Source: Komagataeibacter oboediens (GTDB taxonomy: Bacteria > Pseudomonadota > Alphaproteobacteria > Acetobacterales > Acetobacteraceae). From it: a stretch of DNA of 64,000 bases. Location: contig NZ_NKTX01000001.1 in assembly GCF_003207815.1 (NCBI RefSeq), positions 124,001 to 188,000 on the forward strand, given 5' to 3'. How positions within the stretch are numbered: position 1 is the stretch's first letter; the number at the start of each line of letters is the position of its first letter. The position numbers and the translations under genes are program-made. The notes beneath the pieces were generated by a model that saw only the letters and a program-made list of their open reading frames with translations, had not been told where the DNA came from and made no database searches. Shown in pieces: positions 1-64,000 of this stretch.

Positions 1-68
1 GTCGCACCCGCCACGGCGCAGCCCCGCCGCAGCTAACGCGGCCAGAATGGTACAGGACAGGAATTGAC

Positions 69-2549
69 ATGGCACACAACGGAAATGGACGGCGCATCCT
101 TCTCGGCTCCGTCGCGGCGCTGGTGGTGATCGCGGGCGGGGCGGGGCTTGCGGTCAAGTCCATGCTGGACCCGGATGCGCTGCGCACGAAAGCCATTGCC
201 GCGATCGAAAAGCAGACCGGACGCAAGGTGCGCATGGGCGCGCTGGAACTGCATGTCCTGCCCAGCCTGTCCCTGTCTGTCAGTGATGTCGGGTTGTCGG
301 ACATGGCCGGTGGTGCCTATACCGACATGGTAACGGCGGACAGCCTGCAGGCCAGCATGGGGCTTATGGCGCTGCTGCACCATGAAATCCGCCTGGAGGA
401 CCTGAAGCTGGTCCACCCTGTCGTCCATCTGGAGCGTACGGACAGGGGCGAGGCCAACTGGCGCCTGTCGCCCACCGGCGCACAGGCCACGGCCACGCCC
501 GAAGGTGGTGCCACGCAGGCCGCGTCCGACTGGAAGGTGCAGATCGGCAGCATCCGCATAACCAATGCCGATCTTGACTGGGACGACCGGATGTCGGGCA
601 GCCGGGGCAAGGTGGTGCTGGACCATATCAACCTGTCGGATGTTGATGGCGCGAAGCCCGAAATTGATGTGGCGGGTCATAACGACAGCGGCAGCTTTAC
701 GCTGGCCGGGCATACCGGGGCGATCAACCTGACATCCACCGCGCGCGCCAGCTGGCCGGTTGCGCTGCAGGCGGCATTCAGGGCTGGCGGGCAGCAGGTG
801 GGGCAGCTGGCGGTGGATGGCACCGTGGCTGATCCCGACCACATGAAGGGCTACAACATCAAACTGGATGGCAATATCGCCAGCCTGAAGGCGATCGAGG
901 CTTTCGTGCCGGGGATGAGCCTGCCTGACGTGCGCCGCCTGTCGCTGAAAGCCAATGTGGTGGACGGTAATGCCGCGGACAAGGCAGGCAGCACGCCGCT
1001 GCTCAATTCCCTGCATCTGGATACGGGCGCGGTTGACGCGGGACAGTACCTGTCCGGCCTGACGCTGCAGGGGCTGTCGGTTGACGCGCCGGGGCCCAAG
1101 GACGCCGTGACCATCCGCAGTCAGGGTGCATGGCAGGGGCAGGGGCTGAAGCTGTCCGGCACGCTGGGATCACTGCAGCAGGTGGAACAGGCGGCGCTGT
1201 CGCATCTGGCCGATCCGCTGCCGCTGTCGCTGGACATGTCGGGTGATCCGGGCAGCCTGCGTATCGCGGGCACGCTGGGCGGGTCGCGCGCGGTGGTGAA
1301 TGTCAACGCGTCCGCAGGCAGGCTGCCGCTGCCCAATGGCGCGGTGATCGACCATCTGGACGCCTCGACCCATCTGGTCAGCGAGGATAACGGCGCGCAT
1401 TTCCAGCTTTCGGATATTGTGGTCAAGAGCACGCAGGTCTCCCTCAAGGGGGCGCTGGACCTGTCGGTTCACGGTGGGCATGCGGGCGTACCGCTGGTCA
1501 GTGGCGCGCTTGATGCAAGCTGGGTCAATGCCGATGCCCTGATGGGCAACGCCGCTGCCGGCAAGGCCGACGCCAGCACCACCACGCCTGCGAATGCCAG
1601 GGACAGCAATGACGCGCTGCCGTTTGACCGGCTGCGCAAGCTGGATGCGGACCTGCGCCTGACCGCGGCGCAGCTGGAATTCGAAGGCGATGAATACCAC
1701 AACGCCCTGAGCCATATCAGCCTGCGCAACGGGCTGCTGAAGGTTGACCCGCTACAGGCCGAAGGCACGGGCCGCCGCGTATCGGGACAGTTTGAGGTCG
1801 ATGCGTCGGGCAGCGTGCCCACCGTATCGGGTAAGATCGGCACGCTGGTGCTGCCGGCCACATGGCTGGAAAGCAAGGCGGGCCTGTCCAACATGGTGCA
1901 GGGGGCGCTGCAGGTTGTTGGTGAAGTGCGTTCGCAGGGGAATACCGCGGCCGAACTGCGCACCGGCATGACCGGACACCTTGGCGTGTCCATGGTCAAC
2001 GGAACGGTCAGCGGCAGTGCGCTGGGTGAACTGCTGGGGGATGCGGCGCGCGGCGCGCTGGGCTCCGGCCCGATCGCACTGCGCTGCTTTGGCCTGCACA
2101 TGAGCATGGCCGACAGGCAGGCGAATGTTGACACCATCGGCGTGCAGACCAATGCGCTGACCGTGACCGGCAAGGGCACGGTGGGCATGGCGTCGCAGGC
2201 GCTGGACCTGCATCTGGTGCCGCAGGTCATGATCAGCGGGACAGGGGCCAGCGTGCCGCTGCGCGTGGGGGGCACGCTGTCCGCACCGCGCCCGAAAATG
2301 GATGGCGGCGCGGATGGCCGCTATGCCATCGGCCTGCTGCTGGGTGGATCTAAGAGCAATGCGGTGGCCGATCCGTGCCCCGCAACCCTGAAGGCCGCGC
2401 GTGAGGGACAGGCAGGCCCCGAACCCACGACGGCAGCACCCAAGGCGCAGTCGTCCGGTGATGCAGCAGGTCTGCTGGGCAATTCCAAGGCTTCGCCGGA
2501 TGTAAACAAGGCGGCAGGCCTGCTGAAGGGGCTGGGCATCCTGAAATGA
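69..2549 (+). CDS. AsmA family protein
   Basis: An 826-residue protein with the AsmA layout: a short basic N-terminus, one hydrophobic membrane segment at about residues 11-30, then a long periplasmic domain rich in Gly, Ser and short beta-like repeats. The C-terminal part has the repeating low-complexity sheet pattern of the AsmA C-terminal domain, followed by a Pro/Ala-rich linker. AsmA-like proteins are inner-membrane-anchored and are linked to envelope lipid transport and outer-membrane biogenesis. The ATG at 69 is preceded by AGGAATT and places the membrane anchor directly at the N-terminus. Its end overlaps the next start by 4 nt, so it is probably co-transcribed with the ATP12-like gene. 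The exact substrate cannot be inferred. Confidence 0.85.
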   Translation: MAHNGNGRRILLGSVAALVVIAGGAGLAVKSMLDPDALRTKAIAAIEKQTGRKVRMGALELHVLPSLSLSVSDVGLSDMAGGAYTDMVTADSLQASMGLMALLHHEIRLEDLKLVHPVVHLERTDRGEANWRLSPTGAQATATPEGGATQAASDWKVQIGSIRITNADLDWDDRMSGSRGKVVLDHINLSDVDGAKPEIDVAGHNDSGSFTLAGHTGAINLTSTARASWPVALQAAFRAGGQQVGQLAVDGTVADPDHMKGYNIKLDGNIASLKAIEAFVPGMSLPDVRRLSLKANVVDGNAADKAGSTPLLNSLHLDTGAVDAGQYLSGLTLQGLSVDAPGPKDAVTIRSQGAWQGQGLKLSGTLGSLQQVEQAALSHLADPLPLSLDMSGDPGSLRIAGTLGGSRAVVNVNASAGRLPLPNGAVIDHLDASTHLVSEDNGAHFQLSDIVVKSTQVSLKGALDLSVHGGHAGVPLVSGALDASWVNADALMGNAAAGKADASTTTPANARDSNDALPFDRLRKLDADLRLTAAQLEFEGDEYHNALSHISLRNGLLKVDPLQAEGTGRRVSGQFEVDASGSVPTVSGKIGTLVLPATWLESKAGLSNMVQGALQVVGEVRSQGNTAAELRTGMTGHLGVSMVNGTVSGSALGELLGDAARGALGSGPIALRCFGLHMSMADRQANVDTIGVQTNALTVTGKGTVGMASQALDLHLVPQVMISGTGASVPLRVGGTLSAPRPKMDGGADGRYAIGLLLGGSKSNAVADPCPATLKAAREGQAGPEPTTAAPKAQSSGDAAGLLGNSKASPDVNKAAGLLKGLGILK

Positions 2550-3319
2550 CACAGGATAATGCGATGAAGGACGGGGTGCGTCCGCCCACGCCCCAGACGC
2601 CTGGCAGGCGCAGGCGGTTCTGGACGCTGGCCGCCGCCCGCCCGGCGGAGGGGGGATTCTGTGTCGAGCTTGACGGGCGGGGCATCCGCCTGCCCGGTGG
2701 CACGCCGTTATGTGTGATGTCACGGGCGCTGGCTGGCGCGATTGCCGATGAATGGGCGCATGCCGGTGGGGAAAAGGGCGGTGATTTTACCCCCGACGAC
2801 CTGCCGATGACACGCATAACCGGCACCATGATCGAACGCGTCGCCCCCGATCCGTCGGCGCAGGTTACGGCCCTGCTGCAGTATGTGGATGGAGAACTGC
2901 TGTGCTATCGCGCGGATCATCCGGCACTGCTGTGCGCACGGCAGAAAGCGGAATGGGATCCGCAGCTTGCGTGGCTGCAGGCGCGCTACGGCATTGCCAT
3001 GGCGGTGACGCAGGGCATCATGCCCCTGTCGCAATCGCAGGCGGTACAGGTGGCATGGCGGGGCATACTGGACAAAATGGATAACGCCACGCTTGCGGCA
3101 CTGGGCGTGATGGTGCCTGCCATGAAAAGCATCGTGCTGGGGCTTGCGGTCGTGACGGGCGCGCTGTCGGCGGCGAAGGCGGCTGAAGTCGCATCCGTGG
3201 ATGAACGCACCCAGATGGACATATGGGGCAGGGATGACAAACAGGCTGAAAGCCTGCGCCTGCTGGCGCTGGAGGTCGCGGACGCATCGCGTTTCCTGCG
3301 CCTGTGCCACATGACCTGA
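2546..3319 (+). CDS. ATP12-type F1-ATPase assembly chaperone
   Basis: This 257-residue protein matches the ATP12 family. It has the early RRFW segment, the FCVELDGR and DDLPMTR segments, the LLQYVDGELLCYRA motif near residue 112, and the EWDPQLAWL segment near residue 135. In mitochondria ATP12 binds the F1 alpha subunit before hexamer assembly; alphaproteobacterial homologues are assumed to do the same in the cytoplasm. It overlaps the AsmA gene by 4 nt (ATGA), which suggests translational coupling. A strong terminator hairpin follows at 3382. Pairing with an AsmA-like gene has no obvious functional logic, so the coupling may only be positional. Confidence 0.88.
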   Translation: MTQDNAMKDGVRPPTPQTPGRRRRFWTLAAARPAEGGFCVELDGRGIRLPGGTPLCVMSRALAGAIADEWAHAGGEKGGDFTPDDLPMTRITGTMIERVAPDPSAQVTALLQYVDGELLCYRADHPALLCARQKAEWDPQLAWLQARYGIAMAVTQGIMPLSQSQAVQVAWRGILDKMDNATLAALGVMVPAMKSIVLGLAVVTGALSAAKAAEVASVDERTQMDIWGRDDKQAESLRLLALEVADASRFLRLCHMT

Positions 3320-3346
3320 GAGGCATCACATCTGTTGAGAACAGAT

Positions 3347-3368
3347 AAAGGCTTCACCAGAAACTTTG
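3347..3368. repeat. Possible remnant of the two-hairpin intergenic repeat
   Basis: The bases AGGCTTCACCAGAAACTTTG resemble the tail of the repeat copy at 20785 (AAGCTTCACCAAAAACG). Only one end of the element is recognisable and the hairpin arms are missing, so this is a possible decayed copy only. Confidence 0.3.
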
Positions 3369-3381
3369 TGCGGAATGCAAA

Positions 3382-3412
3382 ACGGCCCGGTGTCACACCG
3401 GGCCGTTTTTTT
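3382..3412. terminator. Bidirectional terminator between the ATP12-like gene and ispDF
   Basis: An 11-bp GC-rich stem (ACGGCCCGGTG / CACCGGGCCGT) with a 3-nt loop is followed by seven T residues on the plus strand. On the minus strand the hairpin lies just downstream of the ispDF stop codon. It separates two convergent genes. Confidence 0.85.
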
Positions 3413-3425
3413 GTGTTTCAGGCGA

Positions 3426-4595
3426 TCAGGGCACCAGCACCGTGGCGCTGGCGAGGCAGGCAATGCCTTCCTCGCGCCCGGTAAAGCCAAGGCGTTCGGA
3501 CGTGGTGGCCTTGACCGAGATGCGGTCGACATCAACCTTCAGCAGGTCGGCCAGACGGGCACGCATCGCTTCCGAATGGGGACCGATCTTGGGACGTTCA
3601 CAGATCAGCGTCACGTCGGCATTGACCAGCATGCCACCACGCAGGCGGATGCGTTCGCCCGCATGCACCAGGAAGCGTGCGCTGTCGGCGTCCTTCCATT
3701 CATTCTGGCTGGGCGGGAAATGGCGGCCGATGTCACCTTCGGCCAGCGCGCCGTAAATGGCGTCGCACAGGGCATGGATGCCCACATCCGCATCCGAATG
3801 GCCCGCAAGGCCACGCGTATGGGGCACGTTGATGCCGCACATGATCAGGGGCCGGTTTTCGGCAAAGGCATGTACGTCGTAGCCCATCCCGGTGCGCGGC
3901 AGCAGGGTCGGGCCGATCAGGCGTTCCAGGCGCACCAGATCCTCCTTGTAGGTCAGTTTGATGTTGTCTTCCGAACCCGGAACGATGGCTACGTGATGTC
4001 CCGCCTGTTCCAGCAGGGCAGCGTCATCGGTGGCGTCCGCTGCATCGGCCGCGCGGTGCAGGTCGCGCAGCAGCGCAAAACGGAAACCCTGTGGCGTCTG
4101 GGCGCGGAACAGGTCGGTGCGGGGCACGGTATCGGTAATGATGCCGTCCTTCGCGCGCTTGATGGTATCGGCCACCGGCACGGCGGGAATGACGCCCGCA
4201 TGCTGTTCCAGTGCCGCGATCACGCCCTGCGTCACGTCGGCGGGCACATAGGGACGCGCGCCGTCATGGATCAGCACCAGGTCGGGCCGCCGTTCTTCGG
4301 GCAGGCGGTCGAGGGCTTCCAGCCCCGCGCTGACGCTGGCCTGTCGCGTGGCCCCGCCCGGTACGACCGGCAGGACCGTGCAGCCGGCGGGGGCGAACCC
4401 CTCCAGCGCACCGGTCAGCAGGGCGGGATCGCCCACGGGCTGGATCATGCCGACATGAGGGGCAAGGGCATCCGCCGCATGACGGATGACGGGCCGCCCG
4501 CCGAGCGTGACATACTGCTTGGCGAGGGGTGTCGCGGTCTGGGCGCTGTACCGGCTGCCCTGGCCCGCGGCGAGAAGGATGGCTGCAACACGCAT
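3426..4595 (-). CDS. ispDF: Bifunctional IspD/IspF of the MEP isoprenoid pathway
   Basis: Two enzymes are fused in one 389-residue chain. The N-terminal half is 2-C-methyl-D-erythritol 4-phosphate cytidylyltransferase (IspD), with the nucleotide-binding [12 protein letters not shown] segment at the start and the [10 protein letters not shown] motif near residue 105. The C-terminal half from about residue 230 is 2-C-methyl-D-erythritol 2,4-cyclodiphosphate synthase (IspF), with the metal-binding GYDVHAF segment and the GHSDADV motif. Together they carry out non-consecutive steps of isoprenoid precursor synthesis. The fusion is common in Alphaproteobacteria. I chose the ATG at 4595 because the IspD fold begins immediately there; an in-frame start exists at 4616. 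Confidence 0.95.
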
Positions 4596-4833
4596 GATGC
4601 GGAGCAATGCGGCCATGTGGCCCGCGCGTCAAGCACTGAGCGTCGGGAACAGTCCCGCGCGGGGCGGGGGACACGCAGTAAAATGTTTCCCGAATGCACC
4701 GAACCTGATTGCACGGGGCGACGGGAGAGGGTATTCTGCCTAAATCATAAGCATTATTGATGGATATTGTAGCCGGCATGCCTTTCTGCCGCCATCGGGC
4801 GCGGCTGGGGTTTTCGGCGGGGAAGCGTGGTTC

Positions 4834-5895
4834 ATGTCGTCTCAGCTGCTGTCACCCATTGATCTGGGGGGTGGGGTCGTCCTTAAGGCACCTGTCATCC
4901 TGGCGCCCATGGCCGGGGTGACCGACCTGCCGTTCCGCAGGCTGGCGCGCAGGCTGGGCGCGGGACTGGTCGTGTCCGAAATGATCGCGTCATGGGCCAT
5001 GATCCGGGAAAATGAAAATACCCTGCGCATGGCCGAAGTGGCGGATGATGGCCCCAATTCCGTACAGCTTGCCGGTTGTGACCCCGACGCCATGGGGCAG
5101 GCCGCGCGGATCGCGGTCGATCGCGGGGCGGATATCATCGACATCAATTTCGGCTGTCCGGTGAAAAAGGTGGCGGTGGGCCAGCTTGCCGGTTCAGCCC
5201 TCATGCGTGACGAGGTACAGGCCGGCCGCCTGCTGGAAGGCGTGGTGCGCGCGGTGGATGTGCCGGTCACGCTGAAAATGCGCATGGGCTGGGACCATAA
5301 CAGCCTGAACGCCCCCACGCTTGCGCGGATTGCACAGGAATCGGGCATACGCATGGTGACGGTCCACGGCCGCACCCGCCAGCAGTTCTATAACGGCACG
5401 GCGGACTGGTATTTCGTGCGCAACGTGGTGGATGCGGTGGACCTGCCGGTGATCGTCAATGGCGACATCCTGACGGTGGAAGACGCCCGGGTGGCACTCG
5501 AACGCTCCGGCGCGCGGGGCGTCATGATCGGGCGCGGCTGTTATGGCCGCCCGTGGTTCCTGGCACAGGTGGCGCGCGCGCTCATGCATGGCGAACACGT
5601 GCCCGAGCCTGATCTTGTGGCGGAAAAGGCCATCGTGCTGGAGCATTACGGCATGATGATCGACCATTTCGGCGCGCATCCCGGCCTGCGCCTGGCGCGC
5701 AAGCATGTGTCGTGGTACTCGGCTGGCCTGCCGGATTCCGCAGGCTTCCGTGCCGCCGTCAACCGTGTCGATACGGTGGATGCCGCGATTGGCATGATCA
5801 ACGAATTCTATGACCGCCAGATTGCGGCGGGCAATGTACGCGGGCCGCGCCCGTCCACCGTGGGAGCGGAAAGGGCCGCAGCACAGGCGGCATGA
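4834..5895 (+). CDS. dusB: tRNA-dihydrouridine synthase DusB
   Basis: A 353-residue FMN-dependent TIM-barrel enzyme that reduces uridine to dihydrouridine in tRNA. Visible Dus motifs are APMAGVTDLPFR near residue 25, DINFGCPVKKV near residue 107 with the catalytic Cys, LKMRMGWD near residue 147 and VNGDI near residue 208. It lies directly upstream of ntrB, overlapping by 4 nt; this nifR3-ntrB-ntrC order is classic in Alphaproteobacteria. The preceding 217 nt after ispDF (divergent) must hold the promoter for the whole ntr cluster; I see no clear-cut boxes there. Confidence 0.95.
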   Translation: MSSQLLSPIDLGGGVVLKAPVILAPMAGVTDLPFRRLARRLGAGLVVSEMIASWAMIRENENTLRMAEVADDGPNSVQLAGCDPDAMGQAARIAVDRGADIIDINFGCPVKKVAVGQLAGSALMRDEVQAGRLLEGVVRAVDVPVTLKMRMGWDHNSLNAPTLARIAQESGIRMVTVHGRTRQQFYNGTADWYFVRNVVDAVDLPVIVNGDILTVEDARVALERSGARGVMIGRGCYGRPWFLAQVARALMHGEHVPEPDLVAEKAIVLEHYGMMIDHFGAHPGLRLARKHVSWYSAGLPDSAGFRAAVNRVDTVDAAIGMINEFYDRQIAAGNVRGPRPSTVGAERAAAQAA

Positions 5896-7037
5896 AGATG
5901 GGCCCGCTTTCCCCCATGCCCCATGTGCCGTGTGCGCCCGATAACGTGACGGGCAACGGGCGTGTGATCCTCGACTCGCTGGCGCTGCCGGTCATGGTCG
6001 TGCGGGCGGATAACGCCATCGGGTATGTCAACAGCGCCGCGGAACCGTTTTTCGGCATGTCGCGCGCGCATCTGGTGCAGATGCGCCTGACGGACATCCT
6101 GCCCGGTGACAGCCCGCTTTTCCTGCTGATGGAACAGGTCCGCGCGCAGGACCATACGGTGGTCGAGCACGAGGTCACGCTGGACAGTCCCCGCCTGCGC
6201 CATGATGGCGTGACGGTGCAGGGCGCACCGGTCATGGAAGAGCCCGGTTCGGTCGCGCTGACATTCCATGATTTTTCCGCCGTCCGCGTGCTGGACCGGC
6301 AGCTGACCTTCCGCTCCGCCGCCCGCAGTGTTGCGGGCATGGCGGCCATCCTCGCCCATGAGGTCAAGAACCCGCTTTCCGGTATCCGGGGCGCGGCACA
6401 GCTGCTGGAAACATCGGTCGGCGAAGCCGACCGGGAACTGGCGGTGCTGATCCAGGACGAGGTCAACCGCATCCGGGACCTCGTGGACCGGATGGACATG
6501 TTCAGCGACCGGCCGATTGAACGCAGGCCCGTCAACATCCACCGCGTGCTGGAACATGTGCGCCGGCTGGCGCAGCAGGGCTTTGCCGCCGATATCCGCT
6601 TTCACGAAGTGTATGACCCTTCGCTTCCGCCGGTATGGGGCAACCGCGACCAGCTGGTGCAGGTGCTGCTCAACCTCGTGAAGAACGCGGCCGAGGCCCT
6701 GCACACCAATCCCGATGATGCGGCGCCGCCCGAAATCACGCTGACCACCAGCTACCGTCCCGGCATATGGGTTTCCACCGGGGCGGGCAGCCAGCGCGTG
6801 CAGCTGCCGCTGCTGGTGTCGGTGCGCGATAACGGGCCGGGCATTCCTGAAAACATCCGGCCGCACCTGTTCGAGCCCTTCCTGACAACCAAGACCACGG
6901 GCAGTGGGCTGGGGCTGGCGCTTGCCGGCAAGATTGTGGGGGACCATGGCGGCGTGATCGAGGTGGAAAGCCAGCCCGGTCGCACCGAGGTCCTGCTGCA
7001 CCTGCCTGTCGTGACCGAGGGCCGGGACACGCCCTGA
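5892..7037 (+). CDS. ntrB: Nitrogen regulation sensor kinase NtrB (GlnL)
   Basis: A soluble 381-residue histidine kinase. A PAS-like domain occupies roughly residues 20-120. The HisKA segment ILAHEVKNPLSGIRG carries the phospho-accepting His at about residue 156. The ATPase domain shows an N-box (NLVKNAAEAL), a G1 box (DNGPGIPENI) and TTKTTGSGLGLALAG. In the known system NtrB phosphorylates or dephosphorylates NtrC in response to PII-signalled nitrogen status. No membrane segment is present, as expected. The ATG overlaps the dusB stop by 4 nt; ntrC follows after 34 nt. Confidence 0.93.
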   Translation: MKMGPLSPMPHVPCAPDNVTGNGRVILDSLALPVMVVRADNAIGYVNSAAEPFFGMSRAHLVQMRLTDILPGDSPLFLLMEQVRAQDHTVVEHEVTLDSPRLRHDGVTVQGAPVMEEPGSVALTFHDFSAVRVLDRQLTFRSAARSVAGMAAILAHEVKNPLSGIRGAAQLLETSVGEADRELAVLIQDEVNRIRDLVDRMDMFSDRPIERRPVNIHRVLEHVRRLAQQGFAADIRFHEVYDPSLPPVWGNRDQLVQVLLNLVKNAAEALHTNPDDAAPPEITLTTSYRPGIWVSTGAGSQRVQLPLLVSVRDNGPGIPENIRPHLFEPFLTTKTTGSGLGLALAGKIVGDHGGVIEVESQPGRTEVLLHLPVVTEGRDTP

Positions 7038-7071
7038 TGTTCCCCCACTGGACCTGAGAGATTTATAGCGT

Positions 7072-8520
7072 ATGTCGCTGCCGACCATTCTTGTTGCCGA
7101 TGATGACCGCTCCATCCGCACTGTGCTGAGCCAGGCGCTGGGGCGTGGGGGCTACCAGGTCCGCACCACCGGCCAGGCGTCCACCCTGTGGCAGTGGGTG
7201 GAGGAGGGCGAGGGCGACCTTGTCATCACCGATGTCGTCATGCCCGATGAAAACGGGCTGGACCTGATCCCGCGCATCCGCCGTATCCGCCCTGATCTGC
7301 GCGTGGTGGTCATGAGTGCGCAGTCCACCCTGATGACAGCCGTCAAGGCGACCCAGCGCGGCGCGTTCGAGTACCTGCCCAAGCCGTTTGACCTCAAGGA
7401 AGTGCTGGCGGTGGTTGCCCGCGCGCTGGCGACCCCTGCCACCCCGGTGCAGCCGCTGGCGCCCCCGCAGCCAGACGAACAGATGTCGCTGATCGGGCGT
7501 TCGGTGGTGATGCAGGACATCTACCGCATCATCGCCCGCCTGACGACATCGGACCTGACGGTGATGATCAACGGGGAAAGCGGCACCGGCAAGGAACTGG
7601 TGGCGCGTGCCCTGCATGAATACGGGCGCAGGCGGACGGGGCCGTTCGTGGCCATCAACATGGCCGCCATCCCGCGCAATCTGATCGAAAGCGAACTGTT
7701 CGGGCATGAACGCGGCGCCTTTACCGGGGCGACCAGCCGTGTCGCCGGGCGGTTTGAACAGGCGGCTGGCGGTACGCTGTTCCTTGATGAAATCGGCGAT
7801 ATGCCGCCAGAAGCCCAGACGCGCCTGCTGCGCGTACTGCAGGACGGGGAATTCACCACCGTGGGTGGCACCGTGCCGATCCGCGCCAATGTGCGCATCA
7901 TCGCCGCGACCCACCGGGACCTGCGGCAGGCGATCCGCGCGGGCACCTTCCGCGAGGATCTGTACTACCGCCTGAACGTGGTGCCCATGCGCCTGCCGCC
8001 GCTACGTGAACGGGTGGAGGACATTCCCCTGCTGGCGCGGCATTTCCTGAATGAAAACGCCGAGGGCGCAGGCAGCGTGCGCGTGCTGGATGACGAGGCG
8101 ATGGCCCAGCTTCAGGCCTATCGCTGGCCGGGCAACGTGCGCGAACTGGAAAACCTCATGCGGCGCATCACGGCGCTGCATCCGCAGGAAAGCATTGGCG
8201 CGGACATCATCGCCGCTGAACTGGCGGAAACCAGCAGCGTTGCGGCACAGGGTGAAGGCGGCAGCGGGGCGGCCGAGACGCTGGCCGAGGCGGTGGAGCG
8301 GCATCTGCGCCGCTTCCTGTCATCGGGGCAGGACGGCATGCCGCTGAGCGATATTTACGACAAGGTGATTGCCGAGGTCGAACGCCCGCTGATCACCATG
8401 ACGCTGGCGGCCACGCGCGGCAACCAGATCCGGGCCGCGGCCATGCTGGGGCTGAACCGCAACACGCTGCGCAAGAAGATCCGGGACCTGGACATTCCGG
8501 TGGTCCGCGGCGGCGCATGA
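7072..8520 (+). CDS. ntrC: Nitrogen regulation response regulator NtrC
   Basis: A 482-residue sigma-54 activator with three domains. The receiver domain has acidic DDD near residue 10 and the phospho-acceptor Asp at residue 54 ([11 protein letters not shown]). The AAA+ domain has a Walker A at about 169 (GESGTGKE) and an intact GAFTGA loop at 215-220, the sequence that contacts sigma-54. A Fis-type helix-turn-helix lies at the C-terminus ([17 protein letters not shown]). It should activate nitrogen-assimilation promoters when phosphorylated by NtrB. It overlaps ntrY by 4 nt. Confidence 0.95.
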
Positions 8521-10784
8521 CCATGAACGCGACACAACGCTCCAGCGTGGCGTACCGGCTGGCCCGGCGGGTGCTGGACATGCTGGTGCGGCGCAATGTG
8601 GCGCTGGTTCTGGTGCTGCTGGCGCTGGTTCTGGGGGTCGCGACATTCGTGGTGCTGTCGGGTGGCAAGTCGCTGGCCCATCATCCGCAGCTTCAGGCGC
8701 TGGTCTTCATCCTGAACTTCCTCGTGCTGCTGCTGCTGGCAACCTCGCTTACGGAAAAGATCGGGCGGGTCCTGGCCGAACGGCGCAGCGGGCTGGCGGG
8801 GGCGCGGCTGCATGTGCGGCTGGTCACGCTGTTTGGCATTGTTGCGGTGGCGCCCACCATCGTGGTGGGCACGTTTGCCGCCGTCTTCTTCCATTACGGT
8901 ATCCAGATCTGGTTCAGCGACCGGGTGAACACCGCCCTGAACGAGGCGCTGGAGACATCGCGTGGCTACCTGCAGGAACATAACGCCAATATCCGTACGG
9001 AAGCGTTCTCGCTGGCCAATTACCTTGTCAGTGCGCAGAACGGGCTGTCGGGGTCGGGGGGCGATCTTCTGCATGACCCGGATGCGCTGTCGCAGGTGCT
9101 GGATTCACAGGCCACGCTGCGCGGGCTGGATGTGGCGGTGGTGTATGATCCGTTCACCAATACCGTCGTCGCCTCGGGCGGGCTCATGGGGCGGACAGCC
9201 AACCGCAAGGACCTGCCGCCGCCTGCCGCCACCCTCATGGCGCGCACGAACGAAATCGCGATCCTTGATTCCCCCGATGAAAAGACCGTCCGCGCCGTCG
9301 TGACACTGGGCGATACGCCGTCGCTCATGCTCATGATCGAGCGTCCGGTGGACCCCGACATCCTCGAACACATGCATCGTACCGAACAGGTGGTGGCCGA
9401 TTACCAGCGCCTGAATGGCAACCGTGCCAAGATCCAGTTCACCTTCGTGCTGATCTTCGCCCTGGTGGCCGTGCTGGTGCTGGGGGCGGCGATCCTGATC
9501 GGGCTTATGCTGGCCAACCAGATCGTGCGCCCGCTGGGACTGCTGATCCTTGCATCCGAACGGGTCAGCAAGGGCAACCTGGACAGCAACGTGCCCGAGG
9601 GCGAGCGTGATGACGAGGTCTCCAGCCTGTCGCGCGCCTTCAACCGCATGACCACCCAGCTTGCGACCCAGCGCGCGGAACTGGTCAACGCCACCAACCA
9701 GATCAACGAACGCCGCAGGTTTACCGAAGCCGTGCTGTCCGGCGTGTCCGCAGGTGTGATCGGGCTGGATTCGCATGGCATGATCGAACTGCCCAACCGT
9801 GCCGCCAGCGTGCTGCTGCAGCGTGACATGTCGGCATGCGTGGGACAGTCGCTGACGGATGTGGTGCCGGAACTGGGTACTATGCTGGGACGCATCGCGC
9901 AGGAAAAGGGGCGCGAACTGACCGGCGAGGTGCAGGTGCTGGCCGGTGGGCGTGCGTGCACCCTGCTGGTGCGAATCGGCGCGGAAATGCAGAGTACCGT
10001 GACCGGCGATTTCGCGGATGGCTACGTTGTGACGTTTGATGACATAACAGCCCTGCAGGTCGCGCAGCGCAAGGCGGCCTGGGCCGATGTCGCCCGCCGC
10101 ATCGCGCATGAGATCAAGAACCCGCTGACGCCCATCCAGCTTGCGGCCGAACGGCTCAAGCGGCGTTTCCTGCGGGAAATATCATCCGATCCCGACACGT
10201 TCGTGCAGTGCGTGGACACCATTATCCGCCACGTGGGTGACATCGGGCGTATGGTCGACGAATTTTCCGCCTTCGCGCGCATGCCGCAGCCTGTGATGCG
10301 GATGGAGGATCTGTCGCGCATCGTGCGCGAGGCGCTGATCCTGCAGCGCAATGCCCATCCGGAAATCCGCTATGAGGTCAACCTGCCGGACCGGGGGCCG
10401 CTGGTGAAATGTGACCGCAGGCTGGTGGGGCAGGCGCTGACCAACCTGCTGCAGAATGCGGCGGATGCGATCGCCATGCGGCCGGACCCGGGCACGAGTG
10501 GCGGGGATGGCGTGATCGGCACGATCCGTATTACATTGACCCGGCATGACCCGGATGTCGTCCTGAGCGTTGAGGATGACGGCATCGGGTTGCCGGTGGA
10601 GGATCGTGCCCGTTTGACCGAGCCATATGTGACCCATAAGCCCAAGGGAACCGGACTTGGCCTTGCGATCGTCAAGAAGATTCTTGAGGATCATGGCGGT
10701 AGCATCGGGCTTGCGGATCGCGCCGGGAGCAGGGGAGCTGTGTCGACATTGATTTTGCCGATAAAGGACGACCATGGGGCATGA
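8517..10784 (+). CDS. ntrY: Membrane sensor kinase NtrY
   Basis: A 755-residue membrane histidine kinase. Three hydrophobic segments lie between residues 28 and 125, a periplasmic sensor region follows, and a further transmembrane helix lies near 305-330. A HAMP segment leads into a PAS-like domain (about 395-500). The HisKA box [15 protein letters not shown] has its His at about residue 531, followed by an ATPase domain with DDGIGLP and [10 protein letters not shown]. NtrY partners NtrX and in other Alphaproteobacteria is linked to nitrogen, redox or envelope signals. It overlaps ntrC by 4 nt and ntrX by 11 nt. Confidence 0.92.
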
Positions 10785-12165
10785 AATCCTGATCGTCGAT
10801 GACGAGCCGGATATACGGCTCCTTATCGAAGGTATTCTGGCTGATGAGGGATACGAGACGCGGCTGGCGGCGGATTCCGATTCCGCCATTGCGGCCTTCC
10901 GGGAACGTCGGCCTTCGCTGGTGGTGCTTGATGTATGGCTGCAGGGGTCACGGCTGGACGGGCTGGGGATCCTGAATGTCCTGCATAAGGAGGAGCCGTC
11001 CATCCCGGTCATCATGATATCGGGACACGGCACGATCGAGACCGCCGTCGCCGCCCTGCAGCACGGCGCGTACGACTTTATCGAAAAACCGTTCCAGGCA
11101 GATCGCCTGCTGGTTGTTGTGCGTCGTGCGCTGGAGGCGTCGCGTCTGGCGCGCGAAAATGCGGAACTGCGCCTGCGCGCGGGGTCCGGCACCGTGCTGG
11201 AGGGGCGTAGTGCTGCGATTACCGCCGTGCGCAACCAGATCGACCGCGTGGCGCCCACCGGGTCGCGCGTGCTGATTTCGGGGGCGGCGGGCACTGGCAA
11301 GGAAGTGGCGGCGCGGATGATCCACGCCAGTTCCCGCCGGGCGGAAGGGCCGTTCATCGCGCTGAACTGCGCGACCCTTGCCCCGGGTCGGTTCGAGGAG
11401 GAACTGTTCGGTATCGAAGGGGGCGAGGACGGCGCCGGTCGTCGCACCGGCGTGCTGGAACGCGCCCATGGCGGCACGCTGGTGCTGGACGAAGTGTCGG
11501 ACATGCCGCTGGAAACGCAGGGCAAGATCGTGCGCGCGCTGCAGGACCAGACGTTTGAACGCCTTGGCGGTGCGCGACGGGTCAAGGTGGATGTGCGCGT
11601 GCTGGCCACCACCAACCGCGACCTGCAGGCCGAAATTGCGCTGGGGCGCTTCCGCGAGGATCTGTACTACCGCCTTGCGGTCGTGCCGCTGCGTATTCCC
11701 AGCCTGCGTGAACGGCGCGAGGACATACCCGAACTGGCGCGCATGTTCCTTGACCGCGCGGCAGAAAACGCGGGGCTGCCGCTGCGCGAACTGTCGGGAG
11801 ACGCGATCGCCGCATTGCAGAGCTATGAATGGCCGGGCAACGTGCGCGAACTGCGCAACCTGATGGAGCGCCTTCTGATCATGATGCCGGGCAACAGTTC
11901 GGACCCGATCCGTGCCGACATGCTGCCATCCACCGTGGGCGAAGGCGCACCCGCGCTGCTGAAGTTCGATTCTGACGAGGATGTGATGAGCCTGCCGTTA
12001 AGGGAGGCCCGCGACCTGTTCGAAACCCAGTACCTGCAGGCGCAGCTGCTGCGTTTCGGGGGGAACATCAGCCGTACCGCGGGGTTTGTGGGGATGGAGC
12101 GCAGCGCGCTGCACCGCAAGCTCAAGCAGCTTGGCGTGACATCCGAGGACCGCAATGCGGGATGA
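10774..12165 (+). CDS. ntrX: Response regulator NtrX
   Basis: A 463-residue regulator with a receiver domain (phospho-acceptor Asp at residue 53 in VLDVWLQGS), an AAA+ domain with Walker A GAAGTGKE near residue 170, and a C-terminal Fis-type helix-turn-helix (SRTAGFVGMERSALHRKL). At the position where NtrC carries GAFTGA, this protein reads EEELFGIEGGEDGAGRRTG, so the sigma-54 contact loop is not present. This is reported for other alphaproteobacterial NtrX proteins and implies a mode of action independent of sigma-54. Co-translated with ntrY. Confidence 0.92.
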   Translation: MGHEILIVDDEPDIRLLIEGILADEGYETRLAADSDSAIAAFRERRPSLVVLDVWLQGSRLDGLGILNVLHKEEPSIPVIMISGHGTIETAVAALQHGAYDFIEKPFQADRLLVVVRRALEASRLARENAELRLRAGSGTVLEGRSAAITAVRNQIDRVAPTGSRVLISGAAGTGKEVAARMIHASSRRAEGPFIALNCATLAPGRFEEELFGIEGGEDGAGRRTGVLERAHGGTLVLDEVSDMPLETQGKIVRALQDQTFERLGGARRVKVDVRVLATTNRDLQAEIALGRFREDLYYRLAVVPLRIPSLRERREDIPELARMFLDRAAENAGLPLRELSGDAIAALQSYEWPGNVRELRNLMERLLIMMPGNSSDPIRADMLPSTVGEGAPALLKFDSDEDVMSLPLREARDLFETQYLQAQLLRFGGNISRTAGFVGMERSALHRKLKQLGVTSEDRNAG

Positions 12166-12290
12166 GCTTTTGCCCACCTGGCACATGACTGCTAGACAAC
12201 GAACTGTGATACGGACGGTGGCAACGCCGTAGCATGACACGCGACTGTGCCGTGTGATTCCGCCCAACAAGCAACAAGTAAGGCCCTGCC

Positions 12291-12575
12291 GTGGCAAAAG
12301 AACCTTCACAGAATGTCCAGGACGTGTTTCTCAACCACGTCCGCCGGTCGAAAACGCCGGTTACCATTTTCCCCGTCAATGGCGTCAAGCTGCAGGGAAT
12401 CATCACCTGGTTTGATAACTTCTCCGTCCTGCTGCGGCGCGACGGGCATACGCAGCTTGTGTACAAGCATGCGATCAGCACCGTCATGCCCGCGACGCCC
12501 GTCAGCCTGTTCGAACCCCCGGCCGAAGCCGAGGGCACAGAGGAGCGTGCACCCACGGATGGCAGCCCGTCGTGA
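12291..12575 (+). CDS. hfq: RNA chaperone Hfq
   Basis: A 94-residue Sm-like protein. It shows [11 protein letters not shown], the Sm1 segment [25 protein letters not shown], and the Sm2 segment [13 protein letters not shown] that forms the proximal RNA-binding face. A Glu/Pro-rich tail of about 20 residues follows. Hfq helps small RNAs pair with mRNAs. The start is a GTG with an upstream AAGTAAGG. It lies 125 nt after ntrX and overlaps hflX by one base, matching the widespread hfq-hflX pairing. Confidence 0.96.
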
Positions 12576-13882
12576 TGGCGGGGCTGCCTTCCTCCGCCAC
12601 CCGCGCCGCCGTCATCCTGCCGTGGGAACGCCCCGACCGGCATGACGATGCCCGCGCGGCCGAAGCCCGGCTGGAAGAAGCGGTGGGTCTTGCCGCTTCC
12701 ATCGGGCTGGTGGTGGTCTGTCAGGCGGTGCTGCTGCTGCGTGCGCGCAGGCCCGCGACCCTGCTGGGTGGCGGGCAGGTGGATTCGCTCAAGGAAACGG
12801 TCAAGGCGGACAACATCACCGTTGTCATCATCGATTCCCGCCTGACGCCGGTACAGCAGCGTAACCTTGAACGCGCGCTGGGCTGCAAGGTGATCGACCG
12901 GACCGCGCTGATCCTTGATATCTTCGGTGAACGCGCCGCCACGCGTGAAGGCACGCTGCAGGTCGAACTCGCGCATCTGGAATACCAGCGCAGCCGTCTT
13001 GTGCGGACATGGACCCACCTTGAACGCCAGCGTGGCGGCTTCGGCTTCCTTGGCGGTCCCGGTGAAACCCAGATCGAGGCCGACCGCCGCATGATCGGCG
13101 ACCGGATCGTGCGTCTCAAGCGTGAACTCGAACAGGTCCGTCGCACCCGTGGCCTGCACCGGCAGGCCCGCAGGCGGGTGCCGTTCCCCATCGTGGCGCT
13201 GGTTGGTTATACCAATGCGGGCAAGTCCACCCTGTTCAACGCCCTGACCGGGGCCAGCGTGTATGCGCAGGATCAGCTTTTCGCAACGCTGGACCCCACC
13301 ATGCGCGGTATCCAGCTGCCATCGGGGCGGCGGGTGATCCTGTCGGATACGGTGGGGTTCATCAGCGACCTGCCGACCGAACTGATCGCCGCCTTCCGCG
13401 CGACGCTGGAAGAAGTGGCGGAAGCCGACATCATCCTTCATGTGCGTGATGTCTCGCATCCCGACAGCGCATCGCAGCGCACTGACGTGATCGAGGTGCT
13501 GGAGGGCATGGCCCGCAATGGTACGATCGAGCAGGACTGGCAGTCCCGCGTGATCGAGGTGCTGAACAAGGCCGATCTCGTGGGCGGACGTGACGCGGTG
13601 GGTGCACGACCGGGCAACGTGGTCATTTCCGCCATTACCGGCGATGGCCTGCCCGACCTGCTGGCCGCGATTGACGAACGCATGACGCGGGCGATGGAAG
13701 TTGCCGCCTATCGCGTGCCGCTGGCCGAAGGGGCCGCGATGGCGTGGCTGTATGAACATGGCGAGGTCACGCAGCGCGAGGATGGGGAAGACGGGGTAGA
13801 GATGACCGTCCGCCTGTCCCCCGCAAACCGCGCGCGGTTCGAGATGCAGTTCGGCCGTGTCGTGACCTGCCTGCAGGATTAG
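12575..13882 (+). CDS. hflX: Ribosome-associated GTPase HflX
   Basis: A 435-residue GTPase of the Obg-HflX group. The N-terminal glycine-rich HflX domain includes LLGGGQVDSL. A helical linker carries RGGFGFLGGPGETQIE, and the G domain has G1 GYTNAGKSTLFNAL near residue 210, G3 DTVGFI and G4 NKAD. HflX splits or rescues stalled 70S ribosomes under heat stress. The ATG at 12575 overlaps the hfq stop (TGATG); a GTG one codon upstream is an alternative start. Confidence 0.95.
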   Translation: MAGLPSSATRAAVILPWERPDRHDDARAAEARLEEAVGLAASIGLVVVCQAVLLLRARRPATLLGGGQVDSLKETVKADNITVVIIDSRLTPVQQRNLERALGCKVIDRTALILDIFGERAATREGTLQVELAHLEYQRSRLVRTWTHLERQRGGFGFLGGPGETQIEADRRMIGDRIVRLKRELEQVRRTRGLHRQARRRVPFPIVALVGYTNAGKSTLFNALTGASVYAQDQLFATLDPTMRGIQLPSGRRVILSDTVGFISDLPTELIAAFRATLEEVAEADIILHVRDVSHPDSASQRTDVIEVLEGMARNGTIEQDWQSRVIEVLNKADLVGGRDAVGARPGNVVISAITGDGLPDLLAAIDERMTRAMEVAAYRVPLAEGAAMAWLYEHGEVTQREDGEDGVEMTVRLSPANRARFEMQFGRVVTCLQD

Positions 13883-13997
13883 GCCGGAGACTGGTGCGCT
13901 GACTGTCCTGTGACCGCGGGCGGGGTGGAAAACATCTCCCTGCGGGCGCATGGATAGGCACCGGTAAACGACTGACATGCATGGCGGAGGGACAGCA

Positions 13998-14837
13998 ATG
14001 ACGGCACGGATCACACTGGCGGACATGCACAAGGTGGTGGATATGATGCGCGGCGCGGCATCGCGCCATGTCATGCCGTCCTTCCGCTGTCTGGACCGTG
14101 CCGACATCCGCAGCAAGAGCGGCCCGCTGGATATCGTGACCGTGGCCGATGAAGCCACCGAACGCGACCTGACCGCGGCCCTGCGCGCCGCATGGCCCAC
14201 CGCACTGGTGCTGGGAGAAGAAGCGGTGGCGGCCGATCCCGCCCTGCTGGACGGTCTGGTGACGGCCGACCTTGCTTTCGTGATCGATCCCATTGACGGC
14301 ACAGCCAATTATGCGGCGGGCGTGCCGCTGTTTGGCGTCATGGTTTCCGTCGTGGCACGGGGGGACGTGGTTGGCGGGGCGATTGTCGACCCGGTCTGTG
14401 ATGTCGCTGTGCTGGCCGCGCGCGGGCAGGGGGCATGGCTGAACGATCGTGGCGGGGTCGAGCGCAGGCTGAATGTGGCCGCCCCCGTTGCGGCGCGGGA
14501 CATGTCGGGCAATGCGTCATGGCGTTACCTGCCGGCCCCCATGCGCGACGTGGTGACGCATAACCTGCCCAAGGTGGCGGGATCATGGGATTTCCGGTGT
14601 GCCGCGCATGAATACCTGATGCTGGTTGACGGGCGGTGTCACTTCCTGCTGTTCAACCGCACCATGCCATGGGACCATCTGGCAGGGTGGCTGATCCATG
14701 CGGAGGCCGGGGGCTATAGCGCCCATTTTGATGGCTCTCCCTACCGTGTCACGGATCGTAGCGGCGGCCTTCTGTATGCGCCAGACAGGGCAAGCTGGCA
14801 GGCGTTGCGTGACCTGCTGTTGACCCCCGCTGCATAA
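13998..14837 (+). CDS. Inositol monophosphatase family phosphatase
   Basis: A 279-residue Mg2+-dependent sugar or histidinol phosphate phosphatase. Metal-binding signatures are GEEAV near residue 74, the IDPIDGTANYAAG motif near residue 96 and the late WDHLAGWLIHAEAGG motif near residue 226. The start at 13998 is chosen because GGAGGG lies seven bases upstream; an in-frame ATG exists at 13977. The family includes inositol-1-phosphatase, CysQ, fructose-1,6-bisphosphatase and HisN, and the sequence does not decide between them. It is followed by an intergenic two-hairpin repeat. Confidence 0.85.
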   Translation: MTARITLADMHKVVDMMRGAASRHVMPSFRCLDRADIRSKSGPLDIVTVADEATERDLTAALRAAWPTALVLGEEAVAADPALLDGLVTADLAFVIDPIDGTANYAAGVPLFGVMVSVVARGDVVGGAIVDPVCDVAVLAARGQGAWLNDRGGVERRLNVAAPVAARDMSGNASWRYLPAPMRDVVTHNLPKVAGSWDFRCAAHEYLMLVDGRCHFLLFNRTMPWDHLAGWLIHAEAGGYSAHFDGSPYRVTDRSGGLLYAPDRASWQALRDLLLTPAA

Positions 14838-14848
14838 AAAACCCGGAA

Positions 14849-14925
14849 ACGTTCATGGGTGCCGCATTTTTTCAAAACGGCGGCGTCCCCTGAAAGCTTT
14901 CTGCAAAAATCTTTACCAGAAACGC
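14849..14925. repeat. Intergenic two-hairpin repeat, copy A
   Basis: One copy of the dispersed element. It contains GGTGCCGCATTTTTTCAAAACGGCGGC, imperfectly palindromic, followed by a GAAAGCTTT...ATCTTTACCAGAAACG tail. It aligns in the same orientation with the copies at 20785 and 38715 and lies between the convergent phosphatase gene and mazG, where it could also act as a terminator. Confidence 0.65.
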
Positions 14926-14945
14926 CTGAATGGTTTGCGCGGGTT

Positions 14946-15740
14946 TCAGTCCTGTGGCTGTGCCGCGCGTTCACGGCGTTTGACGGCCTGCCAGCCTTCT
15001 TCCATGGTTCTGACATCCACATCCGTCAGTGCAAGGCCACGGGCGGCGAGATCGTGCTCGACCGCGGTGAAGCGGCGGGTGAACTTGGCGTTGGCCTGGC
15101 GCAGGCAGGCTTCGGGGTCCATGTCCAGCTTGCGCGCAAGGGTTGCCAGCGTGAACAGCACATCGCCGAGTTCATCGAATATCTTCGCCCGGTCGCCGCT
15201 TTCCAGTTCGACCTTCAGTTCATCAAGTTCCTCATCCACCTTCGCCGCGACCTCGCCTACCGTGTCCCAGTCGAAACCGGTACGGGCCGCGCGTGCGGAC
15301 AGCTTGCGCGCGCGCAGCAGCGCGGGCAGGCCCACCGGCACGTCATCCAGCGTGCCGGCCCTGTTGCGGGCCAGCCGTTCCTGCGCCTTGCCGGTTTCCC
15401 ACTGGCCTGCCTCGGCCGGGGCATTGCCGAATACGTGCGGATGGCGGCGGACCATCTTGTCGCCAATCATGCGGGCCACGGTGGCGAAATCGAACATGCC
15501 TTTTTCATCGGCCATCTGCGCGTGATAGACGACCTGCAGCAGAAGGTCGCCCAGTTCATCGGGCAGGCTGTCCCAGTCTTCGCGGGCGATGGTGTCCGCG
15601 ACTTCATATGCTTCCTCAATGCTGTAAGGTGCGATGGAGGCGAAATCCTGCTCCCGGTCCCATGGACAGCCGGTCTGCGGGTCGCGCAGGCGGGCCATGA
15701 TGTCCAGCAGGCGTTGCAGGGCGGACGGGGCATCGTGCAT
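14946..15740 (-). CDS. mazG: Nucleoside triphosphate pyrophosphohydrolase MazG
   Basis: A 264-residue all-alpha NTP-PPase with two MazG repeats. The first has CPWDREQDFASIAPY followed by the metal-binding EEAYEVADTI and DELGDLLLQVVYH motifs (ExxE...ExxD type). The second, near the C-terminus, has KVDEELDELKVEL and DELGDVLFTLATLAR. MazG hydrolyses NTPs to NMP and PPi and can lower ppGpp or remove damaged nucleotides. I chose the ATG at 15740 because the conserved helix begins there; a GTG start at 15779 is possible. Divergent from argC. Confidence 0.92.
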   Translation of the reverse strand: MHDAPSALQRLLDIMARLRDPQTGCPWDREQDFASIAPYSIEEAYEVADTIAREDWDSLPDELGDLLLQVVYHAQMADEKGMFDFATVARMIGDKMVRRHPHVFGNAPAEAGQWETGKAQERLARNRAGTLDDVPVGLPALLRARKLSARAARTGFDWDTVGEVAAKVDEELDELKVELESGDRAKIFDELGDVLFTLATLARKLDMDPEACLRQANAKFTRRFTAVEHDLAARGLALTDVDVRTMEEGWQAVKRRERAAQPQD

Positions 15741-15837
15741 GGGTGCGGTTTCCTGCCAGTTCGTATTGCGGTCGGGCACAGGTTTTGTATAGATCGCCCA
15801 TCCCCGTGCGGGAAGTTTTTATCAGGACACACCGAAC

Positions 15838-16773
15838 ATGAGCAGCAGTGGACAGCCAACGGTCTTTATTGATGGCGAAGCGGGCACGACGGGACTGGGC
15901 ATTCGCAACCGCCTGCGGCACCTGCCCGTAACACTGCGTTCCATCGATCCCGAACGCCGCAAGGACCCCGATGCCCGACGGGAAATGATGGCGGCGGTCG
16001 ATATCGTCATTCTGTGCCTGCCGGATGCCGCGGCAAGGGAAGCAGTGGCCATGGCAGATGCCATGGGCAGCGATGCGCCGCGTATACTTGACGCCAGCAC
16101 CGCGTTCCGCACCGATCCGGCATGGGTTTACGGCTTTCCCGAAATGGATGCAGCCCAGCCCGCCGCCATCCGCGCTGCCGCGCGCGTGTCCAATCCCGGC
16201 TGTTACCCCACCGGGCTGATTGGCCTGCTGCGCCCGCTGGTGCGGGCAGGGCTTGTCCCGGCGGATTACCCCGTCTGCGTAAATGCCGTCAGTGGCTATA
16301 GCGGTGGTGGCCGCAGCATGATCGAGGCGCATGAGCGTGATGGCGGTCCGGCGTTCGAACTGTACGGGCTGGGCCTTGGGCACAAGCACATGCCGGAAAT
16401 GACGCTGTATGCCGGTCTGGCGCAGCCGCCGGTTTTCGTGCCATCGGTCGGGCACTTCCCGCAGGGGATGATCGTGTCCGTGCCGCTGCATCTGGACCGC
16501 CTGCCCGGTCGGGTGGGCATTGCAGACCTGCATGCCGCCCTGAGCGCGCATTACAGGGGATCGGACCGCATTACGGTGGCTGAACCGTGCGCGAAACTGC
16601 TGGCGGATACGCTGGCGGGCACTGACCGGATGGAACTGCGCGTGCATGGAAACGACGCGCTGCGGCAGGTCGTACTGACTGCGCGGCTGGACAATCTGGG
16701 CAAGGGTGCGTCGGGCGCGGCACTGCAGAATGTGGCGCTGATGCTTGGGCTGGAACCGCCGCCGCCCGTGTGA
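15838..16773 (+). CDS. argC: N-acetyl-gamma-glutamyl-phosphate reductase
   Basis: A 311-residue enzyme of arginine synthesis that reduces N-acetylglutamyl-5-phosphate with NADPH. It is the short, type 2 form. The N-terminal dinucleotide-binding segment is [18 protein letters not shown], the active-site Cys lies in [10 protein letters not shown] near residue 121, and [12 protein letters not shown] follows. The His-containing [13 protein letters not shown] segment also fits. It stands alone between divergent mazG and tRNA-Leu, with no other arg gene in view. Confidence 0.95.
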
Positions 16774-16847
16774 TATAGCGGGTCCGCAAGACGTCCCTGG
16801 ACTGATTGCCGTGGCATTCCGTCCCGCATAGGGCGGGCTGCCTGTAT

Positions 16848-16931
16848 GCGAGAGTGACGGAACGGTAGACGTAGTCGACTCAAAATCGACCGCCGAAAGG
16901 CATGGGGGTTCGAATCCCCCCTCTCGCACCA
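16848..16931 (+). tRNA. tRNA-Leu (anticodon CAA)
   Basis: A full cloverleaf can be drawn. The acceptor stem GCGAGAG pairs with CTCTCGC. The anticodon stem GTCGA/TCGAC encloses the loop CTCAAAA with anticodon CAA. A variable-arm hairpin (GCC GAAA GGC) marks a class II tRNA, and the T arm carries GGGGGTTCGAATCCCCC. CCA is encoded at the 3' end. Decodes UUG. Confidence 0.95.
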
Positions 16932-16985
16932 GTCTGGCGCACCGCCCGGTGTTGCTGTCCCTTTGCCCGTGTCGCGAACAGGACG

Positions 16986-18167
16986 ATGTCTCCCTTGCCT
17001 GATGCCCTTACTGCAAAGCCGTCCGTACGGCCTGCCAATCCGTGCTTTTCTTCTGGCCCCTGCGCGAAGCGTCCGGGCTGGTCGCTTTCCGCCCTGTCGG
17101 ATGCGCTGGTGGGGCGCTCGCACCGTTCGACCGAAGGACGCGCACGGCTGAACGAGGTCATTACCCGTTCAAAGGCCATCCTTGGCATGCCGGATGACTG
17201 GGTGCTGGGCATCGTGCCCGCATCCGATACGGGTGCGGTGGAAATGGTGCTGTGGTCCATCCTGGGCACCCGCCCGGTGGACGTGCTGGCGTTTGAAAGC
17301 TTTTCCGCCACCTGGGCCAACGACATCATCGCGCAGCTGAAACTGTCCGATGCCCGCGTGCTGAAGGCCGATTATGGTGAAATTCCCGATCTGGCGCAGG
17401 TGGACTGGGCGCGCGACGTAGTGCTGACATGGAACGGCACGACATCGGGCGCGCGCCTGCCGTACGATGCTGCCATTCCCACGCAGCGCGACGGGCTGGT
17501 GATCTGTGATGCCACATCCGCCGCCTTCGCCATGGACCTGCCGTGGGAAAAGCTGGATGTGGTCACATGGTCATGGCAGAAAGTGCTGGGTGGTGAAGCA
17601 GCCCACGGCATGCTGGCCCTGTCGCCGCGTGCGGTGGAGCGACTGGTATCCACGCCTGCTCCCCGCGCGCTGCCCAAGATATTCCGTCTGACCAACAGCA
17701 AGGGCCTGATTGACGGCATTTTCCGTGGCGACACGATCAACACGCCGTCCATGCTGTGCGTGGAAGATGCACTGGATGGCCTGAAATGGGCTGAAGGCAC
17801 TGGTGGCCTGAAGGGATTGATCGCCCGCAGCGAAGCCAACCTTGCCGCCATTGCCGAATGGGAAGCGGAATCCGACTGGGCGCAGTTCCTTGCCCCCAAC
17901 CCGAAGCACCGTTCCAGCACGGCCATCTGCCTGCGTATTGTCGCCCCGTGGTTTACCGCGCTGGACCATGCGGGCCAGACGGCGGCGGCCAAGAAGATCG
18001 TGTCCCTGCTGGGGCAGGAAGGGGTGGCGATGGACGTGGGCAGCTATCGCGACGCGCCGCCAGGCCTGCGGCTGTGGGGCGGGGCCACGGTGGAAACCGC
18101 CGACCTGCGGGCCGTCCTGCCCTGGCTTGACTGGGCGTACGCGCAGGTGCGCGCCCAGCACGCCTGA
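16986..18167 (+). CDS. serC: Phosphoserine aminotransferase
   Basis: A 393-residue PLP-dependent transaminase that converts 3-phosphohydroxypyruvate and glutamate to phosphoserine. It begins with the family-typical [16 protein letters not shown] segment. It contains [13 protein letters not shown] and the PLP-lysine region [19 protein letters not shown] near residue 197. It resembles the longer SerC group found in Alphaproteobacteria. The ATG at 16986 lies 54 nt after tRNA-Leu; an earlier in-frame ATG falls inside the tRNA and is unlikely. In many relatives serA follows serC, but here hisZ follows. Confidence 0.93.
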
Positions 18168-18244
18168 TCCCTGCTTTTCCATGTCTGACCTGTCATGCCC
18201 TGCCTGCCACAGGGGGGCATGATGCCGCACGATAGGCCCCTGAT

Positions 18245-19396
18245 ATGACAGATGACCCGCCGTTCAATCCCGCGCTGCTGCCTGCAGGGTTCGTGGACAG
18301 GCTCCCCCCCGAGGCCGAGGCCGAGGCAGCGGGGGTCGAGACGCTGATGCGCGTATTCGCGGCCCACGGGTATGACCGCGTGACGCCGCCATTGCTGGAA
18401 TTCGAGGAAACGCTGCTATCGGGTTCCGGTGCGGCCGTAGCGGAACAGACCTTCCGCCTGATGGACCCCGACACCCGACGCATGATGGCGCTGCGGCCCG
18501 ACATGACGCCGCAGATCGCGCGCATTGCCGCGACACGGCTGCCTGATGTGCCGCGCCCCCTGCGTCTGGCTTATGCCGGGCCGTGTATCCTTATGGACAG
18601 TAACCGTGGCGATGGCGAACGCCAGATTTCGCAGGCGGGGGTCGAACTGATCGGCCCCGACCAGCCGGAAGCAGATGCGGAAATCGTCGCCATCGCGGCT
18701 GAATGCCTGGCCACACTTGGGGTGCAGGGCGTGTCTTTTGACCTCACCATGCCTTCCCTGACCACGGCGCTGGTTGATGCGGGCCGGTTTGACGGACATG
18801 TGCGCGGCATGCTGATGCGTGCGCTGGACCGCAAGGATGCCGCTGCCGTGGCGCGGCATGGCGGGGAACTGGCGCCGGTCCTGATCCGCCTGCTGCATGC
18901 CGCGGGGCCGGCCCATGGAGCGCTGGCGGAACTGGCGGCGGTGGACCTGCCGCCCGTGGTGCGTGCCCATAGCGTGCGGCTGGCGGCAACCGTTGCCGCC
19001 ATTGAGGCGCGCGTGCCCGGTATCCGCCTGACGGTGGACCCGGTGGAATTCCGTGGCTGGCAGTACCATACCGGCGTATGCGTCAGCGTATATGCCGCGG
19101 GCCAGCGCGAAGAACTGGGCCGGGGCGGTCGCTACCTGTCCAATAATGACGAGCCGGCCTGTGGCCTGACCCTGCGGCCCGACATCATCCTGCGCGCGGC
19201 TCCGCCGCTGCCGTGCCGGACGCGGGTGTTCCTGCCGTGGGGGACGTCGCCGGAAGTGGGGGCCGCCCTGCGCGCCGGGGGCTATGCCACGGTCAGCGCA
19301 CTGGGGGATGAAGGTGACGCAGGGGCCGAGGCACGACGCCTATCCTGTATGCTGGTGGTGGTTGATGGTCAGCCCGTGCCGGTGGATGGTATCTGA
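18245..19396 (+). CDS. hisZ: ATP phosphoribosyltransferase regulatory subunit HisZ
   Basis: A 383-residue paralogue of histidyl-tRNA synthetase that lacks aminoacylation activity and pairs with a short HisG to start histidine synthesis. HisRS-like motifs are PPLLEFEETLLSGSG, the motif 2-like region ALRPDMTPQIARIAATRL near residue 78, and GLTLRPDII near residue 312. No C-terminal anticodon-binding domain is seen. Its presence implies a short-form hisG elsewhere in the genome. It precedes purA in the same direction, 85 nt away. Confidence 0.92.
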   Translation: MTDDPPFNPALLPAGFVDRLPPEAEAEAAGVETLMRVFAAHGYDRVTPPLLEFEETLLSGSGAAVAEQTFRLMDPDTRRMMALRPDMTPQIARIAATRLPDVPRPLRLAYAGPCILMDSNRGDGERQISQAGVELIGPDQPEADAEIVAIAAECLATLGVQGVSFDLTMPSLTTALVDAGRFDGHVRGMLMRALDRKDAAAVARHGGELAPVLIRLLHAAGPAHGALAELAAVDLPPVVRAHSVRLAATVAAIEARVPGIRLTVDPVEFRGWQYHTGVCVSVYAAGQREELGRGGRYLSNNDEPACGLTLRPDIILRAAPPLPCRTRVFLPWGTSPEVGAALRAGGYATVSALGDEGDAGAEARRLSCMLVVVDGQPVPVDGI

Positions 19397-19481
19397 CTTT
19401 ATTTCGTTAATTATCTGATAAACAAGGTTTTTCCGGCTGGTCGCCTTTATTCCGGTCGGGCAGCATAGCAAGGAGCATGAA

Positions 19482-20771
19482 ATGTCCAACGTCACCGTGA
19501 TCGGCACCCAGTGGGGTGACGAGGGCAAGGGAAAGATTGTGGACTGGCTGGCCAGCCGGGCCGATGTGGTCGTGCGTTTCCAGGGTGGCCACAATGCGGG
19601 CCATACGCTGGTGGTGGGCGATCAGACCTACAAGCTGTCCCTGCTGCCGTCCGGGCTGGTGCGTGGCAAGATGGGCGTGATCGGCAACGGCGTGGTGGTT
19701 GACCCCGAGGCGCTGCTGAAGGAAATCGACCGCGTGACGGCGCAGGGCCTGAAGGTCACGCCCGAGACGCTGAAGATTGCTGAAAACGCGCCCCTTATCC
19801 TGCCCGTGCATGGCGCGCTGGACCGTGCGCGTGAAGCAGCGCGTGGCGACCGCAAGATCGGCACGACCGGCCGTGGCATCGGCCCGGCCTATGAGGACAA
19901 GGTGGCCCGTCGCGCCATCCGCCTGTGTGACCTGGCCGAGCCGGAAACGCTGGACTGGAAGCTGGACGAACTGCTGCTGCACCACAACACCCTGCTCAAG
20001 GGGCTTGGGGCGGATACGTTCACCAAGCAGGAACTGCTGGACTTCCTTAATGGCGTGGCGCCCCGCGTGCTGCCCTTCATGGCGCCGGTATGGGACCTGC
20101 TGGATGACAGCCGCCGCAGCGGGTCACGCATCCTGTTCGAAGGCGCACAGGCGGTGATGCTGGACGTGGATCACGGTACCTATCCGTTCGTGACCAGTTC
20201 CAACACCGTTGCCGCCAATGCGGGAACGGGTGCAGGCGTGGGGCCGACCAGCATCGGTTTCGTCCTGGGCATTGCCAAGGCGTACACCACCCGCGTGGGT
20301 GAGGGGCCGTTCCCCAGCGAACTGCATGACCAGATGGGTCGCACGCTGGGCGAACGCGGACATGAATTCGGCACGGTTACGGGGCGTCCGCGCCGCTGTG
20401 GCTGGTTCGACGCCGTGCTGGTGCGTAGGGCGGTGCGCGTTGGTGGCGTGAACGGCCTGGCGCTGACCAAGCTGGATGTGCTGGACGGTCTGGATGAAAT
20501 CAGCATCTGCGTCGGTTATGAACTGGATGGCAAAAAGATCACGGCCTTCCCGTCGGCACCCGGCGCGCAGCAGCGTATCCGTCCGGTGTTCGAGACGATG
20601 GAAGGCTGGAAGGACAGCACCAAGGGCGCGCGTTCGTGGGCTGAACTGCCTGCGCAGGCCATCAAGTATGTCCGCCGGATCGAGGAACTGGTTGAAGCGC
20701 CGGTAACCCTGCTGTCCACCAGTCCCGAACGTGATGACACCATCCTGATGCGCGATCCGTTCGAAGACTGA
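19482..20771 (+). CDS. purA: Adenylosuccinate synthase
   Basis: A 429-residue enzyme that uses GTP to join IMP and aspartate, the first committed step to AMP. The N-terminal GTP-binding loop [14 protein letters not shown], the HNAGHT motif and the [14 protein letters not shown] motif are all present, and length is typical. An excellent ribosome-binding site (AAGGAG) precedes the ATG. The gene ends before an intergenic repeat and a strong terminator. Confidence 0.97.
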
Positions 20772-20784
20772 TTGCAAGGTCATA

Positions 20785-20862
20785 AAAGTTTTTGGGTGCC
20801 GCCTTTTTTCGAAAAGGCGGCGTTCTCTGAAGCGTTTTGAAAAAAGCTTCACCAAAAACGTT
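20785..20862. repeat. Intergenic two-hairpin repeat, copy B
   Basis: The best-preserved forward copy. One near-perfect hairpin is GCCGCCTTTTTTCGAAAAGGCGGC-like; a second, weaker one is GAAGCGTTTTGAAAAAAGCTTC. It ends with ACCAAAAACG. Its reverse complement aligns base for base with most of the copy at 57023, so the family inserts in both orientations. It lies just after purA. Confidence 0.8.
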
Positions 20863-20884
20863 TCCATTAAGGCCGGTACAGACA

Positions 20885-20924
20885 AAAAGCCCCGCAACGC
20901 CAGAAGCGTGCGGGGCTTTTTTTT
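20885..20924. terminator. Bidirectional terminator between purA and rpoH
   Basis: A stem AAAGCCCCGC / GCGGGGCTTT, extended by AACGC/GCGT with one bulge, is flanked by A and T runs on both sides. It can end both purA (plus) and rpoH (minus) transcripts. Confidence 0.85.
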
Positions 20925-20945
20925 ATCGGGAAGGCTGTCGGGTTG

Positions 20946-21848
20946 TCAGGCCTCGGCCTGTGCCGTGTGCTGCGCGCGACGGGAAGCGACTTCCGCCTTC
21001 ATCGCGGTCTGAACCTTTTCAAAGGCACGGACCTCGATCTGGCGCACGCGTTCGCGTGAGATGTTGTAGACATGCGACAGCTCTTCCAGCGTCGCCGGTT
21101 CGTCCTTGAGCCGCCGTTCGGTCAGGATATGACGTTCACGGTCGTTCAGGGATTTCATGGCGTTGGCCAGAAGCGCCTGCCTGCCGGAATATTCCTCGCT
21201 CTGGGCAAGGGTTTCTTCCTGGTTGTCATTGTCATCAACCAGCCAGTCCTGCCATTCCCCTTCGCCATCCATGCGCAGCGGCGCATTCAGGCTGTGGTCG
21301 GGGGCGGCAAGCCTGCGGTTCATGTTCACCACGTCCTGTTCGGGCACGCCGAGGGACTGGGCGATCTTGTTGACCTGTTCAGGCTGCAGGTCACCGTCAT
21401 CGATGGCCTGCATCTGTCCCTTGAGGCGACGCAGGTTGAAGAAAAGTTTTTTCTGCGCGGCGGTTGTGCCGATCTTCACCAGTGACCAGCTATGCAGGAT
21501 GTATTCCTGTATCGCTGCACGGATCCACCACATGGCATATGTCGCCAGCCGGAAGCCACGGTCGGGGTCGAAGCGGCGGACCGCCTGCATCATCCCGATA
21601 TTGCCTTCGCTGATCAGTTCACCCACCGGCAGGCCATAGCCACGATAGCCCATGGCGATCTTGGCGACGAGACGCAGGTGGGAAGTGACGAGTTTATGCG
21701 CGGCCTCGGTGTCGCCCTTGTCCTTCCAGCGGCGCGACAGGCGAAGCTCCTCCTCGGGGGAGAGCATGGGAAACTTGCGGATATCCCGAAGGTATTTGGA
21801 CAGGTTGTTTTCGGGACCGGAAATAAGAGCAGAAGCAGAAGAGGCCAT
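20946..21848 (-). CDS. rpoH: RNA polymerase heat-shock sigma factor RpoH
   Basis: A 300-residue sigma-70 family factor. Region 2 contains KLVTSHLRLVAKIA and the promoter-melting segment GFRLATYAMWWIRAAIQEY. The RpoH box is seen as QKKLFFNLRRLKGQ near residue 132, which separates it from RpoD. Region 4 has LEELSHVYNISRERVRQIEVRAFEKV. It should direct heat-shock transcription, including htpG in this window. The gene follows the RluD-type synthase in the same direction across a 243-nt gap that probably holds its own promoter. Confidence 0.95.
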   Translation of the reverse strand: MASSASALISGPENNLSKYLRDIRKFPMLSPEEELRLSRRWKDKGDTEAAHKLVTSHLRLVAKIAMGYRGYGLPVGELISEGNIGMMQAVRRFDPDRGFRLATYAMWWIRAAIQEYILHSWSLVKIGTTAAQKKLFFNLRRLKGQMQAIDDGDLQPEQVNKIAQSLGVPEQDVVNMNRRLAAPDHSLNAPLRMDGEGEWQDWLVDDNDNQEETLAQSEEYSGRQALLANAMKSLNDRERHILTERRLKDEPATLEELSHVYNISRERVRQIEVRAFEKVQTAMKAEVASRRAQHTAQAEA

Positions 21849-22091
21849 TGTAACGGACTCCTGTTCCAGAGGGACGGGACAGCTTTAATCCGGACTAACG
21901 TAACCGTTACCGGAAGGGTTGCATCGTCAACTCTGTTAGACGCACGACTGGACATCTCACGTCCCTGTATATGACCCCCGTCATGGGCAGTTTTATACAG
22001 GACGTCCAGTTAGCCTGGGGGCGTCGGCCCCGGCGAACAATCACCGAACATAGGCATGCTGGCCGGTTGTGTCAATGAATATGCCTGCAAA
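21849..22091 (-). promoter_or_regulatory. rpoH upstream region with an 11-bp dyad
   Basis: A 243-nt gap without a gene. On the minus strand it contains TTGACG and then the perfect dyad GTAACGGTTAC (21900-21910), about 50 nt before the rpoH start. TTGACG is a plausible -35 box, but no good -10 box is placed with it. This is a candidate promoter or operator region only. Confidence 0.35.
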
Positions 22092-23063
22092 TCAGGCAAT
22101 ACTGGACAGCAGGTGACGGAAGTCTTCCGGGGGGGCGGTCTCGAACAGCATCTCCTCACCGCTGCGCGGGTGGACAAAGCCCAGACGGCGGGCATGCAGC
22201 GCCTGGCGGGGAAAATCCAGCGCCGCGTCCTTTGCCACGGGGGGCAGGCTGCGTGACGCGGCCGGAATCCGGCGCAGGTAAACCGGATCGCCCACCAGCG
22301 CGTGTCCGGCATGGGCGAAGTGGACCCGGATCTGGTGGGTGCGTCCGGTCGCCAGCCTGCATTCCACATGGGCAAGGCCGCCATGGAAGGTGTCCAGTAC
22401 GCGGTAATGGGTCAGCGCCATCTTGCCGCCACCATTGGCAATCACCGCCATGCGCTTGCGGTCGCGCCGGTCGCGCCCGATCGCACCATCGAACGATCCG
22501 CTGGCGGGCGAGGGAACGCCCCAGCAGATGGCCTGATACGCCCGGTCGATCCTGCGTTCGGCAAAGGCAAGGGAAAGCGCCTGATGCGCCATTTCGGTCT
22601 TGGCCGCGACCATGATGCCCGACGTGTCCTTATCCAGTCGGTGTACGATGCCCGGTCGCCGTTCGCCACCAATTCCGGTCAGCCCCTCGCCGCAATGGGC
22701 CAGCAGGGCGTTGACAAGGGTGCCGTCCTCGTTCCCTGGGGCCGGGTGCACGACCATGCCCGCGGGCTTGTCCAGCACGATCAGGTCGCGGTCCTCATAT
22801 AATATGTCGAGGGCGATATCCTGCCCCTGCGGTGTGGCGGGGATTGCGGGGGGGATATGAATTTCATAACACATGCCTGCCCGCACGGGTTCCGCCGGGT
22901 CCCGCAGCGGGCTGCCATCGCGTAACAGATGGCCGCTTTCCATAAGGGACTTGACGCGTGAACGCGAAAGGCCTTCGACCACATTGGCAATGAAGCGGTC
23001 GGTGCGCTGGCCTGCGTCACCGGTGGTGGCGATGACAGGGGCAGGGGGGACAGTGTCATTCAT
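22092..23063 (-). CDS. RluA/RluD-family 23S rRNA pseudouridine synthase
   Basis: A 323-residue pseudouridine synthase. An S4-like RNA-binding domain occupies roughly residues 20-80 (RTDRFIANVVEGLSRSRVKSLMESGHLL). The catalytic segment is GIVHRLDKDTSGIMV near residue 138, whose Asp attacks uridine. RTHQIRVHFAHAGHALVGDPVY is the conserved C-terminal motif. The S4 domain and length fit RluD, which modifies helix 69 of 23S rRNA, but RluC or RluA specificity cannot be excluded. Located upstream of rpoH on the same strand. Confidence 0.9.
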   Translation of the reverse strand: MNDTVPPAPVIATTGDAGQRTDRFIANVVEGLSRSRVKSLMESGHLLRDGSPLRDPAEPVRAGMCYEIHIPPAIPATPQGQDIALDILYEDRDLIVLDKPAGMVVHPAPGNEDGTLVNALLAHCGEGLTGIGGERRPGIVHRLDKDTSGIMVAAKTEMAHQALSLAFAERRIDRAYQAICWGVPSPASGSFDGAIGRDRRDRKRMAVIANGGGKMALTHYRVLDTFHGGLAHVECRLATGRTHQIRVHFAHAGHALVGDPVYLRRIPAASRSLPPVAKDAALDFPRQALHARRLGFVHPRSGEEMLFETAPPEDFRHLLSSIA

Positions 23064-23111
23064 GGCATGTGTCTATCGGAAAAAACGGTATTCGGGAACG
23101 GAAAGCACATA

Positions 23112-23471
23112 ATGGAAAAACAGGGATCGCGCGCGCTGCTTGCGGCGGTGATCGGCATGGGAATCCTGCTGTTCATCGGCTCGCTGGCGCTGGTTGGCGT
23201 GCTGGTGCACCGGATGATGCACCCGGCCGCTCCCCACCCGGTTGCGGTGGCAGGCGCGACGGTACCGGCCCCCGTCATGGCGGGGCCGGGCGTGCAGGCA
23301 GGGGATCTGGTGGTGGAGGAAGCGCCGGGGACGCATGTGCAGTCCGTTACCGCTCGCCCCGATGGGCTGCTGGCGGTGGTGCTGACTGGTGGGGAAAGCG
23401 TAGACCGTGTGGTGCTATGGGATCCTGCCGGCCACCGTATCGTGGCGCGACTGGTTCTGGGGCGGTCCTGA
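23112..23471 (+). CDS. Small single-pass membrane protein of unknown function
   Basis: A 119-residue protein with a short cytoplasmic start, one strong transmembrane helix at about residues 9-31 (LLAAVIGMGILLFIGSLALV) and a periplasmic domain of about 85 residues ending in VLWDPAGHRIVARLVLG. I know small proteins of this shape beside RluA-type genes in Alphaproteobacteria, but no function is assigned. The ATG at 23112 has a GGAAAG upstream; an in-frame start at 23067 would add residues without support. Divergent from the pseudouridine synthase. Confidence 0.6.
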   Translation: MEKQGSRALLAAVIGMGILLFIGSLALVGVLVHRMMHPAAPHPVAVAGATVPAPVMAGPGVQAGDLVVEEAPGTHVQSVTARPDGLLAVVLTGGESVDRVVLWDPAGHRIVARLVLGRS

Positions 23472-23527
23472 CCAATTCTTTCCTTGCATCCCCACGTGTG
23501 ATCGCATAGAACGCGGCACCGGCCTTT

Positions 23528-23603
23528 GTCCCGTTCGTCTAGAGGCCTAGGACACCGCCCTCTCACGGCGGCAACACGGGTTCGAATCCCGTACGGGACG
23601 CCA
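23528..23603 (+). tRNA. tRNA-Glu (anticodon CTC)
   Basis: The acceptor stem GTCCCGT pairs with ACGGGAC. The anticodon stem CCGCC/GGCGG holds the loop CTCTCAC with anticodon CTC. The T arm is CGGGTTCGAATCCCG and CCA is encoded. The length of 76 nt including CCA is normal. Decodes GAG. Confidence 0.96.
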
Positions 23604-23639
23604 GATTACTGGCTGTTTATACCATGGCCGCAGAACGAA

Positions 23640-23663
23640 AGCCCGCCGCAAGGCGGGTTTTTA
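23640..23663 (+). terminator. Terminator after tRNA-Glu
   Basis: A short stem CCCGCC / GGCGGG with a GCAA tetraloop is followed by TTTTTAG. It lies 37 nt downstream of the tRNA 3' end. Confidence 0.7.
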
Positions 23664-24193
23664 GTATGTACTGGACAATTGTCCGCGTTATTTTCATTGA
23701 AAAGCAATCAATCTATGGCATGGCGCCGTTTTTCATATTAATATATAATAAAGGCATCTTATATATTTGCCGGGACGCTTTGTGAAAAAAGCATTGATTC
23801 ATGTCAAATGGCACCGAAATTTAAAAATATTTTCCGTCTTTTAATTTTCGGATAGATGGCAGCATATTGGAACCCGGTCATTTTCCATATTTCTCTTTTG
23901 ATTTCTGCAGGAATAATCAACGGGATTTTCTGGGGGAGCGTGCTGGCCCGACGTGATAAAAATGCAACTTCACCCCCTTTCCGGTCCGTCAGGGCGCTGG
24001 TGGCAGTTTCGCCATTGGGGGGGAAGGCGTTATGCTTCCTTTCCGTAATAAAGTCTGTCTCGTAGTAGCCATGTGTGGCTTGCAGGATGGAGGAGTTTGC
24101 GATTAAGGCGTCATGAGTGCGACCGGGCGGGGAGTTGAACACCGGTTTCCGCCTGTGGTTGCATCGGTTCTGATTTCTAGTGTGTGGTGATCA
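23664..24193 (+). promoter_or_regulatory. AT-rich leader region of the bcs operon
   Basis: About 530 nt with no convincing gene. The stretch 23690-23860 is far richer in A and T than the rest of the window. It contains a perfect 12-bp palindrome GGACAATTGTCC at 23673-23684, a possible operator. Short ORFs at 23856-24065 (plus) and 23804-24142 (minus) have no recognisable motif. The bcs operon starts immediately after, so its promoter and regulator sites should lie here. No specific promoter could be fixed. Confidence 0.5.
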
Positions 24194-25273
24194 ATGCTGT
24201 TGGATTTTATGAAGCTGCAGAAACATGTATCCGGGATGGGGCGTCGGTCCTTTCTGTCCGTCATGGCGGCTACCGGCAGCATTCCGTTCCTTTCGGCGGC
24301 TGAAGCAGGGGACGGCACGGCGGTGAATCAGCAGTGGGCCATTTTCCGCAGCAAGTATTTCCATCCCGACGGGCGCATTATCGATACCGGCAATAGCGGC
24401 GAATCCCACAGCGAGGGACAGGGTTACGGCATGCTGTTCGCCGCCGCGGCAGGCGACCAGACGGCGTTCGAGGCGATATGGGTCTGGGCGCGCAACAACC
24501 TTCAGCACAAGACCGATGCCCTGTTTTCCTGGCGTTACCTGGAGGGACATAACCCGCCGGTCGCGGACAAGAACAATGCCACCGACGGGGATCTGCTGAT
24601 TGCCCTGGGCCTGGCACGCGCCGGGAAGCTTTGGAAGCGGGCGGACTATATTCAGGACGCTATAAACATCTACGCCGACGTGCTGAAGCACATGACCATG
24701 AAGGTCGGTCCCTATACGGTGCTGCTGCCCGGGGCAGTGGGATTCGTTACCAAGGACGCGGTGACCCTCAACCTGTCCTATTACGTCATGCCCTCCCTTC
24801 TGCAGGCGTTTGAGCTGTCAGGCGAATCCCAGTGGCAGACCGTGATCGAAAATGGCCTGCGCATCATTGGCAAGGCACAGTTCGGTGAATGGAAGCTGCC
24901 GCCGGACTGGCTGTCGATCAACCGGCAGACGGGTAATTTCTCCATCGCAAAGGGCTGGCCGCCGCGTTTCTCCTACGACGCGATTCGCGTGCCGCTTTAC
25001 CTGTACTGGGCGCATATGCTGTCGCCGGAACTGCTGGCTGACTACACCCGGTTCTGGAACCATTTTGGCGCATCTGCCCTGCCGGGTTGGGTTGACCTGA
25101 CAAATGGTTCGCGTTCGCCCTATAATGCGCCGCCCGGTTATCTGGCCGTTGCATCGTGTTCGGGTCTGGCATCGGCTGGCGAACTGCCCACGCTGGATAA
25201 TGCGCCGGATTATTATTCCGCAGCGCTTACACTGCTGGTCTATATCGCCCGTGCCGAGGGAGGTGGGATGTGA
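24194..25273 (+). CDS. bcsZ: Periplasmic or secreted GH8 endoglucanase CmcAx (BcsZ)
   Basis: A 359-residue glycoside hydrolase family 8 endo-beta-1,4-glucanase of the cellulose operon. GH8 signatures are NSGESHSEGQGYGMLFA near residue 75, holding the acid Glu, and NNATDGDLLIALGLARAG near residue 132 with a conserved Asp. RFSYDAIRVPLYLYWA and the C-terminal YYSAALTLLVYIARAE also match CmcAx. In K. xylinus the enzyme is needed for normal cellulose yield and fibre form. The N-terminus has GRRSFLS before a hydrophobic stretch, resembling a twin-arginine signal peptide. Start codons at 24194 and 24236 both keep this signal. It overlaps ccpAx by 4 nt (GTGA). Confidence 0.93.
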   Translation: MLLDFMKLQKHVSGMGRRSFLSVMAATGSIPFLSAAEAGDGTAVNQQWAIFRSKYFHPDGRIIDTGNSGESHSEGQGYGMLFAAAAGDQTAFEAIWVWARNNLQHKTDALFSWRYLEGHNPPVADKNNATDGDLLIALGLARAGKLWKRADYIQDAINIYADVLKHMTMKVGPYTVLLPGAVGFVTKDAVTLNLSYYVMPSLLQAFELSGESQWQTVIENGLRIIGKAQFGEWKLPPDWLSINRQTGNFSIAKGWPPRFSYDAIRVPLYLYWAHMLSPELLADYTRFWNHFGASALPGWVDLTNGSRSPYNAPPGYLAVASCSGLASAGELPTLDNAPDYYSAALTLLVYIARAEGGGM

Positions 25274-26265
25274 GTTCAGCCGACAAGGAAGCAGGGACAC
25301 CGGCGCCACACCGTAATGTGGACATGGACAATCCGCAGGATGTGTCCCGCATGCTTACGACTGGCTATGGTCTGAGCGGGGAAGGCTTTCATTACCATTC
25401 CTTCCGGTCCATCGTGCGGGACGCGCCCGTGGATGTCCCCGAAGAAACAGATCACGACGACACGCATGCCTACGCCGAAGAGCATTATGCCGAGCCGGAG
25501 TCGTACGAGCCGGCTCCAGCCGCTGCGCCTGCGCCGGAGTCTGAACCGCCTGTCGTCACGCCTGTAGCCATGCCTCCCATTGTGGAGGAAGCGCCGCCAC
25601 CGCCACCGGCCCCGGTTGTGCCGGAAGCCGTGCATGTGCCGCAGCCGCCTGTTCAGCCCGCGCCGCCTGTCATGGAAACGGTCGCGCCGGAACCGCCGCC
25701 GCCGCCGCCGGAAACCGTGGTCTCACCCGCACCGCAGCCCAAGCCTGCCGCAACGACGCCGGATGTCGTGCAGTCGGGCGGGCGCGAACGGCGTGGCCTG
25801 CCGCCGTTTGTTGCGCCTGCTGCGCCGTCCGCGCCGCCGCGTCCGGCACCCGCGCAGTCTGCTCCCTTCACGGTTGAAGCCCCCGAGCCTGAGGTTGCTG
25901 CAACGGATGAGTGGGCCCCCGTGCCCAAGGCGCAGCAGCGCCGTGGACAGCGCCCGACCGGGCCTGGATTCTTTTTTGCCAAGGCAGGCGACCGGACCCA
26001 GATGGCCCGGCTGTTCCAGCCGACACCGGTGCCGATGCCCCGGCCTGTTTCCAAACCTGCTTCCAAGGTGACCACGATGACCAAGTTCGACAAGAATTCA
26101 TGGAATGAAAGCGCGGGACGCCGCCCGGCGCCGACCGATAACTCCCCGACCCTGACCGAAGTGTTCATGACACTGGGGGGGCGGGCGACCGACCGTCTGA
26201 TCCCCAAGCCGAGCCTGCGTGAGGCCCTGCTGCGCAAGCGTGAGGAAGAGAACGAGCAATCCTGA
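25270..26265 (+). CDS. ccpAx: Cellulose-complementing factor CcpAx (BcsH)
   Basis: A 331-residue protein found only in Komagataeibacter-type bcs operons. Residues 75-200 are strongly Pro-rich, with many PPPP and PAP runs, and are probably disordered. The N-terminal (about 15-60) and C-terminal (about 215-331, with TMTKFDKNSWNESAGRR and LTEVFMTLGGRATDRLIPKPS) parts are more ordered and basic. In K. xylinus it is required for crystalline cellulose I assembly, interacts with BcsD and helps arrange terminal complexes. No signal peptide is seen. The GTG start overlaps the bcsZ stop, which points to coupled translation. Confidence 0.88.
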   Translation: MSSADKEAGTPAPHRNVDMDNPQDVSRMLTTGYGLSGEGFHYHSFRSIVRDAPVDVPEETDHDDTHAYAEEHYAEPESYEPAPAAAPAPESEPPVVTPVAMPPIVEEAPPPPPAPVVPEAVHVPQPPVQPAPPVMETVAPEPPPPPPETVVSPAPQPKPAATTPDVVQSGGRERRGLPPFVAPAAPSAPPRPAPAQSAPFTVEAPEPEVAATDEWAPVPKAQQRRGQRPTGPGFFFAKAGDRTQMARLFQPTPVPMPRPVSKPASKVTTMTKFDKNSWNESAGRRPAPTDNSPTLTEVFMTLGGRATDRLIPKPSLREALLRKREEENEQS

Positions 26266-26455
26266 TTCCGGCAGGCGTGACCGGTTATGATGGCAGGCCG
26301 GTCCGCCACGGGATACAGGGCAGGGGGCCTGGGCCCCGTATGACCCGCGTGCCATGCGGGCCGAAAGGCGACATGACGGACCAGATGCGTCTGACGGTTT
26401 TCTTTTGAACGTAACTATCTGTTTTATCAGTATTTATTAATCGGACGAGTTATTG
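26266..26455 (+). promoter_or_regulatory. ccpAx-bcsA intergenic region, possible internal promoter
   Basis: A 190-nt gap, much longer than the other joints of the operon. TTGAAC at 26405-26410 followed after 17 nt by CAGTAT could be a weak promoter ahead of bcsA. GGGGCCTGGGCCCC near 26325 forms a short GC-rich dyad. GGACGAG about 8 nt before 26456 is the likely ribosome-binding site. Evidence for a promoter is weak. Confidence 0.3.
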
Positions 26456-28693
26456 ATGTCAGAGGTTCAGTCGTCAGCGCCTGCGGAAAGCTGGTTCGGC
26501 CGCTTTTCCAACAAGATACTGTCACTGCGCGGTGCCAGCTATGTCGTTGGGGCGTTGGGGCTTTGCGCCCTGCTTGCCGCAACCATGGTTACGCTGTCGC
26601 TTAATGAACAGATGATTGTGGCATTAGTGTGTGTGGCGGTGTTTTTTATCGTCGGCCGCCGCAAAAGCCGTCGCACCCAGGTCTTTCTGGAAGTGCTGTC
26701 GGCGCTGGTGTCCCTGCGGTATCTGACGTGGCGGCTGACGGAAACGCTGGACTTTGATACCTGGACGCAGGGCATTCTGGGTGTCACGCTGCTGCTGGCG
26801 GAACTGTATGCGCTCTACATGCTGTTCCTCAGTTATTTCCAGACGATTTCCCCCCTGCATCGTGCGCCGCTGCCGCTGCCGGCCAATCCCGATGAGTGGC
26901 CCACGGTTGATATTTTCATCCCGACCTATGACGAAGCACTGAGCATCGTGCGTCTGACGGTGCTCGGGGCGCTGGGTATCGACTGGCCGCCCGACAAGGT
27001 GAACGTCTATATTCTGGATGACGGCAGGCGTGAGGAATTCGCCCGTTTTGCCGAGGCCTGTGGCGCGCGTTACATCGCCCGTCCCGATAACGCGCACGCC
27101 AAGGCCGGTAACCTGAACTACGCCATTAAACATACCACGGGCGATCACATCCTCATCCTGGACTGTGACCATATCCCGACGCGTGCTTTCCTGCAGATCT
27201 CCATGGGCTGGATGGTCAGCGATTCGAACATCGCCCTGCTGCAGACGCCGCATCACTTCTATTCCCCCGATCCGTTCCAGCGTAACCTGGCGGTGGGGTA
27301 CCGCACCCCGCCCGAAGGCAATCTGTTCTATGGCGTCATTCAGGATGGTAACGACTTCTGGGATGCGACCTTCTTCTGCGGATCGTGCGCCATCCTGCGC
27401 CGTAAGGCGATTGAGGAAATCGGCGGCTTTGCAACCGAAACCGTGACAGAGGACGCCCATACCGCGCTGCGTATGCAGCGCAAGGGCTGGTCGACCGCCT
27501 ACCTGCGCATTCCGCTGGCCAGTGGTCTGGCGACAGAACGTCTCATTACGCATATCGGGCAGCGTATGCGCTGGGCCCGTGGCATGATCCAGATTTTCCG
27601 CGTCGATAACCCGATGCTTGGCTCGGGTCTGAAGCTTGGGCAGCGTCTTTGCTACCTGTCGGCCATGACGTCGTTCTTCTTCGCCATTCCCCGCGTCATC
27701 TTCCTTGCATCCCCGCTGGCCTTCCTGTTCTTCAGCCAGAATATCATCGCGGCATCGCCGCTGGCGGTGGGGGTCTACGCCATCCCGCACATGTTCCATT
27801 CCATTGCGACTGCGGCGAAGGTCAACAAGGGCTGGCGGTATTCGTTCTGGAGTGAAGTGTACGAAACCGTCATGGCACTGTTCCTGGTGCGGGTGACCAT
27901 CGTCACGATGCTGTTCCCCTCCAAGGGCAAGTTCAACGTGACGGAAAAAGGTGGTGTTCTGGAACGTGAGGAATTCGACCTCACCGCCACCTATCCGAAT
28001 ATTATTTTCGCCATCATCATGGCCCTCGGCCTGTTGCGTGGGCTATATGCGCTGATCTTCCAGCACCTGGACATCATTTCGGAACGTGCGTACGCGCTGA
28101 ACTGCATCTGGTCGGTGATCAGTCTGATCATCCTGATGGCGGCAATCTCCGTGGGGCGTGAAACAAAGCAGCTGCGGCAGAGCCATCGTATCGAAGCCCA
28201 GATCCCCGTTACGGTTTATGATTACGATGGCAATTCGAGCCACGGCATTACCGAAGACGTCTCCATGGGCGGTGTGGCGATCCACCTGCCATGGCGTGAG
28301 GTTACTCCCGATCACCCTGTACAGGTCGTGATCCATGCCGTACTGGATGGCGAGGAGATGAACCTTCCGGCCACCATGATCCGCAGTGCCCAGGGCAAGG
28401 CGGTGTTTACGTGGTCGATCAGTAACATTCAGGTTGAGGCGGCCGTGGTCCGGTTTGTGTTCGGACGCGCCGATGCCTGGCTGCAGTGGAATAATTATGA
28501 GGATGACCGGCCGTTACGAAGCCTGTGGAGTCTGATCCTCAGCATCAAGGCACTGTTCCGCAGGAAGGGTCAGATGATTGCCCATAGTCGTCCCAAAAAG
28601 AAACCAATTGCACTGCCGGTTGAGCGTAGGGAGCCAACAACCAGCCAGGGTGGTCAGAAACAGGAAGGAAAGATCAGTCGTGCGGCCTCGTGA
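26456..28693 (+). CDS. bcsA: Cellulose synthase catalytic subunit BcsA
   Basis: A 745-residue inner-membrane GT2 glycosyltransferase that polymerises UDP-glucose into beta-1,4-glucan. Hydrophobic helices lie at about 30-60 and 70-120, and several more between 400 and 570. The catalytic set is present: DDG near 188, the DCD motif (LDCDHIP) near 236, TED near 331 and QRMRW near 368. A C-terminal PilZ domain begins near 575 with the RQSHR c-di-GMP-binding arginines and [13 protein letters not shown]. The ATG at 26456 is preferred over the TTG at 26453. Here bcsA and bcsB are separate genes with one base between the bcsA stop and the bcsB start; some strains have a fused AcsAB. Confidence 0.97.
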
Positions 28694-28694
28694 T

Positions 28695-31109
28695 ATGAAA
28701 ATGGTGTCCCTGATCGCGCTGCTGGTTTTCGCAACGGGAGCGCAGGCTGCCCCGATTGCGTCCAAAGCGCCAGCCCACCAGCCTACGGGCAGTGATCTCC
28801 CCCCCCTGCCGGCAGCGGCACCGGTGGCGCCAGCGGCGCAACCTTCCGCACAGGCGGTTGATCCGGCATCAGCCGCGCCCGCGTCCGATGCGGGAAGCGC
28901 CAGCAATGCGGATGCGATACTGGATAATGCCGAAAATGCGGCAGGCGTCGGTACCGATGTTGCAACCGTCCATACCTATTCCCTTCAGGAACTGGGTGCG
29001 CAGAGTGCATTGACCATGCGCGGCGCCGCCCCGCTGCAGGGGTTGCAGTTCGGGATTCCGGCAGACCAGCTGGTGACATCGGCCCGACTGGTCGTGTCCG
29101 GGGCCATGTCGCCCAACCTCCAGCCCGACAACAGCGCGGTGACGATCACGCTGAACGAACAGTATATCGGCACGCTGCGTCCCGACCCGACGCATCCGGC
29201 GTTCGGGCCGCTGTCATTTGACATCAATCCGATTTTCTTTGTCAGCGGCAACCGCCTGAACTTCAACTTCGCTTCAGGTTCCAAAGGGTGCGCGGACCCG
29301 ACCAACGGGCTGCAGTGGGCCAGCGTGTCTGAACATTCGCAGCTGCAGATCACGACCATTCCGCTTCCTCCCCGTCGTCAGCTGGCCCGTCTGCCCCAGC
29401 CGTTCTTTGATAAGACTGTAAGGCAGAAAGTCGTCATTCCGTTCGTCCTTGCACAGACATTTGATCCAGAAGTGCTCAAGGCTTCCGGCATCATCGCGTC
29501 GTGGTTCGGGCAGCAGACCGACTTCCGTGGGGTCAATTTCCCTGTCTTCTCCACCATTCCCCAGACCGGCAATGCCATTGTGGTCGGCGTGGCGGATGAA
29601 CTGCCTGCAGCGCTGGGCCGCCCGTCCGTCAGTGGCCCCACCCTGATGGAGGTCGCCAACCCCTCCGATCCCAACGGCACGGTGCTGCTGGTGACGGGGC
29701 GTGACCGCGATGAAGTCATTACCGCCAGCAAAGGGATCGGCTTCGGGTCCAGCGCCCTGCCGGTCGCCAGCCGCATGGATGTGGCGCCGATTGATGTCGC
29801 CCCGCGTCTGGCCAATGACGCGCCGTCCTTCATTCCCACCAGCCGCCCGGTCCGGCTGGGTGAACTGGTGCCGGTCAGCGCCCTGCAGGGCGAAGGGTAT
29901 ACGCCGGGCGTGCTGTCGGTTCCGTTCCGCGTGTCGCCTGACCTCTATACGTGGCGTGACCGTCCGTACAAGCTGAACGTGCGTTTCCGCGCGCCGGATG
30001 GCCCGATCCTCGATGTGGCGCGTTCGCACTTGGATGTCGGCATCAACAATACCTACCTGCAGTCCTATTCACTGCGGGAGCAGAGCTCGGTTGTCGATCA
30101 GCTGCTGCATCGTGTTGGCGTGGGCACCCAGAATGCGGGCGTGGAGCAGCATACGCTGACCATTCCGCCGTGGATGGTGTTCGGTCAGGATCAGCTGCAG
30201 TTCTATTTTGACGCAGCCCCGCTGGCACAGCCCGGCTGCCGTCCCGGTCCGAGCCTGATCCACATGTCGGTCGATCCGGATTCGACCATTGACCTGTCCA
30301 ATGCCTATCACATCACGCGCATGCCCAACCTGGCCTACATGGCCAGTGCGGGGTATCCGTTCACGACCTACGCCGACCTGTCGCGTTCGGCAGTGGTGCT
30401 GCCGGATCATCCCAATGGTACGGTGGTCAGCGCGTATCTCGACCTCATGGGCTTCATGGGGGCGACGACATGGTATCCCGTTTCGGGCGTTGATATCGTT
30501 TCGGCCGACCATGTCAGCGACGTGGCGGACCGGAACCTGATTGTCCTGTCCACCCTGTCCAACAGTGCGGATGTATCTGCCCTGCTGGCCAACTCGGCAT
30601 ACCAGATTTCGGATGGGCGGCTTCACATGGGGCTGCGTTCCACCCTGAGCGGCGTGTGGAACATCTTCCAGGATCCGATGTCGGTCATGAGCAACACGCA
30701 CCCGACCGAGGTTGAAACCACGCTGAGCGGTGGCGTCGGCGCGATGGTGGAGGCGGAATCGCCATTGGCGTCCGGCCGCACCGTGCTGGCCCTGCTGTCG
30801 GGTGACGGGCAGGGGCTTGATAATCTGGTCCAGATCCTGGGGCAGCGTAAGAACCAGGCGAAAGTACAGGGTGATCTTGTGCTGGCGCATGGCGATGACC
30901 TGACATCCTACCGCAGTTCGCCGCTGTATACGGTTGGCACGGTGCCGCTGTGGCTGATTCCCGACTGGTATATGCATAACCATCCCTTCCGCGTGATCGT
31001 GGTCGGGCTGGTTGGCTGTCTGCTGGTGGCGGCTGTCCTGGTGCGTGCCCTGTTCCGCCACGCGATGTTCCGTCGCCGGCAGTTGCAGGAAGAAAGGCAG
31101 AAATCGTGA
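28695..31109 (+). CDS. bcsB: Cellulose synthase periplasmic subunit BcsB
   Basis: An 804-residue membrane-anchored periplasmic protein that partners BcsA and guides the nascent glucan. A signal peptide ([18 protein letters not shown]) is followed by an Ala/Pro-rich linker, then two carbohydrate-binding/flavodoxin-like repeats across about 100-700. A C-terminal membrane anchor ([21 protein letters not shown]) lies near residue 765. The ATG at 28695 has AAGGAAAG upstream and starts directly after the bcsA stop. An in-frame ATG at 28578 inside bcsA would destroy the signal peptide and is rejected. bcsC begins 3 nt after its stop. Confidence 0.95.
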
Positions 31110-31111
31110 TC

Positions 31112-34100
31112 ATGAACAGACGATACGTCTTTTCGCTTTCTGCCGGCCTGCTTGCCAGCAGTTGCATGAGCGCGATAATGCCTGTCCGGTCGCCCGCGCG
31201 CAGCAGGCGTCCACCGCCATGACCGGCGCGCAGGCCACCGGGGGAACTGCCGCGCCACGGCAGATCCTGTTGCAGCAGGCGCGTTTCTGGTTGCAGCAGC
31301 AGCAGTATGACAATGCCCGGCAGGCATTGCAGAATGCGCAGCGGATCGCTCCGGATGCCCCCGACGTGCTGGAAGTGCAGGGGGAATACCAGACGGCCAT
31401 GGGCAACCGTGAAGCGGCAGCCGATACCTTGCGCCACCTGCAGGAAGTGGCACCGGGCAGTGTCGCGGCAAACAGCCTGAGCGACCTGTTGCACGAACGC
31501 TCCATCTCGACCGGCGATCTGTCACATGTGCGTTCGCTTGCGGCATCCGGTCATAGCGCGGAAGCCGTTGCCGGGTACCAGAAGCTGTTCAATGGCGGCC
31601 GGCCCCCGCATTCCCTGGCGATCGAATATTACCAGACCATGGCGGGTGTCCCGGCGGACTGGGACCAGGCGCGTGCGGGCCTTGCGGGTCTTGTGGCGGC
31701 CAATCCGCAGGACTACCGGGCACAGCTCGCCTTTGCACAGACGCTGACATATAACACCTCGACCCGTATGGAGGGGCTGGCGCGACTGAAGGACCTGCAG
31801 GGGTTCCGCACGCAGGCCCCCGTCGAGGCCGCCGCCGCCGCCCAGTCCTATCGGCAGACATTGAGCTGGCTGCCCGTCACGGCCGAGACGCAGCCGCTCA
31901 TGCAGCAGTGGCTGACGGCGCATCCCGATGATACGGCGCTAAAGGAGCACATGCTTCATCCGCCGGGTGGTCCGCCGGACAAGGCCGGGCTGGCGCGTCA
32001 GGCAGGCTTCCAGCAGCTTAATTCCGGACGCCTGTCCGCGGCCGAGCAGTCATTCCAGTCCGCGCTACAGATCAATTCCCATGATGCGGATTCGCTGGGT
32101 GGGATGGGGCTGGTCAGCATGCGTCAGGGTGATGCGGCTGAAGCGCGTCGTTATTTTCAGGAAGCGATGGCTGCGGACCCCAAGACGGCTGACCGCTGGC
32201 GCCCCGCGCTGGCGGGGATGGAAATCAGCGGTGACTATGCGGCTGTCCGCCAGCTGATCGCAGCCCATCAGTACACCGAAGCCAAGCAGCGCCTGACATC
32301 GCTGGCGCGTCAGCCGGGACAGTTCACCGGTGCGACCCTGATGCTGGCGGACCTGCAGCGCACGACCGGGCAGATCGATGCATCTGAACAGGAATATCGG
32401 TCCGTTCTGGCGCGAGATCCCAACAACCAGCTGGCCCTGATGGGGCTGGCGCGGGTGGACATGGCGCAGGGCAACACAGCGGAAGCCCGTCAGCTGCTGT
32501 CGCGCGTCGGGCCGCAATATGCCACGGAAGTTGGCGAGATCGAGGTGACGGGCCTGATGGCCGCGGCATCGCACACGTCGGACTCGGCGCGCAAGGTTGC
32601 CATTCTGCGTGAAGCCATGACGCAGGCCCCGCGCGATCCGTGGGTGCGCATCAACCTGGCCAATGCCCTGCAGCAGCAGGGTGACGTGGCGGAAGCCGGG
32701 AGGGTCATGCAGCCGATCCTGGCCAATCCGGTTACGGCGCAGGACCGGCAGGCGGGTATCCTGTATACCTATGGCGCCGGCAATGACGCGGCGACCCGTC
32801 GCCTGCTGTCCGGGCTGTCCCCCGAGGATTATTCGCCGGCCATCCGTTCGATTGCCGAGGAAATGCAGATCAAGGAAGATCTGGCCAGCCGTCTGTCGAT
32901 GGTGCCAAATCCGGTTCCCCTGATCCGTGAAGCGCTTGCCCCGCCTGACCCGACCGGCGCGCGCGGCGTGGCCGTGGCAGACCTGTTCCGCCAGCGTGGT
33001 GACATGATCCATGCCCGCATGGCCCTGCGTATCGCCTCGACCCGTACGATTGACCTGTCGCCGGACCAGCGACTGGCCTACGCCACCGAATACATGAAGA
33101 TCAGCAACCCGGTTGCCGCCGCCCGCCTGCTTGCGCCGCTGGGCGATGGTAGCGGAAGCGGAGCAGGCAATGCGCTGCTGCCGGAACAGCAGCAGACGCT
33201 CCAGCAGCTGCGCATGGGCATTGCCGTGGCGCAGTCCGACCTGCTGAACCAGCGTGGCGATCAGGCGCAGGCGTATGATCACCTGGCCCCGGCGCTGCGG
33301 GCGGATCCGGAGGCGACATCGCCCAAACTGGCGCTGGCCCGGCTGTATAACGGCGAAGGCAAATCCAGCAAGGCACTGGACATCGACCTGGCAGTACTGC
33401 GCCATAACCCGCAGGATCTTGATGCCCGGCAGGCCGCCGTGCAGGCCGCGGTCAATAGTGGCCGCAAGAGCCTGGCCACCCATCTGGCGATGGACGGCGT
33501 ACAGGAAAGCCCGATGGATGCCCGCGCATGGCTGGGCATGGCCGTGGCCGATCAGGCGGATGGACATGGGCATCGGACCATTGCCGACCTGCGCCGGGCG
33601 TATGACCTGCGCCTGCAGCAGGTCGAGGGGTCCCGCTCTGCCTTCGGCCCTGCAGCGACCGAGGAAGATGCGCTGGCGCCACCTTCCAGCAACCCGTTCC
33701 GCCACCATGGCTACGGGCGGCAGACGGAACTTGGCGCGCCGGTCACGGGTGGGTCCTACAGCATGGAAGCGACCTCACCCGAGGCTGCGGACCAGATGCT
33801 GTCTTCCATTTCCGGGCAGATCAATACCCTGCGTGAAAATCTTGCCCCGTCCATTGACGGTGGTCTCGGGTTCCGGTCGCGTTCGGGTGAACACGGCATG
33901 GGCCGCCTGACGGAAGCCAACATTCCCATCGTCGGGCGCCTGCCGCTGCAGGCCGGTGAATCCAGCCTGACCTTCTCGATCACGCCAACCATGATCTGGT
34001 CGGGTGACCTGAATGCCGGTTCGGTTTATGACGTGCCCCGTTACGGCACCAATATGGCGACGGAGGCGTACAACCAGTACGTCAATTCCTTGAGCCAGAA

Positions 34101-35088
34101 CAACAGCAGCAGCAGCCTGCGGACCCAGCAGATTCAGGGCGGGCAGGGTGAAGCGGGCTTTGCGCCGGATGTGCAGTTCAGCAATAGCTGGGTGCGGGCG
34201 GATGTCGGCGCATCGCCGATCGGCTTCCCCATCACCAATGTGCTGGGCGGGGTCGAATTCTCGCCACGTGTCGGGCCGGTGACGTTCCGTGTCAGTGCCG
34301 AGCGCCGTTCGATCACCAACAGCGTCCTGTCCTATGGCGGCCTGCGTGATCCGAACTACAATTCGGCCCTGGGCCGTTACGCGCTGAACCATTATGGCAG
34401 CCAGCTTGCGTCGCAGTGGGGGCAGGAATGGGGTGGTGTCGTGACCAACCACTTCCATGGCCAGGTCGAGGCGACGCTGGGCAATACCATCCTGTATGGT
34501 GGCGGTGGCTATGCGATCCAGACCGGTAAGAACACGCGGAGTAATAACGAGCGTGAGGCCGGTATCGGCGCCAATACACTTGTGTGGCACAACGCCAACA
34601 TGCTGGTGCGGATCGGTGTCAGCCTGACCTATTTCGGTTATGCCAACAATCAGGACTTCTATACTTATGGGCAGGGTGGCTACTTCTCGCCCCAGTCCTA
34701 TTACTCAGCTACCGTTCCGATCCGTTACGCCGGGCAGCACAAGCGACTGGACTGGGATGTGACCGGCAGCGTGGGCTATCAGGTGTTCCACGAACACTCT
34801 TCCCCATTCTTCCCGACATCCTCGCTCTTGCAGTCGGGGGCCCAGTACATTGCCGACTCGTATATGCAGAATGCGACGGCCTCGGATTATCTGTCAGAGG
34901 AAACGGTAGACAGGGCCTATTATCCCGGGGATAGTATCGCTAGTCTTACGGGCGGCTTCAATGCTAGGGTAGGGTATCGATTTACACACAATCTTCGTCT
35001 TGATCTGTCGGGGCGCTGGCAGAAGGCCGGTAACTGGACTGAAAGCGGCGCCATGATTTCCGTACACTATCTTATTATGGACCAGTAA
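31112..35088 (+). CDS. bcsC: Cellulose synthase outer-membrane protein BcsC, frameshifted in the signal peptide
   Basis: The mature protein is intact and long, about 1295 codons from 31201. Many TPR-like helical repeats run through the first 800 residues (ARFWLQQQQYDNARQALQNA and so on). The C-terminal third is the BcsC outer-membrane beta-barrel ending in GAMISVHYLIMDQ. BcsC scaffolds peptidoglycan-level assembly and exports glucan across the outer membrane. The start ATG at 31112, with GGAAGAAAGG before it, opens a typical leader (MNRRYVFSLSAGLLASS), but that frame stops at 31220. The TPR domain is in another frame, entered as CPVARAQQAS. One base appears to be missing between about 31165 and 31200. 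As it stands the gene lacks a signal peptide in frame. Overlaps bcsD by one base. Confidence 0.85.
31165..31222 (+). other. Frameshift site in bcsC
   Basis: From the ATG at 31112 to the CAG at 31201 that opens the mature QQAS sequence there are 89 bases, one short of a multiple of three. The leader frame continues to a TGA at 31220-31222, which overlaps an in-frame ATG of the main frame at 31219 (ATGA). Adding one base near 31181 restores a leader ending in V-A-R-A before QQAS, a good signal-peptidase site. A restart at 31219 would give BcsC without a leader. Confidence 0.8.
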
Positions 35089-35558
35089 TGACAACTTTCA
35101 ACGCAAAACCGGACTTCTCGCTTTTCCTGCAGGCCCTGTCGTGGGAAATCGACGATCAGGCCGGGATCGAGGTCAGGAATGACCTGCTGCGCGAGGTCGG
35201 CCGCGGCATGGCTGGTCGACTGCAGCCGCCCCTGTGCAACACCATCCACCAGCTGCAGATCGAACTGAATGCCCTGCTGGGCATGATCAACTGGGGATAT
35301 GTGAAGCTGGAACTGCTGGCGGAAGAACAGGCCATGCGCATCGTGCATGAAGACCTGCCGCAGGTTGGCAGTGCAGGTGAACCCTCGGGCACCTGGCTGG
35401 CCCCGGTGCTGGAAGGGCTGTACGGCCGCTGGATCACGTCGCAGCCGGGTGCGTTTGGTGATTATGTCGTCACCCGCGATGTGGATGCGGAAGACCTGAA
35501 TTCCGTCCCGACCCAGACCATCATCCTGTACATGCGTACCCGCAGCAACAGCAACTGA
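35088..35558 (+). CDS. bcsD: Cellulose synthase subunit BcsD
   Basis: A 156-residue periplasmic protein of the AxCeSD type. No signal peptide is visible, as in the K. xylinus protein. It includes FLQALSWEIDDQAGIEVRN, LQIELNALLGMINWG and GRWITSQPGAFGDYVVTRDVDAEDLN. The known structure is an octameric ring with internal channels for glucan chains; loss reduces cellulose crystallinity. This gene is characteristic of Komagataeibacter-type operons. It overlaps bcsC by one base (TAATG), so translation is probably coupled. A terminator follows. Confidence 0.95.
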   Translation: MTTFNAKPDFSLFLQALSWEIDDQAGIEVRNDLLREVGRGMAGRLQPPLCNTIHQLQIELNALLGMINWGYVKLELLAEEQAMRIVHEDLPQVGSAGEPSGTWLAPVLEGLYGRWITSQPGAFGDYVVTRDVDAEDLNSVPTQTIILYMRTRSNSN

Positions 35559-35591
35559 CCGGACCTGTCCGGGCCGCGCTGTTGCCGCATG

Positions 35592-35637
35592 ACCCCGCCC
35601 ACAGGCATGTATATGGCCTGCCGGCGGGGTTTTTTTA
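35592..35637 (+). terminator. Terminator after bcsD
   Basis: The stem ACCCCGCC / GGCGGGGT with an inner CAGGC/GCCTG pair is followed by TTTTTTT. It marks the likely end of the main bcs transcript, leaving bglxA to its own promoter in the remaining 145 nt. Confidence 0.8.
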
Positions 35638-35782
35638 CACCTGCTGGCCCAATTTCTCGTCCTGCCTTGCGCTAGATCATGCGGATTGCAGGACGGGTGT
35701 TTCAGTAATTATGACCACAGCGGGCGGGACCGTCCGGCTCGTATCCCTGCTGTCCTGACCATTATGATGAGGAAGCCGCCGC

Positions 35783-37984
35783 ATGAAGCTGTCCCGCAAG
35801 ATATTCCTGCTGTCCGCCGTGGCGTGCGGCATGATGGTGGCGCATGACGCCGCCCATGCAGCGCATCATGCCCCGGGTGATCCGGCCGATGAAAAGGCAC
35901 GTCAGGTGCTGGCGCATATGAGCCCTGAAGACAAGATGTCCCTGCTGTTCAGCGTTGACGGTGGTGGGTTCAATGGCAGCGTCGCCCCGCCGGGCGGCCT
36001 TGGTTCGGCGGCGTATCTGCGTGCGCCTGCGGGGTCGGGCCTGCCGGACCTGCAGATTTCGGATGCGGGGCTTGGCATCCGCAACCCGGCCCATATCCGT
36101 AAGGACGGGGCGGCGGTTTCCCTGCCATCGGGGCTGTCCACCGCCAGTTCGTGGGACATGGACATGGCGCGTGAGGCCGGGGCCATGATCGGCCGCGAAG
36201 CGTGGCAGAGCGGCTTCAACGTCCTGCTGGGCGGCGGGGCGGACCTGACCCGTGACCCGCGCGGTGGCCGCAATTTCGAATATGCAGGCGAGGATCCGCT
36301 GCAGACCGGGCGCATGGTCGGCAGCACCATTGCGGGCGTGCAGTCACAGCATGTGATTTCCACCCTCAAGCATTACGCGATGAACGATCTCGAGACATCA
36401 CGCATGACCATGAGTGCGGATATCGACCCTGTGGCCATGCGTGAAAGTGACCTGCTGGGCTTCGAGATCGCGCTGGAAACCGGGCATCCCGGTTCGGTCA
36501 TGTGTTCGTATAACCGCGTGAACGACCTGTATGCGTGTGAAAACCCGTACCTGCTGAACACGACGCTGAAGCAGGACTGGCATTATCCCGGCTTCGTCAT
36601 GTCCGACTGGGGGGCCACCCATTCCTCCGCCCGTGCGGCGCTGGCCGGTCTGGATCAGGAATCGGCGGGCGACCATGCTGATGCGCGTCCCTATTTCCAG
36701 GCGCTACTGGCGGCCGATGTGAAGGCGGGTCGCGTGCCGCAGTCGCGTATTGATGACATGGCGCAACGTATTGTCCGTTCCCTGTTCGCGCAGGGGCTGG
36801 TTGACCATCCGCCGCGGCGTGCGCCGCTGGATGTCGTGACCGACACCCTTGTCGCCCAGCGTGACGAGGAAGAAGGCGCGGTCCTGCTTCGCAACGAAGG
36901 CAACGTCCTGCCGCTGTCCCCCACCGCGCGCATTGCGGTCATTGGCGGTCATGCGGATGTGGGCGTGATTTCGGGTGGCGGGTCCAGCCAGGTCGATCCC
37001 ATCGGGGGTGAGGTCGTCAAGGGACCGGGCAAGAAGGACTGGCCGGGCGATCCGGTCTATTTCCCGTCCAGCCCGCTGAAGGCCATGCGGGCCGAGGCCC
37101 CGTCTGCGCACATTACCTATGATCCGGGCACGAATATCGCAGCCGCCGTCCGTGCCGCGCGCGCCGCCGATGTCGCCGTCGTGTATGCCACCCAGTTCAC
37201 CTTTGAAGGGATGGACGCGCCGAACATGCATCTGGATGGCAATGCGGATGCGCTGATCGCCGCCGTTGCGGCCGCCAACCCGCGCACCGTGGTGGTCATG
37301 GAAACCGGCGATCCGGTGCTGATGCCGTGGAACAGCAGCGTGGCGGGCGTGCTGGAGGCATGGTTCCCCGGTTCCGGTGGCGGCACGGCCATCGCACGGC
37401 TGCTGTTTGGCAAGGTCGCGCCGTCGGGCCATCTGACCATGACCTTCCCGCAGGCTGAATCCCAGCTTGCCCATCCTGACATCGCGGGTGTAACCGCCAA
37501 CAACGTGTTCGAGATGCAGTTCCATACCGATCAGGAACTGGTGTACGATGAAGGTAGCGATGTCGGTTACCGCTGGTTCGACCGCAATCACCTCAAGCCG
37601 CTCTATCCGTTCGGCTATGGCCTGACCTACACCACCTTCGCCACCGACGGGCTGGCGGCGGGGTATCACCACAAGCAGCTTACGGTGACGTTCAACGTGC
37701 GCAATACCGGCACGCGTCCGGGTGTGGATGTGCCGCAGGTCTATGTCGGTCTGCCCGATGGTGGCGCGCGCAGGCTGGGGGGCTGGCAGCGCGTGACGCT
37801 GGCACCGGGCGAAAGCCGCCAGGTCTCGGTGCAGGTCGATCCGCGCCTGTTGGCCCATTTTGATGGCAGGCATGACCGGTGGGCCATTCCTTCGGGCCGC
37901 TTCCGGGTCTGGCTGGGCACGTCGGCCGTGGATGACAGCCAGCAGGTCAGCGTGCATCTGCCCGCGCGCACGCTGGCGCCCTGA
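35783..37984 (+). CDS. bglxA: Periplasmic GH3 beta-glucosidase BglxA
   Basis: A 733-residue GH3 enzyme of the cellulose locus. The signal peptide runs to about residue 26 (...MMVAHDAAHA). The N-terminal barrel has GGGADLTRDPRGGRNFEYAGEDP and the nucleophile motif GFVMSDWGATHSS near residue 275. The alpha/beta sandwich and a C-terminal fibronectin III-like domain (VTFNVRNTGTRPGVDVPQVYVG) follow. It releases glucose from cellotriose or larger oligosaccharides and may transglycosylate. In K. xylinus it lies directly downstream of bcsD, and its loss alters cellulose production. The next gene starts 8 nt later. Confidence 0.95.
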   Translation: MKLSRKIFLLSAVACGMMVAHDAAHAAHHAPGDPADEKARQVLAHMSPEDKMSLLFSVDGGGFNGSVAPPGGLGSAAYLRAPAGSGLPDLQISDAGLGIRNPAHIRKDGAAVSLPSGLSTASSWDMDMAREAGAMIGREAWQSGFNVLLGGGADLTRDPRGGRNFEYAGEDPLQTGRMVGSTIAGVQSQHVISTLKHYAMNDLETSRMTMSADIDPVAMRESDLLGFEIALETGHPGSVMCSYNRVNDLYACENPYLLNTTLKQDWHYPGFVMSDWGATHSSARAALAGLDQESAGDHADARPYFQALLAADVKAGRVPQSRIDDMAQRIVRSLFAQGLVDHPPRRAPLDVVTDTLVAQRDEEEGAVLLRNEGNVLPLSPTARIAVIGGHADVGVISGGGSSQVDPIGGEVVKGPGKKDWPGDPVYFPSSPLKAMRAEAPSAHITYDPGTNIAAAVRAARAADVAVVYATQFTFEGMDAPNMHLDGNADALIAAVAAANPRTVVVMETGDPVLMPWNSSVAGVLEAWFPGSGGGTAIARLLFGKVAPSGHLTMTFPQAESQLAHPDIAGVTANNVFEMQFHTDQELVYDEGSDVGYRWFDRNHLKPLYPFGYGLTYTTFATDGLAAGYHHKQLTVTFNVRNTGTRPGVDVPQVYVGLPDGGARRLGGWQRVTLAPGESRQVSVQVDPRLLAHFDGRHDRWAIPSGRFRVWLGTSAVDDSQQVSVHLPARTLAP

Positions 37985-37992
37985 GGCACGGG

Positions 37993-38664
37993 GTGAAACG
38001 TTTCCTGCTGGCCGCCGTGGGGCTGTCGGGCGTAGGCATCCTGCCTGCTTCCGGTGGCTGCCTGGCGGCGGGCCTGCCTGATACCGCACTGGATCGTGCC
38101 CGTGTGCTGCTGGCGGTGCAGGAACTGGAAATTACCCTGCTGACCCATCCCAGCGCGACTGTGGCGCTGGAGGACTGGTGCGCCAGCCACCACATGGCCG
38201 ACAGGCCGGTGGTGGTTGCACGCAAGATGATCCCTACCGGGCCCGATCCCGTACCCGCACGCGTACGGGCTGACCTTGGGGCCAGTGCCACACAGCCCAT
38301 ACGCCACCGGCAGGTGCAGCTTGTCTGCGGCACCCATGTGCTGTCGGTCGCCGACAACTGGTATGTGCCCGACCGGCTGACGGCGGATATGAACGCCACG
38401 CTGGACGGGACCGACGCGGCATTCGGGCATGTGGTTGCGGGCCTGCATTTTTCACGTGACCGGCTGGAATTCACCCGGCTGTGGTCACCGTGGCCCGGGA
38501 GCCCGCATGACACGGCGGGAGTGATCACACCGCCTGCGCAGATCGTGCGCCAGCGCGCGGTACTGCGCGATGCGCGTGGCCAGCCCTTTAGCGAGGTGGT
38601 GGAGACCTATACGGACCAGACCCTGTCGTTCATGCCCGCAATGGATGCGGATTACGCGCATTAG
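37993..38664 (+). CDS. Secreted protein with a chorismate-lyase-like (UbiC/UTRA) pattern
   Basis: A 223-residue protein with a GTG start 8 nt after bglxA. A signal peptide ends near residue 25 (GGCLAAG). The rest resembles the UbiC/UTRA fold: a first strand-helix with HPSATVALEDWCASHHM, then VQLVCGTHVLSVADNWYVPDRLT, FGHVVAGLHFSRDRLEFTRLW, and the closing RQRAVLRDARGQPFSEVVETYT. Chorismate lyase itself is cytoplasmic, so an exported relative has an unclear role. The context suggests co-expression with bglxA. The fold assignment is from pattern memory, not a search. Confidence 0.6.
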   Translation: MKRFLLAAVGLSGVGILPASGGCLAAGLPDTALDRARVLLAVQELEITLLTHPSATVALEDWCASHHMADRPVVVARKMIPTGPDPVPARVRADLGASATQPIRHRQVQLVCGTHVLSVADNWYVPDRLTADMNATLDGTDAAFGHVVAGLHFSRDRLEFTRLWSPWPGSPHDTAGVITPPAQIVRQRAVLRDARGQPFSEVVETYTDQTLSFMPAMDADYAH

Positions 38665-38714
38665 GCTGGTATTGTGGTGGCAGTTTTTCATATAATCCAT
38701 TGATAAGAAATGAT

Positions 38715-38793
38715 AAAATTATTTGGACGTCACCTTTTTTCAAAAAGGCGATGTTTCCCGAAGCGTTCTGAAACCGGATTTCCGCAAACTTCG
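38715..38793. repeat. Intergenic two-hairpin repeat, copy C
   Basis: A diverged forward copy: GGACGTCACCTTTTTTCAAAAAGGCGATG is the first hairpin-like part and GAAGCGTTCTGAAACCGGATTTC the second, ending in CGCAAACTTCG. It has the same order and spacing as copy B at 20785. It fills most of the gap between the secreted protein gene and the cupin gene. Confidence 0.65.
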
Positions 38794-38869
38794 TGATGAT
38801 TGCCGGATGGTGTCCGGGCGGACTATTTCAAATAGTCTCAAAGCCTTATGACCGGAGCAAGAATTCACC

Positions 38870-39328
38870 ATGATCGACCTGCGTGATCCCTCCACCCCAC
38901 CGGAAAGCGTGCGGCAGGCGCTGGGCCTGCAGCCCCATCCCGAAGGCGGAAGCTACCGCGAGATATGGCGTGATACCCCGGCCGATGGTCCGCGTGGCGC
39001 GGTATCCACCATCATGTTCCTGCTGGCGGCGGGGGAGCGGTCGCACTGGCACCGGGTTGACGCGGCGGAAATCTGGTGCTGGCAGGGGGGCAGTCCGCTG
39101 GTGCTGGAAATCGCCCCGCGTGCCGACGGTCCGATTGAACGTGTCACCATTGGCCCGCTGCCGGAACAGGGGCAGGTGATGCAGGCCGTGGTGCCGGCGG
39201 GCGCCTGGCAGGCGGCATTCCCGGAAGGAGCGTGGAGCCTGACGGGCTGCCAGGTCGCGCCGGCGTTTGTATTCAGCAGCTTCGAACTGGCCCCGCCGGG
39301 CTGGTCACCACAGGGAGAGGCAGAATGA
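38870..39328 (+). CDS. Cupin domain protein (DUF985 type)
   Basis: A 152-residue single-domain cupin. It starts with ALGLQPHPEGGSYREIWRDT and has SHWHRVDAAEIWCWQGGSPLVLEI, the cupin metal-binding stretch, then a second cupin motif around VVPAGAWQAAFPEGAWSLTGCQVAPAFVFSSFELA. These features match the DUF985 family, for which no firm function is known. It overlaps the next gene by 4 nt (ATGA), so it is likely translated together with the Nudix hydrolase. Confidence 0.85.
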   Translation: MIDLRDPSTPPESVRQALGLQPHPEGGSYREIWRDTPADGPRGAVSTIMFLLAAGERSHWHRVDAAEIWCWQGGSPLVLEIAPRADGPIERVTIGPLPEQGQVMQAVVPAGAWQAAFPEGAWSLTGCQVAPAFVFSSFELAPPGWSPQGEAE

Positions 39329-39954
39329 CATTCCCCAAATGGCTGGTCTGGGCGCGGGACCTGCAGGCACTGGCCCAGAGCGGCCTGACCTATGCCGAAA
39401 GCCCCTTTGACCGTGAGCGGTATGAAAGCATAAGGCAGATCGCAGCCGAGATGATGGCGGCAGGCAGCGCAGCCGACATGGAGCGGGTGCTGGACCTGTT
39501 CACCCGACAGGACGGGTACGCCACGCCCAAGATCGTGGTGCGGGCCGCCGTGTTTGATGAACGCCAGCGGATCCTGCTGGTACGCGAAGTGCTGGACCAT
39601 GACCGCTGGACGTTGCCCGGAGGCTGGGCGGACGTGAACCTCAGCCCGGTGGAAAACACGGTCAAGGAAGTGCGTGAGGAAAGCGGGTATGATGTCCGTG
39701 TTACCCGGCTTGCCGCCGTGTGGGACCGCGACCGGCAGGGCCATCCGCCCGCGCCGTTTTCATGCTACACGCTGTATTTCATATGCGAACTGACCGGCGG
39801 GCAGGCACAGACCAGTGTCGAGACATCGGAAATCGGCTGGTTCGGCCCCGATGAAATCCCTGCGGACCTGTCCCTGGGCCGCGTCCTGCCACAGCAGATC
39901 GCCCGCATGTTCGACCATGTCCGCAACCCTGGACTGCCGACGGATTTTGACTGA
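39325..39954 (+). CDS. Nudix hydrolase with Nudix_N_2-type N-terminus
   Basis: A 209-residue enzyme. The first 65 residues (FPKWLVWARDLQALAQSGLTY) form an N-terminal helical extension typical of YjhB-like Nudix proteins. The Nudix box follows near residue 100: GGWADVNLSPVENTVKEVREESGY, with the GX5EX7REUXEE pattern recognisable although the first Gly spacing is altered. Likely acts on ADP-ribose or a related nucleoside diphosphate; the substrate cannot be fixed. The ATG at 39325 overlaps the cupin stop. Confidence 0.85.
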   Translation: MTFPKWLVWARDLQALAQSGLTYAESPFDRERYESIRQIAAEMMAAGSAADMERVLDLFTRQDGYATPKIVVRAAVFDERQRILLVREVLDHDRWTLPGGWADVNLSPVENTVKEVREESGYDVRVTRLAAVWDRDRQGHPPAPFSCYTLYFICELTGGQAQTSVETSEIGWFGPDEIPADLSLGRVLPQQIARMFDHVRNPGLPTDFD

Positions 39955-39973
39955 GCGGTCCCGCACGCAGGCC

Positions 39974-40001
39974 ATTGAAAACGCCGCGAAGATTTCCATA
40001 T
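39974..40001 (+). promoter_or_regulatory. Candidate heat-shock (RpoH) promoter of htpG
   Basis: ATTGAAAA at 39974-39981 is followed 16 nt later by CCAT within TTTCCATATT. This resembles the alphaproteobacterial sigma-32 pattern CTTGAA-N-CCCCAT, with mismatches. It lies 50-75 nt before the htpG start, as expected for a heat-shock gene, but the match is loose. Confidence 0.35.
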
Positions 40002-40050
40002 TCATTACAAATTGAAACCTGATGGCATTTCACGGACATAGGGACCGGCA

Positions 40051-41937
40051 ATGACGGAACACACAACGACAACCCCGCCCGAAGCAACGGGTGAACAGCA
40101 TGAATTCAGCGCCGAGGTCGGCCGCCTGCTCGACCTTGTGGTGCATGCGCTTTATTCCGAGCGCGAGATCTTCCTGCGTGAACTGGTGGCAAATGCGGCG
40201 GACGCCACCGACAAGCGCCGGTTCGAGGCGCTGACCGATGGCGCGCGTGCGCTGCCCGATGATGCGAAGATCCGCATCAACCCCGACAAGGACGCCCGCC
40301 TGCTGACCATAAGTGATGATGGCGCGGGTATGAGCAAGGAAGACCTTGCCCGCAACCTTGGCACCATCGCGCGTTCCGGCACCCGTGCCTTTGGCGAGGA
40401 ACTGGCCAATGCAAAGCCCGAGGACAAGCCAAGCCTGATCGGGCAGTTCGGCGTGGGCTTCTATGCCGCGTTCATGGTGGCGGATCGGGTGGACGTGATC
40501 TCGCGTCGCGCGGGCAGTGATGAAGCCTGGCGCTGGTCCTCCACTGGCAAGGGCAACTACACGATCAGCCCGGCGACCCGTGATAAGGCAGGCACCGACA
40601 TCATCCTGCACATCAAGGAAGATGCGAATGATTTCCTTGATTCATGGCAGCTTGAAACCATCGTGCGCAAATGGGCCGACCACATTTCGTGGCCGATCAC
40701 CATCGTCAAGGATGATGGGGAAGAGGCTTCGGCCAACAAGGGTACGGCGCTGTGGCGCAAGCCGCGTGGCGAGATTGATGAAGAACAGCTGAACGAGTTC
40801 TATCGCCACGTCAGCCACAACTTCGATACGCCATGGGCCACCCTGCACTGGCATGCCGAGGGGATGCTGGAATTCTCGGCCCTGCTGTTCATTCCCGGCA
40901 GCAAGCCGTTCGAATTCGCCGAACCGGTGCGTGAAAGCCAGATCCGGCTGCATGTCCGCCGTATGTTCATCACCGATGATGCGGGCCTGCTGCCGCCGTG
41001 GCTGCGTTTTGTGACCGGTGTGGTGGATACCGAGGACCTGCCGCTGAACGTCTCGCGCGAAATGCTGCAGGCGACGCCGGTGCTTGCGCGCATTCGCAAG
41101 GCGGTGACCAACCGCGTGATCTCGGAACTCAAGACACGGTCCAAGGACGAAGCGGATTTCGAGAAGTTCTGGGACAATTTCGGCCCGACCTTCAAGGAAG
41201 GCATCTGGGACGACGCCGAACACCGCACGGAACTGGCCGCCATCGCGCGCTTCAGGTCCAGCACGCAGGACGGCTGGACCACGCTGGATGCGTATCTGGA
41301 GCGCAAGAAGCCCGAGCAGGAAGCCATTTACTACCTGACTGGCGACCGCACGGAAATGCTGCCGTCCTCGCCGCAGCTTGAAGGCTTCCGCGCCCGCGGG
41401 ATCGAGGTGCTGCTGCTGTCCGATCCGGTGGATTCCTTCTGGCCTGACCGCCTGGGCGTGTACAAGGACACGCCGCTGCGCAATATCAGCCAGTTCCAGA
41501 CCGATCTGGAAAAGTTCGGCGCGCCGGAGGAAACGCAGGCTGAAAAGGACACGCTGGAGGTCGTCCTTCCTGCGCTGAAGGACGCACTGGGTGACGCGGT
41601 ATCGGATGTGAAGGGCACCAACCGCCTGGTCAACAGCGCCGTGGTGCTGGCAGCCCCCGAATCCGGGCCGGACCTGCAGATGATCCGGCTTATGAAGCGT
41701 AGCGGCCAGCAGGTGCCCGATACGGCGCCGGTGCTGCAGGTCAACCCCGCACACCCGCTGATCGCGGATCTTGCGACCCGCGTGAAGAATGGCGACCCGG
41801 TGCAGGATATTGCCCTGACGCTTATGGACATGGCCCGTATCCAGGATGGCGAAAGCCCGAAGGATCCGACCGGCTTTGCCCAGCGCCTGACCACGATCCT
41901 GACCCGCCTGCCGCTGTCCGACGGTCCGCAGGGCTGA
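40051..41937 (+). CDS. htpG: Hsp90-family chaperone HtpG
   Basis: A 628-residue bacterial Hsp90. The GHKL ATPase domain has [23 protein letters not shown], the DDGAGM motif near residue 90 and [15 protein letters not shown] near residue 130. The middle domain carries [19 protein letters not shown]-type sequence with the catalytic Arg region near residue 335. A dimerisation domain completes it. It assists folding of client proteins in stress. An RpoH-like promoter may precede it. It converges on a methyltransferase gene. Confidence 0.97.
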
Positions 41938-41968
41938 TCCCGCGCGATTCTGTCAGACCGGACCGGAT

Positions 41969-42003
41969 TGTCCCGCCATGCATCCGCATGGCGGGACAGT
42001 TTC
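41969..42003. terminator. Hairpin terminator between htpG and the methyltransferase gene
   Basis: A perfect 13-bp stem TGTCCCGCCATGC / GCATGGCGGGACA with an ATCC loop lies between the two convergent genes. The T tract after it is poor (GTTTCG), so the strength as an intrinsic terminator is uncertain. Confidence 0.6.
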
Positions 42004-42027
42004 GTTATGGAGACAGGAAACGCGATT

Positions 42028-42867
42028 TCAGTCTTTTGTATCAAGCCTGTGGTGTGGGCCGGGTGCCGCATTCGGCTTCATGGCCACAAGGACCAGCATG
42101 GGCGGGCGCCGCACGGTATCTTCCAGATCGGGACGGTCGCGCAGTAGGTCTGCTGCGGGTTGCGGTTCGGCCAGGTGCCGGAGCTGAAAGCCCGCATCCA
42201 GTAGGGTGTTGACGTAGGTTTCCATCGTGCGGTGGTATTTTATGACCCCGTCCACAAACCATGACGTACTGCGCGCGCCCTGCTGCTGATAGTGGTCGAG
42301 TGGCCAGTGCAGCTTGTGGCCGTCCGCATTGTGTATCCAGCCTATGGGGTTGGCGGTGCAGACGGGGTGCTCCACTGAAAAGACAAGCAGTCCGCCGGGC
42401 CTGAGGCTGTCGAAAACGCGGCGGACTACGGCTGCGTAATCCGCGATGTAATGCAGGGCGAGGGAGCAGACCACGAGGTCAAATACCGCGGGCTGCACCG
42501 CATGGTCCTCGATGGAGCCATGGATATAGGTGATGGCCGCGTCGTGCGTCAGTGCGCGTGCGGCTTCGATCATTTTCAGCGATACATCCAGTGCGGTGAC
42601 CGTGGCCGCGCCGCGTTCGCGGGCGTAACGGGCAAAATCCCCGAACCCGCATCCAAGGTCGAGTACGGCCCTGCCATGCAGGTCGGGCAGCAGGGCGCGT
42701 ATCGCCGGGATTTCCAGCGCACCGTTCAGCCCCGTGTCCTTTTCGCGCAGGGTGCGGTATCCGTCAAAAAAACGCGGATTGTCATAAATGTTCTGGGGGG
42801 ACGGCGTTGCCGTGTCTTTTACCTCGCCCGGTGGCGGGGAATCATGGTAATCGGGTGTTGATGTCAT
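42028..42867 (-). CDS. Class I SAM-dependent methyltransferase under an FMN riboswitch
   Basis: A 279-residue methyltransferase. The SAM-binding motif I is AVLDLGCGFGDFARYA near residue 70, the acidic residue after strand 2 is in TALDVSLKMIEAA, and FDLVVCSLALHYIADYA and LRPGGLLVFSVEHPVCT follow in family order. The C-terminal part has SWFVDGVIKYHRTMETYVNTLLDAGF and ends RRPPMLVLVAMK. It belongs to a common proteobacterial family whose substrate is not known to me. The only 5' element on its strand is an FMN riboswitch, and AAGGGAGA about 8 nt before the ATG is its ribosome-binding site. Expression is therefore probably repressed by FMN. Confidence 0.85.
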   Translation of the reverse strand: MTSTPDYHDSPPPGEVKDTATPSPQNIYDNPRFFDGYRTLREKDTGLNGALEIPAIRALLPDLHGRAVLDLGCGFGDFARYARERGAATVTALDVSLKMIEAARALTHDAAITYIHGSIEDHAVQPAVFDLVVCSLALHYIADYAAVVRRVFDSLRPGGLLVFSVEHPVCTANPIGWIHNADGHKLHWPLDHYQQQGARSTSWFVDGVIKYHRTMETYVNTLLDAGFQLRHLAEPQPAADLLRDRPDLEDTVRRPPMLVLVAMKPNAAPGPHHRLDTKD

Positions 42868-42874
42868 GATGGAT

Positions 42875-42907
42875 GTCTCCCTTGGTGGACCCGGTGGTCA
42901 TCCAAGG
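42875..42907 (-). promoter_or_regulatory. Shine-Dalgarno-masking hairpin (riboswitch expression platform)
   Basis: On the minus strand CCTTGG (42902-42907) pairs perfectly with CCAAGG (42880-42885). The latter overlaps the ribosome-binding site AAGGGAGA of the methyltransferase gene. No T-run follows a stem here, so control of translation start is more likely than transcription termination. Confidence 0.6.
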
Positions 42908-42951
42908 CGATCACGGACGGGCACGGACCCGCAGGGGCCGTGCAGCCGCCA

Positions 42952-43090
42952 GTTCTCTTTTATCCGGACTGTCACCGTCGGCCCTGGCATTGCACCAGAT
43001 CTGCTGACCCCGGCCCGAAGGCCGGGCGCTCGCGGGCTTCAGGCCGCAGCCTGTTACCGCCGGTAGGGACTTTCACCCCGCCCTGAGAAC
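42952..43090 (-). promoter_or_regulatory. FMN riboswitch (RFN element)
   Basis: Read on the minus strand the element has every conserved block in order. P1 is GTTCTC / GAGAAC. The first block is AGGGCGGGGTGAAAGTCCC, then TACCGGCGGTAAC, then AGCCCGCGAGCGCC. A GC-rich variable stem follows, then GGTGCAATGCCAG, GGCCGACGGTGACAGTC and CGGATAAAAGAGAAC. The class binds flavin mononucleotide and represses downstream genes. The downstream gene is the methyltransferase at 42867, not a known riboflavin gene. Confidence 0.96.
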
Positions 43091-43302
43091 ACAGGCGATC
43101 AGGATAAAGGCGGGGCCGTATCTGGCGCAAGCCTGTGGAACCGTCCGTGATCCGGTTGTATGATGGACGATGACCGCGGGACTGGCGGCCTGCCGGTGTA
43201 AAAAAGCGATGTATCGGGGGCGGGGGCTTGAATAACAGCCTGCTGAATGTTTCCTTACGCCCCTTTTGTGTGTTCTGGTTTTTGGATGGCGGCAAGTATT
43301 AT

Positions 43303-44394
43303 ATGAAAATTGATAACGTCTCTTATCGCAGCGTATGGGTAGATGCGGATGATGGCTGGTCGGTCCATATCTTTGACCAGACCCGTCTGCCCTGGTCGCT
43401 TGATATCCTGCGCCTGACTGAACGCGACCAGGTGGCGCACGCCATCCGCAGCATGCAGGTGCGTGGCGCGCCGCTGATCGGTGCGGTCGCGGCCTATGGT
43501 CTGGCGCTGGCATTGCGGTACGATAGCAGTGACGCCGCCATGGAACGTGATGCGGCGCTGCTTGCGGCCACCCGGCCCACGGCGGTCAACCTGGCCTGGG
43601 CGATCCGGCGCATGCTGACGCGCCTGCGCCAGACCGCACCCGCGGACCGTGTGGCGGCGGCATATGACGAAGCCGGGCGCATCTGTGATGAAGACGTGAT
43701 CCAGAATGAAGCCATCGGGCGGCAGGGCCTTGAACTGATCGAGGAGATCGCAGCCCGCCGTCCCGGCCCGGTCAACATCATGACCCACTGCAACGCGGGC
43801 TGGATCGCGACGGTGGACTGGGGCACCGCACTTGCGCCGATCTACATGGCGCATGACCGTGGCATTGACGTGCATGTCTGGGTGGATGAAACGCGCCCGC
43901 GCAATCAGGGCGCATCCCTGACGGCATGGGAACTGGGCCGCCACGGGGTGAAGCATACCGTCATTGCCGATAACGCCGGTGGTCACCTGATGCAGCATGG
44001 TCAGGTGGACATGGTGATCGTGGGCACCGACCGTGTGACCCGCACGGGCGACGTGGCCAACAAGATCGGCACGTATCTCAAGGCGCTGGCGGCGCATGAC
44101 AATGGCGTGCCCTTCTGGGTGGCGCTGCCGTCCACCACCATCGACTGGTCCATTAGCGATGGTGTGAAGGAAATCCCCATCGAGGAACGTAGCGGCCGTG
44201 AAGTCACCCACATTCAGGGGCGTGACGAAGGTGGCGCCGTGACGGCCGTACAGCTTGTGCCCGATGGCAGCACCGCCGCCAATCCGGCATTTGACGTCAC
44301 GCCCGCGCGGCTTGTGACCGGGCTGATTACCGAACGTGGCCGCTGCCCCGCAACGGCGGACGGATTGTGCGACCTGTTCCCCGAATACGTGTAG
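43303..44394 (+). CDS. mtnA: Methylthioribose-1-phosphate isomerase
   Basis: A 363-residue enzyme of methionine salvage that converts 5-methylthioribose-1-phosphate to the ribulose form. It is an eIF2B-alpha/MtnA family member. Motifs include QVRGAPLIGAVAAYGLALA near residue 50, NIMTHCNAGWIATVDWGTALAPIY with the active-site Cys near residue 165, and VIVGTDRVTRTGDVANKIGTY with the catalytic Asp near residue 245. The ATG at 43303 is chosen as the family start; an in-frame ATG at 43228 lacks homology. Divergent from the FMN riboswitch. No other mtn gene is near. Confidence 0.94.
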   Translation: MKIDNVSYRSVWVDADDGWSVHIFDQTRLPWSLDILRLTERDQVAHAIRSMQVRGAPLIGAVAAYGLALALRYDSSDAAMERDAALLAATRPTAVNLAWAIRRMLTRLRQTAPADRVAAAYDEAGRICDEDVIQNEAIGRQGLELIEEIAARRPGPVNIMTHCNAGWIATVDWGTALAPIYMAHDRGIDVHVWVDETRPRNQGASLTAWELGRHGVKHTVIADNAGGHLMQHGQVDMVIVGTDRVTRTGDVANKIGTYLKALAAHDNGVPFWVALPSTTIDWSISDGVKEIPIEERSGREVTHIQGRDEGGAVTAVQLVPDGSTAANPAFDVTPARLVTGLITERGRCPATADGLCDLFPEYV

Positions 44395-44530
44395 ACTGCG
44401 GCCCCGCAGGCCGGGGCTGTTCACCTATAACCTTGACAGGCGCGGGCGGGATTGGCTTTGTCGCGCCTGCAACCGGGTGTGGTCCCTTCAGGGCGCATCC
44501 CCCAAAATCTGGTAGAATCAGGACAAGATC

Positions 44531-46327
44531 ATGCATCCCTATCGTACCCATAGCTGTGCGGCCCTGCGGGCAGCCGACGCCGGGCAGACGGCCCGCCTTT
44601 CCGGATGGGTACACTCCAAGCGCGATCATGGCGGCCTGCTGTTCATTGACCTGCGTGACCATTTCGGCATGACGCAGATTGTGATCCCCGCGGGTTCCCC
44701 CGTGCTGGAAACGGCGGAACGCGTACGCGTGGAAAGCGTGCTGACGGTCACGGGCGAAGTCGTGCTGCGTGATGGCGCGACCAAGAACCCGAACCTGCCC
44801 ACCGGTGAGATCGAACTGCGCGCGCGTGAGATCGAGGTCCAGTCCAGCGCCGACGTACTGCCGCTGCAGGTGGCGGGCAACGAACATTACCCCGAGGACC
44901 TGCGCCTGACCTACCGCTACATCGACCTGCGGCGTGAGAAGGTGCATCGCAACATCATGCTGCGCGCGCAGGTGATTGCCAGCCTGCGCAGGCGGATGAC
45001 GGATCTGGGCTTCGTGGAATTCCAGACCCCGATCCTGACCGCGTCCTCGCCCGAGGGCGCGCGCGACTTCCTCGTGCCCGCGCGCATGCATCCGGGCAAG
45101 TTCTATGCCCTGCCGCAGGCCCCGCAGCAGTTCAAGCAGCTGGCGATGGTCGCCGGCTTTGACCGGTATTTCCAGATTGCACCGTGCTTCCGCGACGAAG
45201 CCGCTCGTGCCGACCGTTCCCCCGGTGAGTTCTACCAGCTTGATTTCGAAATGGCGTTCGCGACACAGGAAGACGTGTTCGCAACCCTTGAGCCGGTGAT
45301 GGAAGGCGTGTTCCGCGAATTCGGCGGTGGCCGCATTGTAAGCGAAGGGCCGTTCGAGCGGATTCCCTACGCCACGGCCATGGAAGTCTATGGCAGCGAC
45401 AAGCCCGACCTGCGTAACCCGCTGAAGCTGTCGGACGTGACCGACGCCTTCGCCGGTTCCGGCTTCGGCCTGTTTGCGCGTATCGCAGCCGATGGCGGGC
45501 AGGTTCGTGCCATTCCCGCCCCCGGCGCAGGTGACCGCCCGCGTGCGTTCTTTGACAAGCTGAATAACTGGGCGCGCGAATCCGGCGCTGGTGGTCTGGG
45601 CTACATCATCTTCGCCGAAGAAGGTGGCAAGGGTCCGATCGCCAAGAACCTCGAGGCCGACCGGATCGAGGCCATCCGTGCGAAAACGGGTCTGAAGGCG
45701 GGGGATGCCGTGTTCTTCGTGGCCGGCAAGGGTGATGAAATGGTCAAGTTCTCGGGCGCCGTGCGCACGCGCGTCGCGACCGAACTGGACCTGATCGAAC
45801 AGAACGCCTTCCGCTTCTGCTGGATTACGGATTTCCCGATGTACGAGCGCAACGAGGAAACGGGTGAGATCGATTTCTCCCACAACCCGTTCTCCATGCC
45901 GCAGGGTGGCATGGATGCGCTGCAGAACCAGGACCCGCTGACCATCAAGGCCTTCCAGTACGATATCGTGTGTAACGGGATCGAACTGTCCTCAGGCGCG
46001 ATCCGTAACCACCAGCCCGACGTGATGATCCGCGCTTTCGAGATCGCGGGCTATCCGGCAGGCGAGGTCGAGGCCCGCTTCGGCGGCATGCTTAACGCCT
46101 TCCGTTATGGCGCGCCGCCGCATGGCGGCTCGGCCCCGGGCGTGGACCGTATCGTGATGCTGCTGGCGGATGAGCCGAACATCCGCGAGGTGATCCTGTT
46201 CCCGCTCAACCAGCAGGGCGAGGATCTGATGATGGGTGCGCCCGCGCCGGTCGAGCCGCAGCGGCTGAAGGAACTCTCGCTCGCCCTCGACCTGTCGCGC
46301 CCCAAGCCCGGCCAGGCCAAGAACTGA
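44531..46327 (+). CDS. aspS: Aspartyl-tRNA synthetase
   Basis: A 598-residue class II synthetase with the bacterial layout. An OB-fold anticodon domain covers residues 1-105 ([24 protein letters not shown]), followed by the catalytic domain with motif 2 [25 protein letters not shown] near residue 220. The inserted GAD domain lies in the middle, and motif 3 [14 protein letters not shown] is near residue 535. Acetic acid bacteria often have a non-discriminating AspRS that also charges tRNA-Asn; this cannot be decided here. The EipB-like gene follows within 10 nt. Confidence 0.96.
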
Positions 46328-46335
46328 GTGGCGTG

Positions 46336-47241
46336 ATGCCAGCCGATGCACCTGCCGCCCCGATGCCCCGTGCCGCGCAGCACGGGGTGCCGGTGGGGCG
46401 GTGCGTGATGGTGGGCATGACGCTGGCGTGCCTGTGGCGCAGCATGCCGGTGCAGGCGGCCCCGGCCATGGCTGCGCACCGTGCGGTCTATGACCTGACG
46501 CTGGTGGCGGTCAGTGGCGGCGACGTTGTCACGGCGGAGGGCAGGCTGACCTTCGTCCTGTCTGACATGTGTTCGGAATGGTCCTCGCAGCAGCAGCTTC
46601 ATCTGCGCACCGTGGGGCGTGACGGGGCGGAATCGGTCAGTGATTCGGATTATGCCGTGCTGGAGGAAAAGGACGGTTCATCCCTCGTGTTCCGTGCCGA
46701 CCAGACGGAAAACGGACAGCCCGCCCCCCGTATCGCGGGGGAGGCCCATATGCGCCCTACCGGTGGGAAGGTGCATTACACCGCCCCCGTGGCCCATGAC
46801 GTGACACTGCCTGCCGGGACGCTGTTTCCCGTTGCGCATACGGCGGCAATCATTCAGGCAGGACAGGACGGGCGGGGACAGATCGCGCCTTTCCTGTTTG
46901 ACGGCACGGTGGATACCGGGGCGCTGGGGACCTATGTGCTGCTGCTGGGGCGCGATACGCAGCCGGTGGCGGGTATGTTCCCCGCCCTTGCCACGCTTGC
47001 GGCGCAGCGGGTGCATGTCGCCTATTACAATCCCACCACCCGTGACATGACCCCGGTGTTCGAGACGGGCATGCGCTATTTCAGCAATGGCGTAGCCGAC
47101 CGGGTTGACATGGATTTCGGGCAGTTTCGCATGTCGGGCACATTGCGCGAATTCCGGCTGCTGCCGGTGCCCGACCACTGCCCGGTGCCCGGTGTGGCAC
47201 CGGGGCATGGTGGTGTCAGCCCGTCGCATCCGCCAGCGTAA
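46336..47241 (+). CDS. EipB-like periplasmic cell-envelope integrity protein (DUF1849)
   Basis: A 301-residue protein with a basic start and a hydrophobic signal region ending near residue 45 (SMPVQAAPA). The following AHRAVYDLTLVAVSGGDVVTAEGRLTFVLSDMCSEW matches the beginning of the EipB beta-barrel-like fold, with the characteristic early Cys. EipB in Brucella is a periplasmic protein needed for envelope integrity. The ATG at 46336 follows a possible GTG one codon upstream. It is probably co-transcribed with aspS and its 3' end overlaps the convergent xthA by 26 bp. Confidence 0.75.
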   Translation: MPADAPAAPMPRAAQHGVPVGRCVMVGMTLACLWRSMPVQAAPAMAAHRAVYDLTLVAVSGGDVVTAEGRLTFVLSDMCSEWSSQQQLHLRTVGRDGAESVSDSDYAVLEEKDGSSLVFRADQTENGQPAPRIAGEAHMRPTGGKVHYTAPVAHDVTLPAGTLFPVAHTAAIIQAGQDGRGQIAPFLFDGTVDTGALGTYVLLLGRDTQPVAGMFPALATLAAQRVHVAYYNPTTRDMTPVFETGMRYFSNGVADRVDMDFGQFRMSGTLREFRLLPVPDHCPVPGVAPGHGGVSPSHPPA

Positions 47242-47998
47242 CCACCATCGGCACATGGTCGGATGGCTGCGGTTTGCCCCGTTCGTCACGGGCAGGCAGG
47301 GCTGTCAGCAGCCGTTCGGCCACGCGGGGGGATAGCAGGGCATGGTCGATGCGCAGACCGCTGTCGCGTTGCCATGCCGCCGCCTGATAATCCCAGAATG
47401 TATAGAACCGCCCCACAGGGTGCAGCGCACGCAGCGCATCGGTCAGCCCCAGCCAGAGCAGGCGGCGGAAGGCGGCGCGGCTCTGCGGGCGGACCAGGGC
47501 GTCATCGGGGGACAGTGCGCCGGGGGCGCAGTCCTCATCGGTGGGGCAGACGTTGTAATCGCCCAGCAGGACAAAATCCTGTCCGGCCTGCAGCATGCCA
47601 TGTGCGTGGAGCGCCAGCGCCTCCATGAACGCCAGCTTGGAGTCGTAGCCAGCACTGCCGCCGGAATTGCCGTTGGGCAGGTACAGGTTGCCAAACACCA
47701 GCCCGCAGCTGCGGATTTCCACATAGCGTGCCTGTGCCGGGTCGGTTTCCCAGCCGGGCAGGGCGGTATGCGTGATGTCATGCGCGTGACGGGTCAGGAT
47801 GGCGACGCCGTTATAGCTTTTCTGTCCCACCACGATGCTGTCGTAGCCCGCTGTCTTGAACACATCGACGGGAAAGACCTCGGTCTGGCACTTGATTTCC
47901 TGCAGCGCCAGCACGTCGGGCTGCTCGCGGGCCAGATAGTCCAGCACATGGTCCTGACGCTGGCGGATGGAATTGACGTTCCAGGTGGCGAATTTCAT
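47216..47998 (-). CDS. xthA: Exodeoxyribonuclease III
   Basis: A 260-residue Mg2+-dependent AP endonuclease and 3' exonuclease of base-excision repair. MKFATWNVNSIRQR at the start holds the metal-site Asn, LALQEIKCQ has the metal-binding Glu near residue 34, and LLGDYNVCP carries the Asp/Asn active-site pair near residue 147. LRIDHALLSP and SDHVPMVVTL close the active site near the C-terminus. A start one codon upstream (48001) overlaps the erpA stop. It is co-transcribed with erpA. Confidence 0.95.
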   Translation of the reverse strand: MKFATWNVNSIRQRQDHVLDYLAREQPDVLALQEIKCQTEVFPVDVFKTAGYDSIVVGQKSYNGVAILTRHAHDITHTALPGWETDPAQARYVEIRSCGLVFGNLYLPNGNSGGSAGYDSKLAFMEALALHAHGMLQAGQDFVLLGDYNVCPTDEDCAPGALSPDDALVRPQSRAAFRRLLWLGLTDALRALHPVGRFYTFWDYQAAAWQRDSGLRIDHALLSPRVAERLLTALPARDERGKPQPSDHVPMVVTLADATG

Positions 47999-48363
47999 CA
48001 TTCGACCGAAAAGCTCGTGCCACATCCGCATGATGACGCGGCATTGGGATTGCGCACGGTAAAGTGCGCGCCCATCAGGCTGTCATCAAAATGCAGTTCA
48101 GCCCCGCTCAGCAGGTCCATGCTGGCCGGATCGACCACCACGCGGACCGTTCCGGCCGGGATCACGATATCATCAGGCCGGCTTTCATGATCCAGCGCGA
48201 ATTTGTACTGGAACCCGTTGCACCCCCCGGCCTCGACCGATACCCGCAGCGCGGGTTCCCCGGTGGGCGAGGCAGGCTGTTCATCCAGTATTTCACGCAG
48301 GCGGCGGGCCGCCGCGTCCGATACGCGGAAGCTGTCGGTGGACGGGGTGGGGGGCATGGACAT
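47998..48363 (-). CDS. erpA: Iron-sulfur cluster insertion protein ErpA/IscA type
   Basis: A 121-residue A-type iron-sulfur carrier. The three conserved cysteines are in GGCNGFQYKF near residue 48 and in SSCGCGTSF near residue 113. It transfers Fe-S clusters to apoproteins. Family length is typical. Pairing with xthA is common in Alphaproteobacteria. It is divergent from dgt, with 127 nt between them that must hold both promoters. Confidence 0.93.
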   Translation of the reverse strand: MSMPPTPSTDSFRVSDAAARRLREILDEQPASPTGEPALRVSVEAGGCNGFQYKFALDHESRPDDIVIPAGTVRVVVDPASMDLLSGAELHFDDSLMGAHFTVRNPNAASSCGCGTSFSVE

Positions 48364-48490
48364 CGGGTTTCACCATGATCAATGGCACGCAACCCTGAGG
48401 GACCATGTTGGCCACGGGCGGCGCGCGGGTTATGGATGGGCGGCGGCATCATCACGTGCCGTTCCATCCATGGCTGGATCCTGACCTTAT

Positions 48491-49669
48491 ATGAGCACTG
48501 CACCCTATGCTGTCCAGACCGCCACGGCCCGTGGCAGGCTCTATCCCGAAGCCGAGGCCCCGACCCGCAGCCCGTGGCAGCGCGACCGCGACCGGGTGCT
48601 GCATTCGGCGGGGTTTCGCACGCTGCAGTACAAGACGCAGGTCTTCCTCAACCATGAAGGCGATTTTTTTCGCACCCGCCTGACCCATTCGCTGGAAGTG
48701 GCGCAGGTCGCCCGCTCCATCGCGCGCAGGCTGGGGCTGGAGGAAGACCTGACCGAGGGCCTGGCGCTGGCCCATGACCTTGGCCACACCCCCTTTGGCC
48801 ATGCGGGGGAAGAAGCGCTGTCCACTGCCATGAAGCCATGGGGCGGGTTCGACCACAACACGCAGTCCCTGCGGCTGGTGACGTTGCTGGAACGGCGGTA
48901 TTTCGCCTTTGATGGCCTGAACCTGACATGGGAAATGCTCGAGGGGCTGGCCAAGCATAACGGACCGGTGGACCATCCCACGCCCTATGTGGCGGATTAC
49001 GCCGCCCGGCACGGTCTGGAACTGGGCAGCTATGCCTCGGCGGAGGCACAGGTCGCGGCCCTGTCCGATGATATCGCCTACCACGCCCACGACCTTGATG
49101 ACGGCCTGCGCGCGGGCCTGCTGCATATCGAGGATCTGGAAACCCTGCCCGTCGTGCGTGAGGCGCTGGCGGATGCGCGCGCAGCACAGCAGCAGGCTGG
49201 CTGCCATGCCGGCAATAACGATCCCCGCCTGCGGCATGAAACCATCCGGCGCGTGATCAACACGCTGGCCATGGACCTGATCGGCCAGACCCAGCGCAAC
49301 CTTGAATGCCTGACCCCGACCTGTTCCGATGACATCCGCCACGCCGCCCGTCCCGTGGTGGCATACAGCCCGGAAATTGCCGCCGCCAATCTGGAAATCC
49401 GCAAATTCCTGTATGCGCGGCTGTACCGGCACTGGCGGGTCAACCGCATGACGCGCAAGGCGCGGCTGACGGTCGAATCGATTTTCGCCATCCTGTCGGA
49501 AAACATGACCCTGCTGCCCGATGGTACGCGGGAGCCGGCACTTGCCGCGCGCGATGGTGGTGACAGGGCAGGTGCATGCCGCGTGGTGGCGGATTATATT
49601 GCCGGGATGACCGATCGCTGTGCGATGGAAGAATATCGACGGTTGACGGACCTGTCCTCGCCGGGGTGA
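48491..49669 (+). CDS. dgt: Deoxyguanosinetriphosphate triphosphohydrolase-like protein
   Basis: A 392-residue HD-domain enzyme. The HD metal motif is shown by FFRTRLTHSLEVAQVAR near residue 62 and LALAHDLGHTPFGHAGEEAL near residue 96. FDHNTQSLRLVT and LSDDIAYHAHDLDDGLRAG complete it. The family hydrolyses dGTP or other dNTPs to the nucleoside and triphosphate; the short form seen here is the dGTPase-like type. argS follows in the same direction after 108 nt. Confidence 0.93.
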   Translation: MSTAPYAVQTATARGRLYPEAEAPTRSPWQRDRDRVLHSAGFRTLQYKTQVFLNHEGDFFRTRLTHSLEVAQVARSIARRLGLEEDLTEGLALAHDLGHTPFGHAGEEALSTAMKPWGGFDHNTQSLRLVTLLERRYFAFDGLNLTWEMLEGLAKHNGPVDHPTPYVADYAARHGLELGSYASAEAQVAALSDDIAYHAHDLDDGLRAGLLHIEDLETLPVVREALADARAAQQQAGCHAGNNDPRLRHETIRRVINTLAMDLIGQTQRNLECLTPTCSDDIRHAARPVVAYSPEIAAANLEIRKFLYARLYRHWRVNRMTRKARLTVESIFAILSENMTLLPDGTREPALAARDGGDRAGACRVVADYIAGMTDRCAMEEYRRLTDLSSPG

Positions 49670-49777
49670 AACACGCCCATCGCATTTATCCGATTGCCTG
49701 CCGTTCTGGTATCACGGCAGGCCCGTCCTGCCGGGCCTGAGGGTCCGTTTACTGTTTTTGTTGGGAAACCGTGCCGC

Positions 49778-51583
49778 ATGTCAGACAGTCTGTTCGTCCG
49801 TTACCTTACGCATGTGCGCGCAGCACTGGGCCGGATCGTGCCCGACCTGCCGCCTGCGCTGCTGGACCGGGTGGAGGTCACCCCCACCCGTGACCCGGCC
49901 CATGGCGACCTGGCGACCAATGCGGCGCTGGTCGTGTCCAAGGCGGCACGGCGCCGCCCGGCGGAGATCGCGGGTGAACTGGTGGCGGCGCTGGCGGATG
50001 TGCCCGGCATCGCACATGCGGAAGTGGCGGGCCCCGGTTTCGTCAACATGCGTCTGGCGCCCGCCGTGTGGCAGGACGTGGCGCGCAACGTCCTGAAGGT
50101 GGGTGAGGATTACGGCACCAGCACCGCGGGACGTGGCGTGAAGGTGAATGTGGAATACGTGTCCGCCAACCCCACCGGGCCGATGCATGTGGGCCACTGC
50201 CGTGGGGCCGTGGTGGGGGACGTGCTGGCCAACCTGCTGATCAAGGCGGGCTACGACGTCACGAAGGAATATTACATCAACGACGCCGGGGCGCAGGTCA
50301 TCGCCCTGGCATGGGCGACCTACTGGCGGTACCTGCAGGCGCTGGGCACGACCGTGACCGAGGACGAATTCGCCGCTGTCGTGCCCGGTGGCGCGATCCA
50401 GTATGGCGGCGACTATCTTGTGCCGGTGGGCGAGGCGCTGGCCCGCGAACATGGCGACCGTCTGGCCGCCCCCGGCCTGAAGCCCGCCGATCCTGCCGTA
50501 TGGCTGGAGACGGTGAAGCGCGAGGCGGTCGATACCATGATGGCCATGATCCGCGAGGATCTGGCGGCCCTTGGCGTGCATCATGATGTCTTCACCAGCG
50601 AGGCGAAGATCCTTGCCGACGGGGAAACCGACCGCGCCATAGCGGAGCTGGAAAAGAAGGGCCTGATCTACGAAGGCGTTCTGGAACCGCCCAAGGGCAA
50701 GCTGCCCGATGACTGGGAAGCGCGGCCGCAGACGCTGTTCCGCTCCACCGAGTTCGGGGATGACGTGGACCGTCCGCTGCGCAAGTCCGATGGGTCGAAC
50801 ACCTATTTCGCCAACGATATCGGTTATCATGCCGATAAGATCCGCCGCGGCGCCGATGTGCTGGTGGATGTATGGGGGGCGGACCACGGCGGCTACGTCA
50901 CCCGCATGAAGGCGGCGGTTTCGGCGCTGGCGACGGACGGGCGGCCGGTGCTGGATGTGCTGCTGTGCCAGATCGTGCGTATCGTGCGCGACGGGCAGCC
51001 GGTGCGCATGTCCAAGCGTGCGGGCACCTTCGTCACCCTGCGCGATCTGATTGATGAAGTCGGGCGCGACGCCGTACGCTTTACCATGCTGACCCGCAAG
51101 GCGGACGCGCAGATGGAATTCGATCTGGATCAGGTCGTGGCGCAGAGCCGCGATAACCCGGTCTTCTACGTGCAGTACGCCCATGCGCGGTGCTGTTCCG
51201 TCCTGCGGTCGGCGGCGGCCATGGTCAATGAAGGAAAGATTCCGGGGGGCATCGCGCCTGCGGAACTGGCGGATGTGGACCTGTCGGGCCTGACGTCGGA
51301 TGCGGAACTGGCGCTGCTGCAGCGCATGGCGCAGTGGCCGCGCATGGTCGAATCGGCGGCCAGCGCGCACGAACCGCACCGTATCGCGTTCTACCTCAAT
51401 GAACTGGCGTCCGATTTCCATGCCCTGTGGAACCGTGGGCGCGATGATACGACCCTGCGTTTCCTGCAGGAAGATGATATCGCCGCCACCCGCATGAAGC
51501 TTGCCCTTGTCGAGGCCACGGCAACCGTGCTGCGATCGGGTATGAAAGTGCTCGGCGTACAGCCGGTCGAGGAGATGCGATGA
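49778..51583 (+). CDS. argS: Arginyl-tRNA synthetase
   Basis: A 601-residue class I synthetase. An Add1 N-terminal domain is followed by the HIGH-type motif VSANPTGPMHVGHCRGAVVGD near residue 130. The KMSKS-like motif is VRMSKRAGTFVTLRDL near residue 408, and a helical anticodon domain ends in MKLALVEATATVLRSGMKVLGV. The ATG at 49778 begins the SDSLFVRYL start typical of the family; an upstream in-frame ATG at 49694 adds an unlikely segment. It overlaps the SPOR gene by 4 nt. Confidence 0.96.
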   Translation: MSDSLFVRYLTHVRAALGRIVPDLPPALLDRVEVTPTRDPAHGDLATNAALVVSKAARRRPAEIAGELVAALADVPGIAHAEVAGPGFVNMRLAPAVWQDVARNVLKVGEDYGTSTAGRGVKVNVEYVSANPTGPMHVGHCRGAVVGDVLANLLIKAGYDVTKEYYINDAGAQVIALAWATYWRYLQALGTTVTEDEFAAVVPGGAIQYGGDYLVPVGEALAREHGDRLAAPGLKPADPAVWLETVKREAVDTMMAMIREDLAALGVHHDVFTSEAKILADGETDRAIAELEKKGLIYEGVLEPPKGKLPDDWEARPQTLFRSTEFGDDVDRPLRKSDGSNTYFANDIGYHADKIRRGADVLVDVWGADHGGYVTRMKAAVSALATDGRPVLDVLLCQIVRIVRDGQPVRMSKRAGTFVTLRDLIDEVGRDAVRFTMLTRKADAQMEFDLDQVVAQSRDNPVFYVQYAHARCCSVLRSAAAMVNEGKIPGGIAPAELADVDLSGLTSDAELALLQRMAQWPRMVESAASAHEPHRIAFYLNELASDFHALWNRGRDDTTLRFLQEDDIAATRMKLALVEATATVLRSGMKVLGVQPVEEMR

Positions 51584-52557
51584 GCCCTGACACCACGCCC
51601 CCCAACGTCCCCCCTGACAACAGGGGCGACAACCCGCCCGCACCCGATCCCTATGCCGCACCCAGGGGGCGGGAGCGCATGGGGGCCGATTCCAATCCCG
51701 ACCTGAAGGCCGGCGCCCCCATGGAACCGGCGGATGACGTGCATACGCGTCCCGCCCGCCGCGCGGGTCGTGGTGGTTTCGATTTCAGGGCCCTGCTGTC
51801 GCGCGTGGCGGGCAGCAGCCTGCTGGGTGATGATCCGCTGACGCGCAAGCTGGTCTATGGCGCGGCGGGGCTGGGTGGCGTGCTGGTCGTGGCGATTGGC
51901 GGATGGTCGCTGTTCGGTCACCACCAGGGCGGGATTCCCGTCCTGGGGCCGCCCCCCGGCCCCGTACGCGTCAAGCCCGCCGATCCGGGCGGGATGCAGA
52001 TACTGGGCGCAGGCGACGGTATGCCTGCGGATGGCGGCGTAATGCGCCTGTCCCCGCCGCCGGAACAGCCGCAGCCCGACGCCATGGCCCGCCAGTACGG
52101 ACAGGTAACCGGTGAAGGGGAACCCACGTCCGCCCCGGCGCAGGCAACCCCGTCTGCCCCCCCCGCCACGCCACCAGCGGCTGAGACGCCGGCCGTCACG
52201 CCCGCGCCGCCGCCTGCCGCCCCGCAGCGGGCGGAGACGCCGGAACCGCAGGCCGAACCCGTTCAGCCCGCGGCCCTGCCGCCGCCGGTGCCCCGTGCGG
52301 CCAGTACGGGAACAGGGACGTATGGCGTGCAGCTTGCCGCCCTTGATACGCAGGAAGCGGCACTGAAAAGCTGGACCCGGCTGTCCAGCCGCTATCCCGA
52401 TGTGTTCGGGCCGTACCAGCCTGCCGTGGTGAAGGCAGAACGCAACGGCAAGACCTTCTACCGCCTGCGCGTCAAGGGGCTGGCGAAGGCGCAGGCGGTC
52501 AGTCTGTGCGCAAAGGCCAGGGCAAAGAGCCTGGCGTGCGAACTGGTCCATTCCTGA
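51580..52557 (+). CDS. SPOR domain inner-membrane protein
   Basis: A 325-residue bitopic protein. A cytoplasmic N-terminus of about 85 residues is rich in Pro, Asp and Arg. One transmembrane helix lies near 90-108 (VYGAAGLGGVLVVAIGGWSLF). A long Pro/Ala-rich periplasmic linker leads to a C-terminal SPOR domain (TYGVQLAALDTQEAALKSWTRLSSRYP ... FYRLRVKGLAKAQAVSLCAKAR). SPOR domains bind septal, denuded peptidoglycan. The position between argS and scpA is conserved in Alphaproteobacteria. Confidence 0.88.
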   Translation: MSPDTTPPNVPPDNRGDNPPAPDPYAAPRGRERMGADSNPDLKAGAPMEPADDVHTRPARRAGRGGFDFRALLSRVAGSSLLGDDPLTRKLVYGAAGLGGVLVVAIGGWSLFGHHQGGIPVLGPPPGPVRVKPADPGGMQILGAGDGMPADGGVMRLSPPPEQPQPDAMARQYGQVTGEGEPTSAPAQATPSAPPATPPAAETPAVTPAPPPAAPQRAETPEPQAEPVQPAALPPPVPRAASTGTGTYGVQLAALDTQEAALKSWTRLSSRYPDVFGPYQPAVVKAERNGKTFYRLRVKGLAKAQAVSLCAKARAKSLACELVHS

Positions 52558-52596
52558 TCCCGCCATGGCCTGCGTTCCCGTTCCGCGGAGGGGAGG

Positions 52597-53433
52597 GTGA
52601 GCGGGGATAACGCCCCGCCCGCTTCCCCCACCACCGCCCCGATCGTGCATCTGGAAGGGTTCGACGGGCCGATGGACCTGCTGCTGGAACTGGCGCGGGC
52701 GCAGAAGGTGGATCTGTGGCGCATTTCCATCCTGCAACTGGTGGAGCAGTACCTGGCCGTCGTGCGCGCCGCGCGGGACATCCGGCTGGAGCAGGCAGCG
52801 GACTGGCTGGTCATGGCGGCGTGGCTGGCGTGGCTCAAGTCCCGCCTGCTGCTGCCCGAGGATGATGAGGAAGCAACCGACGCGGAGGAGGCAGCCAGCC
52901 TCCTGCATGAACGCCTGCTGGAACTGGAGCGGATGGTCCAGCTTGGCCGCTGGCTGGCGGCACGTCCGCAGCTGGGGTTGGAAGTGTTTGAACGCGGGCA
53001 GTCGGAAACGCTGGTGGAAATTGACCGCTCGGGTCTTGCGGTTGACGTGCCGCAGCTTATGCGGGGCTATATGGCGGCCATGCGCAGGCGGGCGCGCAAA
53101 TCCGTCTATCAGCCGCGCGTGCTGCGGTTCTGGACCGTGCAGGACGCGCTGGCGCGGTTGCGGCGCATGCTGGGCACGCCCGACCTGAAGACGGACTGGT
53201 GCGGACTGGACGGGTTCGTGCCCGACATTCCGCTACAGGCCGACATGACGGAAACAATGGTGCAGACGGGCCGCCGCGCTGCCGTGGCGGGCACGTTGCT
53301 GGCCGGCCTTGAAATGGCGCGCAGCGGGATGATCGAACTCCAGCAGGCGGAACAGTTTGGCCGTATCTGGCTACGCGAACGGGCGGGGCTGCCGCATGAC
53401 GCTGGAACAGAACCGGAAGGGGACATGGCCTGA
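52597..53433 (+). CDS. scpA: Segregation and condensation protein ScpA
   Basis: A 278-residue kleisin subunit of the SMC-ScpAB condensin. It begins with the family start IVHLEGFDGPMDLLLELARAQKVDLWRISILQLVEQYL and contains ADWLVMAAWLAWLKSRLLLP. The C-terminal winged helix (GRRAAVAGTLLAGLEMARSGMIELQQAEQFGRIWL) contacts the SMC head. The GTG start is preceded by a strong GGGGAGGG. It overlaps scpB by one base. Confidence 0.93.
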   Translation: MSGDNAPPASPTTAPIVHLEGFDGPMDLLLELARAQKVDLWRISILQLVEQYLAVVRAARDIRLEQAADWLVMAAWLAWLKSRLLLPEDDEEATDAEEAASLLHERLLELERMVQLGRWLAARPQLGLEVFERGQSETLVEIDRSGLAVDVPQLMRGYMAAMRRRARKSVYQPRVLRFWTVQDALARLRRMLGTPDLKTDWCGLDGFVPDIPLQADMTETMVQTGRRAAVAGTLLAGLEMARSGMIELQQAEQFGRIWLRERAGLPHDAGTEPEGDMA

Positions 53434-54107
53434 TGAACGAGACGCGACAGCCCGGGCTGCTGCCGGAAGGGGAAGCGGTCGAGACACTGGTCGAGGTGCG
53501 GGAATTCTCGCTCCGGCTGGTGGAGGCGCTGATCTTCGCCCGTGCCGATCCGCTCAGCACCCGGGCCATTGCCGAAGTGCTGGGCGCGCAGGGGGGCATA
53601 CCGCATGATACCGCCGACCGGGATGCCTATGTCGCCGCCACGCTGGCGGCGCTGGCGGCGCAGTATGCGGGGCGTGGCGTCGTGCTGGTGGAAGTGGCGG
53701 GGGGATGGCAGTTCCGTACCGCCCCCGACCTTGCCCCGCGCCTGACCCGCGTCATGCCGCGCCCGCGCAGGCTTGCGCGATCGACCATGGAAACGCTGGC
53801 CATCATTGCCTATCACCAGCCCTGCACCCGTGCCGAGATCGAGGAAATCCGTGGCGTCAGCCTGAGCCAGCAGGTACTGGACACCCTGCTGGAGGCGGAA
53901 CTGATCATGCCGCTGGGCCGTAAGGAAGTTCCGGGACGGCCCATCCTGTGGGGGACATCATCGGGCTTCCTGCGTCATTTCGGGCTGAAGGACCTGGGCG
54001 ATCTGCCACGGCGCGAGGAACTGCTGGTGGATGTGCCCGATACCGCCGTGTCCCCCGATGCGCTCCCTGATGCGCCGGACGAGGTTCCTGACCCGTCCGC
54101 GTCGTGA
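53433..54107 (+). CDS. scpB: Segregation and condensation protein ScpB
   Basis: A 224-residue partner of ScpA. Two winged-helix domains are visible: the first with LRLVEALIFARADPLSTRAIAEVLG, the second with LARSTMETLAIIAYHQPCTRAEIEEIRGV near residue 110. The sequence GRPILWGTSSGFLRHFGLKDLGDLPR is the family signature. It dimerises on ScpA in the condensin. The ATG overlaps the scpA stop (TGATG). tatB follows 90 nt later. Confidence 0.94.
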   Translation: MNETRQPGLLPEGEAVETLVEVREFSLRLVEALIFARADPLSTRAIAEVLGAQGGIPHDTADRDAYVAATLAALAAQYAGRGVVLVEVAGGWQFRTAPDLAPRLTRVMPRPRRLARSTMETLAIIAYHQPCTRAEIEEIRGVSLSQQVLDTLLEAELIMPLGRKEVPGRPILWGTSSGFLRHFGLKDLGDLPRREELLVDVPDTAVSPDALPDAPDEVPDPSAS

Positions 54108-54197
54108 TAGGTGTGCAGGACATGCACGGGCGAGACGTGATGCCGGGCGGTAGCGTGCGGGTGTGCCGCGCGTGCGTGGTGGTGGAGGAAAGTGGTC

Positions 54198-54770
54198 ATG
54201 TTCGATTTCGCGTGGTCTGAATTTGCCCTGATCGGGGTGGTGGGCCTGCTGCTGATCGGGCCCAAGGACATGCCTGTCGCCATCCGTACGGTGACCGGCC
54301 TGATCAAGAAGGCGCGCGGCCTCGCCACCGAATTCCAGTCCCATGTGGATGAAATGGTGCGTGAGGCAGACCTGACGGAAGCGCGTGACCAGCTTGGCCA
54401 GCTCAAGCGGCTGAACGTGCGCGACAAGCTGATGAAGGCGATTGACGGGGATGGCACGCTGCGGCGTTCGCTTGATCCCGCCACGCTGACGGGGACGGCG
54501 CCCGTCCCTCCTCCAGCCACGCCCGCCATGGAGAACGTGCTGCCGGAACAGAAGATTCCCTCGCGCCATTACATTCCCCCGCTATCCACTGCCGCGCCGA
54601 AGGAAGCGGATGCGGCGGTGCTGGCCAGCGCGCCCGATTTTCTTCCGCCCCGTGTCGCGCGCCGTATCGCGGCCGAACTGCCAGACCTGACCCCGCCGGC
54701 CTTCCTGCCGCCGGTCAGGGTCATTCACCGGGGGCAGCGTGTCTCCGTCACAGCCGACGGGCGGGAATAA
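54198..54770 (+). CDS. tatB: Sec-independent translocase subunit TatB
   Basis: A 190-residue protein. A single N-terminal membrane helix (FAWSEFALIGVVGLLLIGPKDMPVAIR) ends with the Gly-Pro hinge, followed by an amphipathic helix and a long Pro/Ala-rich cytoplasmic tail. The acidic residue at position 8 in the helix and the length fit TatB and not TatA. TatB and TatC form the receptor for twin-arginine signal peptides. The ATG at 54198 is preferred over a GTG at 54192. No tatA is found beside it. Confidence 0.9.
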   Translation: MFDFAWSEFALIGVVGLLLIGPKDMPVAIRTVTGLIKKARGLATEFQSHVDEMVREADLTEARDQLGQLKRLNVRDKLMKAIDGDGTLRRSLDPATLTGTAPVPPPATPAMENVLPEQKIPSRHYIPPLSTAAPKEADAAVLASAPDFLPPRVARRIAAELPDLTPPAFLPPVRVIHRGQRVSVTADGRE

Positions 54771-54777
54771 GAACGCG

Positions 54778-55590
54778 ATGGATGCAGGAGACGACACCCT
54801 GAATCAGGATTCGATCAACGACCAGCCCATGCCGCTGCTCGAACATCTGGTGGAACTGCGGCGCAGGCTGCTGTGGTCCATCGTGACGTTCATGGTGTGT
54901 TTTGCCGTCTGTTACTATTATTCGGAACAGATCTATTTCTTCCTGGCCAAGCCTCTGGGCGACATCATGCGCCAGAAGGGGGAACAGCCGCACCTGATCT
55001 ATACCGCGCTGTATGAAGCCTTCTTCACCTATATGAAGGTCGCCTTTTTCGGTGCGGCCTGCCTGTCGTTTCCCATGGTGGCGGTGCAGGCGTGGATATT
55101 CATAGCGCCCGGGCTGTACCGCAGCGAAAAACGCGCATTCGCGCCCTTCCTGGTCGCGACGCCCATCATGTTCGCCATGGGGGCGGCGCTGGCGTACTAT
55201 TTCATCTTTCCCGCTGCGTGGAAGTTCTTCCTGTCGTTCCAGACGGCGGACGGGCAGGACGGGCTGCAGATCGAACTGCAGGCCAAGGTGTCGGAATACC
55301 TGACACTGGTCATGAAGCTGATCCTGGCGTTCGGCATGGCGTTTGAACTGCCCGTGGTGCTGACGCTCATGGCGCGGGTGGGGCTGGTGACATCGAAGGG
55401 GCTGGCAAAGGTGCGGCGCTATGCCTATGTCGGCGCGTTCGTGGCCGCCGCCATCCTGACGCCGCCCGACGTGATTACCCAGACCGGTCTGGCCGTGCCG
55501 CTGATCGGGCTGTACGAGGTTTCCATTTTCTGCGCCCGCCTTGTCGAGCCGCGCAACCCGCCTGAAGACGACACCGAGGAGACTACCTGA
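54778..55590 (+). CDS. tatC: Sec-independent translocase subunit TatC
   Basis: A 270-residue protein with six transmembrane helices. Conserved features are [19 protein letters not shown] at the start, the substrate-binding Glu in [46 protein letters not shown] and the later [12 protein letters not shown]. It recognises the twin-arginine motif, for instance in the endoglucanase of this window. It begins 8 nt after tatB and overlaps serS by one base. Confidence 0.95.
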
Positions 55591-56861
55591 TGCACGACCT
55601 GCGCGCGCTTCGCGCCGATCCCGACGGTTTTGACGCCGACCTGAAGCGGCGGGGCGAGCCTGCCGTGGCGCAGGCGCTGCTGCTGCTGGATCATGACCGC
55701 CGCGCGGCTGAAACCGCATTGCAGGAACTGCAGGCGCGACGGAAGCAGATTTCCAAGGAAATCGGCATGATGCGCAAATCCGGCGCGGACACTTCCGCGC
55801 TGGAAGCGGAAGTGGCTGGTGCCAAGGCCCGGATGGAGGAACTGCAGACCCGCGCCGATGATCTGGACAGCCAGATCCGTGGCACGCTGGAACGCCTGCC
55901 CAACCGCCTGGACGCCGGCGTGCCCGAAGGGGCCGATGAAAGCGCGAACGTGGAGGTGCACCAGAACGGCACGCCACGTGAATTCCCCTTTGCCCCGCGT
56001 GAGCATTTCGAACTGGGCGAAGCGCTGGGCATGATGGATTTCGAGACTGCGTCCCGCCTGTCGGGCGCGCGGTTCGTGGTGCTGCGTGGTCAGCTTGCGC
56101 GGCTGGAGCGTGCGCTGGGCCAGTTCATGCTGGACCTGCACACCAGCGAAAACGGCTACGAGGAAACCGCCGTGCCCGTCCTGGTCAATAACGATGCGAT
56201 GTACGGCACCGACAAGCTGCCCAAATTCGCCGACCAGTCCTTCCGCACCGAAGATGGCCGCTGGCTGATCCCCACGGCTGAAGTGCCGCTGACAGCCAGT
56301 GTCGCGGGCCAGATCCTGCCGGGTGCCGTGCTGCCGCGCCGTCTTGTCGCCCTGTCATCATGCTTCCGCAGCGAGGCCGGGGCCGCGGGCCGCGACACGC
56401 GCGGCATGCTGCGCCAGCACCAGTTCCAGAAGGTGGAGATGGTTTCCATCACCACACCGGAGGAGAGTGACGCCGAGCATGAGCGCATGACCCGCTGTGC
56501 GGAAATGGTGCTGGAAAAGCTGGGCATTCCTTACCGCCGCATGCTGCTGTGCGCGGGCGATACCGGTTTTGGCGCGGCAAAGACCTTTGACCTTGAGGCC
56601 TGGCTGCCGGGGCAGAAGGCATGGCGCGAAATCTCGTCATGTTCCACCACGCGCGATTTTCAGGCCCGTCGTATGAACGCACGCTACCGTCTGGCGGAAG
56701 GCAAGCCCGCCTTTGTCCATACCCTGAACGGGTCTGGCCTGGCTGTAGGCCGCACGCTGATCGCAGTGATGGAAAATTACCAGAACGCGGATGGCAGCAT
56801 CACCGTGCCCGACGTGCTGCGTCCATATATGGGTGGTGTCGAGGTCATCCGCGCGGCCTGA
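55590..56861 (+). CDS. serS: Seryl-tRNA synthetase
   Basis: A 423-residue class II synthetase. The N-terminal half is a long antiparallel coiled coil (about 25-105) that contacts the long variable arm of tRNA-Ser. The catalytic core has [13 protein letters not shown], motif 2 [29 protein letters not shown] near residue 258 and motif 3 near residue 380 ([20 protein letters not shown]). It is the last gene of the argS-serS run, starting one base into the tatC stop. Confidence 0.96.
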
Positions 56862-57022
56862 TCCCCATGGGGCGGGCGTGCAGGTCACGCCCGTCCTGTC
56901 GGGCTGCATGCGATCGGCACGATGCTGGATCACTGTCCTGCCTGACCGGCCGGCTGTCAGGCTGCCAATGCGCAGGATGGCCCTGGGGCAGATAACCGGC
57001 CCACAGGACATCCTGCAAATTG

Positions 57023-57100
57023 AAGTTTTTGGTGAAGCTTTTTTCAAGAAGCTTCGAAGAACACCGCCTTTTTGGAAAAAGGCGGCATCCATAAACGTTT
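57023..57100. repeat. Intergenic two-hairpin repeat, copy D (inverted)
   Basis: The copy with the best hairpins: GAAGCTTTTTTCAAGAAGCTTC and CCGCCTTTTTGGAAAAAGGCGG, separated by GAAGAACA. It starts with GTTTTTGGT and ends ATAAACGTTT. Its order is the reverse complement of copy B at 20785. It lies in the 256-nt gap between serS and the helicase gene; the rest of that gap holds no gene that I can recognise. Confidence 0.8.
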
Positions 57101-57117
57101 GTCTTCCTGCCTCTCCC

Positions 57118-59565
57118 TTACCGCCGCTTGCGGTGCGGGCGCTTGCCTTTGGGCGGTGCCTCACGGTTGCGGCGTCCCGGCGGATTGGCGCGGTTGTCGG
57201 GGCTGAAGGGGGTTGTACGTGGCGTGCGGGCGCGGATGCTCTGCTGGCGCAGCACGTCCTCGATCCAGTCATTCAGGCGTGCGGTCGTGGCCTCGGCCTC
57301 CTCGCGATTGATGTAGGCTTCGGGAAAGCGCAGCGCCAGCCACCGCCAGGCCACCAGTCGCTTGTGGCGCTTTTCGGCCCGTTCCAGTTCCGTGCGTTCG
57401 GCCCGTTCGGGGGGCGGCAGGCGGCCCGTGCCCGGCGGTGGCACGGCATTGCCCGCCGCATGGTCCGCCGCCCAGTGGACAAGGCGCTGGATGCCATTGT
57501 CACGGTCATCCACCGGGCACATGGCGTAAACCCAGCGCTGCGCCAGCGTCAGGTCCGCAACCCCTTCCAGCGCGGTGGCAATGGCGAAGGCCTGTTCCAT
57601 ATTGGCCAGACGGTAATTGGGGTCATCACGGCGCAACACCGCGCGGCGGATACGCACCAGCACGCCAAACAGGCTGTCCGATCCGATTTCGGCCGCCACG
57701 GCCTGTACGATGTCGGCATCCGGCTGGACCTGCGGGCGCATGTCCTCGATCGGCTGCGGGGGGGCAGCCAGCATGGCGTGGATGAAGGACGGGCTGCCCA
57801 CCCCTTCCAGCACGGCCACGACACCCTGTTCATGCTTGCCATAACGCCCGGCGCGGCCGCCGATCTGCTTGACTTCCTGCGGGTTGAGGTCGCGCGTCTG
57901 GTTGCCGTCATATTTGCGCAGGGCTGCGAAGACGACGCGGCGGATGGTCAGGTTCAGCCCCATGCCGATGGCGTCGGTTGCGATCAGGATATCGGCGTCG
58001 CCATCATTGAAACGCTGGGCCTCCGCCCGGCGGACTTCGGGGCTGAGCGCGCCATACACCACCGCTACCCGCTTGCCCTGCGCCAGCAGCAGTGCGCGCA
58101 GGTCCAGCACCTCGCGCCGGGAAAAGGCGATCAGCGCGTCATGCTTCTGCAGTTCATGCAGGCTGACCGAGCGTTCAGCCGCGACCAGCGGGCTTTTGCG
58201 TTCCAGCCGGATTTCATCCACCGGGTCACCACACAGTTCGGCAATGCGCCGGACCATGGGAATGCAGTCGGGCGCGCCCAGAATGAACAGGTGCCGCGCA
58301 GGCGCACCCATGATGGCCGCCGTCCATGCCGCCCCCCGGTCGGGGTCGGTCAGCATCTGGGCTTCATCAATGATGGCGACGTCAACCGGATTGTTCAGCG
58401 GGCACATTTCCACGGTTGCGGCCAGATGGCGGCTGCCGGGCACGTCGATGCGTTCTTCGCCGGTGGCAAGTGATGTCGGCACACCGCGCGCGGTCAGCGA
58501 CTCGCGGAATTCATGGGCCAGCAGACGCAGGGGTGCCAGCGCCAGGCCGCTTTCGGCGCGGGCCAGCGCATCAAGCGCGGTATGCGACTTGCCGCTGTTG
58601 GTCGGCCCCGTCACCAGCGTGATGCGGCGGTTGAGCGCGCGCGCGGTGCGGAAATGGGCGGCATAGCGGTCAAGGGCGGCGACCTGCGCGATGACGGCAT
58701 TGCCCACGCGGCGATTGCCAAGGTCGGGGGCCAGCGGCGTGCGCGACGGGGTGTCCTGTCCCTCCCTGCGCCACTGGGGCAACTGCTGGCGCAGGGCCAT
58801 GAGTTCGGTGGGGTCGAATTCCCACCGTTCCTGCCCATCCGCCTGTGGCACGCGACGGGCGACCGGCAGCCGGTTTTCCGCGATCCAGCGCAGGGCCTCG
58901 CGGTGCGGACAGCGCAGCAGGCCGGGCACGTCGCTGAAGGGGACAAGGCTTTTTTCCCATTCGCGCAGGCGCAGCACTTCCTCACGCCGGCGCGCACGTG
59001 CCGTATCCTCGATCCGGGTGTCGCGGTCCTTGCGGCTTGCATCCTCGCGTTCCAGTCCGGCGGCGAAGGCATCCGCATCCGGCAGGGCAAAGGCGTCGGC
59101 CACCGCCACGGCCAGGGTGCGCAGTTCCGCAGGCGCCAGCGTGCGGCCGGTGCCGTCAAACAGGTCGGCGCGGATGTTTTCCACTGCGGCGCGGGGCGTT
59201 TCGCCCTGCGCGCGCAGTTTTTCGCGCAGCACGGGGGCAAGGGCCGACAGCAGGCGGGCATCATCGGGTTCGGGGTCGTCCACGCTCACGGCGGCGGCTT
59301 CGGTATCCGCGCGCGTGACCCATACCTGTCCCGCGCGGCGCGTCAGGTCCATGAGGCGCGACCCCCATGGCTTGCGCCGGACGGTGCACAGCGCGCTACG
59401 GAACGCGGCGTCATCTATCTGTGTCGCGCCGGGTTGCAGCATGCGGGCGATCACGCGCTCCAGCTTCGGGCGCTCGCGGGTTTCAACATGCAGCCCGGTT
59501 GCGGCGATCGCCGCATCCAGCGCCAGCAGGGCAGGGGCGGCCCGGTCGGGGAATTCAGAAGTCAT
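57118..59565 (-). CDS. Suv3-like superfamily 2 RNA helicase
   Basis: An 815-residue DExH helicase of the group related to mitochondrial SUV3. Motif I is LVTGPTNSGKSHTAL near residue 317, motif II is VDVAIIDEAQML near residue 392, and later motifs are ATDAIGMGLNLTIRRVVF and QIGGRAGRYGKHEQGVV, with the arginine finger in GRAGR. About 300 N-terminal residues are not helicase-like and are rich in Arg and Glu. The C-terminal 80 residues are basic (RRNREAPPKGKRPHRKRR), suiting RNA binding. In mitochondria SUV3 works with PNPase; a matching role in RNA decay is possible. The ATG at 59565 has no strong alternative. Confidence 0.88.
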   Translation of the reverse strand: MTSEFPDRAAPALLALDAAIAATGLHVETRERPKLERVIARMLQPGATQIDDAAFRSALCTVRRKPWGSRLMDLTRRAGQVWVTRADTEAAAVSVDDPEPDDARLLSALAPVLREKLRAQGETPRAAVENIRADLFDGTGRTLAPAELRTLAVAVADAFALPDADAFAAGLEREDASRKDRDTRIEDTARARRREEVLRLREWEKSLVPFSDVPGLLRCPHREALRWIAENRLPVARRVPQADGQERWEFDPTELMALRQQLPQWRREGQDTPSRTPLAPDLGNRRVGNAVIAQVAALDRYAAHFRTARALNRRITLVTGPTNSGKSHTALDALARAESGLALAPLRLLAHEFRESLTARGVPTSLATGEERIDVPGSRHLAATVEMCPLNNPVDVAIIDEAQMLTDPDRGAAWTAAIMGAPARHLFILGAPDCIPMVRRIAELCGDPVDEIRLERKSPLVAAERSVSLHELQKHDALIAFSRREVLDLRALLLAQGKRVAVVYGALSPEVRRAEAQRFNDGDADILIATDAIGMGLNLTIRRVVFAALRKYDGNQTRDLNPQEVKQIGGRAGRYGKHEQGVVAVLEGVGSPSFIHAMLAAPPQPIEDMRPQVQPDADIVQAVAAEIGSDSLFGVLVRIRRAVLRRDDPNYRLANMEQAFAIATALEGVADLTLAQRWVYAMCPVDDRDNGIQRLVHWAADHAAGNAVPPPGTGRLPPPERAERTELERAEKRHKRLVAWRWLALRFPEAYINREEAEATTARLNDWIEDVLRQQSIRARTPRTTPFSPDNRANPPGRRNREAPPKGKRPHRKRR

Positions 59566-59863
59566 ACCTGACTATGTGCGTCATCCGTGCGCGGACGACA
59601 ATGGACTCCCTACTTGCATCCGGTCCCGAAATCATCGAATAGAGGCCCGCATCGTACGCGTGTGGCGTGACATGCGCGCACCGGAACGGACATTATGCGG
59701 CAGATCTGTTCCCTGTAGCGCGTGATATGTTTGTTTTGTGCTGGAATTCCACGCTGTGGATGGCCTAAACATGCCCGCACTCAAGCTTATGTAGCTGTGG
59801 GCGGGCGCATGTTTCAGGATATCCTGTGTCTGCGTCATACCCAGCCGGGAGAATGATAACCAG
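59566..59863 (+). promoter_or_regulatory. Divergent promoter region with a 5'-leader hairpin
   Basis: A 298-nt gap between the helicase gene (minus) and the ferredoxin reductase gene (plus). It holds a hairpin at 59767-59814 in which AAACATGCCCGC pairs with GCGGGC-GC-ATGTTT (2-nt bulge), about 50 nt before the reductase start. No known riboswitch pattern was recognised, and no promoter boxes were fixed. Confidence 0.35.
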
Positions 59864-60742
59864 ATGTCCGATACGTTGATTGTGCCTACTTCCGAAACCA
59901 TGCTGACGGGCCTTGCCCCGGTAGCCGGTCAGGAAGGCGTGTTCCACCTGGCCGAACCGACCAAGGAATACAGCCACCTGAATGCTGAAACCGTCCTGTC
60001 GGTCCATCACTGGACGGACCGGCTGTTCAGCTTCACCACCACGCGCGACCCGGCGCTGCGCTTCGAGAACGGTCAGTTCACGATGATCGGCATCGAGGTC
60101 GAGGGCAAGCCGCTGCTGCGTGCCTACAGCATCGCCAGCGCGAATTACGAGGACCACCTCGAATTCCTGTCGATCGCCGTGCCTGATGGCCCGCTGACCT
60201 CGCGCCTGCGCCATGTAAAGGTGGGCGACAAGGTGCTGATCGGTCGCAAGCCCGTCGGCACGCTGCTGCTGGACAACCTGCGTCCAGGCCGCAACCTGTA
60301 TTTCCTGTCCACGGGCACGGGGCTTGCGCCCTTCATGAGCCTGATCAAGGACCCGGAATGCTATGAACGCTACGACCATGTGATCCTGAGCCACACGGTC
60401 CGTATCTCGGGCGAACTGGCCTATTCCAACCACATCCGCCACGAACTGCCCGAACATGAATTCCTGGGCGAGGACGTGAAGGGCAAGCTGCTGTATTACC
60501 CGGCCGTGACCCGTGAGGAATTCGCCGTTACCGACCGCATCACCAAACTGATCGAGACAGGCAAGATCTTCAGGGATCTTAATATCCCCGAACTCGACCC
60601 CGAACATGACCGCGTCATGATCTGCGGTTCGCCGGAAATGCTGGCCGATACGGAAAAGCTGCTGCAGGACCGTGGCTTTGACGAGGGGAATAATTCCAAC
60701 CCCGGCGCCTATGTGGTGGAAAAGGCGTTCGCTGAACGCTGA
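59864..60742 (+). CDS. fpr: Ferredoxin-NADP reductase
   Basis: A 292-residue FAD enzyme of the bacterial Fpr type. The FAD motif is PLLRAYSIASANYEDHLEF near residue 83, and the NADP-binding start is LYFLSTGTGLAPFMSLIKDPECYERYD near residue 145. The MICGSPEMLADTEKLL motif and the C-terminal YVVEKAFAER, with an aromatic followed by a short tail, are typical of the alphaproteobacterial form. It moves electrons between NADPH and ferredoxin or flavodoxin, often in oxidative stress. A terminator follows, then glutathione reductase. Confidence 0.94.
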   Translation: MSDTLIVPTSETMLTGLAPVAGQEGVFHLAEPTKEYSHLNAETVLSVHHWTDRLFSFTTTRDPALRFENGQFTMIGIEVEGKPLLRAYSIASANYEDHLEFLSIAVPDGPLTSRLRHVKVGDKVLIGRKPVGTLLLDNLRPGRNLYFLSTGTGLAPFMSLIKDPECYERYDHVILSHTVRISGELAYSNHIRHELPEHEFLGEDVKGKLLYYPAVTREEFAVTDRITKLIETGKIFRDLNIPELDPEHDRVMICGSPEMLADTEKLLQDRGFDEGNNSNPGAYVVEKAFAER

Positions 60743-60751
60743 TCCCGCCCC

Positions 60752-60788
60752 AGCCCCGGCCATGGACCCCCAGGCCGGGGCTTTTTTG
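60752..60788 (+). terminator. Terminator after fpr
   Basis: A 10-bp stem AGCCCCGGCC / GGCCGGGGCT with an 11-nt loop is followed by TTTTTTG. Confidence 0.85.
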
Positions 60789-60877
60789 TTGGCCCCGCCC
60801 CGCGTCCGGGCGGTGGAACGCCGGAATGACGCATGCTGTCGCCGTCCTTCCGGCTGGAAGCAGGATGCACAACCGGC

Positions 60878-62278
60878 ATGAGTTATGATTTCGATCTGTT
60901 TGTAATCGGCGCGGGTTCGGGTGGCGTACGGTGCGCGCGCATCGCCTCCAGCCATGGGGCGCGCGTGGCCGTGGCGGAAAGCCGCCATTGGGGTGGCACC
61001 TGCGTCAACCTTGGCTGCGTGCCCAAGAAACTGATGGTCCAGGCCAGCGAATATGGCGACTGGGTGGATGACAGCCACGGCTTTGGCTGGAACACGAAGC
61101 GCGGGCAGCACGACTGGACCGCGCTGATTGACGCCAAGGACCGCGAGATCACGCGCCTGAACGGGCTGTATGTCTCGATGCTGGAAAAGGCGGGGGTCGC
61201 CCTGTTTACCGGCCATGCCACCATTGAGGACGCGCATACCCTGCGTATCGACCCATCGCCGCTGGCCCCCGACGAGGCCCCCCGCCGCGTGACCGCGGCC
61301 CGGATCGTCATTGCCGTGGGGTCCACGCCGACGGCCCCGAAAATACCCGGTGCGGAATACGCCATTTCGTCCGACCAGGCTTTTTACCTGAAGCACCGCC
61401 CGCAGCGGGTCTGCATGGTGGGTGGTGGATATATTGGCGTGGAGTTCGCGGGTATTTTCCGTGGGTTCGGGTCAGAGGTCGACCTGGTCTATCGCCAGCA
61501 GCAGCCGCTGCGGGGGTTTGATGGCGACCTGCGCCATGCCCTGCACGACGCCATCGATCTGCGCGGCATCCGCCAGCATGCCAGCGCGTCCCCCACCGGA
61601 ATTGAAAAGCGCAGGGATGGCAGCCTTGCCGTCACCCTCGATAACGGCAGCCAGATTGAAACCGACTGCGTTTTCTTCGCCACCGGACGTCACCCCAAGA
61701 TCACTGGTCTTGGCCTGACGCAGCTTGGTGTCGCGATGGAGGAAAACGGGCGCATCATCGTGGGCGACGACAGCCAGACGACGGTGCCCGGCATTTACGC
61801 CATAGGTGACGTGACCAACCGGCTGAACCTGACCCCCGTGGCCATTGCGGAAGGGCATAACCTGGCCGACCGCCTGTTTGGCACGGCACCCGCGCGGCAG
61901 TGGTCCTATGCCACCACGCCCAAGGCGGTGTTCTTCACCGCGGCGCTGGCCAGTGTCGGCCTGACGGAAGCCGAGGCGGCGCATAAGGGCGATGTGGATG
62001 TCTATGTCAGCCGCTTCCGCCCCATGCGCAATACGCTGAGCGGCCGTCAGCAACGCACGTTCATGAAGCTGGTGGTGGATCAGGCCAGCCAGGTCGTGGT
62101 GGGCGCGCACATGCTGGGTGATGACGCGCCGGAAATCATGCAGGGGCTGGCCATTGCCGTGACGGCGGGCCTGAAGAAGGGGGAGTGGGACCGGACCATC
62201 GGGATCCATCCCTCCTCGGCGGAGGAATTCGTGACCATGCGCACCCGCACGCGGGTCACGCCCCATCATCCGGTCTGA
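60878..62278 (+). CDS. gor: Glutathione-disulfide reductase
   Basis: A 466-residue flavoprotein disulfide reductase. The FAD motif is DLFVIGAGSGGVRCARIA, and the redox-active cysteines lie in GGTCVNLGCVPKKLM near residue 45. The NAD(P)-binding motif is VCMVGGGYIGVEFAGIF near residue 180. The C-terminal IGIHPSSAEEFVTM carries the active-site His and Glu. It keeps glutathione reduced with NADPH. The ATG at 60878 is preferred over the in-frame ATG at 60833, as the family starts there. Confidence 0.93.
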   Translation: MSYDFDLFVIGAGSGGVRCARIASSHGARVAVAESRHWGGTCVNLGCVPKKLMVQASEYGDWVDDSHGFGWNTKRGQHDWTALIDAKDREITRLNGLYVSMLEKAGVALFTGHATIEDAHTLRIDPSPLAPDEAPRRVTAARIVIAVGSTPTAPKIPGAEYAISSDQAFYLKHRPQRVCMVGGGYIGVEFAGIFRGFGSEVDLVYRQQQPLRGFDGDLRHALHDAIDLRGIRQHASASPTGIEKRRDGSLAVTLDNGSQIETDCVFFATGRHPKITGLGLTQLGVAMEENGRIIVGDDSQTTVPGIYAIGDVTNRLNLTPVAIAEGHNLADRLFGTAPARQWSYATTPKAVFFTAALASVGLTEAEAAHKGDVDVYVSRFRPMRNTLSGRQQRTFMKLVVDQASQVVVGAHMLGDDAPEIMQGLAIAVTAGLKKGEWDRTIGIHPSSAEEFVTMRTRTRVTPHHPV

Positions 62279-62281
62279 TAC

Positions 62282-62322
62282 AAAAAAACCGTTGCCGGTC
62301 AGTGTTCCGGCAACGGTTTTTT
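62282..62322. terminator. Strong bidirectional terminator after gor
   Basis: A perfect inverted repeat, AAAAAACCGTTGCCGG / CCGGCAACGGTTTTTT, with an 8-nt loop. It is flanked by A and T runs on both strands and can stop both convergent genes. Its right arm merges with an adjoining intergenic repeat. Confidence 0.9.
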
Positions 62323-62378
62323 CAAAAAGCTTCAAGGGAACGTCGCCTTTTTAAAAAAGCGACATTCTGAATCTTTTA
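62316..62378. repeat. Intergenic two-hairpin repeat, copy E (truncated, inverted)
   Basis: Begins within the T run of the terminator: TTTTTTCAAAAAGCTTC, then AAGGGAACG, then TCGCCTTTTTAAAAAAGCGA and CATTCTGAATC. This matches the order of copy D at 57023, but the left arm of the first hairpin is lost or replaced by the terminator. Confidence 0.65.
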
Positions 62379-62392
62379 TATTTTTCAGTATG

Positions 62393-62737
62393 TTAGCGGG
62401 GCGCGACCCAGCCATTGCCGGTCGAATCGCCAAGCTGGCCATCGCCATTGATTCCGCTGCTCTGGTACGAACTGCCGAAACGCGACAGGTCCGTGCCCGT
62501 GACCGAATCACGATGCACGTGTTCCAGATGGTCCGGGTCGGGACCGTGGTTCAGTTCCATGGACGGCGCTTCCTCATAGCCGGGCGGCAGGTGGTTGCGC
62601 TGGCCATGAACGGTCATCTTGTCTTCGTTCTGGCTACTGCTGTCGTCGCTGCTGTCGGGCGCGGCCATGGCCGTCACGCTGAACAGGCACAGCCCTGCTG
62701 CCAGGGCGGTTATGAATTTCCCACGTGTGGTGGCCAT
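62393..62737 (-). CDS. Small secreted acidic protein of unknown function
   Basis: A 114-residue protein with a clear signal peptide (KFITALAAGLCLFSVTAMA, cleavage after AMAA). The mature part of about 90 residues is rich in Asp, Ser, Gly and His, with DSSDDSSSQNEDK, MELNHGPDPDHLEHVHRD and a Gly/Ser-rich tail ending GNGWVAPR. It has no Cys. I do not recognise a family. The ATG at 62737 is chosen because the leader starts there; longer in-frame starts up to 63025 would bury the signal peptide. It is convergent with gor. Confidence 0.6.
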   Translation of the reverse strand: MATTRGKFITALAAGLCLFSVTAMAAPDSSDDSSSQNEDKMTVHGQRNHLPPGYEEAPSMELNHGPDPDHLEHVHRDSVTGTDLSRFGSSYQSSGINGDGQLGDSTGNGWVAPR

Positions 62738-63045
62738 GATCCGTAATCCTTTTACCTGAGGGGGCACCATGCCAAACCATGCCCCGTCAGGGGAAGCCGT
62801 GGTGTGGCAGGCCAACCATGCTGCTTTTACATATGGGGGAAGCATGGGTGTAATGCGACCTTTAACTGGATGGATCGGGCCGGTTTGTGGCGTCAATGCA
62901 ACATTGATCCCCCGCTGGCGGCATGGCCATGGGGGGCAGGCCCAGAACAGGCTTTGCCATGCCGGGCTTTTTTCGACATAAAGGCTGCCCTTCCGCCACG
63001 GGCGGTGGGGACTGTCTTGTATCAAGAGGAATTAGGATCCGACCC
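62738..63045. promoter_or_regulatory. Divergent intergenic region before the DAHP synthase gene
   Basis: A 308-nt gap between the small secreted protein gene (minus) and the DAHP synthase gene (plus), which must hold both promoters. AAGAGGAATTAGGA at about 63024-63037 is the likely ribosome-binding region of the downstream gene. I see no further gene, clear promoter boxes or known RNA element. A leader peptide for aromatic amino-acid attenuation was looked for and not found. Confidence 0.3.
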
Positions 63046-64000
63046 ATGAGTGCGACGCACAGCCACAACAGTTCTTCCCGGCAGGCCTGGACGCCGGAGA
63101 GCTGGCGGTCGTTTCCGGCGCGGCAGATGCCGCGATATCCCGACGAAGCCGCCCTGCAGGGCGTGGAAGCGCGCCTGCGCCGCTATCCGCCGCTGGTTTT
63201 CGCGGGGGAAGCCCGGCGCCTGCGCACCCATCTGGCCAAGGCCGCCACGGGGCAGGCCTTTGTGCTACAGGGTGGCGCGTGCGCCGAAAGCTTCAGCGAA
63301 TTCACCGCCGACATCGTGCGCGACACCTTCCGCGTGCTGCTGCAGATGGCCGTGGTGCTGACATTCGGCGCGAAGGTGCCGGTCATCAAGATCGGGCGCA
63401 TGGCCGGGCAGTATGCCAAACCGCGCTCGTCCGATACCGAGACGAAGGACGGCGTGACCCTGCCGTCCTACCGTGGTGACATCATCAATGGCTCCGATTT
63501 CACGGAAGCCGCGCGCATTCCTGATCCGAAGCGCATGGAAACCGGCTATTTCCAGTCCGTCGGCACCATGAACCTGCTGCGTGCGTTTGCCGGCGGCGGT
63601 TATGCCAACCTGCATGAAGTCCATCGCTGGAACCTCGGCTTTGTCGAGCGTTCGCCGCTGGCGCAGCGCTACGGGCAGCTGGCCGAACGCATTGGCGAGA
63701 CGCTGGACTTCATGGCCGCGTGCGGCCTGACGGCGGCGACCACGCCCCAGATTGACGAGACCGAGTTCTATACCTCGCACGAGGCCCTGCTGCTGCCGTA
63801 CGAGCAGGCGCTGACCCGCATCGATTCGACATCGGGCGAATGGTATGACTGCTCGGCCCATTTCGTGTGGATCGGGGACCGGACCCGCCAGCCCGATGGC
63901 GCGCATGTCGAGTTCCTGCGCGGGGTGCGCAACCCCATCGGCATCAAGGTCGGTCCGACGACGACCATCGAGGATCTTGAGCAACTGCTCGACATCCTCA
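63046..64000 (+). CDS. Class II 3-deoxy-7-phosphoheptulonate (DAHP) synthase, 5' part
   Basis: The first 318 residues are in the window; the gene runs off the right edge. The protein belongs to the plant-like class II DAHP synthases, which join phosphoenolpyruvate and erythrose-4-phosphate at the start of the shikimate pathway. Class II signatures are [15 protein letters not shown] near residue 70, [15 protein letters not shown] near residue 115, [11 protein letters not shown], and the metal-ligand regions [11 protein letters not shown] and [36 protein letters not shown] is just before the edge. It starts [10 protein letters not shown] with a good ribosome-binding site. The 3' part is not visible. 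Confidence 0.95.

Follow-up and report, generated by a model that had tools for sequence, protein, structure and literature searches.

The locus considered here lies in a stretch of 64,000 nucleotides from Komagataeibacter oboediens (contig NZ_NKTX01000001.1, positions 124,001 to 188,000), which is called the window below. On its minus strand a leader containing an FMN riboswitch precedes an open reading frame (42867-42028) for a class I SAM-dependent methyltransferase, the sole gene behind the switch on that strand. The gene is flanked by a convergent frame that we take to be htpG and, upstream of the leader, by the divergent gene mtnA. Where genomes and loci have to be told apart, our own G and L numbers are used. 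The features are as follows.

42948-43094, minus strand: FMN riboswitch aptamer (RFN element), Rfam RF00050, 103.5 bits
42952-43090, minus strand: P1 stem, 43090-43085 pairing with 42957-42952 (six pairs), the same in all five sequences
42921-42943, minus strand: auxiliary hairpin of the expression platform, 9 pairs, with a compensatory change of C-G to U-A in K. rhaeticus (G255)
42897-42915, minus strand: 19-nt block common to ribH FMN-switch leaders of other Alphaproteobacteria, from the platform alignment
42880-42907, minus strand: predicted hairpin sequestering the ribosome site, CCUUGG (42907-42902) with CCAAGG (42885-42880), inner GACC with GGUC
42877-42883, minus strand: Shine-Dalgarno sequence AAGGGAG, seen directly, 9 nt ahead of the ATG
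42028-42867, minus strand: class I SAM-dependent methyltransferase, 279 aa, ATG start, from Pfam Methyltransf_11 and PDB matches
40051-41937, plus strand: convergent neighbour, presumably htpG; open reading frame, so named in the sequence-only reading
43303-44394, plus strand: mtnA, divergent neighbour, TIGR00512 and PRK05720 above cut-off, start codon picked by eye

The sequence-only reading of this DNA had described a complete RFN element at 43090-42952 of the minus strand, a lone 279-residue class I methyltransferase downstream of it and htpG convergent beyond. All three statements hold, as the covariance check against Rfam returned RF00050 at 103.5 bits, Pfam and the list of open frames agree on the methyltransferase, and the frame at 40051-41937 runs on the plus strand. 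The divergent neighbour mtnA had not been named there.

In a cmscan search of the whole window against Rfam 15, the riboswitch match (43094-42948, minus strand, E 6.2e-23) covers the full length of the model, positions 1-138 of 138, the gathering cut-off being 66.2 bits. Aptamers of four other genomes carrying the same arrangement score 103.0-106.8 bits with RF00050. The P1 stem, whose end points had been given earlier exactly to the base, consists of six consecutive pairs, GUUCUC with GAGAAC. Two outer P1 pairs of the model and one end pair of another helix are formed in none of the five sequences; the core aptamer helices are formed in all five, and most aptamer pairs are invariant throughout. 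By curated score and helices, membership of this RNA element in the FMN riboswitch family is confirmed at the level of sequence. The genome of K. oboediens contains two RF00050 matches, one at the methyltransferase locus and one in the leader of a gene that we take from its sequence to be ribD; on the point, raised earlier, of other rib genes, ribD thus has an FMN switch of its own. A promoter scan gave no sigma-70 site; a weak TTGCGC-N18-TATCCT was seen by eye, and no promoter is claimed for it. The base composition of the insert formed by switch and methyltransferase gene is not distinct from its surroundings.

The expression platform contains two hairpins. In the auxiliary one, three cells at two other pairs are unpaired among the five sequences. 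The sequestering hairpin has 8 of 10 pairs invariant, a compensatory change of U-A to C-G in G252 and one pair broken in 3 of 5 sequences; its helix CCUUGG/CCAAGG covers part of the Shine-Dalgarno sequence. When the platform was folded alone, the first four Shine-Dalgarno letters were paired at 0.99-1.0 in all five species, and in the two full leaders folded, those of G000 and G251, the pairing was 0.63-1.0. Pair counting over the five sequences gave 91% of cells paired versus 32-51% in slid controls. Two compensatory pairs were found versus 0 in each of six slid controls; among 500 shuffles, 26 did as well. Two slid controls had as many further pair types (three), and covariation is thin with five sequences. 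Identity between carriers is 87-97% in the aptamer, 84-97% in the platform and 70-95% in the upstream region. For the pair G000 and G258, the aptamer of the methyltransferase locus is 85.7% identical versus 95.1% for the ribD aptamer.

By analogy with known FMN switches, binding of FMN would stabilise P1 and favour the hairpin hiding AAGGGAG, and expression of the methyltransferase gene would fall with ample FMN and rise with a shortage of it. We infer translational OFF control on this footing, and the direction, the translation level and the alternative ON fold, which was not found, are all conditional on the analogy. For the ribD FMN-switch leader of Gluconobacter oxydans, RNA coverage is read, in the available part of the report, as transcription termination and not as translation control (PMC5756330).

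At least one FMN switch is present in each of 19 Komagataeibacter genomes, and two are present in five of them. The same five genomes, and no others of the 19, hold a methyltransferase match at 76% identity or more, located beside the second switch and always between htpG and mtnA; the remaining 14 are without the pair. The sequence-only reading had left conservation of the pair to a comparison of relatives, and it is indeed kept in five species. Besides K. oboediens, the carriers include K. intermedius, nearest to the window genome with 90% identity of the methyltransferase and 94.9% of ribD, as well as K. rhaeticus (G255) and K. swingsii. In G252 the methyltransferase gene is broken into two pieces, and the leader still scores 103.7 bits. 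The genes mtnA and htpG are adjacent in all 19 genomes, and the region between them measures 1365-1390 nt in carriers versus 255-856 nt in the 14 non-carriers, where it gave no FMN-switch match at E <=1.

A tree of mtnA and ribD, in which several forks are weak, places the carriers in three groups separated by non-carriers. The mtnA of G252 is closest to that of G258 and its ribD to that of G255, and these differing affinities suggest that the htpG-mtnA locus was probably exchanged between species. The distribution would be most simply read as a single gain with subsequent losses or exchange of alleles. In the non-carrier G253 (L077), the same intergenic region, 856 nt long, seems by eye to be occupied by a different extra open frame; the site may thus merely accept insertions or be an insertion hotspot.

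The genes that FMN switches precede were compared over 150 loci, comprising 24 from the genus, 66 from the family (six shared) and 66 of the 76 class rows that lie beyond the family, ten being omitted by no set rule. As references, a ribB (L117) and one ribH (L114) came from annotated records, and the reference ribD and the other reference ribH were named on our assumption from their sequences. By best similarity, the gene behind the switch was ribD at 77 loci, ribH at 40, ribB at 25, the methyltransferase at 5 and of unresolved class at 3; that is, 142 of 150 loci are ribD, ribH or ribB, three are transporter-like and five are the methyltransferase. At one alphaproteobacterial locus (L215, G360:C114:55720-57279; switch at about 151-310), the frame 526-1560 on the plus strand contains a TonB-dependent receptor plug domain, and this protein is a candidate outer-membrane flavin importer. 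Switches ahead of PnuC-type and EamA transporters were also seen in Alphaproteobacteria, in L236 (G351:C14, frame 191-1069, minus strand) and L197 (G623:C1).

Available parts of the literature give a similar picture. FMN switches ahead of the ribD operon are reported for Gluconobacter oxydans (PMC5756330) and Novacetimonas hansenii (PMC12405394). In one survey, as far as its accessible text goes, 233 FMN switches are classed as biosynthesis or transport only (PMC3766115), and the seen portion of another, covering 842 switches in 1133 genomes, has two exceptions, neither of which is a methyltransferase (PMC4418817). Table 1 of the latter paper includes yaaDE of Thermaerobacter marianensis and CLJU_c14910 of Clostridium ljungdahlii as FMN-switch targets with no obvious riboflavin role. 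According to that table these are other enzymes from one organism each, whereas the methyltransferase target occurs in five species. As far as titles and the beginnings of abstracts show, no methyltransferase controlled by an FMN switch or RFN element was found among the papers listed by the literature searches.

The five aptamers of the methyltransferase locus form a clade of their own, not close to the ribD aptamers of the genus. The nearest aptamers outside this clade, with 73-77% identity, belong to the ribD switch of another genus or to a rhizobial one, and among the ten nearest aptamers of each of the five there is one ribD switch of the genus, at 69.3%. On these identities we reject the idea that the ribD switch was duplicated recently within the genus. 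When whole leaders were compared by blastn, the top hit beyond the clade was a ribB leader (L196; 83% across 161 nt, of which almost all is aptamer), with a ribH and then a ribD leader next; the aptamer dominates this comparison.

The 76 nt from the aptamer to the ATG were compared by local alignment, with 60 shuffles each, with 149 of 154 loci (the 150 and four plasmid loci; in five the platform was not separable). Outside the methyltransferase leaders, a z of at least 5 was reached by 10 of 42 ribH platforms and by none of 77 ribD platforms, 24 ribB platforms and one unresolved platform. The ten matching ribH platforms come from five families, by tool labels, and from Paracoccus denitrificans (L114, annotated ribH). 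The other 32 ribH platforms are without a match, so the matching type is a subtype of ribH leader. With ribH-type FMN-switch leaders of Alphaproteobacteria the leader has in common the full aptamer, the post-aptamer block CGTGATCGCCTTGG and the ribosome-site region, and the shared stretch reads CGTGATCGCCTTGGgTGAC, followed by a purine-rich ribosome site; the difference is that it stands here ahead of a methyltransferase and not of lumazine synthase.

The sequence-only reading had considered that a rib gene might have been lost by deletion from between the switch and the methyltransferase. One part of this idea survives, since the leader apparently derives from that of a rib gene; the other part finds no counterpart, as switch and methyltransferase enclose no rib gene in any of the 19 genus genomes and a search of the insert for remains of ribH gave nothing better than E 0.26. 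The ribosome-site hairpin abuts the start of the methyltransferase gene. Residues 1-23 of the protein lie ahead of the point where conservation in the family begins (NIYD...) and are modelled with low confidence, which makes it likely that leader and gene were joined at the start codon or close to it. The first codons resemble those of ribH, a likeness too short to count.

Homologues of the methyltransferase (E <=1e-30) and FMN switches were sought in wider samples. In the family (249 genomes) they were found in 43 and 64 genomes, respectively, in the class (387) in 25 and 80, and in the phylum (328) in 32 and 128; the samples overlap, and without the window's own genome and repeats they contain 93 distinct genomes with a homologue. 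In none of these 93 does an FMN switch lie beside the homologue, contigs and coordinates being compared by eye and the switch searches over more than 40 genomes being run with stricter filters, which lose weak matches. Rfam at the gathering threshold gave no FMN switch at 20 of 29 fetched homologue loci of the family. A widespread pairing of switch and methyltransferase is not seen in these family, class and phylum samples.

A donor search over genome contigs gave five loci, of which three are Komagataeibacter carriers and two (L082, L083) are without an FMN switch. At the DNA level, none of 120 matching plasmid records spans 80% of leader and gene; protein homologues occur in 465 plasmid records, all below 60% identity, and no rib gene is among the annotated neighbours of three of them (Providencia, Rhizobium and Enterococcus pRUM). 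On the Enterococcus faecium plasmid pRUM (L120), a 42%-identical family member lies between a nucleotidyltransferase gene and ant(6)-Ia/sat4, and homologues occur in 366 enterococcal plasmid records, many of them beside an annotated nucleotidyltransferase gene. The open frame at 23-886 of L085 starts with a peptide containing SEMCIRDR, presumably a typical adapter artefact of assemblies.

The protein itself matches Methyltransf_11 in Pfam (E 8.7e-22), and none of the 25 NCBIfam matches shown reaches a cut-off that would give it a named function. Pfam and NCBIfam return SAM methyltransferase families alone, with no homology to riboflavin synthesis enzymes or known transporters. Two PDB entries, 3bkw (E 1.8e-61) and 3g5l (E 2.6e-60), match it almost end to end; they are class I methyltransferases from structural genomics that have generic names only and are also the best fold matches of the predicted model. 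Partial matches in PHROGs and PADLOC (phrog_4752, phrog_22502, mads_2) cover only the SAM-binding part. In a tree of 71 rows, the proteins under the switch group as a single clade (SH-aLRT 94) and fall outside a main clade of 55 rows. Compared with this main clade, 62 columns conserved at 90% or more are kept and 10 such columns are changed (for example, W53 to I, W77 to D and R42 to E), so the substrate may differ from that of the main clade. As a guess, it might be a small metabolite, perhaps a heteroaromatic one, and not an intermediate of the riboflavin pathway. A second Komagataeibacter homologue, 45% identical (L056, G000:C111:319348-323142, frame 1516-2430, minus strand), belongs to the main clade and lies beside a gene that we take to be groEL-like; four of the five cassette carriers have it (G252 at 38%) and none of the 14 non-carriers does.

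Among the four intact copies of the methyltransferase gene, pairwise dN/dS is 0.18-0.27 at dS 0.21-0.83, as compared with 0.14-0.22 for ribD and 0.04-0.08 for mtnA, which indicates ordinary purifying selection. Together with the conserved aptamer and ribosome-site hairpin and the two compensatory changes, this suggests that FMN sensing by the switch is probably still used.

In our opinion, the most probable explanation is that the FMN-controlled methyltransferase gene arose by capture of a ribH leader and that the resulting cassette then entered Komagataeibacter. An alphaproteobacterial ribH-type leader, with aptamer, platform and ribosome-site region, would have been joined at or near the start codon of the methyltransferase, and a cassette of about 1.1 kb consisting of leader and gene would have entered the genus between htpG and mtnA, to be lost or swapped out later in several species. 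The broken gene of G252 fits a weak or lost need for the gene. We infer a donor of the leader or cassette; none with the pair was found in the sampled genomes and plasmid records.

The sequence-only reading had preferred another view, namely that the methyltransferase catalyses an unknown step in the supply, salvage or modification of flavins, FMN feedback being the original logic of the locus. The almost exclusive use of FMN switches for flavin supply, with 142 of 150 loci at rib genes, three at transporter-like genes and a like picture in the accessible parts of the surveys (PMC3766115, PMC4418817), argues for it, as does the conservation of the aptamer. So does the fold search with the predicted model, where the first match with a known substrate is the toxoflavin methyltransferase ToxA of Burkholderia glumae (rank 8, TMq 0.60, 24% identity). 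ToxA is a SAM methyltransferase acting on a flavin-like ring, its structure was solved with toxoflavin, a flavin-like azapteridine, and its chains also appear early in the sequence profile search. However, other methyltransferases score close to ToxA in the fold search, the model is middling (mean pLDDT 72.7), and the likeness is a lead towards a flavin-like substrate, not evidence. RosA (4D7K), also a SAM methyltransferase acting on a flavin-type ring, is not among the best 60 of 230 profile hits; in the available part of its description RosA is said to resemble mitomycin 7-O-methyltransferase (PMC4982073). Against a flavin step speak, moreover, the 93 homologue genomes without an adjacent switch, the 14 genus genomes without the pair, and the ribH type of the leader, since selection on behalf of the methyltransferase gene is then not required to explain the switch. 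A new step of flavin metabolism is, in our view, unlikely. A variant that joins both views, in which a ToxA-like enzyme transfers methyl groups to a flavin or to a heterocycle of the flavin pathway, its production being confined to times of FMN shortage, and the cassette brings a flavin-modifying or repair enzyme with a ready-made ribH switch, seems to us quite unlikely.

Leader capture might also have left only a passive relic, a leader that merely supplies a ribosome site, with FMN control lacking a present role and the cassette decaying. The patchy occurrence in five of 19 genomes, the broken gene in one of five, the ribH-type platform and an aptamer less conserved than that of ribD are in keeping with such decay, but P1 with its six pairs, like most of the aptamer's pairing, does not vary among the five sequences, the sequestering hairpin is maintained, in one case through a compensatory change, conservation of the aptamer far exceeds that of the gene's synonymous sites, and the leader of G252 keeps its score despite the broken gene. 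There is, we believe, only a slight chance that this is the case.

That the cassette, lying next to mtnA, ties into methionine salvage and coordinates methyl or sulfur metabolism with flavin status is suggested by the divergent neighbour and by ribF (PF06574), which in L121 (G000:C99, 1039-3364, minus strand) overlaps a putative mtnC with a putative mtnD upstream; this is nevertheless very improbable, as SAM methyltransferases release S-adenosylhomocysteine and not the methylthioadenosine recycled by mtn enzymes. In N. hansenii SI1, according to the accessible part of the report, ribCF clusters with genes of the same pathway and is co-induced with them (PMC12405394), but in Komagataeibacter mtnA stands beside htpG in 19 of 19 genomes and the cassette in only five, and the other open frame of G253 seems to occupy the same, perhaps simply tolerant, site.

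The presence of an FMN riboswitch is used as a ground for placing a gene in flavin metabolism. The apparent capture of a complete ribH-type switch by an unrelated enzyme and its retention in several species mean that such an inference can fail; if it does hold here, the locus points to an undescribed flavin-related methylation. In either case, a real, conserved and apparently functional FMN switch acts, judging from its sequence, on a new target, and these bacteria, which are used to produce cellulose, provide a compact case from nature in which a riboswitch has changed its target.
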